NCBI GenBank assembly: GCA_003222675.1 | Contig: QHWT01000015.1 | Location: 4,734 to 43,668 of the forward strand | Origin: Acidobacteriota bacterium | GTDB lineage: Bacteria; Acidobacteriota; Vicinamibacteria; Vicinamibacterales; 2-12-FULL-66-21 | DNA length: 38,935 bases | Direction: 5' to 3' | Shown here: piece by piece, positions 1 through 38,935 of the stretch | How positions within the stretch are numbered: the stretch's first letter is position 1 | Layout: each line of letters starts with the position of its first letter | Position numbers and translations under genes: made by a program | Notes under the pieces: model-generated | The model's input: only the letters and a program-made list of their open reading frames with translations | Database searches by the model: none | Told to the model about the DNA's origin: nothing

Positions 1-676
1 AATCCTTGATGAACTGCGCCCCGATGGCCACGAAATCGAGCGCCGGCGCGCCGGCGACGATGCCATCGAAGTCGCCGGGATAGCGCTGCGCTTCCATCAG
101 CGCCTGGCGGCCGCCGTTCGAGCAGCCGACGAAATAGTTGCGCGTCGCGTCGCTGCCGAAATAGGCGCGCACGACGGCCTTGGCGACTTCCGCTGTCCGG
201 TGAACGGCAAGATGCCCGAAATTGACTTGCCGCTCGACATTGTCGAGCGCCCAGCTCGCGTCGGTGCCCTCGCCCCGATGACCCGTGTCCGTGCCGACGG
301 TCGCGTAGCCTGCGTCGACCGTCCTTTGTGCCTGATTGTCGATCGCACCGACGAAGCCTCCGCCGCCGCCCATCAGGAACTTGCCGTTCCACGTATCAGG
401 CAAGAGGAGGCGAAAGTGAATCTCGGAGCCCACGACACCCGTCACGCGGCAGTGAGGCGCACGAATCGCACCGGTGGTGGCCGCGGGAACGGCGACTGCC
501 TCAGTGATCCTCACGTCCGGCAGCTTGAGCGACGTCAGCTGCGTGCAGGGTTGTGTCGGGCCGACAACGGCGTCAACTGCGGGCCCGAAGATCCGCCCGG
601 CGATCGATATGGATGCGCCGGAGACGCAAAGGGCGCAGGAGACAAAAACCGCGCAGGCAAATCGTCGTTTCTGCAT
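1..676 (-). CDS. Tannase/feruloyl esterase family protein (3' part beyond window)
   Basis: Serine esterase of the tannase/feruloyl esterase family, which hydrolyses gallate or hydroxycinnamate esters of plant material outside the cytoplasm. The frame runs open from an ATG at 674-676 to the window edge, 225 codons, so the C-terminal half is missing. Residues 1-27 (MQKRRFACAVFVSCALCV...) form a signal peptide. The nucleophile elbow GCSNGGR lies at residues 184-190 with the likely catalytic Ser186, followed by a DFDGIVAGAPA stretch typical of the family. The glycine-rich strand GGGGGFVG (103-110) and the GTDTGHRG motif (128-135) also fit. The Asp and His of the triad would lie outside the window. 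The family is clear; the substrate (tannin, feruloyl or another ester) is not decidable here. Confidence 0.9.
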   Translation of the reverse strand, partial: MQKRRFACAVFVSCALCVSGASISIAGRIFGPAVDAVVGPTQPCTQLTSLKLPDVRITEAVAVPAATTGAIRAPHCRVTGVVGSEIHFRLLLPDTWNGKFLMGGGGGFVGAIDNQAQRTVDAGYATVGTDTGHRGEGTDASWALDNVERQVNFGHLAVHRTAEVAKAVVRAYFGSDATRNYFVGCSNGGRQALMEAQRYPGDFDGIVAGAPALDFVAIGAQFIKD

Positions 677-751
677 GCGCCATCATAAATGGCGACGGAC
701 GATCTGGTGCCGGGAGACTATTCGGCATCCTTCGCGTCTAAAAAGCCAGCG

Positions 752-1351
752 ATGCACACCTGTTGTCTCGCCTTTGCGGTTTTCGCGGCGATTATCTGTC
801 TGGCTGACGCCAGAACGGACGGTCGGCAGTCCGGCTCGGGCAATCCTCCGCCGCGCCCGGCAAGAGATCCTACGGATCACTCCAGAGCTCCCCGGCCACG
901 AACCGGCACAACCGCGATCTCAGGAACGGTGGTCGCTTCGTCGTCCGGCCAACCACTCGGCGACGCAACGGTGTCGATCCTCGCCCCGGGGCTTGCGGAC
1001 GGTCGCATGTCGACGACAGACAACCAGGGGCGATTCGAGTTCACGGAACTCGCAGCCGGACGGTACATCGTCGGCGCGCCCGAGTACTTGATCCTCGTCT
1101 ACTCGACCGACGAGAAGCACTGGACTGCACGCTCACGGCGGATGTTCGTGACCAGAGCCAAGGAGGACGGCGCGTTCGTCGTCCGCGGTCTGCCGGCCGG
1201 CAACTATCGCGTGGCGACCTTGCTCGATCCGGAGTTCGGTGCGTGGTTCAATCCTGATTTCGTCCGCTCCCTCGAGCGCGCATCGATTCTTCTCTCGATC
1301 GCCGAGCGCGAGAAAAAGGTGCTGAAGCTGCGCGTGCGGAACGGCGGCTAG
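752..1351 (+). CDS. Exported protein with carboxypeptidase-regulatory-like (Ig-fold) domain, probably internally shortened
   Basis: About 199 residues. An in-frame ATG exists at 689, but the one at 752 starts directly with a signal peptide (MHTCCLAFAVFAAIICLADA) and is preferred. After a Pro/Arg-rich linker comes a CarbopepD-regulatory-like repeat: ISGTVVASSSGQPLGDATV, then TTDNQGRFEFTELAAGRYIV. Directly behind it is a tail (VYSTDEKHW, DGAFVVRGLPAGNYRVA, AWFNPDFV) that looks like the end of much longer acidobacterial proteins of this class, which normally carry two or three further repeats in between. That comparison is from memory. The function is unknown; such domains are thought to be extracellular protein-protein or carbohydrate contacts. 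The stop overlaps the convergent membrane-protein gene by 4 bases. Confidence 0.7.
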   Translation: MHTCCLAFAVFAAIICLADARTDGRQSGSGNPPPRPARDPTDHSRAPRPRTGTTAISGTVVASSSGQPLGDATVSILAPGLADGRMSTTDNQGRFEFTELAAGRYIVGAPEYLILVYSTDEKHWTARSRRMFVTRAKEDGAFVVRGLPAGNYRVATLLDPEFGAWFNPDFVRSLERASILLSIAEREKKVLKLRVRNGG

Positions 1352-2289
1352 CTGTGTTGTATGCCGCCAGGTGTGAAGGCGCGCACTAAACCGTTAGCAG
1401 CCAGGAACCCGCTCGCCACCAGTGCGAACAGGGCAACGGCCAGCAGCGCGCTCATCGCGAGCGGCGCGTCCGAAGGCGAGAGGCCGGTGAAGTTCTCCGC
1501 CGCCACGAGCGCTGCGAGCGTGATGTAGCCCGCAGCACACAGAATCACGACGCGCAGCCGGCGCCACTCGGTCCAGTTGACAAACGATAGAGTCCACGCC
1601 AGCAGGGGCAGCACCAGAATCGCGGGCATCGTCACCGCGTGCGTCGGCTTGAAGGTTCCTCCGGTCGCGTACGCCGCCTGCGGATTTCCCGCGAACGCGA
1701 GCGACATGCCTTTCGCGATCATCAAAGCTCCCACGACGAGCGAGGCAGACAGCATGACGAAGCCGATCCTGATCGCAAACCGGAGGCTGCCGGGGACCGC
1801 CGGATTCCTGCGAAACGCGGTGAACGTCAGCGCACCGATGATTGCGACGAGTGCGAAACCGCCTGCGGCTAACATTCGCGCGACCATCGCGTCGAAGGCC
1901 GTCTCTATGTTGAAGTGCGACGGCACACCGCGCCAGGCCTGCAACGTCACCAGCACCGTCTCGAGCGCGCACGCAACGGTGAACGCGCCGAGCAGCGCTC
2001 GGCGCGATCGATCAGAGAGCCGCAGGAAGGACGCGACCCACACAAGAGTGACGAGGGTGAGGCCGAAGGACAGTCCGAAGGTCGTCGCTTTGCGCATCGA
2101 CAGCGGCCCCTCCCACGAACCGCCGCCGATCACGAGAATTCCAAGATGCGCCAGCCCGCTCGTTGCCAGGATGATGCCGACCACATATCCGGCGCGTTCC
2201 GCCATCCGACCGCGTCGCCAGAACGACCACAGCGCCGCAGCGATTGGGCGGAGCCGGAATGTGGACCTGCGCATCAGCACGAAGTGCAC
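1348..2289 (-). CDS. Integral membrane protein, about 8 TM segments, function unknown
   Basis: A 313-residue hydrophobic protein that I do not recognise. After a basic N-terminus (FWRRGRMAERAG) there are about eight membrane spans, beginning with YVVGIILATSGLAHLGILVI and ending with LLAVALFALVASGFLAA. A charged loop LRLSDRSRRALL separates spans 2 and 3. The polar stretch NPQAAYATGGTFKPTHAVTMP in the middle could be a periplasmic or substrate-facing loop. Start choice is uncertain: GTG at 2289, ATG at 2274 and ATG at 2205 are all in frame and none has a strong ribosome site. It is convergent with the small exported protein and transcribed alone. Confidence 0.7.
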   Translation of the reverse strand: MHFVLMRRSTFRLRPIAAALWSFWRRGRMAERAGYVVGIILATSGLAHLGILVIGGGSWEGPLSMRKATTFGLSFGLTLVTLVWVASFLRLSDRSRRALLGAFTVACALETVLVTLQAWRGVPSHFNIETAFDAMVARMLAAGGFALVAIIGALTFTAFRRNPAVPGSLRFAIRIGFVMLSASLVVGALMIAKGMSLAFAGNPQAAYATGGTFKPTHAVTMPAILVLPLLAWTLSFVNWTEWRRLRVVILCAAGYITLAALVAAENFTGLSPSDAPLAMSALLAVALFALVASGFLAANGLVRAFTPGGIQHS

Positions 2290-2392
2290 CTCGGCGACGG
2301 AATCATGCTTCTACATTTAATACGGCCAAATATCAGACAAGTTCATGCGGCGGCCGACGCGATGGTCGACGTTCCGCTCGCGAAGGCCGGGA

Positions 2393-5038
2393 TCATTCCG
2401 CCCGCAGGACTGCTACCGGGTCGAGGGACGCCGCGCGGCGCGCGGGAAGGTAGCTGGCGAGCAGCGTCGTGATCATCAGCAGCGAGGCCGCTAAGGAAAT
2501 GGTGAGCGGGTCGCGCGCGGTGATCCCGAACAAGAGGCTGGAAAGGAGACGTGTTGCCGCGAGCGCCGCAACAATCCCTGACAGCATCCCGATTGACGAT
2601 ACCGTCAGCGCGCCAGCAATGACCTGCCGTATCACGTCGCGGCGTGGTGCGCCAAGGGCCAGGCGGATACCAAGGTCCCGGACGCGCCGCGCGACGTCAT
2701 ACGAAACGACCCCGTACAGTCCTATACACGACAGCAGCAGCGCCAGAACGCCGAAGGCGCTCGATAACATCGCCAGCAGACGTTCCCGGACCAGCGTCGC
2801 ACCGATTTGCTGATCCATCGTCCGGACGTAGTCCACGACAAGGTCCGCGCTGAGCGCGCGGACTTCCGGACGGACCGAGCTCGCGAGCGCTAGAGGATCC
2901 TGTCGAGTCCGCAGCGCGACAGTCACCAGCGATTCAGGTTCCCGCAGTTGTGCCAGCGGCGTGTATACCGTCATCGGCGGTTCCTGGCGAAGGCTCCATT
3001 GAATCGTGTCTTCAACGACGCCGACAATCGTCATGGGATTGCTTTCGTCTTTGAAGAAATGAACCGTGCGGCCGATCGGATTCTCATCAGCGAAAAAGAA
3101 ACGCGCCGCCGCTCGATTGACAATGGCCGCGTTCCCGGCCCTCGCCGAGTCGCGCGCATCGAAGACGCGTCCGCTCACGACGCGAATGCCGAAGGTGCGG
3201 AAGTACTCCGGTGTGACCATGTTCGTGAAGACCAGCCGCGCATTCAGAGGCTGGGGCGGTGAACCGGGAACATCCAACGGGCGGGCGTTTCCACGCGAGT
3301 TGACGGGAATGTTCCTCGAGCACGATCCGGACAGCACATCAGCGCGGCTGGTCAATCGCGCGAGCAGGTCGTCGCACAATTTCGGGAGTTGCTCGGCGCG
3401 CAACAACGTCCCCCGTACGTCGAGCGAAAACATCAGCACGTTGTTGCGATCGATTCCGTTGCCGCGCGTCTCCAGATTCCGCAGCGTGCGACCCAGCAGG
3501 CCGGCGCCCGACACCAGGAGCACGCAGAACCCAATCTGCACGGCCACGAGGACTTGCCTCGTGGACCATCGCCGACCCGCCTCGCGAACCGGTCCGCCGG
3601 CACCCTTGAGGGCCGACGCGAGGTCCACGCGCGTGCAGCCGTACGCGGGAGCCAATCCAAACAGAATGCCCGCGAGCACCGACAGGACGAGCGTGAACGC
3701 CAGCACGGTCGCGTTCGGCTGGAGGTCCAGCAGAATGGGGGTCGGCCCGGTGCCGACGAGCGCGGCGATCGCCGCGATGGCGATCCGGGCAAACGCGAAC
3801 CCAAGCGCACCGCCTATCAAAGCGAGCAGCAGGCTTTCGGTCAGGAATTGCCGGATGAGACGACGGCGACCGGCGCCGATTGACATGCGCACCGCAACTT
3901 CCTTTGCACGAGCCGTTCCGCGCGCCATCAACACGTTCGCCGCGTTTGCACAGCCGATGAGCAGTACCACGGCAACCATCGCCATCAACGCGCGGAGAGA
4001 GCTCGCATACTGATTGCGGAGGCCGGCAGTGCCGCGGCCCGCCGGCAGCAGCGATGCGCGCACGTGATCCCAACCCGGAATTTTCCTCAGCCAGACGTTC
4101 TGCGGCTCTGAGACAAACTGTTGAAACACCGCGTCAACCGCGGAGGCCGCTTGCCCGCTCGTGATCCCTGGCGTGAGCCGAGCGACGATCGGACTGTCCG
4201 TCCACCCGTCGTGGCGCGCCACGAAGCGCGACGCGTCCAGTGCCGACAGCGGAAGCGTGACGTCGACGCGGCTTCCGGGATCGAGGCCGTCGAAGTTCGG
4301 AGCCGTGACTCCCACGATTGGCGTGAGTCTGCCGTCGATCGTCACGGTCCGCCCGAGGACCTCCGGGTCGCGACTAAACTTCCGCGCCCAGTAGCGATCG
4401 CTGATGACGGCCACCGGCTCGCCTGATGCTCCTCGATCGTCTGCTGACGCAAATCCGCGCCCGAGGATCATCGGCACACCCAGGACCGCGTGGTAATTGC
4501 CGGTGACGAATTGTCCCTGCGCGATCTCGAGGTCGTCCCCTCCCGACACCTTGAAGGTGCTCTTCACGTACGTCGTCACGCCTGCAAAGACGTCGGTGCG
4601 CGCGCGGATGCGTTCGAAGTAGGGGGAGTTCGACCCGGGAGCCGCCCGGTCGCCGGAGCCGTGCGCGATGAAAAACAGTTCGCCCGGTGCCTGAATCGAT
4701 AGTGTCCGCAGCATGATCGCCTCGAACACGCTGAAGATCGCCGTGTTCGCGCCGATGCCGAGCGCCAGCGTCAGAATCACGGTCGCCGCAAACCCCGGCT
4801 TCCGCCGGAACGTCCGAAACGCGTACCGGACATCCTGCTCGAGCTGCTCGAACCACGCCGGCACCCAGACCGCGCGCGTGTCTTCCATGACCAGCGCGAT
4901 GTTGCCGAACGTGAGCATCGCCTGACGCCGCGCTTCGTCGGGCGGCACGCCCCTGTCGATGTTGTCCTGGGTTTCCCGTTCGATATGATCGCGGATGTCG
5001 TCATCGAGACTATCGAGCGGTCGCCTGTCGCGCGTCAT
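2393..5038 (-). CDS. ADOP-type ABC transporter permease (MacB/FtsX)
   Basis: An 881-residue permease of the acidobacterial duplicated orphan permease type: two fused MacB-like halves without an adjacent ATPase gene. The N-terminal cytoplasmic segment (residues 1-60) has the DDDIRDHIERE...GVPPDEARRQAM helix pair and FGN motif of this family. It is followed by TM1 (ATVILTLALGIGANTAIFSV), a periplasmic MacB_PCD domain (about 100-330), a three-TM FtsX block with VVLLIGCANAANVLMARG, a second periplasmic domain, and a final FtsX block ending ARRAASLDPVAVLRAE. The start lies 16 bp after the padR stop, so the two are cotranscribed. The substrate is unknown; MacB relatives act as mechanotransmitters for peptides, lipids or drugs. 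Length and motifs match a full, intact family member. Confidence 0.93.
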   Translation of the reverse strand: MTRDRRPLDSLDDDIRDHIERETQDNIDRGVPPDEARRQAMLTFGNIALVMEDTRAVWVPAWFEQLEQDVRYAFRTFRRKPGFAATVILTLALGIGANTAIFSVFEAIMLRTLSIQAPGELFFIAHGSGDRAAPGSNSPYFERIRARTDVFAGVTTYVKSTFKVSGGDDLEIAQGQFVTGNYHAVLGVPMILGRGFASADDRGASGEPVAVISDRYWARKFSRDPEVLGRTVTIDGRLTPIVGVTAPNFDGLDPGSRVDVTLPLSALDASRFVARHDGWTDSPIVARLTPGITSGQAASAVDAVFQQFVSEPQNVWLRKIPGWDHVRASLLPAGRGTAGLRNQYASSLRALMAMVAVVLLIGCANAANVLMARGTARAKEVAVRMSIGAGRRRLIRQFLTESLLLALIGGALGFAFARIAIAAIAALVGTGPTPILLDLQPNATVLAFTLVLSVLAGILFGLAPAYGCTRVDLASALKGAGGPVREAGRRWSTRQVLVAVQIGFCVLLVSGAGLLGRTLRNLETRGNGIDRNNVLMFSLDVRGTLLRAEQLPKLCDDLLARLTSRADVLSGSCSRNIPVNSRGNARPLDVPGSPPQPLNARLVFTNMVTPEYFRTFGIRVVSGRVFDARDSARAGNAAIVNRAAARFFFADENPIGRTVHFFKDESNPMTIVGVVEDTIQWSLRQEPPMTVYTPLAQLREPESLVTVALRTRQDPLALASSVRPEVRALSADLVVDYVRTMDQQIGATLVRERLLAMLSSAFGVLALLLSCIGLYGVVSYDVARRVRDLGIRLALGAPRRDVIRQVIAGALTVSSIGMLSGIVAALAATRLLSSLLFGITARDPLTISLAASLLMITTLLASYLPARRAASLDPVAVLRAE

Positions 5039-5054
5039 TTCTTACTCCCGGGCT

Positions 5055-5408
5055 TCACTCCTGTGCCGCGGGTCGAAGGATACGGGCAATGGCTCGAGCC
5101 AGCTTGTCCCACCTGCCGGTTTCGATGGCGAGCTGTTTGCGACCCCTGGCGGTCAGGCTGTAGAACTTGGCGCGCCGGTTGTTCTCGGAGGTCCCGTGGT
5201 CGAACGTAATCCATCCTCTTTTGATCAGCCGATGCAGCGCCGGGTACAGGGAGCCCTGCTCCACCTGGAGCACATCCTCGGAGCCGCGCTCGATGGCCTT
5301 GGCGACTGCATGGCCGTGAGCGGGTCCCAGCCGCAGCGTGCGGAGGATCAGCAGGTCCAGCGTGCCCTGCAGGAGCTCGATGCGGTCCTGATCCCGTTTG
5401 GTAGACAT
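5055..5408 (-). CDS. PadR-family transcriptional regulator
   Basis: A 117-residue winged-helix repressor. [29 protein letters not shown] is the typical first half of the PadR domain, [18 protein letters not shown] is the recognition helix and wing start, and [17 protein letters not shown] is the wing. The short C-terminal helix ([13 protein letters not shown]) fits the small PadR-s2 subfamily that accompanies ADOP permeases. It is first gene of an operon with the permease at 2393-5038 and divergent from the second permease, so it probably controls both. Its promoter sits unusually close to the ATG. Confidence 0.92.
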
Positions 5409-5420
5409 TCTAGGTGGGCG

Positions 5421-5449
5421 ACAATAAATCCATTCACCTCGAATGTCAA
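5421..5449 (-). promoter_or_regulatory. Sigma70-type promoter of padR
   Basis: Read on the minus strand: -35 TTGACA at 5449-5444, a 17-bp spacer, and -10 TATTGT at 5426-5421. The padR ATG begins at 5408, so the predicted transcript start falls only about 5-8 bases before it. No Shine-Dalgarno sequence is present in that stretch, so the message would be leaderless or nearly so. Confidence 0.7.
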
Positions 5450-5453
5450 GGTG
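5435..5453. promoter_or_regulatory. Candidate PadR operator (inverted repeat)
   Basis: CACCT (5435-5439) and AGGTG (5449-5453) form a perfect inverted repeat with a 9-bp spacer. It covers the -35 box and part of the spacer of the padR promoter, which is where an autorepressor would bind. Assignment to PadR is inference from position. Confidence 0.45.
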
Positions 5454-5520
5454 AGCGAGTCTCGAGGATGACTTCCAACGAATAAGCCGAGCTTCGCTGG
5501 CCCGCCGCAGAGTGCTCTCC

Positions 5521-5549
5521 TTGACATCCTAGGAGAAGCCTCCTACTCT
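5521..5549 (+). promoter_or_regulatory. Sigma70-type promoter of the second ADOP gene
   Basis: TTGACA at 5521-5526, a 17-bp spacer, and TACTCT at 5544-5549, about 70 bp before the permease start. The spacer and downstream bases contain CCTAGGAG (5529-5536), CCTCCTAC and CTAGGAGAA near 5563, a partly symmetrical motif set that could be a second PadR site. Confidence 0.5.
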
Positions 5550-5620
5550 CCTTGTATGGCTAGGAGAACGCGCTCGTGTGAGGCGACCGCGTTCGTGCTC
5601 GAGCCGCTGCCGGAGGAGTT

Positions 5621-8324
5621 ATGAGGCTGCTCTCGAGATTGCAGTCGTGGATTCGCAGCAGCGTACAGCGTGCCGATGTCGAACGCGGCATGCAGGACGA
5701 GATGCAAACGCACATCGATCTGTACGAAGCTGACCTCCGCCAGAGCGGCCTTTCCCCGGCCGAGGCGCGGCGGCGCGCGCATGCGGCATTCGGCAGCATC
5801 GAGGCGCGCAAGGACGAAGTCCGGGAAGCGCTGGGCCTGCGGCTGCTGGACGAGTTCCGCGGCGACGTGAGTTACGCGCTGCGCCTCCTCCGTCGATCGC
5901 CGGCGTTCACGTTCGTGGCCCTGGTGTCGCTCGGCCTCGGGATCGGTGCGAACGCGGCCATCTTCAGCCTGATCGATACGGTCCTCTTGAAATTTCTTCC
6001 GGTCGACCAGCCGCAGCAGCTCGTCTTTGTTGACAGTTCGGGCGGCAAGTCCGGAGGCGGCAGCGGACCTCCCTATCCCTGTTATGAGTCGCTTCGCGAT
6101 CACAACCGCTTCCTGTCGGGCATAGCGGCATTCGAGAAAACTCGCTTCAAGGTCACGGTCGATGGAACGCGGGAACAATGGCGAGGCCAATACGCGTCCG
6201 GCAGTTATTTCGAGCTGCTCGGCGTCGGGGCCGTGCACGGTCGGGTGCTGACGCCTGGCGACGACTCTGAGTTCGGCCGCGGTGGTCCGCACGGCGCGGT
6301 CGCGGTGATCAGTCATGGACTGTGGAGGCGACGATTCGGCATGGACCCGGACGTCCTCGGCAAGCGCATTCAGGTGGGTAGCGACTGGGTAACGATCGTC
6401 GGCGTGACGCCGCCGGACTTCTTCGGACTGCAGGTCGGTTCGCCTATCGATATCACCATTCCCATCATGCTGGCCGGAAGAACGCTTCGTTGGAAGCAAA
6501 TGTGGTGGATGAGCGTCGTGGCGCGCGTCAAGCCAAACGCGACCGTTGCGCAGGCGCGCGCGGATCTAGACGCATTGTTCGATGGGTACATGACCGAGGT
6601 CGGCATCCCTCGCGAGAAGCGCGGGTACTTCAGCGGCATCGAGCTCGTTCCGGCCGTGAGAGGCGCAAACGAGCTGCGCCGCAGTTACTCCGAGCCACTG
6701 CTGATCGTCATGGGCATCGTCGCCGTGGTTCTGCTGATCGGTTGCGCCAACGTCGCGAACCTGCTGCTGGCTCGGGCGAGCGCCCGCCGCAATGAAATGT
6801 CCGTCAGGCTCGCGATTGGCGCGAGCCGCGCCAGACTCATACGGCAGCTGCTCACCGAGGGGGCCGTCCTGGTCTGTCTAGGCGCAGTGGCGGGGCTTCT
6901 GTTCGCGCGATGGGGCGTGTCATTTCTGGTGGGCCTTATTGCCGGCCCTGGCGATGGCATTCTTCTGAACCCACAATTCGACCGGCGCGTGCTCGCCTTC
7001 ACCGCGGCGATTGCGATATTCACGGCATTGCTCTTCAGCCTGGCGCCGGCGCTGCAGGCGACACGCGTTGATGCGGCAAAGCCCCCTGCTGACGGAATGT
7101 CCCCGCCACGATCGCGCGTTCGCGTGGGGCAATCGCTGCTCGTGATTCAGGTGATGTTATCGGTGGTCCTGCTCTGCGGCGCTGTCCTGTTCGTGCGGAC
7201 GCTTCACAACCTGGGCACGGTCGACGCCGGTTTCGACCGGCGTGCTGACTCTTCTGGTCGAGGCAACGCTGCCCGACCGCACTCCGTCACGAAATTCTGC
7301 AGAGAACCGGCCGGTACACGGGCGGCTCGGCGCGATGTGGGAGGAGTTCATCGCTCGCGTCATCGCAATGCCGGGCGTCAGGTCTGCGGCGGTCGGGACG
7401 ATGAGCCCGCTGACGGGCCGGGATCGCGGTGTGTCGATCGCTATCAGTGGCGCTCCTGCGCCTCCTGAGCAGAACCGCGGCATTCACATCAACCAAGTCA
7501 CGGCCGGATACTTCGAGACGATGGGCGTCCGCGTTCTCGCGGGTCGGTCGTTTACGCCACGCGATCGCGCTGCCTCCCTCCGAGTGGCGGTTCTGAACGA
7601 GACGGCCGCCCGGGCCTACTTCGGAAGTGAGAATCCGATCGGCAGAAAAATAAATTTCCCCGGCCAGTGGGTCGAGGACGAGTACGAGATCGTCGGCGTC
7701 GTTCGCGACATGCGCTACGAGGATCTACGGAGACCTGACGAACGAATGGCGTACCTGCCGATCGAGCAGTCGATCGATCCGATTACCGGTGTCATGGTGG
7801 CCGTGCGCGGTTCCGGCGACGTGACACGTCTCGTACCATCAATCCGCAGGGTCGCTACAGACAGCGTGCCTGGCGGGTTCGTCTCCAGGATCGGAACCAT
7901 CGAACAGCGGTTGCAGCAATCCCTGCTTCGCGAGCGGCTGCTGTCGATGCTCGCGACCTTCTTCGCCGGTCTCGCGCTCACGCTCGCGTGCATCGGCCTC
8001 TACGGCATCATGGCGTACGGGGTCGTGCGCCGCACGCGTGAGATTGGCATTCGCATCGCGATTGGCGCCCCGCAGCAGTCCGTGATGTGGATGGTGGTGC
8101 GCGAAACGTTTGTGCTCGTCATCGCGGGCGCGGCGCTCGGCACGATCGCATCTCTCGCCGCCAGCCGCTTCATCACACACCAGCTGTTCGGCGTGGCGCC
8201 AGGCGACCCACTCGCAATCAGCATCGCGATCCTGCTCCTGCTCGTCGTGGCGGTCGCGGCCGGATACGTGCCAGCGCGCCGCGCAAGCCGGATCAACCCC
8301 GTCGTCGCGCTGCGGTATGAGTGA
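5621..8324 (+). pseudogene. ADOP-type ABC transporter permease with a frame break near 7241
   Basis: A second permease of the duplicated MacB/FtsX type, divergent from padR. The ATG at 5621 has a strong ribosome site (GGAGGA, 6 bases upstream). Frame 1 encodes the cytoplasmic helices (MQDEMQTHIDLYEADL...), TM1, the first periplasmic domain and the FtsX block with VVLLIGCANVANLLLAR up to TVDAGFDR. The family sequence then continues in the +1 frame (VLTLLVEATLPD...) through the second periplasmic domain to the normal C-terminus ARRASRINPVVALRYE. Frame 1 without the shift runs as low-quality sequence to 7468. One extra base or two missing bases at about 7238-7245 explains it. It could be a true mutation or a sequence error; everything else looks intact, so error or very recent inactivation is likely. 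Confidence 0.85.
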
Positions 8325-8484
8325 TCACGCGCTCCGAGGCGTGGCGCGACCGCAAAACGAGTGCCGCGCGTCCGGTGAGCTCGCGCGCGAGCCGTCGAAT
8401 CCAGATCGTGAGCCAATCGACAGGGCGTGATCGCGCCGGCGTTGCGCGTCGGCTGCAACGCTGGCTGCAAGGCCGGACGTGTGC

Positions 8485-8493
8485 TGGTAGACT
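8485..8493 (+). promoter_or_regulatory. Extended -10 promoter, leaderless, for the nitrilase-like gene
   Basis: TGGTAGACT: TG at 8485-8486, one base, then TAGACT at 8488-8493. Seven bases separate it from the ATG at 8501, so the predicted transcript starts on the start codon itself. There is no ribosome-binding site in front of the ATG. Confidence 0.5.
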
Positions 8494-8500
8494 CTCGCGC

Positions 8501-9328
8501 ATGCGTTCCGCCCTGATTGCCTTGCTTGCGCTGGCGCCTCTCTCCGCAGCCGCGCCGCGATCGGTGCGCGTGGCCATCTGCCAGATTCTGAGCATCGACA
8601 GTGATCGCGACGGGAACTTCCGGCGCATCGAGTACGCGCTCGAGACCGCGCGCAGCGGGGGCGCCGTCATTGCGGCGTTTCCCGAGTCCGCGATCCTCGG
8701 GTGGGAGAATCCGGACGCGCACCGACTCGCCACGCCGATTCCCGGCGCCGACAGCGATCGGATCGCCGCCCTCGCGAAGAAGTACGGCCTGATGATCTCA
8801 ATCGGACTCGACGAGAAGGATGACGATCGGCTCTACGATTCTGCGATTCTGGTGGACAAGAACGGACGTGTGCTCTGGAAGCATCGCAAGCTGACGGTGT
8901 TGCCGGAGCTGATGGATCCGCCGTACGCAGAGGGGACCATCGACGGCATCGGCGCGGTGGATACCGAGTGGGGCCGGATCGGTATGCTGATCTGCGCAGA
9001 TACGTTCGGCGACGCGCACGCGGAGCGCATTCGGGCGTCGAATCCGGATCTCGTTCTGATTCCGTTCGGCTGGGCAGCGGAGATGGACAAGTGGCCGGGT
9101 CATTCGAAGAGCCTCGAGAATCTCGTCGTCCGGCGCTCAAAGGAGTGGCGCGCGCCTGTCGTCGCCGCGAACCTCGTTGGTCTGATGACGCACGGCCCGT
9201 GGAAGGGACAAACGTTCGGCGGCGCGAGCCTGGTAGCTGACGGCTCCGGCAACGTCATCGTCACCCTGCGCGATCGTGATGTCGACGTCCGTGTCATTGA
9301 TCTTCCACTGCACAGTCGCGCTCGCTGA
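8501..9328 (+). CDS. Exported carbon-nitrogen hydrolase (nitrilase superfamily)
   Basis: 275 residues. An open frame extends upstream to 8321, but the ATG at 8501 begins a clear signal sequence (MRSALIALLALAPLSAAA) and sits behind an extended -10 box. The superfamily's Glu-Lys-Cys triad is visible: E62 in FPESAILGW, K130 in WKHRKL and C165 in GMLICADTF. These enzymes cleave amide, ureide or nitrile C-N bonds; most are cytoplasmic, so an exported one is less usual. The late motif GGASLVADGSGNVI is also typical. The substrate cannot be inferred. It ends 28 bp from the convergent sigma-factor gene. Confidence 0.88.
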   Translation: MRSALIALLALAPLSAAAPRSVRVAICQILSIDSDRDGNFRRIEYALETARSGGAVIAAFPESAILGWENPDAHRLATPIPGADSDRIAALAKKYGLMISIGLDEKDDDRLYDSAILVDKNGRVLWKHRKLTVLPELMDPPYAEGTIDGIGAVDTEWGRIGMLICADTFGDAHAERIRASNPDLVLIPFGWAAEMDKWPGHSKSLENLVVRRSKEWRAPVVAANLVGLMTHGPWKGQTFGGASLVADGSGNVIVTLRDRDVDVRVIDLPLHSRAR

Positions 9329-9356
9329 CCCGCCTCGAGATCATGCCGATTCACCG

Positions 9357-10595
9357 TCACGCCCGAGTCATGGCTTCGTAGCTTCGCTGCAGGAAATCGC
9401 GCTCCGTCGCGTTGTGAGTACTCGCGATTGCCGCTTCGTACGCCACTGCTGCCTCGGCAGTGCGGCCTGAGCGGCGAAGGAATTCGGCGCGGATCGCATG
9501 AAACAGGTAATAGCGATCGAGATCGAGTCGGTCGACAATTCGGAGCGCCGCGGCGGGTCCCTCGACCTCGGCCACCGCAACGGCGCGATTCAACGCGACG
9601 AGCGGGCCTGGCATGAACTCGAGCAGCTGGTCGTAGAGCTGAAGGATCTGTTGCCAGTCCGTGGCGCTGGCGGTCGGCGCGTCGCTGTGGGCGGCATTGA
9701 TCGCCGCCTGGATTTGGTACGGGCCCGGCTGGTTGCGCCGAAGGCATTGCCGCACGATCGCCTGCCCCTCGGCGATGAGGGCGCGATTCCAGGCGCCGCG
9801 ATTCTGATCGGCCAGCAGGATCAGATGGCCATCCGGACTCACGCGCGCGGCGCGACGCGATTCAACGAGCAGCATGAGCGCCAGCAGCCCCATGACCTCA
9901 GGGTCGCGAGGCATGAGATTCGCCAGAACGCGTCCCAGGCGGACCGCTTCCGCGCACAGGTCCTCCCGAACGAGCCGATCGCCCGCAGACGCTGTGTATC
10001 CCTCGTTGAAGATCAGATAGATGACTGCCAGGACGGCCCGGAGACGGTTCGGCAGTTCGGTTTCATCCGGCACGCGGTACGGAATCCCCGCGTCCCGGAT
10101 CTTCGCCCTGGCTCTGACCAGCCGTTGGGCCATCGTCGTTTCTGAGGTGAGAAACGCGCGCGCGATCTCGGCGGTCGTGAGTCCTCCGAGAAGCCGGAGC
10201 GTCAGGGCCACCTGGACGCCGGTGGCGAGCGCGGGATGGCAGCAAGTGAAGATCAGGCGCAGCCGATCGTCGCGCATCGCATCCTCCTCGGGCGGTTCAT
10301 CCGCCGCGTGCAGCAGCACCGCCTGAGCGTGTCGATCCTGACGCGACGCTTCGCGGCGGAGCCGGTCAATCGCGCGATTGCGGGCGGTCGTGATAATCCA
10401 TCCGACCGGGCTCGGGGGCACACCGCTCGATGGCCACCGTTCGATCGCCGCGGTGAACGCGTCCTGGACCGCCTCCTCGGCGACGTCGATGTCGCCGAAG
10501 ACACGGACCAGCACCGCCACCGCGCGACCGTACTCTGCGCGGAACATGCGTTCGATCTCGGCGATCGAAATCTTCGAGTCATCTGCGGTGCGCAT
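9357..10595 (-). CDS. ECF42-type RNA polymerase sigma factor
   Basis: A 412-residue extracytoplasmic-function sigma factor with a large C-terminal extension, as in group ECF42. Region 2 covers about residues 10-85 ([19 protein letters not shown], then [18 protein letters not shown]). Region 4 covers about 120-165 ([30 protein letters not shown]). The rest is an all-helical, TPR-like domain with [20 protein letters not shown] and [18 protein letters not shown]. The start at 10595 (MRTADD) is chosen because the in-frame extension to 10790 only translates the repeat region. There is no anti-sigma gene nearby. The DGPF/YCII gene just upstream on the same strand is the usual ECF42 partner; the pair is thought to act together in signalling. 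Confidence 0.93.
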
Positions 10596-10599
10596 TGTC

Positions 10600-10862
10600 G
10601 ACTTCCGATTGCAGACTGACGATTCACGGATTGACGATTGACAAGTGCCGATTTGCACTGACGATTGTCGATTGCGATTAGCGATTAGCGATACAGATTG
10701 ACGATTGGTGATTTTCGAATGCTCGACTGCCGATTGGAGCACACGAGTGCTGTGCTCCTGAGCGCCAATCTTCAATCGGCAATTCGTCAATCGCCAATCG
10801 ACAATCCAAATCGGCAGTCTGCAATCGGCAATTCGTCAATCTGCAATCCGCAGTCATCAATT
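10600..10862. repeat. Long imperfect inverted repeat of GATTG/CAATC words
   Basis: The left half is built from words like GATTGACGATT, the right half from the complementary CAATCGGCAATTCGTCAATC. That 20-mer occurs twice exactly (10773-10792 and 10822-10841, 49 bp apart). The two halves meet at a perfect 8-bp stem, GGAGCACA 10736-10743 and TGTGCTCC 10751-10758. The whole block can fold as one hairpin of about 250 bases. It fills the gap between the DGPF gene and its sigma factor. Confidence 0.85.
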
Positions 10863-10880
10863 TTCAGCTCGCAGCTTCCG

Positions 10881-11228
10881 CTAGTGTTCCTCTCGGAACG
10901 GCCGCACTTCGATCGGAAGCGTGGTCGCGCGGGCGAGCTTGCGCCCCCATTCGAGCGCGGCGTCGAGGTCGGGCGCCTTGATGATCGAGAACCCGCCGAT
11001 GTGCTCTTTGCCCTCCGTAAACGGGCCGTCGGTCGTCAGCACGTCGCCGCCTTGGACCCGGACGACGGTGGCCGTGCTCGCGGGGTGCAGCCCACCGGCG
11101 AAGACCCACGCGCCTGCGGCCTTCAGCTGCTGGCGGACGGCATTGACGTCGCGCATCACGTTGTCCAGCACCTCGGGCGGTGGAGGGTCGCCGTCGGGTT
11201 GATAAATGCTGAGCAGGTACTGCTTCAT
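10881..11228 (-). CDS. YCII/DGPF-domain protein
   Basis: A 115-residue protein of the YCII-related family. The defining motif TTDGPFTEGKEHIGGF is present around residues 65-80, preceded by MKQYLLSIYQPDGD and followed by IKAPDLDAALEWGRKLA and a strand ending IEVRPFRE. A ribosome site AGAGGA lies about 8 bases before the ATG. Proteins of this kind are commonly encoded beside ECF42 sigma factors, as here; they are proposed to modulate the sigma factor, but the biochemical activity is not established. A 6-bp GC hairpin (GCCGGC 11253-11258 / 11264-11269) lies in the leader. Confidence 0.92.
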   Translation of the reverse strand: MKQYLLSIYQPDGDPPPPEVLDNVMRDVNAVRQQLKAAGAWVFAGGLHPASTATVVRVQGGDVLTTDGPFTEGKEHIGGFSIIKAPDLDAALEWGRKLARATTLPIEVRPFREEH

Positions 11229-11337
11229 TGGTCGATCCTCTTTGATGTCGCCGCCGGCGTCATGCCGGCTTCTACTCTCTATACGAACAGCCTCCCTCTC
11301 GATCGACAGGGACGGCCGTGCCAGAAGAGTCGCCGCC

Positions 11338-11346
11338 TGTTAGAAT
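11338..11346 (+). promoter_or_regulatory. Extended -10 promoter of the deacetylase-like gene
   Basis: TGTTAGAAT: TG at 11338-11339, then TAGAAT at 11341-11346, 27 bases before the GTG start. No recognisable -35 box lies 17 bp upstream, which is common when the -10 is extended. A GGGAGA ribosome site follows at 11362-11367. Confidence 0.5.
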
Positions 11347-11373
11347 TTCGCCCCACTGCCTGGGAGAACGACT

Positions 11374-12867
11374 GTGAAGAAGACAGCGCTCTGGCTGCTG
11401 CTGGTTCTCGCGCTTTCAGCCAATCTGCGATCATTCGTCAGCGCGCCTCCGCCAGTCTACGTGACGCTCTGGTTCGATACGGAAGATTACATTCTGCCGG
11501 AGGACGACGATGCGACGAAGCGGCTGGCAGAGATGCTGTCGCGGCGTGGCGTTCGCGCGACGTTCAAGATCGTCGGTGAGAAGGCTCGAGTATTGGAGCG
11601 ACGCGGCCGAACGGACGTGATCGCCGCGCTGAAGCGGCACGACATCGGCTATCACTCGAACACGCACAGCCAGCAGCCGACAGTTGCGGTATATCTGCAG
11701 AACGCCGGCTGGGAAGACGGCCGGGCCGAGTTCAAGCGACGTGAGGAGCAGGGGGTCAAAGACATTCAACGGATATTCGGCGTCACGCCCGTCGCCTACG
11801 GGCAGCCCGGGAGTGCGTGGGCCGCGCAGACCTATCCCGCGCTTCGCGACATGGGCATCAAGGTGTATCTCGACGAAGCTGACCACGTTGGCATCGACGA
11901 CCAGCCGTTCTACTACGGCGGCATGCTCAACATCTTCAAAATGCGCTCGAACCTGGTGCGGATGGCGTTGACGGGAGGCACAAGTCTCACAGAAGGTGAA
12001 ACGGCATTCAACAAGGTACACGCTTCGTTGCGCGCGCGCGGCGGGGGAACGATCAGCATCTACTACCATCCCAACGAATGGGTCCAGACGGAGTTCTGGG
12101 ATGCCGTCAACTTTCGTCGCGGAGCGAACCCGCCGCCGAGTGAGTGGAAAAAGCCGGGAGTCCGCCCCGCTGCGGAGACGGAGAAGGCCTTCGCTGATTT
12201 CGAGCAGTTCGTTGAGTTCATCAAGTCGCAGGGCGTGCGCTTCGTGACGGCGACCGAGCTCGCGTCGCTGTATGCCGATCGGGCGTTGGACCGCAGCTTC
12301 GGCAAGGACGATCTTCTCCATCTCGCGCGCGCCGCGCAGAAGGAGATCACGTTCGAGAAATTCGATGGCTATGCACTCTCACCTGCCGACACGTTCGCGC
12401 TGCTGACGGAGGCCGCGGCGGCGCGCCTCGATCGAAACGCGCTGCCTGCCTCGACGAGACTGACGCTGCTCGATGGACCCGCACGCGCGTTCAGTCCGTC
12501 GATGGGAACCGTGCATTCGTCAACCTTCCCCTGGCCCGCGTTCGCGAGCGCGATCCGCGACACGGCCGCCTATTGCCGCACGCACCGCCGCATCCCGGAC
12601 GAAATCTGGATTGGCGCCGAGAGCATCTCGCCGGCCGATTACCTCGCGACGCTGGGCGCCGCGTTCGAGCGCCTCGGAACATCCGGTCAGATGCCCCCCG
12701 ACGTGGAACGGCGGACCGGACACTACACGGCAGACCAGTACGTCGCGGAAGACTCTCCCGGGTTGTGGGACTGGATCATTTTTCCAGAAGGATTCCACGC
12801 GCCCCGGCTGATGGAGCTCGCGCGGCTGCAGGCGTGGACGCTGAAAGTGGCCCTCCTTCAGCCCTGA
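11374..12867 (+). CDS. Exported polysaccharide-deacetylase-like protein with C-terminal repeat domain
   Basis: 497 residues from a GTG start. Residues 1-24 form a signal peptide. Residues 28-300 look like a NodB/CE4 deacetylase fold: motif 1 is TLWFDTED (31-38, D35 as likely base), motif 2 is H94-x3-H98 (HSNTH), and [10 protein letters not shown] (228-236) stands where a later metal/active-site loop is expected. CE4 enzymes remove N- or O-acetyl groups from cell-wall or extracellular glycans using a divalent metal. The C-terminal part (about 320-435) contains [20 protein letters not shown] followed by [21 protein letters not shown], which resembles a pseudomurein-binding-type repeat; this is a pattern match by eye. 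The deacetylase assignment is fairly firm, the substrate open. Confidence 0.75.
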
Positions 12868-12997
12868 TGGCTGCAGGTGATCGAACCACATGAGGTGCCT
12901 CAGCGGGAGAAACCGACGCTGTTTTCTCCATACGAGTTCTGGCGCCATGCTGTTAACCCAGGCGCGTGCCCACCTTTGCATGCATGACCACCTGACG

Positions 12998-13026
12998 TTG
13001 ACACACCCGGAGAGTGGACAGAGAAT
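12998..13026 (+). promoter_or_regulatory. Sigma70-type promoter
   Basis: TTGACA at 12998-13003, a 17-bp spacer, and GAGAAT at 13021-13026, 65 bp before the ATG of the exported protein at 13091. A weak hairpin upstream (GGAGAAA 12906-12912 / TTTCTCC 12923-12929) could end the preceding transcript. Confidence 0.55.
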
Positions 13027-13090
13027 GGCGCGCCCGCGACAGCCCTTGCCCACATTAGTCGCGGACTGACGTTAAAGGAAGGAAGGCTCG

Positions 13091-13624
13091 ATGGTGAAGA
13101 CAACGTTGGCGTTCGTGTGTGCGTTGTGCGTGGCGATTGTCGCCCCGATCGCTGCAGAGGATCGCCCTCTCGTGAGATTCAACGGCGGCATCGGCGTGAT
13201 CCCGGTGTCGAACGTCATTCAGACCGTCGCGGGAGGACCCGTGACCGTGAACCGGAATATCGTGAACGGCGTCAACTCGCCAGGTCAGATCTGGGTCATC
13301 AAGGCACTCAAAGCCGAAGTGTCGAACGATGGACAAATCAAGGTCCGAGGGCGCGGCCTGCTGCTCGGCGGCGGCAACGGCATCGGAACCAACGCGAACC
13401 AGAAAGTATTCGCGACGCTGTTTTGTGGAGGCGTAGCCCACAGCACCGCGACAAACAATGTCCCAAACGGTGTTCCACTTGAGGCCAATGGCGATTTTCG
13501 AATCGACGACGTGCTCGATAATCTGCCGCTGCCGGATCCATGTACCAGCCCGATCCTTCTGATCCGCAGCACGGGCGGGTCATGGTTCGCTGCCGGAATC
13601 GTGAAGCACGACGAGGATAAGTAG
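13091..13624 (+). CDS. Exported protein of unknown function
   Basis: 177 residues, not recognised. Residues 1-22 are a signal peptide (MVKTTLAFVCALCVAIVAPIAA). The mature part is rich in Gly, Asn and Val, without Trp-rich or metal motifs: VNRNIVNGVNSPGQIWVIKAL, then GQIKVRGRGLLLGGGNGIGTNANQKVFATLFC, then LEANGDFRIDDVLDNLPLPDPC and ILLIRS. Two cysteines (FATLFCGG and LPDPCTSP) could form a disulfide. The alternating hydrophobic pattern suggests an all-beta sandwich. GGAAGG lies about 8 bases before the start, and a good promoter precedes it, so it is very likely a real, singly transcribed gene. Confidence 0.75.
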   Translation: MVKTTLAFVCALCVAIVAPIAAEDRPLVRFNGGIGVIPVSNVIQTVAGGPVTVNRNIVNGVNSPGQIWVIKALKAEVSNDGQIKVRGRGLLLGGGNGIGTNANQKVFATLFCGGVAHSTATNNVPNGVPLEANGDFRIDDVLDNLPLPDPCTSPILLIRSTGGSWFAAGIVKHDEDK

Positions 13625-14028
13625 TCTGCACTCGCAGGAGCCATGCGCGAGCTGCCGGTGCTCGCGCAACGAAGCACGTCTCGCTCGCTCCTCTCGTTCT
13701 TGTGACTCCCGAACTGCGCCTGCCACGCCGAAGGCGGGCGACTCGTAACGGCACACTGATGTCCCGAATCGGAACCTTCGGGCCTATCGTCTTCGATTCC
13801 AGCCTGTTGCACCGATCGCGCTGACGCGCGGTGTTCCGTTCCTGCCCAGCCGTCCATCCGCACGCGACTGACGAATCTGAAAGCACGGCAAGCAAGCGAC
13901 GTAAGTCGGCCTGAATCCACCGACGCTCGTCCTCTCTCCTACTCCCCGGGACCTGGCCTCACGCTTGCTCATCTGTGGGCTTTCCGCCCGACACAACTGA
14001 CGGAATCGTTCCCGAAACGGTCGCACCG
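13625..14028. other. 404-bp intergenic region, no gene seen
   Basis: No convincing coding frame on either strand; open minus-strand frames here have no family features. One small perfect hairpin is present (CCCGAA 13763-13768, TTCGGG 13777-13782, 8-base loop), not followed by a T-run. No clear promoter for the subtilase gene was found. Confidence 0.4.
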
Positions 14029-15906
14029 ATGAAGATGATGCTCCGCAAAGCCATAGGATTCTCGACCGCGCTCGCCATCGCGTTCCTTGCTACCGGCCAC
14101 GTGCAGGGCGTGGCACGGCGCGCGCCGGGCGCAAGCCACCGAGAGAAACTCGACACTCACCTTCGCGCGGCGCTCGACGCCGGCAGCGGCGACTCCCAGC
14201 GCGTCATCATCCGCGTGCGGCCGGGCGAGCGCGCGGCGCTGCGCAGGATGCTGTCGGAGCACGGCGATCGGATCGTGGCCGAACACGAGTCGATTGACGC
14301 CATCACGACCGTGGTTCATGCCGAGGATCTCGAGACGCTCGCCGGCCAGCAACAGGTCGTCTCCGTTTCGAGCGATGCGATCGTTCGCGCCAAGCTGCTC
14401 GGCGGCCTGCTCGGAGGTTTGGTCAAGGTCGTGGTCAGCGTGGTCAACATCATCCTGCCAAATAACGCGGATACATCCGGCCCGGCGGTCCCGCCGCAGG
14501 TACTGCGCGACACGCTCGGCTTGGGCTCCACGTGGACGGGCAGCGGCATCGGCGTGGCGGTGATCGATTCCGGCCTCGAACAGTCGTCCGAGTTCGACAC
14601 TCGGCTGACCGCCTTCTTCGACTTCACGAAAGGTGATATTCGCACGACCGCGTACGACGATTACGGCCACGGCACGCACATCGCCGGCACGATCGGCGGT
14701 TCAGGCGCGTTGTCGTATAACCGCGACTATCGCGGCCTGGCGCCCAAGGTGAAGTTCACCATTTTCAAGGTGCTCGATAAGAACGGCGCCGGATGGACCA
14801 GCGACGTGATCCGCGCGATCGACTTTGCGGTTGCGAATCGCGCGGCGCTGGGCATCGACATCATCAACCTGTCGCTCGGCCATCCTATTTACGAACCTGC
14901 GGCCACCGACCCGCTGGTGCAGGCGGTCGAGCGCGCCTCGCGCGCGGGAGTGATAGTCGTCGCCGCCGCAGGCAACTACGGAAAGAATCCAAAGACGGGA
15001 GAGGTCGGGTACGCGGGCATCACGTCGCCCGGCAATGCCCCTTCGGCGATTACCGCGGGTGCGCTTCGAATCGAAGACACGGTGTCGCGCAGCGACGACT
15101 CGATCCCCGACTACAGTTCGCGCGGGCCGACGTGGTACGACGGCTTCGCGAAACCGGACTTCGTCGCGCCGGGGCACAACATCATCGCGGTCGCCGCCAA
15201 ACAAGGCACGCTCTATAAGACATATCCGCAGCTGAAGGCGGACAACAGCAACTACATGCGCCTGAGCGGCACGAGCATGGCTACCGCGGTCACGACCGGG
15301 GTGATCGCGCAGATGCTCGAAGCGAACCGCTACACCAACAACTATCCGTACCATCCTTCGCTGACCCCGAACGCCGTCAAGGCGATGCTGCAGTACTCCG
15401 CCTTTCCCGTCCGCAATTCGGCTGGCGTGGAATACAACACGCTCGAGGAGGGAGCCGGCGCCATCAACGGCAAGGGCGCAATCAGCCTCGCCAAGGCTGC
15501 GGACACATCGGCACCAACCGGCACACATTGGCTCACCACCACGCTGTCGCCGCGGACGACGATTGGCGGCGACACGATCACGTGGAAGCAGGTCGTGGTC
15601 TGGGGCTCGGTCGTCGTGTGGGGCAGCACCGTCGATCTCAACCAGCAGGCCTGGGGCACGGTGGTGGTGTGGGGCAGCGACAACACCACGTTTGGCAACG
15701 TCGTCGTCTGGGGCAGCGACGTCGTGTGGACGGATCCGCAGTCCTGGGCGAACGTCGTGGTCTGGGGCAGCGACTCCATCGGCACCACCATGGGTGACGT
15801 TGTTGTCTGGGGCAGCACCGGAGGACTCAGTCCCGAGACGACAGCCTGGGGTGATCTGCAGGGCACACAGACGTCGGGCATGATCTCGGCGACGTCGATC
15901 AGGTGA
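14029..15906 (+). CDS. Subtilisin-like serine protease (S8) with VVVWGS-repeat tail
   Basis: 625 residues from ATG 14029; a GTG at 13975 is in frame but the signal peptide (MKMMLRKAIGFSTALAIAFLATG) starts here. Residues 36-125 form an I9-type propeptide (QRVIIRVRPGERAALRRML...VVSVSSD). The catalytic domain has D180 (VAVIDSG), H214 (GHGTHIAGT), the oxyanion Asn316 (AAAGN) and S416 (SGTSMAT), so it should be active. After about residue 495 comes a tail with six VVVWGS copies and no further domain. It is an exported or surface protease. There is no obvious operon partner; the next gene is convergent with a 2-bp gap. Confidence 0.93.
   Translation: MKMMLRKAIGFSTALAIAFLATGHVQGVARRAPGASHREKLDTHLRAALDAGSGDSQRVIIRVRPGERAALRRMLSEHGDRIVAEHESIDAITTVVHAEDLETLAGQQQVVSVSSDAIVRAKLLGGLLGGLVKVVVSVVNIILPNNADTSGPAVPPQVLRDTLGLGSTWTGSGIGVAVIDSGLEQSSEFDTRLTAFFDFTKGDIRTTAYDDYGHGTHIAGTIGGSGALSYNRDYRGLAPKVKFTIFKVLDKNGAGWTSDVIRAIDFAVANRAALGIDIINLSLGHPIYEPAATDPLVQAVERASRAGVIVVAAAGNYGKNPKTGEVGYAGITSPGNAPSAITAGALRIEDTVSRSDDSIPDYSSRGPTWYDGFAKPDFVAPGHNIIAVAAKQGTLYKTYPQLKADNSNYMRLSGTSMATAVTTGVIAQMLEANRYTNNYPYHPSLTPNAVKAMLQYSAFPVRNSAGVEYNTLEEGAGAINGKGAISLAKAADTSAPTGTHWLTTTLSPRTTIGGDTITWKQVVVWGSVVVWGSTVDLNQQAWGTVVVWGSDNTTFGNVVVWGSDVVWTDPQSWANVVVWGSDSIGTTMGDVVVWGSTGGLSPETTAWGDLQGTQTSGMISATSIR
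15592..15816 (+). repeat. Coding repeat VVVWGS in the subtilase tail
   Basis: Six copies of VVVWGS at protein residues 522-527, 528-533, 545-550, 558-563, 576-581 and 591-596, plus a partial VVW at 565-567. They are spaced by 0 to 12 polar residues (for example DNTTFGN and DSIGTTMGD). The DNA units differ by silent changes (GTCGTCGTGTGG, GTGGTGGTGTGG, GTTGTTGTCTGG), so the protein pattern is under selection rather than freshly duplicated. Confidence 0.9.
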
Positions 15907-15908
15907 GC

Positions 15909-17426
15909 TCAGTACGGCCCGGTGTTGCTGACAAACGCCACCATCTTTCCGTCAGGTGACCACGACGGCACGTTGATCGTGCCCTGACCGCCGTAGACGT
16001 ACGCGATCACTCGTGCCGTGCCGCCGTCCACCGGCATCAACCGCAGCAGGACGCGTTTGTAGTACGGGTGATCGGACGGATCGACCTCCTTCGGGAAACT
16101 GATGAAGGCGATCGATTGACCGTCCGGAGAGAGGTGCGGGAACCAGTTGTTCCAGCCATCATTCGTCAGCTGCTCGGGCTCCGTTCCGTCCGGCTTCATC
16201 CGCCAGATCTGCATCGTTCCGCTTCGCACCGAGTTGAAATAGATCGATTTGCCATCCGGCGCGTATTCAGGACCATCGTCCAGGCCTTTGAACTCGGTCA
16301 GCTTCGCTTCCGCGCCGCTCCCGTCGGCGGCAATGCTGTAGATGTCGTACTCGTTCGCGCGCCCGCCGGTGTAGACGAGCGTCTTGCCGTCGGGCGACCA
16401 GCCGTGCAGATACGACGGCGTGAGCGGCGTGATGCGTTTGGGCGTGCCACCTCCAACCGGCACCGTGAACACGGCCGACTGCCCCGCGCTCTGATCGCTG
16501 ATGCCGAGCATGGTCCCGTCGAACGACAGGACGTGATCGTTGTTGTTCCGATTCGCCGAGCCCGTCTCGATCGCGGTCCCCTCGCGTGTCGCGAGGTCGA
16601 AGCGAACAAGACGTCCGCGGCCTTCGGCGCGGCCACTGGTGTTGTAGATCAGCGCGGCGCCATCTCTCGTCCAGTTCGGCGCCTCGAACGGCTGTTCCGA
16701 TCGATGAAGCATCTGCCGGCGCCCGCTATCGACGTCGAGCACTTCAAGTACGCTGCCGATGTAGTCGCGATACGGAACGAAGCCTTCCTTTGCCGGCTTG
16801 ATGATTCGCACGTTGCTGAGCACCGCGCGTTCGGTCACATCGGGATTGTGCGAGCAGAGCACGAGGCCGACGAGCAGCTCGTCGCCGAGGTTGAGGTCCG
16901 CGATCTCCGTGTCCGTGAACGGTTCGCCGAACTTCGCGGCGGACATGATGAAGGTGTTGCCCCTGCGCTCGAGTTGAACGACGTCAGCGCCCTTGATCGT
17001 TGACGGGCGCTCTTCGGTGGCTGCGCCCCTGGTCCGCCTGAATTGCAGCGACGTGAGCCCGTCGCCATGGACGATCGCGTCGACGTACGGTGCGTCGGCG
17101 TCCTGACCGGGACGCGCAAGCAGGCCGACCTTGCGGTGCGCCTCGACTCCCTTTCCCACCAACTGCACGCGCGCCTGCAGAATGAAGTCCCCCGTCATCC
17201 GCTTCCAGATGAAGTGGAACTCGTCGCGCTGACCCCACATGTTCGTGCCGGCGGCGGCGATCGAGTATTCCTGCAACACGGGGTTGAACGCAGCCGAGCC
17301 CGCGATCTTCGGCGAACCGACGTCGGCGTGGCCGTCGAATTCTCCAAGCTTCGCGGCCTGGCCGCCGACCTGTGGGCCGCTCAGCGACGCTATCGAGAGG
17401 AGCACGATCAGCGTTAGTCTCAACAC
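15909..17426 (-). CDS. Exported TolB/PD40-type beta-propeller protein
   Basis: 505 residues from a GTG start (17426) five bases after a GGAGG; longer frames to 17513 add sequence without family features. Residues 1-24 form a signal peptide. Residues 25-210 look like a concanavalin-like (DUF1349-type) lectin fold: FHFIWKRMTGDFILQARVQ, KVGLLARPG, VHGDGLTSLQFRR. Residues 235-505 carry at least five PD40 blades with the SPDGK hallmark: APNWTRDGAALIYN, GWSPDGKTLVYTG, YAPDGKSIYFNS, LSPDGQSIAFIS and WSPDGKMVAFVS. Such proteins probably sit in the periplasm and bind glycans or partner proteins. The gene is divergent from the TonB-dependent receptor, but a functional link is only suggested by position. 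Confidence 0.82.
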   Translation of the reverse strand: MLRLTLIVLLSIASLSGPQVGGQAAKLGEFDGHADVGSPKIAGSAAFNPVLQEYSIAAAGTNMWGQRDEFHFIWKRMTGDFILQARVQLVGKGVEAHRKVGLLARPGQDADAPYVDAIVHGDGLTSLQFRRTRGAATEERPSTIKGADVVQLERRGNTFIMSAAKFGEPFTDTEIADLNLGDELLVGLVLCSHNPDVTERAVLSNVRIIKPAKEGFVPYRDYIGSVLEVLDVDSGRRQMLHRSEQPFEAPNWTRDGAALIYNTSGRAEGRGRLVRFDLATREGTAIETGSANRNNNDHVLSFDGTMLGISDQSAGQSAVFTVPVGGGTPKRITPLTPSYLHGWSPDGKTLVYTGGRANEYDIYSIAADGSGAEAKLTEFKGLDDGPEYAPDGKSIYFNSVRSGTMQIWRMKPDGTEPEQLTNDGWNNWFPHLSPDGQSIAFISFPKEVDPSDHPYYKRVLLRLMPVDGGTARVIAYVYGGQGTINVPSWSPDGKMVAFVSNTGPY

Positions 17427-17500
17427 CGTCACCTCCGTCGCGCGTGAGGATAGTCGAATCCCGATCCGATTGCTCGCGCCCGGAATTGTTTGCGCCGTAC

Positions 17501-17529
17501 TTGACAAGGCCACGTCTCCGCCGTATCAA
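17501..17529 (+). promoter_or_regulatory. Sigma70-type promoter of the TonB-dependent receptor
   Basis: TTGACA at 17501-17506, a 17-bp spacer, and TATCAA at 17524-17529. The transcript would start near 17536, followed by AAGGAGG (17538-17544) seven bases before the ATG at 17552. This is one of the clearest promoters in the window. Confidence 0.7.
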
Positions 17530-17551
17530 GCAACACCAAGGAGGCCCCAAC

Positions 17552-20185
17552 ATGATGTTTCGGAAGCAGGCGGTCCTCATCGCGTCGGCGCTGGTGGCGC
17601 TTCTCTACGGCACACCCGCCAGAGCCCAGGCCCCGGAAGGAAAGATCACCGGGGTCATCCGTGACGGAAGCGGCGCGGCGATCCCGGGCGTCACCGTGAC
17701 GACGACGAATCAGGCCACGAAGGCTACACAGACGGCGACCACCGGGAGCGACGGCAGCTACTCCCTTTCCGTGCCGCCGGGCGCCTACAGCGTCGCCGCA
17801 ACGCTGCAGGGCTTCCGAAAGGACACGCAAGTCATCGAAGTCGCAGCCGGTTCGTTGAAGGCGGTGGACTTCGCGCTGGAAGCGGCACTGAGCGAGGAGA
17901 TCACCGTCACGGCCATGAAGCGCGACGAAACGGTCCTGAACGTGCCGTTCTCCGTGGCCGCCCGCACCGAGCAGGTGCTGCGCTCACGCGGTGTCGAGGA
18001 CATCGAGGGCGTGGCCGCCAACGTCGGCGGCTTCACCGTGCAGAACCTTGGACCCGGCCAGAGCCAGGTGGCGATCCGCGGCGTCTCCGCCGGCCAGATC
18101 GTCCGGGATCAGCCGGGTGTGAAAGAGCAGGTCGGTGTCTACCTGGACGAGTCGGTCATCTCTCTCTCGCTCTTCACGCCGGACATCGATCTCTTCGACA
18201 CGAACCGCGTGGAGGTGCTGCGTGGGCCGCAGGGCACCTTGTTCGGATCCGGCTCGCTGTCTGGCACCGTCCGTTACATCACGAATCAGCCCGAGATGGG
18301 CGTGAGGAAGGGGTTCGCCGAATTCGGCGCCAGCCTCGTCGGCGGCGGGAACATGGGAGGCGACGTCAAGATCGGCGTCAACGTGCCGATCGGCGACAAG
18401 GCGGCGATGCGCATCGCGTCGTACTTCGATCGCATCCCCGGCTACATCGACGCGGTCCAACCCGACCGCAGCGTGAAGAAGAACGTCAACGACGGCATTC
18501 GGAGCGGCGTGCGGGGTTCCGTCAGAATCGCGTCGAACGATCGCCTGACGATCACGCCGCGGATCGTTTATCAGCGCGTCAGGATGAATGGCTGGAACCG
18601 GATCGACGATTTCAACATCCTCGCCAATCCGTTCACCACGACGCGGCCGGCGGTTACGCTCGGCCCGCGCCAGCAGTTCACGCAGCTCGAAGAGAAGTAC
18701 ACCGACGATTTCGTGCTGAGCGACGTCGACGTGAATTACAACTTCGGCGATGTCGCGCTGACCTCGATTACATCCTACACATATCGCGACGTGCTGGTAA
18801 CGCGCGACGCCACTGCCCTGACGGCGAGCATCACCGGCGGCAGCATCGGCCTGCCGGCGTCCGTCTACACGCTGAACGCTCCACTCTTCGATGCAACGAC
18901 AGCGAAGGTCACGACCGAGGAGCTGCGCTTCTCCGGCAGCAAGAGCAGGTTCCCGTGGGTCGCCGGCGGCTTCTTCAGCCACACGAATCGCCAGTACGGC
19001 CAGAACCTGCCAGTGACTGGATTCGAGGCGCTCAGCGGCATCCCGACCAAGGGGCTGCGCGCGCCCAAGGACTCGTTGTTCTTTTCCGACCTGGGCTACA
19101 AGCTCAATCAGTTCGCCGTCTTCGGCGAGACAACGGCGTCACTGACCGATCAGTTCAGCCTGACCGGCGGCCTGCGGTTGTACCATTTCAGCGAGGACAA
19201 ACAGCAGATCTTCGATGGGATCTTCGGGAACGACGACAATGGGACCTCCCTCGTCTCGCAGCCCGGTTCGACGGACGCGAACGGTGCGGTCCCGCGCGTG
19301 ATTGCCACCTACAAGCTGTCGCCGAACGCGAACCTGAACGCGCAGGTCTCGCGTGGGTTCAGGCTCGGCGGCATCAACGATCCGCTCAACGTGCCGCTCT
19401 GCACGCCGCAGGATCTCGCCACGTTCGGCGGACGCGACACCTGGACGGACGAGAAGGTCTGGAACTACGAGGCCGGGATCAAGTCGCGCGTGCTGAACGG
19501 CAACGGCGCCTTCAACGTTTCGGCGTTCTACATGGACCTGAGCGACCTCCAGGCGACCGTCACCGCCGGATCATGCTCGTCGCGCGTGATCTTCAACGTG
19601 CCCAAAGCCCGCAGCCAGGGTGTCGAACTGGAGTTCGAGGCGGCGGCGAACCGCAACTTCGATTTTGCGATTTCGGCGAGCGTCAACGACTCCGAACTCC
19701 GCTCGACGCTCACGTCAACCGACACGAGCGGCGCCGTCAGCATCGTATCGGGGATCGAGCAGGGACGCCGGCTGCCGACGGTTCCGAAGTTCCAGCTCGC
19801 CACGGCGGCGAACTACCAGTGGGAAGTGAGGCCAGGCTCGATCGCGTACATCACGGGCACGTACCAGCACATCGGATCGCGCTTCACGCAGGTCGGTGAC
19901 CAGGAGCTCGGCACGTTGAACCTGCTCTCGTTTGCGCCGAACACGATCGGCGGCCCGCTGACGAGCGGGGTCTTCACCTACAACCCGGAGCTGCCGGCCT
20001 ACGACCTGCTGAACCTGCGCGCCGGCATCCGTCGCGCCAGGTGGGATATCGCGGCCTACTTGAATAACGTCACCGACGAGCGCGCGCTGCTGTCGTTCGA
20101 TCAGGAGCGCGGAACCCGCGCGCGCATCGGCTTCCTGACCAACCAGCCGCGCACGTTCGGCATCGCGACGAGGGTGGGATTCTGA
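17552..20185 (+). CDS. TonB-dependent outer-membrane receptor with carboxypeptidase-regulatory-like N-domain
   Basis: 877 residues. The start at 17552 is fixed by AAGGAGG and a signal peptide ending TPARAQA; an upstream in-frame extension to 17372 lies in the promoter. Residues 28-110 are an Ig-like regulatory domain (GKITGVIRDGSGAAIPGVTV...GSDGSYSLSVPPGAY). The plug follows (about 115-235) with VLNVPFSVAA, VAIRGVSAG, VGVYLDE and VEVLRGPQGTLFGSGSLSGTVRYIT. The barrel continues to a C-terminal aromatic residue (GIATRVGF), the usual beta-barrel assembly signal. It imports a ligand across the outer membrane using TonB/ExbBD energy, which is not encoded here. The plug style resembles receptors for large organic molecules more than siderophores, but the ligand is unknown. 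There is no SusD partner. Confidence 0.93.
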   Translation: MMFRKQAVLIASALVALLYGTPARAQAPEGKITGVIRDGSGAAIPGVTVTTTNQATKATQTATTGSDGSYSLSVPPGAYSVAATLQGFRKDTQVIEVAAGSLKAVDFALEAALSEEITVTAMKRDETVLNVPFSVAARTEQVLRSRGVEDIEGVAANVGGFTVQNLGPGQSQVAIRGVSAGQIVRDQPGVKEQVGVYLDESVISLSLFTPDIDLFDTNRVEVLRGPQGTLFGSGSLSGTVRYITNQPEMGVRKGFAEFGASLVGGGNMGGDVKIGVNVPIGDKAAMRIASYFDRIPGYIDAVQPDRSVKKNVNDGIRSGVRGSVRIASNDRLTITPRIVYQRVRMNGWNRIDDFNILANPFTTTRPAVTLGPRQQFTQLEEKYTDDFVLSDVDVNYNFGDVALTSITSYTYRDVLVTRDATALTASITGGSIGLPASVYTLNAPLFDATTAKVTTEELRFSGSKSRFPWVAGGFFSHTNRQYGQNLPVTGFEALSGIPTKGLRAPKDSLFFSDLGYKLNQFAVFGETTASLTDQFSLTGGLRLYHFSEDKQQIFDGIFGNDDNGTSLVSQPGSTDANGAVPRVIATYKLSPNANLNAQVSRGFRLGGINDPLNVPLCTPQDLATFGGRDTWTDEKVWNYEAGIKSRVLNGNGAFNVSAFYMDLSDLQATVTAGSCSSRVIFNVPKARSQGVELEFEAAANRNFDFAISASVNDSELRSTLTSTDTSGAVSIVSGIEQGRRLPTVPKFQLATAANYQWEVRPGSIAYITGTYQHIGSRFTQVGDQELGTLNLLSFAPNTIGGPLTSGVFTYNPELPAYDLLNLRAGIRRARWDIAAYLNNVTDERALLSFDQERGTRARIGFLTNQPRTFGIATRVGF

Positions 20186-20192
20186 TTGGGAG

Positions 20193-20302
20193 CTTTTCAA
20201 TCGAACAATCGAAGGACGATCGAAGGAATCGAAGGAGCGTTCCTAAAATTTTGAGATATCGTTCGACTCTTCGGGCTTTCCTTCGACCCTTCGATTGAAA
20301 AG
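20193..20302. terminator. Long inverted repeat between convergent genes, likely bidirectional terminator
   Basis: A perfect 13-bp arm CTTTTCAATCGAA (20193-20205) pairs with TTCGATTGAAAAG (20290-20302). The inner parts repeat ATCGAAGG-type words on the left and CCTTCGA-type words on the right, around an AT-rich centre (AAAATTTT near 20246). It exactly fills the gap between the receptor stop and the GYD stop, so it suits termination in both directions. Confidence 0.7.
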
Positions 20303-20304
20303 AC

Positions 20305-20634
20305 TTACACGGCCGCAGCTCCGGCGCCGCGATATTTGACTGACGTCTTGCACGCGGCATCGATCTCTTCGACCGTGATGAGCGGTGTCGTCTTGACTCT
20401 TACGGTTCCCGACGCATTCGCCGCCAGACTCAACGCCAATCCACTGACGGCGTTGGGCACGTCGGCGATCAGCAGCACATCGTCGTCGCCGTATGCGAAG
20501 TACATGGCTTCGAGCGTTCCGCCCAGACCTTTAATCGCTTTCTCGAGCACCGCCTTGCGGCCGGATCCCCCTTCCGTGAGCAGGCCCCGGGTTCCCTCTG
20601 AGGTGTACGAGGCCGTAATGAGAAACTTCGCCAT
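20305..20634 (-). CDS. GYD-domain protein
   Basis: A 109-residue cytoplasmic protein of the GYD family (dimeric alpha-beta barrel-like fold). The N-terminus MAKFLITASYTSEGTRGLL, the central IKGLGGTLEAMYFAYGDDDVLLIADVP (the family's GYDY-like region with D-D-V) and the end VRVKTTPLITVEEIDAA are characteristic. AAGGAGG lies about 6 bases upstream. The molecular role is unknown; some relatives are described as small stress or monooxygenase-like proteins. It is last in a minus-strand series behind the MFS permease and transaldolase, separated from the permease by a hairpin repeat. Confidence 0.88.
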   Translation of the reverse strand: MAKFLITASYTSEGTRGLLTEGGSGRKAVLEKAIKGLGGTLEAMYFAYGDDDVLLIADVPNAVSGLALSLAANASGTVRVKTTPLITVEEIDAACKTSVKYRGAGAAAV

Positions 20635-20655
20635 ATCAGCCTCCTTCGGGAAAAT

Positions 20656-20751
20656 GGCTCAAGGCTCATGACTCATGGCTCAGGCTGGCTCATGGCTCGG
20701 TGCCCTAAGCCGTCTTAAGACTTGAGCCGCGTCAGCCCTGAGCCTTGAGCC
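20656..20751. repeat. Inverted repeat of GGCTCATG/TGAGCC words
   Basis: GGCTCAAGGCTCA (20656-20668) is perfectly complementary to TGAGCCTTGAGCC (20739-20751). More GGCTCATG words lie on the left and CTGAGCC words on the right, with the palindrome GTCTTAAGAC near the centre (20712-20721). It sits between the MFS stop (20756) and the GYD start. The same 20-base word string recurs with one mismatch at 37429-37448. Confidence 0.85.
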
Positions 20752-20755
20752 GTTC

Positions 20756-22009
20756 TTACGCCGCCTCCGCTTGGCGCTGTCCCGCGCCGATCCGCACCGA
20801 CGTGCGGAAGAAGAGCAGCACGAGCAGCATGATTGCGAACGACATCGTCGCCGAGCTCAACCAGAATGACGTCCAGTTCCTGGTGAGCGTGCCATCGGCG
20901 GCCCTCGTCGTGAAGTAGTCGAGCGCGCTGCCGGACAGGAGCGATCCGATCAACATGCCGACGCCGTAGGTGACGAAGGAAATAAATCCCTGCGCCGTGC
21001 TGCGGAAATGCGGCGGCGCAACCTGGTCGGTGTAAAGCTGCCCCGCGACGAAGAAGAAGTCGTAACACACGCCATGAAGAAGGATCGCGATGTAGAACAT
21101 CCACATCTTCGCCCCGGCATCTCCATACGCGAGAAGGCCATAGCGCACCGCCCACGCGCCGAGTCCCATGAGCAGGATCCCGCGGACGGTCGTAATGCGG
21201 AAGATCACCGGCATCAGGAGCATCATCGCGATCTCGGATATCTGCGCGAGGGTCATCTTGTTCGCAGCGTTCACTACGCCCGCGTCATTCAGATACGGAT
21301 TCGTGAACGAGTAGTAGAACGTCAGCGGAATACAGGCGAGGACCGACGCGATGACGAAAACTGCGAAATCGCGCTGCTTCATCATCACGAGCGCATCGAG
21401 CCCGAGGATGCTCCGCGCGGTGACCTTCTGCCCCTTCGCACGGGGCGGCGTATGCGGCAGCGCGACGAGGCTGTAGATAGCCATCACGATGGAGCTCGCG
21501 GCGGCGAGCATGAACGGCGTGGTCGTCGCCTCGACGCGCATGAATCCGACGATGTTCTGGATAACGATCCAGCCGATCGTCCCCATCACGCGGATCGGCG
21601 GAAAGTCGCGGCCGGGACTGGTGACCTGCTGCATCGTGATGGAGTTCGTCAAGGCAATCGTGGGGAAGTAGCACAGGCAGAAGGCGAGCACGAGCGCGTA
21701 GACCGAGGCAAACGTGGTGACCTTGGTCAGCGCGAACATGCAGATTGCGCCGAGCACGTACAGCACCGCCATCACACGTTCGGTGGCGAAGAAGCGATCG
21801 GCGACGAGCCCGACGAAGAACGGCGAAACGAGCGAGGCCACCGAGGCCGTCCCGAATACGGCTCCGGCCTGCGTGCCGGAAAAGTGAAGCGTGCTGGTCA
21901 GGTACGTGGTGATCGTCACGTACCACGACCCCCAGACTACGTATTCAAGAAACATCATCGCGCCGAGGCGCGTCTTGACGAATGCGGGCACTCGAATCTC
22001 CTGCCTCAT
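20756..22009 (-). CDS. MFS permease of the nucleoside:proton symporter type (NupG/XapB-like)
   Basis: 417 residues, about 12 membrane spans. The N-terminus LGAMMFLEYVVWGSWYVTITTYL, the SPFFVGLVADRFFATERVMAVL loop, RVMGTIGWIVIQNIVGFM and YDFFFVAGQLYTDQVAPPHFRSTAQGFI all match the Nuc_H_symport family, which brings nucleosides into the cell with protons. It lies 3' of a transaldolase gene on the same strand; nucleoside ribose would enter the pentose-phosphate pathway, where transaldolase acts, so a shared role is plausible but inferred. Related permeases in this phylum may carry other sugars. Confidence 0.87.
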   Translation of the reverse strand: MRQEIRVPAFVKTRLGAMMFLEYVVWGSWYVTITTYLTSTLHFSGTQAGAVFGTASVASLVSPFFVGLVADRFFATERVMAVLYVLGAICMFALTKVTTFASVYALVLAFCLCYFPTIALTNSITMQQVTSPGRDFPPIRVMGTIGWIVIQNIVGFMRVEATTTPFMLAAASSIVMAIYSLVALPHTPPRAKGQKVTARSILGLDALVMMKQRDFAVFVIASVLACIPLTFYYSFTNPYLNDAGVVNAANKMTLAQISEIAMMLLMPVIFRITTVRGILLMGLGAWAVRYGLLAYGDAGAKMWMFYIAILLHGVCYDFFFVAGQLYTDQVAPPHFRSTAQGFISFVTYGVGMLIGSLLSGSALDYFTTRAADGTLTRNWTSFWLSSATMSFAIMLLVLLFFRTSVRIGAGQRQAEAA

Positions 22010-22011
22010 GC

Positions 22012-22119
22012 TCTCGTGGCTTCCGCCTTCAGGCGGAAGTCAGCCGCGACGAACGGATCTTCCGGCCAAAGCCGGAAGCCACGAGATCGGAAATTGGATC
22101 TTCCGGCTGAAGCCGGAAG
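22012..22119. repeat. Three consecutive TTCCGGC hairpins inside a longer inverted repeat
   Basis: Three stem-loops with 8-bp perfect stems and 4-base loops: CTTCCGCC/GGCGGAAG (22020-22039), CTTCCGGC/GCCGGAAG (22059-22078) and CTTCCGGC/GCCGGAAG (22100-22119). In addition TCTCGTGGCTTCCG (22012-22025) is perfectly complementary to CGGAAGCCACGAGA (22073-22086). This is a REP-like arrangement between the transaldolase stop and the permease start. Confidence 0.85.
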
Positions 22120-22132
22120 CCGCGGGCATCGG

Positions 22133-23227
22133 TCATGCTTTTGGGTTCTCGGGGTTCGGAATCATCAGGTCGCGAATCTGCCCGTCGAGCTCGTGACACG
22201 CCGCGATGAATTGCCGCAGCGTCCGCCGCGTCGGTGGAAACGTGTCGAAGTCCTCGCGGGACAAGCCGTCCTCGTTGTATGCGCGGACGAAGTCCGGGAA
22301 CTTCATCAGGGCCGACACCACCGTCGGATCGACGGGTTGGTCGATTCGCGACACGACATCCACGTCGCTCGAATTGAAACGCATCTGCCACTTGTACGGC
22401 GGCGAGATCACCACGTCGCCCCCGATGAGCGCGCTCCAGTGCATGTGATTGCGAAAGGCGGCGGACAACAGCCGGAGCCGGTACCCGCGCTCCTTGAAAA
22501 GGCCGTACGTCTTCTTGAAGACGGCAATGCCGGCCCACTCGAACACTCCGGGATCGACGCTGATACCCTGCTGCTCCGCCGCAACCTTCAGCCAGTCGTC
22601 GAGCCGTCCCACCATGATCGTGCAGACCGATCCCATCGACGCGATGTCTTTGCCTTCGCGCTCGCGTCTCTTGAAGCCACGCTCGGCGGCCTCGGCGACG
22701 GCGATACACTGCGGAAGCGAGAAGCATACGGTGGCGTTGATCGTAATGCCGCGATACGTGGCCTCCTCGATCGCGCTGATCCCCGCCGATGTGACCGGAA
22801 TCTTGACGATAATGTTCGGGGCGAGCGCCGCGAACTGTTCGGCCTGTTGAACGATCGCGTCAGCGCTGCGATAGAGACGGGGGTCGGTCTGGACCGACAG
22901 CCGGCCGTTTCGCCCGCCGTGCGCGTCGAAGATGGGCTTCAGCAGCGCCGCTGCCTTCACCGTCATTTCCTCGACGAGCTTCCAGGCGATCTGCTCCTCG
23001 GTGGCCGTCGGCATCGAGCCGATTAAATAAAGGATGCGGTCTTTCCAGAGGTGCATCTCCTTTTTCAGCACCTCGACCACGATCACAGGATTGCACGTGG
23101 CGCCGACAGCCCCCTGCTCGATCGACCACGTCAGCTCCTGGATGGAGGCCGAATCATTCCACAGCGCGGTGGGCGTCGTCCGCGTCATCTCGTGAAGGCG
23201 GCCTTTGTAGCGGGCGGCGGTCGCCAT
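22133..23227 (-). CDS. Transaldolase-family protein
   Basis: 364 residues. It transfers a dihydroxyacetone unit between sugar phosphates in the non-oxidative pentose-phosphate pathway via a lysine Schiff base. The likely catalytic Lys142 is in IIVKIPVTSAG; the barrel start GATCNPVIV (42-50), TINATVCFSLPQCIAVAEA and GSVCTIMVGRLDDWLK are family motifs. The C-terminal extension (SSDVDVVSRIDQPVDP...DFDTFPPTRRTLRQFI) makes it longer than TalB-like enzymes and nearer a divergent transaldolase branch. ATG 23227 is chosen because GGAGGG lies just upstream; an extension to 23284 is in frame. It is first of three minus-strand genes, with repeat-filled gaps between them. Confidence 0.87.
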   Translation of the reverse strand: MATAARYKGRLHEMTRTTPTALWNDSASIQELTWSIEQGAVGATCNPVIVVEVLKKEMHLWKDRILYLIGSMPTATEEQIAWKLVEEMTVKAAALLKPIFDAHGGRNGRLSVQTDPRLYRSADAIVQQAEQFAALAPNIIVKIPVTSAGISAIEEATYRGITINATVCFSLPQCIAVAEAAERGFKRREREGKDIASMGSVCTIMVGRLDDWLKVAAEQQGISVDPGVFEWAGIAVFKKTYGLFKERGYRLRLLSAAFRNHMHWSALIGGDVVISPPYKWQMRFNSSDVDVVSRIDQPVDPTVVSALMKFPDFVRAYNEDGLSREDFDTFPPTRRTLRQFIAACHELDGQIRDLMIPNPENPKA

Positions 23228-23309
23228 GGGCCCTCCAGTCTCGTGGATCATGGAACGCGCCAAGGGTATACACTGCCGTCTCAAGATTGCAACCGTTCAG
23301 GATAGGTAG

Positions 23310-23357
23310 GCCGGGTCTTCAGACCCGGCTTGCAGAGCGGCGGGTCTAAAGACCCGC
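23310..23357. repeat. Two GTCT-NN-AGAC hairpins (dispersed family)
   Basis: GCCGGGTCT-TC-AGACCCGGC (23310-23329) and GCGGGTCT-AA-AGACCCGC (23340-23357). Each is followed by a similar tail (TGCAGAGCGG and TACAGAGCGG), so the pair is a tandem duplication of about 30 bp. It lies between the divergent transaldolase and dehydrogenase genes. Other family copies are at 24878-24895, 35259-35278 and 37468-37490. Confidence 0.88.
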
Positions 23358-23386
23358 CCTACAGAGCGGAAAACGCGAGGCCAGCC

Positions 23387-24844
23387 GTGGAGAACTACGT
23401 CGAGGGCGCCTGGCGCCCGTCAACCGCCACTGAAACCATCCCGGTCATGAATCCTGCGACCGGTGAAGAGCTCGACCGGGTGCCGCTTTCTCCCGCCGCT
23501 GACATCGATGCGGCTGCACGCGCGGCGGCGCGCGCGTATCCGGCCTGGCGCCGGGTGCCCGTTACAGACCGCGTGCAGTACCTCTTCAAGCTGAAGGCGC
23601 TCCTGGAACAGCACTTCGACGACGTGGCGCGGACGATCACGATGGAGGCGGGTAAGACCCTGGCCGAATCGCGCGGCGAGATGCGCCGCGCGATCGAGAA
23701 CGTCGAGGTCGCGTGCGGCGCGCCCATCATGATCCAGGGATACAACTCGGAAGACATCGCCGCCGGGATCGATGAAATCATGATCCGGCAGCCGATCGGC
23801 GTGTGCGCCGTCATTGCGCCCTTCAACTTCCCGGGAATGATCCCGTTCTGGTTCTTCCCGTATGCGATCGCCGCGGGCAACACCGTCTTGATCAAGCCGT
23901 CCGAGCGCGTGCCGCTGACGATGCAGAAGGTGTTCGGGCTGTTGGATGCGCTCGAGCTGCCGCGGGGAGTGGTGAATCTCGTCAATGGCGGCCGAGAAGC
24001 CGTTGACGCGATCCTCGATCATCCGCTGATTCGCACGGTCAGCTTCGTCGGATCGACGTCGACCGCGCTGCACGTGTACTCGCGCGGCGCCGCGCATGGC
24101 AAGCGCGTGCAGTGCCAGGGTGGCGCGAAAAACCCTGTCGTGATTCTGCCGGACGCCGACCTTGCCGCCGCCAGTGAAATCGTCGCCGACAGCGCGTTCG
24201 GCTGCGCCGGACAGCGCTGCCTCGCTTCGTCCTTCGCGATTACGGTCGCTGACGCGGCAAAGCCATTCGCCGAAGCGATGCAGCAGCGCGCGAAGACGCG
24301 CGTCACCGGGTACGGACTCGAGGAAGGTGTGCAGATGGGCCCCGTGATCACGCCGGAGAGCCGCGCCCGCGTCGAGCATCTGATCGACAAGGCCGTTCGC
24401 GAGGGGGCGCGCGCGACCGTCGACGGCCGGAACCCGGACGTCAAGTACAAGAAAGGAAACTTCGTCGCGCCCACCGTCCTCGAGGACCTTCCGTTGGCGA
24501 GCGAGGTCGCGGCCACCGAGATCTTCGGTCCCGTGCTATCGATTCACCGCGCGAACGACATCGACGAGGCGATTGCGGTCGTCAATTCAGGGCGCTACGG
24601 TAATCAGGCCTCGCTCTTCACCAGCAGCGGTTCGAGCGCGCGCAAGTTTCGCTACGAGGCGGAGGTGGGCAACGTCGGCATCAATGTCGGCGTGGCCGCG
24701 CCAATGGCGTTCTTCCCGTTCAGCGGTGCGCGTGAAAGCTTCTTCGGGGATTTGCACGGCCAGGGGCGCGACGCGTTCGAATTCTTCACACAGCAGAAGG
24801 TGGTCGTGGAGCGCTGGCCGAAGGCCTGGTCGCGCAAGTTCTAA
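23387..24844 (+). CDS. mmsA: CoA-acylating methylmalonate-semialdehyde dehydrogenase
   Basis: 485 residues from GTG 23387; upstream codons from 23330 only translate the hairpin repeat. It oxidises (methyl)malonate semialdehyde with NAD and CoA to propionyl- or acetyl-CoA in valine, thymine, beta-alanine or inositol breakdown. Motifs include [36 protein letters not shown] and catalytic C278 in GCAGQRCLA. The usual aldehyde-dehydrogenase glutamate (ELGG) is replaced in [10 protein letters not shown], a hallmark of this CoA-dependent subgroup. The end [21 protein letters not shown] is also typical. No other valine or inositol genes are next to it; the acetate permease pair follows on the same strand. 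Confidence 0.92.
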
Positions 24845-24845
24845 C

Positions 24846-24895
24846 CACGGATCGCACGGAAGTACACGGATCTGAAACCGGGTCTAAACACCCGG
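24846..24895. repeat. CACGGAT tandem words plus a decayed GTCT-NN-AGAC hairpin
   Basis: CACGGATCG, CACGGAAGTA and CACGGATCTG follow each other at 24847-24875 as near-10-bp units. Directly behind is CCGGGT (24878-24883) paired with ACCCGG (24890-24895); the core reads CTAAAC where other copies have CTAAAG, so the inner pair is lost. It lies just before the DUF485 gene. Confidence 0.7.
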
Positions 24896-24914
24896 CGTGG
24901 CCGAGAGGACATTC

Positions 24915-25220
24915 GTGAACCCGACACGACGGGCACTGCTCGATTCCGTGGAGTTCCAGCACCTGGTGGCGAACCGCTGGCGAGTGTCGCTCGCGCTGAG
25001 CGTCCTGCTCTTCGTGCTCTATTACGGATACATCATCCTCATCGCCGCGAACCGTGCGCTGCTCTCACGCCGGATCGGTGAGGTGACGACGCTCGGTATA
25101 CCGCTCGGCGCGGCGGTCATCGTCGGCGCCTGGCTGCTGACGGCGGTCTACGTCATCTGGGCGAATCGCTACTACGACGCCGAAGCGGCGAGGCTTCGCG
25201 CCCGTGCCGGTGACGGATAG
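24915..25220 (+). CDS. DUF485 membrane protein, ActP partner (YjcH-like)
   Basis: 101 residues with two membrane spans (VSLALSVLLFVLYYGYIILIA and IPLGAAVIVGAWLLTAVYVIWANRYYD). The N-terminal SVEFQHLVANRWR and the WANRYYDAEAARLRA end are the DUF485 signature. The GTG at 24915 is preferred to that at 24897 because GAGAGGA lies just before it. It lies 6 bp before the acetate permease; in many bacteria the same pair (yjcH-actP) forms one operon and the small protein is thought to assist the permease. Confidence 0.88.
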   Translation: MNPTRRALLDSVEFQHLVANRWRVSLALSVLLFVLYYGYIILIAANRALLSRRIGEVTTLGIPLGAAVIVGAWLLTAVYVIWANRYYDAEAARLRARAGDG

Positions 25221-25226
25221 CGCGGC

Positions 25227-26765
25227 ATGCAGACGAGCCTCGGGACGCCGACGGCAGCGGCCGTTGTTTTCTTTCTCGTGATCGTCGCGCTGACACTCGC
25301 CGTCACGTACTGGGCGGCGCGACGCACGCGATCCACGCGCGAGTTCTATGCGGCCGGCCGATCAATCAGCCCACTGCAGAACGGCCTGGCGCTCGCAGGC
25401 GATTACATGAGCGCGGCGTCCTTCCTCGGGATCGCTGGCCTTGTCGCGCTGCGCGGCTACGATGGGATGATCTACGCCACGGGATGGCTCGTCGGCTGGC
25501 CCGCGCTGATGTTCCTCATCGCCGAGCCGCTGCGCAATCTCGGCAAGTTCACGTTCGCCGACGTGGTCGCCTTCCGGCTGCGCCAGGCGCCGGTGCGCAT
25601 CGCGTCCGCCTTTGGCGCGATCCTCACGCTCATCTTCTATGTCCTGGCGCAGATGGTCGGCGCCGGCAATCTCGTTCGACTCATGTTCGGCGTGTCGTAC
25701 GAGTGGGCGGTGGTAAGTGTCGGCGTCGTCATGCTCGCCTATGTGCTGTTCGGCGGCATGCTCGCGACAACATGGGTGCAGATCATCAAGGCGATTCTTC
25801 TGCTCTTCGGCGTCTCGCTGCTGACGGTGCTGCTGCTCTGGCGCTTCCACTTTTCACCCGGCGCGCTGTACGCGTCAGTTGCCGCGCAATACGGACAGGC
25901 GGCGCTGGAGCCCGGCGGGCTCGTCAGCGATCCGGTCGACGCGATCTCGCTCGGCCTCGCGCTGATGCTCGGTCTGCTCGGACTGCCACACATCCTGATG
26001 CGGTTCTACACGGTGCCCGACGCACGCGCCGCGCGCGGCTCGGTCCTCTATGCGACCGGGTTCATCGCGTACTTCTACCTGATCATTCCATTGGCAGGCT
26101 TCGGCGCCGCGGCGCTGGTCGGGCGCGATCTGATTCGATCGATCGATGCGGGTGGGAACATGGCGGCGCCGCTGCTGGCAGAGTTGCTTGGCGGGACGCC
26201 GTTCCTGGGTTTCATCGCCGCGGTCGCGTTCGCGACGATCCTCGCCGTGGTCGCGGGGTTGACGCTCGCGGGCGCGAGCGCGCTGTCGCACGACATTTTC
26301 ACGCAGGCGATCCGAAAAGGCCACGCGTCGGAGCAGGAACAGATCCGCGTGGCGCGCGCTGCGACCGTGGCATTCGGCAGCGTCGCGGTCGCGCTCGGCA
26401 TTCTCTTCAAAGGACAGAACGTCGCCTTCATGGTCGGGCTGGCGTTTGCCGTCGCCTGCAGCGCTAACTTTCCGCCGCTGCTGCTCTCGATCGTGTGGCG
26501 CCGGTTCACCACCGCGGGCGCGGTGTGTTCAATTCTGTCCGGCGCGATTCTCTCGGTCACGCTGATTCTGCTGAGCCCGACGGTCTGGGTCGATCTGCTG
26601 CACTATCCCGCCGCGCTGTTTCCGCTTCGAAATCCCGCGATCGTCTCGATGCCGGTGAGCTTTCTCTGCGGGATTGTCGCGTCGCTCCTGACCCGTGAGC
26701 CGGACGCGGAAGTGCGTTTCGACGACGAGAAGCTGAGAACCTATCTCGGCATTGGCGCTGAGTAG
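25227..26765 (+). CDS. actP: Cation:acetate symporter, sodium:solute symporter family (ActP-like)
   Basis: 512 residues, about 13 membrane spans. It imports acetate and similar short-chain acids with a cation. Family features are STREFYAAGRSISPLQNGLALAGDYMSAASFLG, the TWVQIIKAILLL helix, GLPHILMRFYTVPDARAARGSV, ATILAVVAGLTLAGASALSHDIF and FAVACSANFPPLLLSIVWRRFT. The length is slightly below that of E. coli ActP. It is translated right after the DUF485 partner. The neighbouring CoA-acylating dehydrogenase makes acetyl- or propionyl-CoA, so the cluster may serve short-chain acid metabolism (inference). Confidence 0.92.
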   Translation: MQTSLGTPTAAAVVFFLVIVALTLAVTYWAARRTRSTREFYAAGRSISPLQNGLALAGDYMSAASFLGIAGLVALRGYDGMIYATGWLVGWPALMFLIAEPLRNLGKFTFADVVAFRLRQAPVRIASAFGAILTLIFYVLAQMVGAGNLVRLMFGVSYEWAVVSVGVVMLAYVLFGGMLATTWVQIIKAILLLFGVSLLTVLLLWRFHFSPGALYASVAAQYGQAALEPGGLVSDPVDAISLGLALMLGLLGLPHILMRFYTVPDARAARGSVLYATGFIAYFYLIIPLAGFGAAALVGRDLIRSIDAGGNMAAPLLAELLGGTPFLGFIAAVAFATILAVVAGLTLAGASALSHDIFTQAIRKGHASEQEQIRVARAATVAFGSVAVALGILFKGQNVAFMVGLAFAVACSANFPPLLLSIVWRRFTTAGAVCSILSGAILSVTLILLSPTVWVDLLHYPAALFPLRNPAIVSMPVSFLCGIVASLLTREPDAEVRFDDEKLRTYLGIGAE

Positions 26766-26796
26766 CTGGCAGCGCTCTGGCATCTGCTGGAGGGCG

Positions 26797-28161
26797 ATGA
26801 AGCTGTTGACGTCCTGTATCGCGCCCCTTCTCTTCTCGCTTTCACTAATCGTGGCGGCGCCGGCCGGCCAACTCTTCACGTCCGCCGAACCAATCGAGCT
26901 CACGCTCGAGGCACCCCTACAGCAACTGTTCGATAAAGGCATCGACGACGATAAATTCAGCGTTCGCGGCGTCCTGTCGTATCGCGACGCCTCCACTGGA
27001 TCGAACGTGGTGGTGAAGGATGTCGATGTCTCGGTGCGCGGTCACACGAGCCGGCGTGAGACCGAGTGCTCGTTTCCGAAACTGAAGATCAACTTCGACA
27101 AGGCGAGCGCCCGTGCGCAATCGATCTTCGCGGGCCTCGACGGTCTGCGCATCGGCACACACTGCGGCGAGAACCCGGGCGAGGAGCGCACGCCAAAGTT
27201 CGGCCGCCTCGCCAACGAGAGGTCCCCCGTGCGCGAAGCGTTCGTCTACCGGCTGCTCGATGCGGCCGGCGTAGCGACGTTGAGAGCGCGTCCCGCTCGC
27301 GTCTCCTATGTGGATAAAGGCGCGCAGGCACCCCCGCTCGTGCGTAACGCCATGCTGCTGGAGGATGACGACGACCTGATGAAGCGGCTCGATGGAACCG
27401 GCAAGATCACGATGGAGCGGTTCACTAGCGCGCGCGATCAGTTTGCGCCGCTGGATACCGCCGCAATGGCGTTCGCGCAGGCCATGATCGCTAACTTCGA
27501 CTGGTGCGTGCGGTTCTATCCCGAGGACACCTATCGCTGCGACGCGCGGCAGCCGCTCTGGAATGTGATGGCCGTCACGCGGGACAGCGGACGCGCTGTC
27601 CCGGTGATCGCGGACTTCGACCTCGCGGGCATGGTCGTGGGGGCCCACAACTGGTTCGACAAGGTGTATAACGCCGGCTTCGTCCCGTCGCGATCGAGCG
27701 TCGAGATTGAAGTCCTCAGCCAGGTTCAGCACACGCGTTCCGTGTTCTCGAGGGCACAACTCGACGAAACGCGGCACCGCTTCCTCCAGCGCAAGCCCGC
27801 GCTGTACGACGTCCTCGCGAAGACGCGGCTCGATCCACGCGGGCGTGAGCTCGCGCAGCAGCATCTCGACGCGTTCTTCAACGCCATCACCACCGACGCC
27901 GCGTTCTACCGTCCAGTCGTCGTGAAGCCGGATACGCGCGTCTATCTCGATGCGACGAAGACACGCGAGGCCTGCGGCGAGGGCGACACGGTGCTGCCCG
28001 GGACGCCAGTGAACGAGATCCGGCGCGACGGGATGATGGTTGAAGTGGCGCTCCTCGATGCGCGCTGGCACTGGGGGCCACCCGCCGAGTGCAAGGCCGT
28101 CAAGGCGGGAACGGTCTGGATAGATCGAAGTGCGATCAGCGCGGAGTACCCGGAAAAATGA
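26797..28161 (+). CDS. Exported protein, distantly CotH-like, with SH3-like tail
   Basis: 454 residues; the ATG at 26797 follows GGAGGG and opens a signal peptide (MKLLTSCIAPLLFSLSLIVAAPAG). VSVRGHTSRRETECSFPKLKINF resembles the RGxxSR...PKxxxKI entry motif of CotH proteins, followed by REAFVYRLLDAAGVATLRARPARVSYVD and VRNAMLLEDDDDLMKRL, which fit the same fold. FDWCVRF and VIADFDLAGMV could be the catalytic loops of this kinase-like fold. Residues from about 380 (DTVLPGTPVNEIRRDGMMVEVALLD...GTVWIDRSAI) look like a bacterial SH3 domain. This assignment is by eye and tentative. It starts 31 bp after actP and may be cotranscribed. Confidence 0.6.
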   Translation: MKLLTSCIAPLLFSLSLIVAAPAGQLFTSAEPIELTLEAPLQQLFDKGIDDDKFSVRGVLSYRDASTGSNVVVKDVDVSVRGHTSRRETECSFPKLKINFDKASARAQSIFAGLDGLRIGTHCGENPGEERTPKFGRLANERSPVREAFVYRLLDAAGVATLRARPARVSYVDKGAQAPPLVRNAMLLEDDDDLMKRLDGTGKITMERFTSARDQFAPLDTAAMAFAQAMIANFDWCVRFYPEDTYRCDARQPLWNVMAVTRDSGRAVPVIADFDLAGMVVGAHNWFDKVYNAGFVPSRSSVEIEVLSQVQHTRSVFSRAQLDETRHRFLQRKPALYDVLAKTRLDPRGRELAQQHLDAFFNAITTDAAFYRPVVVKPDTRVYLDATKTREACGEGDTVLPGTPVNEIRRDGMMVEVALLDARWHWGPPAECKAVKAGTVWIDRSAISAEYPEK

Positions 28162-28167
28162 GAGAGG

Positions 28168-28313
28168 GCCAGTAACAGTTGCCGGTTGCCAGTAACCAGT
28201 TGCCGGTAACCGTTTGCCGGTTGCCGGTTGGTACCTGGCTACTGGCGACCGCTACTGGCGACTGGGCGATCGGTTACTGGCTACTGGTTACTGACTACCT
28301 GTTACGAACCACG
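28168..28313. terminator. Inverted repeat of GTTGCCGG/CTACTGG words between convergent genes
   Basis: The left half repeats GTTGCCGG and CAGTAACC words; the right half repeats CTACTGG and GGTTACTG. CAGTAACCAG (28190-28199) pairs exactly with CTGGTTACTG (28284-28293). The block lies between the stops of two convergent genes, so termination in both directions is the simplest role. Confidence 0.65.
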
Positions 28314-28353
28314 CAGCCGGGACCTGTGCGCTCGCGTGTGCGGCCGTGTGCGC

Positions 28354-28905
28354 TTACGCCTTCACGCCTTCCACGTCAAGCGAGATCTTCACGTCGTCGC
28401 CGACGAGGAACCCGCCGGTCTCGAGCGCCGCGTTCCACGTGAGGCCGAAATCACTGCGCTTGATCTTGGCGGTGGCGGAAAAGCCGATCCGCTCCCCTCC
28501 CCAGGGATCCTTGCCGCGCCCTTCATGCGTGACGTCGAGCGTCAGCGGGCGCGTCACGCCGTGGATCGTCACGTCGCCGGTCAGCTTGAACTCGTCGAGC
28601 GTTCCCTCGAGCTTCGTGCTGCGGAACGTCATCTTCGGAAACTTCTCGACGTCAAAGAAGTCGGCGGAGCGCAAGTGCGTGTCGCGCTGGGCCTCGCGCG
28701 TGTCGATGCTCGCAACGTTGACATCGATCTCAACTTTCGAGTTCGCAACGTTTGTCTCGTCGAGGCGAATCTCTCCGGTGACGTCGCTGAACCGGCCCTT
28801 CACGGTCGCGATCATCATGTGCTTGACCGCGAACTCGACGTGGCTGTGCGCCGGGTCGATCTTCCAGGTCGTGACGCCGGTCGCGGTCTGTGTTGCTGTG
28901 GCCAT
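28354..28905 (-). CDS. YceI-family lipid-binding protein
   Basis: 183 residues, a lipocalin-like beta barrel that binds isoprenoid chains in known members. Motifs are WKIDPAHSHVEFAVKHMMIATVKGRFSDVTGEI, HLRSADFFDVEKFPKMTFRST, LTGDVTIHGVTRPLTLDV and GFSATAKIKRSDFGLTWN. No signal peptide is visible, so it is a cytoplasmic version. ATG 28905 is chosen (AGGAGG 9 bases upstream) over one at 28923. It is divergent from an HxlR regulator with a strong promoter between them, and probably controlled by it. Confidence 0.93.
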   Translation of the reverse strand: MATATQTATGVTTWKIDPAHSHVEFAVKHMMIATVKGRFSDVTGEIRLDETNVANSKVEIDVNVASIDTREAQRDTHLRSADFFDVEKFPKMTFRSTKLEGTLDEFKLTGDVTIHGVTRPLTLDVTHEGRGKDPWGGERIGFSATAKIKRSDFGLTWNAALETGGFLVGDDVKISLDVEGVKA

Positions 28906-28952
28906 CTGCTGATCCTCCTGCACTGCCGTGGTTAGCTAATCAATCCTGTGTC

Positions 28953-28981
28953 ACTATATTTTAGTAAGTTAGTTGTGTCAA
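28953..28981 (-). promoter_or_regulatory. Strong sigma70 promoter of the YceI gene with operator-like repeats
   Basis: On the minus strand: TTGACA (28981-28976), a 17-bp spacer, TATAGT (28958-28953). ACTA (28953-28956) and TAGT (28962-28965) form an inverted repeat over the -10. TGTGTCA occurs twice in direct orientation (28947-28953 and 28974-28980), one at each end of the promoter. These are candidate HxlR sites. Confidence 0.7.
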
Positions 28982-28992
28982 GTAGGCAGCTT

Positions 28993-29001
28993 TGGTACAA
29001 T
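28993..29001 (+). promoter_or_regulatory. Extended -10 promoter, leaderless, for hxlR
   Basis: TGGTACAAT: TG at 28993-28994, then TACAAT at 28996-29001, with a weak -35 (TTGTGT 28973-28978) 17 bp upstream. Only six bases separate it from the ATG at 29008, so the mRNA should begin at or next to the start codon. It overlaps the -35 region of the divergent YceI promoter. Confidence 0.55.
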
Positions 29002-29007
29002 GCGCAC

Positions 29008-29433
29008 ATGGCTCTACAGCGGGCGCTCTGCGCGCGATTTCACGCGGCGGTGGAGCTCGTCGGACGACGGTGGACCGGCGCCGTCATCCAGCTGTTGCTC
29101 CACGGGCGCATGAGATATGCCGAGCTGCGCGGCGCCATCCCCGACATCAGCGATCGCATGCTGTCGGAGCGGCTGCGCGAGCTCGAGAACGAGGGCATCG
29201 TCGCCCGCATCGTGATTCCGGAGACGCCCGTACGAGTTGAGTACGCGCTGACAGAAAAAGGACGAGCCCTCGAACGCGCGCTTGCCGAGATCGGTAAATG
29301 GGCCGAGCGTTGGGGTGCGGCGGAACCTACCCGTTCAGCAGGCGCATCGCCGCCTCGGGATAGCGCGACCCCGCGGCCACGCCGCGCGGCGCGATCGCGT
29401 TCAGCGCGTCCAGGTCGGCCTGCGTCAGCGTGA
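29008..29433 (+). CDS. HxlR-family transcriptional regulator with read-through tail
   Basis: 141 residues. The HxlR winged helix occupies residues 1-104: [54 protein letters not shown], then [24 protein letters not shown]. The ATG at 29008 is chosen for its extended -10 box and because the family starts here; earlier codons from 28948 lie in the promoter. Residues 107-141 (Ser/Arg/Pro-rich) are translated from the opposite strand of the aldo-keto reductase gene and match nothing, so the original stop seems to be lost. HxlR proteins often sense reactive electrophiles or aldehydes via Cys; one Cys (C8) is near the N-terminus. Confidence 0.88.
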
Positions 29434-30313
29434 TCTCGGCCGCGCCGGCATTCTCCTCCACACGTGCGCGCTGCCGCGAGCCCGGGATCGGGACGATGTC
29501 CATGCCTTGCGCGAGCAGCCACGCCAAGGCGAGCTGCGCGGGCGTGCAGCCCTTCTCGCGCGCCATCCGCTCGAGTCGCGCGACCAGCTCCAGGTTCTTC
29601 GAAAAATTCTCTCCCCGGAACCGCGGGTTGTTGCGCCGCCAGTCGTCCGGCGCGAAATCATCCGGGGACCTGAAGCGTCCCGTGAGAAACCCTCGCCCGA
29701 GCGGGCTGTATGCCACGAACGTCAGGCCGAGTGCGCGGCACGTCGACAGGATCTCGTCTTCGGGGTCGCGCGACCACAGCGAGTATTCCGTCTGCAGCGC
29801 GGCGATCGGATGCACCGCGTGCGCGCGGCGGATCGTGGCCGGACCCGCTTCCGACAAGCCGAGCGCGCACACCTTGCCCGCTTTCACCAGTTCCGCCATC
29901 GCGCCGACCGTGTCCTCGATCGGCGTCGCCGGATCCACGCGGTGCTGGTAGTAGAGATCGATCCGTTCGACGCCGAGGCGCCGCAGCGACGCATCGCAGG
30001 CCTGGCGCACGTACTCGGGACGGCCGTTCACGCCGACGAACGTGCCGTCGTCCTTTCGCACGTTGCCGAACTTCGTCGCGAGCACCACGCGACCTCGCCG
30101 ATCGGCGATCGCACGCCCCACGAGGATCTCGTTCGTGAACGGTCCATAAATATCGGCGGTGTCCAGGAAATTGATTCCCAGGTCGATGGCACGATGGATG
30201 GTCGCGATCGCCTCCTGCTCGTCGCGAGGGCCGTAGAAATCCGACATGCCCATGCACCCGAGCCCGATCGCGGAAATCGAGACGGCCGTCCGTCCGAGCG
30301 TGATCTGTTTCAT
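29327..30313 (-). CDS. Aldo/keto reductase
   Basis: A 328-residue NADP(H)-dependent oxidoreductase barrel. The catalytic tetrad is visible: D51 and Y56 in DTADIYG, K81 in LATKFG and H124 in [54 protein letters not shown] and [18 protein letters not shown] (cofactor site) place it with the YajO/pyridoxal-reductase-like AKR group. The start at 30313 overlaps the HAD stop as ATGA, so the two are translationally coupled. The 3' end overlaps the convergent hxlR by 107 bp. The real substrate is open; aldehyde detoxification would fit an HxlR neighbour. Confidence 0.93.
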
Positions 30314-30981
30314 ACGCGTCCTGCCTGCAAGAGACCGTCCAGTGTATAGGCGAGCAGCTCTCCAATTCGCGTGACCGTCACGTCCGCGGGAGGCAGCGTC
30401 CGCACCCTTTCGTCTGTCACGTAGTGCCCCTGCTGCGGCCAGACCGTGGTGACACGCTCGCCCCAGTGGCGCTTCATCGCGTCCAGCAGCCACAGTTTAT
30501 CGTCCACGGCGACGTAGCGCTCCGCTGTATATCGCTCTTCGACGTCGTCCAGCTCCCGCTCCTTGTGCACGTAGATCAGGATGTTCTGGTCGACCGCGTC
30601 GAAGAGGCCCGAACGTTCGATCTTACGCGGCTGGAAGACGACATCGCCGTCCGACACGATCACGGCGGGTCCCCAGCGGCGCGCGTGCTCGACGACGTCG
30701 AGCGATTCGGGAAAGAGACGGTTGGCGAACGGGTAGTTCACGAGGAACGAGGAGACAATCAAGGCGTGCGAGTCGCGCGGATGCTGTATGCGGTAGCGCT
30801 GCAACGCACCGAGATAGTCCGCGTATCCAAGCTCCTTGCGGAGCGCCTCGAAGATCTCCCAGTACTCCTGCTGGCGCTCGTGTCCGAGCTCCCGATCCAT
30901 GTGCCGCATCAGGTGGGCGACGACCCGGTCGTTGTCGAGGAGCGTGTTGTCGACGTCGAACAACGTGACGACGGGATGCAT
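30310..30981 (-). CDS. HAD-superfamily hydrolase
   Basis: 223 residues. [11 protein letters not shown] (8-18) holds the nucleophile D9 and acid/base D11; [10 protein letters not shown] is the second motif, a lysine follows in [12 protein letters not shown], and [15 protein letters not shown] supplies the acidic motif 4. It therefore looks active as a phosphatase of unknown substrate. The ATG at 30981 is chosen because upstream codons translate the G-rich repeat. It is first gene of a pair with the aldo-keto reductase (ATGA overlap). Its start lies only 20 bp from the GGGGTGC array shared with the divergent HAD gene. Confidence 0.88.
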
Positions 30982-31001
30982 GGGTGGATTATCGCGGAAT
31001 C

Positions 31002-31058
31002 GGGGTGCGGGGTGCGGGGCGCGGGGTGCGCGGGTGCGGGGTGCGGGGTGCGGGGTGC
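31002..31058 (+). repeat. GGGGTGC heptad array with G-quadruplex potential
   Basis: Eight units, mostly GGGGTGC (31002, 31009, 31023, 31038, 31045, 31052), with variants GGGGCGC (31016) and GCGGGTGC (31030). Four or more G4 runs separated by 3-base loops fit the classic quadruplex pattern on the plus strand. The array lies in the 119-bp gap between two divergent HAD genes, where their promoters should be. Confidence 0.88.
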
Positions 31059-31100
31059 GGTATGGTCTCCTGAATTCTTGATCTCCTGTGAGGTACCCCA

Positions 31101-31766
31101 ATGCGTGCAGTGATCTTCGATCTCGACGGCACCCTGGTGGACTCCGTGTATGCGCACGTGTTTGCCTGGCAGCGCGTGCTCGCCGAGGCCGACATTCACA
31201 TCGACGGCTGGAAGATTCATCGCCTGATCGGTATGAGCGGCGGCCTGCTGACGAAAGCGGCCGCACGGGAGATCGGGCGCGAACTGGCCGAGGCGGATGC
31301 GGAAGCGCTGCAGACACGTCACGGCACGGTCTACAAGGAGCTCCTCCCCGTGCGACGGCCACTGCCGGGGGCGATCGAGCTCCTGCGCCACCTTCGCGAG
31401 ACCAGGATCGCGCACGGCATCGCCACGTCGGGCAAGCGCGAAGATGTGAAGCCGTCACTTGCCGCACTCCATGTGCCCGGAGACATCATCGTCGTCGATC
31501 AATCGGATGTCGAGCGGGCGAAGCCGGAACCGGATCTCTTTCTCGCATGTCAGTCGCGGCTGAACGTGCGGCCCGAGGAATGCTACGTGGTCGGCGATGC
31601 TGTCTGGGATCTGCTCGCCGCGCGCCGCGCCGGCATGCTCGGCGTGGGACTGCTCTCTGGTGGGTACGGTGAAGAGGAGCTCGCGCGCGCCGGTGCGTAT
31701 CGTGTGTATCAGGACCCGGCCGATCTCCTGTCAGCTATCTATCAGCTCGGATTGCGAGCCAGTTAG
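31101..31766 (+). CDS. HAD-superfamily phosphatase, phosphoglycolate-phosphatase-like
   Basis: 221 residues with all HAD motifs: nucleophile D7 and D9 in VIFDLDGTLVDS, the Ser/Thr motif in IATSGKREDV, Lys in AKPEPDLFL and the metal motif VVGDAVWDLLAARRAGM. A helical cap lies between about residues 15 and 85. It belongs to the Gph/beta-phosphoglucomutase-like subfamily; hydrolysis of a small phosphate ester is expected, the substrate not decidable. GAGG lies about 8 bases before the ATG. It is divergent from the other HAD gene. Confidence 0.9.
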   Translation: MRAVIFDLDGTLVDSVYAHVFAWQRVLAEADIHIDGWKIHRLIGMSGGLLTKAAAREIGRELAEADAEALQTRHGTVYKELLPVRRPLPGAIELLRHLRETRIAHGIATSGKREDVKPSLAALHVPGDIIVVDQSDVERAKPEPDLFLACQSRLNVRPEECYVVGDAVWDLLAARRAGMLGVGLLSGGYGEEELARAGAYRVYQDPADLLSAIYQLGLRAS

Positions 31767-31773
31767 AGCGGGT

Positions 31774-31908
31774 GATTTGGTGATCTGGTAATTGGGTAAT
31801 TGGGTAATTGGGTAATTCAGCTTCGCGCCGGCTACCGCCGGCGCCCTCAGAAGCGGGAGCGCGTGCGATGCGAAATCATCAGTCACCAGATCGCCCGATC
31901 ACCAAATC
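31774..31908. repeat. Inverted repeat with TAATTGGG octamers and GC hairpin
   Basis: GATTTGGTGATC (31774-31785) is perfectly complementary to GATCACCAAATC (31897-31908). The left arm continues as four TAATTGGG-type octamers (31788-31818). In the middle is a strong hairpin, GCGCCGGC (31825-31832) and GCCGGCGC (31837-31844) with loop TACC. It lies downstream of the HAD stop and ends right at the tetR promoter, so it may insulate the two. Confidence 0.8.
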
Positions 31909-31933
31909 TGATAGACTGACCGAATGGTCAGTC
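31909..31933 (+). promoter_or_regulatory. Extended -10 promoter and TetR operator of the efflux operon
   Basis: The extended -10 box is TG at 31909-31910 and TAGACT at 31912-31917. GACTGACC (31914-31921), GAAT, GGTCAGTC (31926-31933) form a perfect 20-bp palindrome that overlaps the -10 and the expected transcript start. This is the classical layout for an autorepressed tetR-efflux operon; the TGACCNNNNGGTCA core is typical of the family. The tetR ATG is 26 bp downstream. Confidence 0.82.
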
Positions 31934-31958
31934 GGCTGAACGGCTGGTCTAGCTTCGT

Positions 31959-32585
31959 ATGCCTCGACCGCGCCGTTCCGCCGTCCTCACCGCGTTCCGC
32001 ACGTCCGCTCTCCTTGACGCTGCCCGCCGCGTGTTCGGAAAGTCCGGCTTCGAGGCCGCGACGATCGCCGAGATCGCGCGCGAAGCCGGTGTGGCGAAGG
32101 GCACGGTCTATCTCTACTACCGTTCGAAGCGCAGCATCTATTGGGCTGCCCTCCGGGAAGGCATCGCCGAGCTGGATGCTCGCACGCGGAAGCGCGTACG
32201 GCGCGCCGCCACGCTGCACGATGCCATTCGCGAGTTCATTCTCACGAAGGTCGAGTATTTCGACGAGCGCCGTGACTTCTTCCGCATCTACGTGCAGGAG
32301 CTGAGCGGACAGGCCGTGCGCCCGCAATTCGGGCATGCCGATTTCAAGCCGCTGTATCAGCGTCAACTGCGAGGTCTGCAAACGGCGGTCACCGCCGCGA
32401 TCGACCGCGGCGAGATTCGCAGGGTCGACGCGAGCCGGGCCGCGGGCGCAATCGTCGATCTCACGCGCGGCGTCGTCAGCCGCCGATTGATGAGACGGCG
32501 GCGCGCCCGTGCGGCGGCGGAAGTTGACGCCGTGGTGGATCTCATCTGGAGGGGACTGGCGTCGAAAGGATCGTTGAAGCGATGA
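31959..32585 (+). CDS. TetR/AcrR-family repressor of the efflux operon
   Basis: 208 residues. The N-terminal HTH is IAEIAREAGVAKGTVYLYYRSK (about 36-57), followed by a helical ligand domain (FILTKVEYFDERRDFFRIYVQEL, AIVDLTRGVVSRRLM). It is the first gene of its own target operon: the stop overlaps the tolC-like start (ATGA at 32582-32585). A perfect palindrome covers the promoter upstream. The expected role is to release the operon when a toxic compound, probably also an efflux substrate, binds. Confidence 0.93.
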   Translation: MPRPRRSAVLTAFRTSALLDAARRVFGKSGFEAATIAEIAREAGVAKGTVYLYYRSKRSIYWAALREGIAELDARTRKRVRRAATLHDAIREFILTKVEYFDERRDFFRIYVQELSGQAVRPQFGHADFKPLYQRQLRGLQTAVTAAIDRGEIRRVDASRAAGAIVDLTRGVVSRRLMRRRRARAAAEVDAVVDLIWRGLASKGSLKR

Positions 32586-33979
32586 GAGTTGGAATACTCG
32601 CCGGCTGCGTGCTGCTGATGTCGCTGGCAGCACCAGTTCAGGCGCAGATCACCCCGGGCGCACCACAGGCGCCGACCTCGAGTCCGTTCTTCGGCAGCAT
32701 TCCCAAAGGTCCGGTCGCGCCGGAACCGATCGCGCTGTCGGTCAAGGACGCGGTGCAGCGCGCCCTCGAGCACAATCTCGGACTGCTGTTGCAGGAAGAA
32801 GCCGCGGGCACCGCACGCGGCGCCCGCTGGCGCGCGCTCGCGGACCTCCTGCCCGATCTGTCGGGCAGCCTCGCCGGACGGCGGCAGGTCCTCAACCTCG
32901 AGGCGTTTGGATTCCCCGCCCCCAATCCGATTGTCGGACCGTTCAACGTCATCGATGCGCGTGTCGCGCTTTCGCAGGCGATCGTGGACGTCAGCGCCGT
33001 CAACGACCTGCGCGCCGCAAAATTGAACGAGCAGGCGGAGAAATACGGCGTGCGCAGCGCGCGGGATCTCGTCGTGCTCGTGGCGGTGAACCTGTATCTG
33101 GAGACGGTTGCCGGCGCCAGCCGCGTCGACATGGTGCGCGCGCAGCTCGAGACTGCTGACGCGCTGTTCAAGCAGGCGCAGGATCTCAAGGCGTCAGGCC
33201 TGGTTGCCGGCATCGACATGCTGCGGGCGCAGGTCCAGCTGCAGACGCAGCGGCAGCGGCTCATCACGTCCGAGAACGATTACGAGAAGTCCAAGCTGCA
33301 GCTCGCGCGCGCGATCGGCTTGCCGGTTGCGCAGCAGTTCACGCTGAGCGACAAGATCCGCTACGCGCCGATCCCGACGCTCTCTCTCGAGGACTCGATT
33401 GCGCGCGCGCTCGAGACGCGCCCGGATTACCTGGCGGCCCGCAGCCGCTTCGAGGCAACGAAGGCATCGGCGCGTGCCGCGAACACCGAGTGGTTCCCCA
33501 CCGTGCATCTCGACGCGGATTACGGCGCGATCGGGCAGACCGTCGAGACCGCCCATTCGACCTACACGCTTGGCGCGAGCGTACGCCTGAACCTGTTCGA
33601 TGCCGGACGTTCGAAGGCGCGGCGCATTGAGACCCTGAGCGCCATGCGTCAGCGTGAAGCGGAGCTGGCGGATTTCACGAGCCGCGTCGAGTACGATGTC
33701 CGCGCCGCATTCCTCGACGTGCGCGCCGCCGATCAGCAGCTTCAGGCGGCGCAGACGAACGTGCAGCTCGCGTCCGACGAGCTGCAGCAGGCGCGCGACC
33801 GCTTCGCGGCGGGTGTCGCGAGCAACCTCGAAGTCACGCAGGCGCAGGAATCCGTCGCCGCCGCGTCCGAGACTTACATCTCGGCGCTCTACGCGCACAA
33901 TCTGGCGAAGGCGTCGCTCGCTCGTTCGATGGGCATTGCGGAGTCGGCCGTCATGAGCTATCTCGGAGGCATTCAGTAA
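32582..33979 (+). CDS. TolC-family outer-membrane efflux channel
   Basis: 465 residues. The signal peptide MRVGILAGCVLLMSLAAPVQAQ is followed by two outer-membrane-efflux repeats: ALSVKDAVQRALEHNLGLLL...ARVALSQAIVDVSAVNDLRAAKLNEQAE and SLEDSIARALETRPDYLAARSRFEATKASARAANTEWFPTVHLDADYG. The helical stretch near the C-terminus (FAAGVASNLEVTQAQESVAAAS) matches the periplasmic tunnel. It is coupled by overlap to tetR before and to the fusion protein after (TAATG). Together with the next two genes it makes a tripartite EmrAB-TolC-like pump. Confidence 0.92.
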   Translation: MRVGILAGCVLLMSLAAPVQAQITPGAPQAPTSSPFFGSIPKGPVAPEPIALSVKDAVQRALEHNLGLLLQEEAAGTARGARWRALADLLPDLSGSLAGRRQVLNLEAFGFPAPNPIVGPFNVIDARVALSQAIVDVSAVNDLRAAKLNEQAEKYGVRSARDLVVLVAVNLYLETVAGASRVDMVRAQLETADALFKQAQDLKASGLVAGIDMLRAQVQLQTQRQRLITSENDYEKSKLQLARAIGLPVAQQFTLSDKIRYAPIPTLSLEDSIARALETRPDYLAARSRFEATKASARAANTEWFPTVHLDADYGAIGQTVETAHSTYTLGASVRLNLFDAGRSKARRIETLSAMRQREAELADFTSRVEYDVRAAFLDVRAADQQLQAAQTNVQLASDELQQARDRFAAGVASNLEVTQAQESVAAASETYISALYAHNLAKASLARSMGIAESAVMSYLGGIQ

Positions 33980-35211
33980 TGGCGGAGGAGAAGGTCGTCG
34001 GGTCGGCGGGCAGGGGTCGCTGGCGCGTCATCGCCGTCGCAGTGGTGGTCCTCCTGCTCGTCGCAGGGATTTTCTGGTGGCGGTCGCGTGGTCACGAGTC
34101 GACCGACGATGCGCAGGTCGATGGGCACATTACGCAGATCTCCGCGCGCGTGGGCGGACCCGTGATCAAGGTGAATGTCACGAACAACAGGGCGGTCAAG
34201 GCCGGCGACGTGCTCGTGCAGATCGATCAGCGCGAGTACGAGATCGCCGTTCAGCGCGCGAAGGCCGAGCTCGCCGATGCGCAGGCGAACGCCGCGGCCG
34301 CGCGCACCGGCGTGCCGATCGCGCAGGTCGAAACGCGCTCGGGCGTGAGCACCGCATCCGGCGGCGTCCAGGAGGCCGAAGCCGCCGTTGCGGGATCCGA
34401 GCAGCAGATTGAAGCGGCGCGCGCCAACCTCATCGCGGCGCAGGCCCGCCTGCGGGAACGTGAAGCAAGCGCGACCAAAACCGCGCGCGACGTCGAGCGT
34501 TTCCGCGGTCTCGCGCAGAAGGATGAGATCTCGCAGCAGCAGTTCGATGCAGCAGTCTCGCAAGCCGACGCGTCGCGCGCGGCCGCCGACGCCGCCAAGT
34601 CGGACGCCGCGGCGGCGCAGACCGCAATCGCCGTCGCCGAACAGCGTACGCGGCAGCTGCACGGCGCCGCGGCACAGGCGCGCGCCAATCTCGCGACCGC
34701 CCAAACCGCGCCGCAGCAGTTGAAGGTGACCGAGGCGCGCGCGTCCGCAGCCGAGGCGCGCGTGCAGCAGGCGCAGGCGGCGCTCGCGCAGGCCGACCTG
34801 AATCTTCAGTATGCGTGCGTCAAGGCGCCGACCGATGGCGTCGTCAGCCGCAAGACCGTCGAAGTCGGACAGATGGTCCAGGCGGGACAGCCGCTGATGG
34901 CGCTCGTCGATCTCACGGACGTATGGGTGACGGCAAACTTCAAGGAAACGCAGTTGAAGGCGATGCACCCGGGTCAGACCGCATCGGTCGAAGTCGACGC
35001 GCTCGGCGGGCGCGAGTTCAAGGGACACGTCGACAGCATCGCCGCCGCGACCGGCGCGAAGTTCAGTCTGCTGCCCCCCGAGAATGCGACGGGGAACTAC
35101 GTCAAGGTCGTCCAGCGCATCCCCGTGAAGATTGTTCTGGAGCCGGGGCAGGACGCGGATCATCAGCTCCGTCCCGGCATGTCGGTGACGCCGACGATCT
35201 ATACGCGCTAG
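33979..35211 (+). CDS. HlyD/EmrA-type membrane fusion protein
   Basis: 410 residues. A short cytoplasmic start and one membrane span (about 15-34) are followed by STDDAQVDGHITQISARVGGPVIKV (first lipoyl half). Then comes an unusually long Ala/Gln/Glu/Arg-rich coiled-coil hairpin (about 85-275), the second lipoyl half (ACVKAPTDGVVSRKTVEVGQMVQAGQPLMALVD) and a beta-barrel (WVTANFKETQLKAMHPGQTASVEVDALGG). It bridges the inner-membrane MFS pump and the TolC channel. The TAATG overlap with the channel gene indicates translational coupling. Confidence 0.94.
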   Translation: MAEEKVVGSAGRGRWRVIAVAVVVLLLVAGIFWWRSRGHESTDDAQVDGHITQISARVGGPVIKVNVTNNRAVKAGDVLVQIDQREYEIAVQRAKAELADAQANAAAARTGVPIAQVETRSGVSTASGGVQEAEAAVAGSEQQIEAARANLIAAQARLREREASATKTARDVERFRGLAQKDEISQQQFDAAVSQADASRAAADAAKSDAAAAQTAIAVAEQRTRQLHGAAAQARANLATAQTAPQQLKVTEARASAAEARVQQAQAALAQADLNLQYACVKAPTDGVVSRKTVEVGQMVQAGQPLMALVDLTDVWVTANFKETQLKAMHPGQTASVEVDALGGREFKGHVDSIAAATGAKFSLLPPENATGNYVKVVQRIPVKIVLEPGQDADHQLRPGMSVTPTIYTR

Positions 35212-35258
35212 CAGCCGGGACGCAACCGCCACGAGCGGGAGAGTTCGCGGCCATGCAC

Positions 35259-35340
35259 GCCGGGTCTAAAGACCCGGCCTACGGTGTCGGATCTCGGACC
35301 TCAAACCTCGGACCTCGGACCTCGAACCGCGGACCTCGAC
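35259..35340. repeat. GTCT-NN-AGAC hairpin plus GGACCTC heptads inside the efflux operon
   Basis: GCCGGGTCT-AA-AGACCCGGC (35259-35278) is a perfect 9-bp hairpin, followed by about seven GGACCTC-type heptads to the ATG at 35341. The heptads are open in frame with the MFS gene and would encode repeats like SDLGPQT/SDLGPRT if a GTG at 35284 were used. They separate the fusion-protein and pump genes of one operon by 129 bp. Confidence 0.85.
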
Positions 35341-36891
35341 ATGAGCGAGCATAAACACGTCAATCCCTGGATCGTCGCTATTGCCGTCATGTTCGCGACG
35401 TTCATGGAGGTGCTCGACACGACAGTGGTCAACGTGTCGCTGCCCCACATCGCCGGCAATCTCTCCGCAACGATCGACGAGTCCACGTGGGTCCTGACGT
35501 CGTACCTGGTGGCGAACGCGATCGTTCTGCCGATGACGGGATGGCTGGCGCGCAATTTCGGCAGAAAGCGCCTGCTGATGGCGTCGGTGATCGGCTTCAC
35601 GGCTTCGTCGTTCCTGTGTGGCCTCGCGCCGACTCTCGCATCGCTCGTGGCGTTCCGGTTGATCCAGGGCGCTACCGGCGGCGCGATGCAGCCGCTGTCG
35701 CAGGCCGTGCTGCTCGAGGCGTTCCCGCCGCACGAACGCGGCAAGGCCATGGGGTTCTGGGGCCTCGGCATCGTCGTCGCGCCGATTCTTGGACCGGTGC
35801 TCGGCGGCTGGCTGACCGACACGTATAGCTGGCGGTGGGTGTTCTACATCAATCTGCCGGTCGGCATCGTGTCGCTCGTCATGACGAAGCTGTACGTGTT
35901 CGATCCACCGTATCTGCGCCAGGAGTCGTCGAAGATCGATTACTGGGGCATCGGGCTGCTGACGCTGTGGGTCGGCTGCCTGCAGATCGCGCTGGATCTC
36001 GGGCAGCAGCGCGACTGGTTCTCATCGCGATTCATCACCGCCCTCGTCGCGATTTTCGCCATCTCGCTCGTGTTGTTCATCATTCGCGAGCTGATGTCGT
36101 CGGAGCCCGTCATCGATCTTCACGTCTTCCGCAACCGGACCTATGCGACCGGCGTGTTCATGATGACGATTGTCGGGTTCGTGTTGTACGGCAGCCTCGT
36201 GCTGCTGCCGCTCATGCTGCAGACGCTGCTTGGATATCCGTCCCTCCAGGCTGGCATCGCGATGGCGCCGCGCGGGATGGGGTCGCTGATCGGGATGCCG
36301 CTCGTCGGCACATTGATCGGCAAGTTCGACGCGCGCAAGCTGGTCGCGATCGGGTTCGTTGCCGGTGGACTGACGCTCATCTGGCTCGGTCAACTGAACC
36401 TGAACGCCGGCTACTGGGACATCTTCTGGCCGCAGTTCTGCCAGGGGCTCGGCCTTGCCGCCCTGTTCGTGCCGCTGACGACGATCAGCATGGACGCGAT
36501 CCCGCGCGAGCAGATGGGCAACGCGACGAGCCTCTTCAACCTCATGCGCAACGTCGGTGGCAGCGTGGGGATCGCGATCACCGGCACGATGCTGTCGCGG
36601 ACGACGCAGGCCTACGTCAACATTCTCGGAACCAACGTCGACGCCTATTCCTCCACGACGACGAGCGCGTTCGAAGCGGCGCGCTCGGGGTTCCTCGCGG
36701 CGGGAGCCGACATGGTTACCGCGACCCAGCGCGCTTACGCGTCGCTCTTCGGGATGGTGCAGCAGCAGGCCTCGATGGTGTCGTTCGTGCTGCTGTTCCG
36801 CCTGCTCGGGGGAATCTTCCTCGTCCTGGTACCGCTGATCCTGGTGATGCGGCGTCCGCGCGCGGGGCGCGGGCCTGCCGCGGCGCACTGA
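35341..36891 (+). CDS. MFS drug:proton antiporter, DHA2 (EmrB/QacA) family
   Basis: 516 residues, about 14 membrane spans. IVAIAVMFATFMEVLDTTVVNVSLPHIAGNL is the motif D1 region of DHA2 pumps, WLARNFGRKRLLM is motif A, RLIQGATGGAMQPLSQAVL motif B and FWGLGIVVAPILGPVLGGWLTDTYSWRWVFYINLPVG motif C of antiporters. The start at ATG 35341 (MSEHKHVNPW) is chosen because upstream codons translate a heptad repeat. It uses the proton gradient to expel hydrophobic compounds, with the adjoining fusion protein and TolC channel. The 3' end is overlapped by the glycosylase frame on the other strand. Confidence 0.94.
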   Translation: MSEHKHVNPWIVAIAVMFATFMEVLDTTVVNVSLPHIAGNLSATIDESTWVLTSYLVANAIVLPMTGWLARNFGRKRLLMASVIGFTASSFLCGLAPTLASLVAFRLIQGATGGAMQPLSQAVLLEAFPPHERGKAMGFWGLGIVVAPILGPVLGGWLTDTYSWRWVFYINLPVGIVSLVMTKLYVFDPPYLRQESSKIDYWGIGLLTLWVGCLQIALDLGQQRDWFSSRFITALVAIFAISLVLFIIRELMSSEPVIDLHVFRNRTYATGVFMMTIVGFVLYGSLVLLPLMLQTLLGYPSLQAGIAMAPRGMGSLIGMPLVGTLIGKFDARKLVAIGFVAGGLTLIWLGQLNLNAGYWDIFWPQFCQGLGLAALFVPLTTISMDAIPREQMGNATSLFNLMRNVGGSVGIAITGTMLSRTTQAYVNILGTNVDAYSSTTTSAFEAARSGFLAAGADMVTATQRAYASLFGMVQQQASMVSFVLLFRLLGGIFLVLVPLILVMRRPRAGRGPAAAH

Positions 36892-37435
36892 GTGCCTGCC
36901 GCAGCGCGGAGAACGCCGCGAGCATCTCGTCGTACGAGTAGTTTGCGTTCCGGCCGCTCGGATTCGGCAGCACGAAAATCCGTGCTTCGTGCACCGTCGC
37001 GTGCTGGAACCCCGGCTCGATCATCGTCGCCCCTTTCGCGCCGAGCACTCTCAACAGGGCGCGGTAAATCGTCACGCCCACGAAGGCGACGATCTCGGGT
37101 CTGAAGCGATCGATCTTCTTCTCGAGAATGTGCCAGCCCTCGATGTACTCCACCGGACGGAGAACGTCGATGCCCGGACTCGGGCGGGCCACCAGGTTCG
37201 TGACGCCGAAGCCCCACTCCGGCAGCCGCACGTCGTCGAGGTGCGAGATCCGCTCTGGCACCAGGCCCGACTCGAACAGCAACCGCCAGAACCGGTTGGA
37301 CGGGCCGGCGAAGTGATGCCCCGTCTGCGCTGACTTCACGCCCGGGTTGATGCCGACGAGCAGCACACGCACGCCGGGTGCGATCCGGTCTCTGAGGCGA
37401 AGATGCTCCCAAGCCGGTTTAGAATGCTGGCTCAT
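36716..37435 (-). CDS. mug: Mismatch-specific uracil/thymine DNA glycosylase (Mug) with read-through tail
   Basis: 239 residues. Residues 20-182 are a Mug/TDG-type glycosylase: VLLVGINPGVKSAQTGHHFAGPSNRFWRLLFESGLVP (GINPG, 28-32, active-site motif), GFGVTNLVARPSPG, VAFVGVTIYRALL and VLPNPSGRNANYSYDEML (158-171, DNA-intercalation loop). Such enzymes remove uracil, thymine or ethenocytosine from mispairs with G. The family normally ends near residue 182, exactly where the MFS stop codon lies on the other strand; residues 183-239 (Arg/Pro/Ala-rich) are antisense to the MFS gene and probably a read-through after loss of the original stop. The start codon lies inside a GGCTCATG repeat. Confidence 0.9.
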   Translation of the reverse strand: MSQHSKPAWEHLRLRDRIAPGVRVLLVGINPGVKSAQTGHHFAGPSNRFWRLLFESGLVPERISHLDDVRLPEWGFGVTNLVARPSPGIDVLRPVEYIEGWHILEKKIDRFRPEIVAFVGVTIYRALLRVLGAKGATMIEPGFQHATVHEARIFVLPNPSGRNANYSYDEMLAAFSALRQALSAPRQARAPRADAASPGSAVPGRGRFPRAGGTAARTTPSRPAAAPSRRATRKRAGSR

Positions 37436-37529
37436 GACTTATGGCTCACGGCTTACGCTGGCGTATGGCGCCGCGTCTGAAGACCTGGCCTGCAGTGTCT
37501 GAAAGCCCTGAGTCGCACGCCGCTGAGCC
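37429..37529. repeat. GGCTCATG/TGAGCC inverted words with decayed GTCT-NN-AGAC element
   Basis: GGCTCATGACTTATGGCTCA (37429-37448) matches 20663-20682 at 19 of 20 bases. TGAGCC (37524-37529) and CCTGAG complement it on the right. Between them is a decayed hairpin-family copy, GTCT-GA-AGAC at 37475-37484 with imperfect flanks and a GGCCTGCAG tail. The block fills the gap between the divergent mug and EVE genes, and overlaps the mug start codon. Confidence 0.75.
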
Positions 37530-37532
37530 TTT

Positions 37533-37943
37533 ATGAACTGGCTATTCAAAGAAGAGCCGACGCATTACAGCTACGACGACCTCGCGCGTGACGGAAAGAC
37601 ATCGTGGACGGGCGTCCGGAATCCGGTCGCGCAGAAGCACCTGCGCGGCGTGAAAAAGGGCGACCGGATCTTCTTCTACCACACGGGCGATGAGAAGGCC
37701 GTCGTGGGTATCTCTCGCGCCACGGGCAACGCCTACGCCGATCCGGCGGACGAGACGGGCAAGCTGTTCGCCGTCGACGTCGAGCCGGTCAAAAAACTCA
37801 AAGCGCCCGTCACGCTCGCCGCGATCAAGGCCGACAAGCGATTCGCATCGTTCGTGCTCACCAAGGTGCCGCGATTGTCCGTGATGCCCGTCAGCACCGA
37901 CGAATGGAACGCCATCATCGAGATGAGTAACAGGGTGTCTTGA
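37533..37943 (+). CDS. EVE-domain protein
   Basis: 136 residues, one EVE domain (PUA-like fold) over the full length: MNWLFKEEPTHYSYDDLARDGKTSWTGVRNPVAQKHLRGVKKGDRIFFYHTGDEKAVVGIS, then a DPADETGKLFAVDVEPVKKLKAPVTLAAIK core and FVLTKVPRLSVMPVSTDEWNAI. Members are read as binders of modified bases in DNA or RNA (relatives are human THYN1 and YTH domains) through the aromatic pocket formed around W24 and F47-F48-Y49. It is divergent from a Mug glycosylase. The ATG directly follows a repeat (GAGCCTTT), without a clear ribosome site. Confidence 0.9.
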   Translation: MNWLFKEEPTHYSYDDLARDGKTSWTGVRNPVAQKHLRGVKKGDRIFFYHTGDEKAVVGISRATGNAYADPADETGKLFAVDVEPVKKLKAPVTLAAIKADKRFASFVLTKVPRLSVMPVSTDEWNAIIEMSNRVS

Positions 37944-38061
37944 GCCGCTGCCTCACACAGCCTCTTCTGTGGCTTCAGCCCTTCGCGTTCCGCGCGAAGC
38001 GCTTCGGCGGACTCGTCCCAGCCTCGACGAAGGTCGAAGAGCGGAGTCGGGGCGGAGGCGG

Positions 38062-38922
38062 TCAGGCGGGACGCTGCAGCACGAAGTGCTCGAACCGTAC
38101 CACGCCCTCGATGTCCTCCCACGTCTTCGCGAGCACCCGTTCGAGCGACGGTGGACGGTTTCCAACGTACCACGGCGTGCGCGGCGACCCGCCGTCTCGC
38201 GGGCTCGTCGTCAGATACAGATCGTGCGCAAGGCCGGCGTCCACGAACGACGACGCCGTCAGACGTCCGCCGATGCACGAGATCCTGTGCTGCCCGCGCG
38301 TGAAAAGCTCGTGCATCTGTTGTTCGAGCGCATCCTGTCCATCGGCAACGATTGCCTGCACCCACGGCCGTGCATGGAGAGGACGTGCGAGCCGCTCGCG
38401 ACCGGCACGTGACGTCAACACGTAGACGGGCACGTCGCGCACGTGGAAGAGGCGTGTGTGGTCGACGTCCACTCGCCCCTCGCGGGTGAGCACGATCTGC
38501 GCCGGATGGACAGGCAGCCCCCGCGCGATCCGCGCGTCGACGAGCTCGCGGCGCCACACGCTGAAAAACGACTCCGCGTGCAGCGTCGAGGCGCCGACGA
38601 CCACGCCGTCAACCGCGATTCGAGACAGCCCTTCGTAGATCAGGTGCGCGTCCGTCTCACCCGCTCCGAGTGATGACGGATCGTCGGTCACCGTGTTTCC
38701 GTCGCGCGATTGCACGAACACGATGCTGACCGCGGGGCAATCAACGACCGCACTCGTCCAGAAGGGACCGTCGAATCGTTCATGGCACCAGGCATCGCCG
38801 ATCGCACTGAGACTGAAATGCGGTGCCCGGTTGATCACGGTCTTGAACGGCGGGAACAGCGCGGCGCTGGCAATCGCAGTCTTGCGGCCACAGAACGCGG
38901 CGAATTCGCGATTGCCGCTCAC
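38062..38922 (-). CDS. RibD C-terminal / dihydrofolate-reductase-like protein (5' end may be outside)
   Basis: 286 residues from a GTG at 38922, but the frame stays open to the window edge, so the true start may lie beyond. VSIVFVQSRDGNTVTDDPSSLGAGETDAHLIYEGLSRIAVDGVVVGASTLH is the RibD-C start: substrate strand, then the nucleotide-binding region. AQIVLTREGRVDVDH, CIGGRLTASSFVDAGLAHDLYLTTSPR (the GG-loop) complete the fold. These reductases use NADPH to reduce the ribosyl side chain in riboflavin synthesis or related compounds. No deaminase half is visible, and other rib genes are absent, so it may be a stand-alone relative rather than the biosynthetic enzyme. Confidence 0.82.
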   Translation of the reverse strand: MSGNREFAAFCGRKTAIASAALFPPFKTVINRAPHFSLSAIGDAWCHERFDGPFWTSAVVDCPAVSIVFVQSRDGNTVTDDPSSLGAGETDAHLIYEGLSRIAVDGVVVGASTLHAESFFSVWRRELVDARIARGLPVHPAQIVLTREGRVDVDHTRLFHVRDVPVYVLTSRAGRERLARPLHARPWVQAIVADGQDALEQQMHELFTRGQHRISCIGGRLTASSFVDAGLAHDLYLTTSPRDGGSPRTPWYVGNRPPSLERVLAKTWEDIEGVVRFEHFVLQRPA

Positions 38923-38935
38923 CCTGCAGGTTTCA

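Follow-up and report, generated by a model that had tools for sequence, protein, structure and literature searches.

The stretch of DNA analysed here (the window: 38,935 nucleotides of a contig from an Acidobacteriota bacterium) carries a pair of genes on the reverse strand, one for a YCII/DGPF-type protein of 115 aa (10881-11228) and one for an ECF42-type sigma factor of 412 aa (9357-10595). Both were identified with Pfam, which places sigma-70 regions 2 and 4 (Sigma70_r2, Sigma70_r4_2) and DUF6596 in the latter, the ECF42 assignment being putative. YCII proteins are noted as conserved neighbours of ECF42 in the available text of a review (PMC8999054). The nearest relatives found for the sigma factor are mostly actinobacterial (L009-L050; the best, at 76%, from Streptomyces), and because of this horizontal transfer of the gene is suggested. 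Further along, the reading frame at 13975-15906, with a repeated VVVWGS in its C-terminal part, is presumably subtilase-like, judging by motifs.

The gap between the two genes is occupied by a hairpin of heptamer words, GATTGNN on the left and NNCAATC on the right. It had been described as built of GATTG and CAATC words with an exact 20-bp direct repeat and a perfect 8-bp apex stem, and this description holds: the left arm (10600-10739) contains GATTG eight times and CAATC not at all, and the right arm (10756-10862) contains CAATC eight times and no GATTG. One copy of the direct repeat, CAATCGGCAATTCGTCAATC, spans 10773-10792 and the other 10822-10841, both on the forward strand, while the apex (10736-10758) is a perfect stem of GGAGCACA (10736-10743) and TGTGCTCC (10751-10758) around a 7-nt loop. 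Tandem Repeats Finder reports a period of 7 in both arms, the tandem period that characterises intergenic heptamer simple-sequence repeats. The comparison with shuffled controls proposed in the preliminary description gave an energy well below them: -117.3 kcal/mol for the plus strand of 10596-10880, against -82.8 +/- 5.1 for the shuffles (z = -6.7; reached by 0 of 200). For the minus, transcribed strand, the gap gave -123.4 against -87.9 +/- 5.2 (z = -6.8; the lowest among 150 shuffles was -97.9), with 86 of 102 pairs joining the left arm to the right.

The hairpin is thus real, but its extent, originally put at 10600-10862, is corrected by the end alignment described below to about 10593-10868 (~275 bp, delimited by the end alignment, the fold and homologous copies), the right border being uncertain by several bp. 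From the same alignment, terminal inverted repeats can be placed at 10593-10650 (forward) and 10816-10868 (reverse), the reverse complement of the second aligning with the first. The CAT at the tip of the left one is, as read from the sequence, the reverse complement of the sigma ATG. This copy contains no gene of its own, only read-through frames.

The claim that the hairpin separates genes normally forming one unit is supported by the wider distribution of the pair. Of 101 sigma loci, 71 have an upstream YCII gene in the same orientation, and in most of these pairs the estimated gap is near zero: estimates from protein alignments range from -48 to 162 bp with a median of -7, and 69 of the 71 are 84 bp or less. 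With the element at 10593-10868, the 12 bp remaining before the YCII stop codon (10869-10880) would fit this short-gap norm, and are presumed to be the old spacer. It was also confirmed that the sigma frame reads into the gap, being open through most of it to a TTG at 10790. It would then encode 477 aa instead of the 412 aa that begin with the ATG at 10595, which supports the warning that gene callers could be misled. Caution is generally advisable, as such gaps can both split operons and mislead gene callers.

The preliminary description further proposed that the hairpin is an attenuator or RNA-processing site setting the YCII:sigma ratio. The strong fold of the transcribed strand and the position between both genes are in keeping with a purpose-built RNA element, as is the predicted pairing of most of the sigma ribosome site, an SD-like GGAAG read from the sequence just inside the element on the minus strand (10606-10602). 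Against this, no intrinsic-terminator pattern (a GC stem followed by a T-run) occurs in 10500-11400, and no Rfam family exceeds its cut-off in 10300-11300. Inspection of the same gap in other genomes, suggested along with the proposal, upheld the near contact of the genes in the 71 pairs and yielded no array in the two longest gaps (98 and 162 bp), the only ones inspected. Hairpins of the same kind also occupy many unrelated gaps, and the relatives of this one are dispersed copies with common ends. As the family is dispersed across the genome, the gap more likely contains a repeat element than a switch specific to the pair, and an RNA element evolved for these two genes is very improbable. An incidental effect on the protein ratio is possible, on the basis of the predicted fold: in the transcript, a long stem formed by the element would lie between the reading frames, and the ribosome site of the sigma gene may be masked by it, in which case sigma output may fall as a side effect. 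Both the overlap of the tip with the ATG and the internal GGAAG may have arrived with the element. A CRISPR-like or structured RNA family was separately considered for the gap and rejected, the sole Rfam match scoring 16.8 bits (E = 0.33), below its cut-off of 36.

Arrays of period 7 form a class in the sampled genome. The sample covers 786 kb of 7.16 Mb, comprising the contig of the window (C14), three contigs with matches to the gap (C37, C61 and C20) and one chosen for its sigma matches (C22); genes were called in it with an in-house script checked against the window only. At lag 7, 36 segments were detected, as against 0-7 at lags 4-30 (multiples of 7 excluded) and none at the same threshold in one Markov shuffle. 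A looser threshold gave 45 segments, against 3 in one shuffle, and after merging 46 arrays, a few of which may be due to chance. Many of these consist of two inverted arms and are intergenic, and they use many words, among them GATTGNN, GATCCCT, GGTTCTC, GGTTCAC, CAGTTGC, CAGCTGC, GGCTCAG, GGCTTCA and GGGGTGC. Less than 30% of the sequence is coding in 35 of the 46, which are found in 17 tandem, 12 convergent and 6 divergent gaps; the background of gene pairs with gaps of at least 60 bp is 195 tandem, 76 convergent and 106 divergent.

Within the window, the same class is represented by a hairpin of GGCTCAT words (20653-20752) and another of GTTGCCG and TACTGGC words (28168-28305), the latter missing from the same gap in a genome of the same genus. 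One-armed arrays, found like both hairpins with Tandem Repeats Finder, lie at 30991-31072 (GGGGTGC) and, just before the ATG at 35341, at 35282-35342 (CTCGGAC); the in-house gene caller set this last array inside a reading frame. Two other repeats were observed in passing: a gap hairpin of ATCGAAG-like words with periods of 8 and 9 (20190-20315; Tandem Repeats Finder), and a REP-like palindrome, GGGTCTAAAGACCC, at 23312-23369 and 35262-35275 as well as in other gaps of the genome.

The positioning of arrays relative to genes bears on whether they are general hairpins that end transcription or protect 3' ends, retained for a role at gene ends. In 18 of 41 cases the 3' end of a neighbouring gene is no more than 10 nt from the edge of an array, compared with 4 of 29 for 5' ends; many arrays fill convergent gaps from stop to stop, and at C22:317339 the word hairpin of the source genome corresponds, in the related genome, to a GC hairpin next to a run of A. 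This preference may, however, simply reflect tolerance of insertions, the array in tandem pairs is nearer the 3' end in just 8 of 17, and arrays are found between genes of all orientations. The element in the ECF42/YCII gap itself has no T-tract and splits an operon. Such a role is very improbable as the general explanation.

The excess at lag 7 extends to family genomes G001 (12 segments in 120 kb), G002 (4 in 49 kb) and G011 (4 in 129 kb), with little or none in G008 and G009 (2 in 80 kb each). Across 19 genomes of the phylum (314 kb) there were 17 segments at lag 7, from 6 of the 19, with no more than 4 at any lag other than a multiple of 7. In 474 kb around 80 ECF42 loci of other bacteria, lag 7 gave 4 segments, fewer than the 7 each at lags 12 and 18. 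The pattern (GATTGNN)x3 is present in 33 of 149 phylum genomes, including the source, a count to be read with the abundance of the reversed control word in some genomes (250+253 in G062). G062 matches the GTTAGNN triple word about 500 times, which represents another lexicon.

Searching with the gap itself by Blast revealed copies at unlinked sites, both in the source genome and in other genera. At E = 1e-8, at least 9 of 80 genomes of the order match, including the source, with at least 19 matches in G002, 13 in G001, 8 in G182, 7 in the source and 6 in G009; these counts are lower bounds, and refer to pieces rather than elements. Because common words by themselves yield matches, the units were permuted as a control. 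For pairs of GATTG arrays from the source genome, the real score was reached by 0 of 200 permutations in 7 of 10 pairs, and by 4, 7 and 11 of 200 in the remaining three. Permutation of fixed 7-nt blocks was dropped, as units of 6 and 8 nt break the register and homology is overstated. Neither arm of the gap element is clearly an ordered copy of the other, the order of their units being weak (real score reached by 12 of 200 permutations, and by 21 and 97 of 500). In an earlier, milder test of the two arms against other arrays, the best match was reached by 9 and 28 of 200 permutations, and the sum of the best 20 by 1 of 200 for either arm. A test with 29-mers told real from control order only when at least 25 of the 29 positions matched (22 hits against 0-16), and even there one cyclic rotation did as well (23); with a limit of 23 there was no separation (58 hits against 28-75).

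The ends of these copies are ordered at unlinked loci and in different genera. Left ends and reverse-complemented right ends share the consensus ATTGCCGATTGGCGAYTGCAGAYTGCCGATTCACGGATTG over approximately 45 nt in four genomes from three genera, namely the source and G011 (one genus), G002 and G001; of the 20 ends chosen for this alignment all but one aligned, and a second alignment used 14 of the 20. At the apex, ATTGGAGCRCACGA is common to the element in the gap (10736-10758) and a copy on C61. The 14-nt pattern ATTGGAGC[AG]CACGA, picked post hoc from the alignment, occurs at 2 sites in about 2.0 Mb, both within GATTG hairpins. As this set includes L186-L205, chosen for their GATTG copies, counts in it, those of the 29-mer test included, are not densities.

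These ends bear on the proposal that such arrays grow locally, polymerase slippage in 7-nt steps lengthening a short sequence at a gene end and template switching at a quasi-palindrome producing the two arms, and do not move at all. Many loci do have their own words, the 7-nt period is sharply favoured (36 segments against 0-7), and slippage has been suggested for heptamers in the available portion of PMC4692102. Outside the GATTG family, ordered homology is weaker and mixed: the real score was reached by 3, 30 and 6 of 200 permutations for GGTTC, by 12, 3, 0, 54, 6 and 33 for CCAGT and by 19 for CCAGC, as well as by 1 of 200 for GGCTTC. In the GATCC class, by contrast, ordered homology is found in 4 of 6 pairs (0 of 200; the other two 22 and 9), and local growth does not readily account for this or for the ordered ends and common apex of GATTG copies across unlinked loci and genera.

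The level of variation between related genomes was studied using G011, of the same genus, with DNA identity of 73-87% in syntenic blocks. Both flanks align to G011 for 11 of the 46 arrays, and a comparable array is absent from the orthologous position in all 11: ten counterparts are gaps with a lag-7 score of 6 or less and one lies within an alignment. Gap lengths in the source and G011 are, for example, 132 and 17 bp, 397 and 17 bp, and 167 and 8 bp. The score alone does not distinguish every case, as the source array C14:47176, detected by lag 14 only, has the same lag-7 score (6.0) as one empty gap in G011. By eye, the G011 gap opposite C14:46344 contains a few GGTTC words. In the reverse comparison, from G011 to the sample of the source genome, none of the 9 arrays listed could be aligned at both flanks. 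A search of one contig showed a G011 GATTG element of 231 bp facing 206 bp of unrelated sequence in the source genome. One orthologous gap (L249:1485-1762 and L327:3225-3339) appears by eye to have a GGCTCAG hairpin in G011 and TTCAATG in the source. Junctions, also judged by eye, include one TGAG/TGAG case and one without target-site duplication, with no consistent duplication. As the ECF42/YCII gene pair was not found in a syntenic position in G011 by the searches made, the element in the gap has no orthologous empty site.

Whole hairpins whose positions are represented by 1-17 bp in the sister species likewise argue against growth in place. In its favour, the G011 gap at C37:128601 retains GGTTC-like letters beside the source's GGTTC array. 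Local growth is retained as the leading alternative, possible but distinctly the less probable account.

The preferred reading, to which a probability of roughly 0.6 is assigned, is that the gap holds one dispersed, non-autonomous, MITE-like hairpin with heptamer arms, inserted into a formerly tight operon and reshaped by slippage. Its arms would be terminal inverted repeats of degenerate 7-nt units, with five fixed and two variable letters. We infer that the element was inserted after the YCII stop codon and before the start of the sigma gene, with some 12 bp of the old spacer remaining and its tip at the sigma ATG, and that copies spread through an activity acting in trans. Replication slippage would then add, lose and mix units, such that the 7-nt period is kept as the arms become blurred, and insertions would survive where no gene is broken, hence the intergenic location of the elements. 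A broader version, in which an activity of this lineage writes or copies whole heptamer hairpins into gene gaps, with a lexicon of many words of five fixed and two variable letters and related arrays across the phylum, is speculative and rather unlikely; were it true, it would represent new small mobile or self-generating DNA with satellite arms. An odd gap is turned into a testable genome-wide question, that of how bacteria acquire whole heptamer hairpins between genes, using many words per genome and with rapid turnover.

The search for a mover covered Y1 transposases, which were found in 10 of 12 family genomes and in neither G002 nor G004. None of 21 Y1 loci showed the GATTG ends, motif scores there being 16-27 of 94, compared with a median of 21 and a maximum of 28 in a baseline of 20 stretches of the source genome. 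Given these loci, and the absence of a Y1 match from GATTG-rich G002, the Y1 transposase was rejected as the mover. One of the 21 loci (L320) holds a GGCTCGT array. At L311, L318, L309 and L317, Y1 genes are framed by inverted repeats with GGGGWSAS-like ends, as for TIRYTs.

Bacterial MITEs are short, non-coding elements with terminal inverted repeats and many dispersed copies, varying in presence between relatives. The heptamer hairpins resemble them in having terminal inverted repeats common to copies (all but one of the 20 chosen ends aligning), in their many dispersed copies without coding capacity and in their presence or absence between relatives. They differ in that their ends consist of 7-nt tandem units, and the MITE-like label refers to their build: the search for a parent transposon covered the Y1 loci, and the junctions gave one TGAG/TGAG case and one without a duplication.

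Dispersed palindromic intergenic families are also formed by the REP/RAYT and TIR/TIRYT systems, which, in the available text of PMC3733652, have GTAG/CGTC tags, or TIRs (some of them GGGGWSAS) beside a Y1 gene, TIR families occurring in several organisms including the acidobacterium Koribacter. In contrast to these, the hairpin repeats were not seen beside a RAYT or TIRYT gene, on the evidence of the 21 Y1 loci and of G002.

TAACTGA direct repeats, described in the accessible part of PMC4679880 from Beggiatoaceae, Cyanobacteria and Bacteroidetes, are likewise intergenic heptamers, for which a role in translation was suggested. In the Beggiatoaceae genome studied there they have 2-6 copies, mostly upstream of starts, with one inverted case and no particular predicted structure, longer arrays occurring elsewhere; the elements described here are instead long two-armed hairpins of many words.

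A close likeness is to the GGGAATC and GGGGA(C/T)T heptamers of Xanthomonas and Nostoc, which are tandem 7-nt units, mostly intergenic and often no more than 50 bp from a start or stop codon, and which form 70 and 75 inverted pairs in two Xanthomonas genomes, according to the part of PMC4692102 available. Intergenic heptamer repeats and their inverted pairs are therefore already published. The repeats of that report are of one word type (a trait of the published cases rather than a formal definition), capable of forming G-quadruplexes, and 83% of them retain their gene context from one species to another. In the genome studied here there are many words, and rather than being kept in position all 11 comparable arrays are missing from the genome of the same genus. 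Heptamer hairpins with many words, fast turnover and ordered ends were not found in the repeat literature searched, mostly outside subscription journals. What is new here is thus the number of words per genome, the ordered ends and the fast turnover, a combination that joins the literature on intergenic heptamer repeats with that on small palindromic mobile elements.
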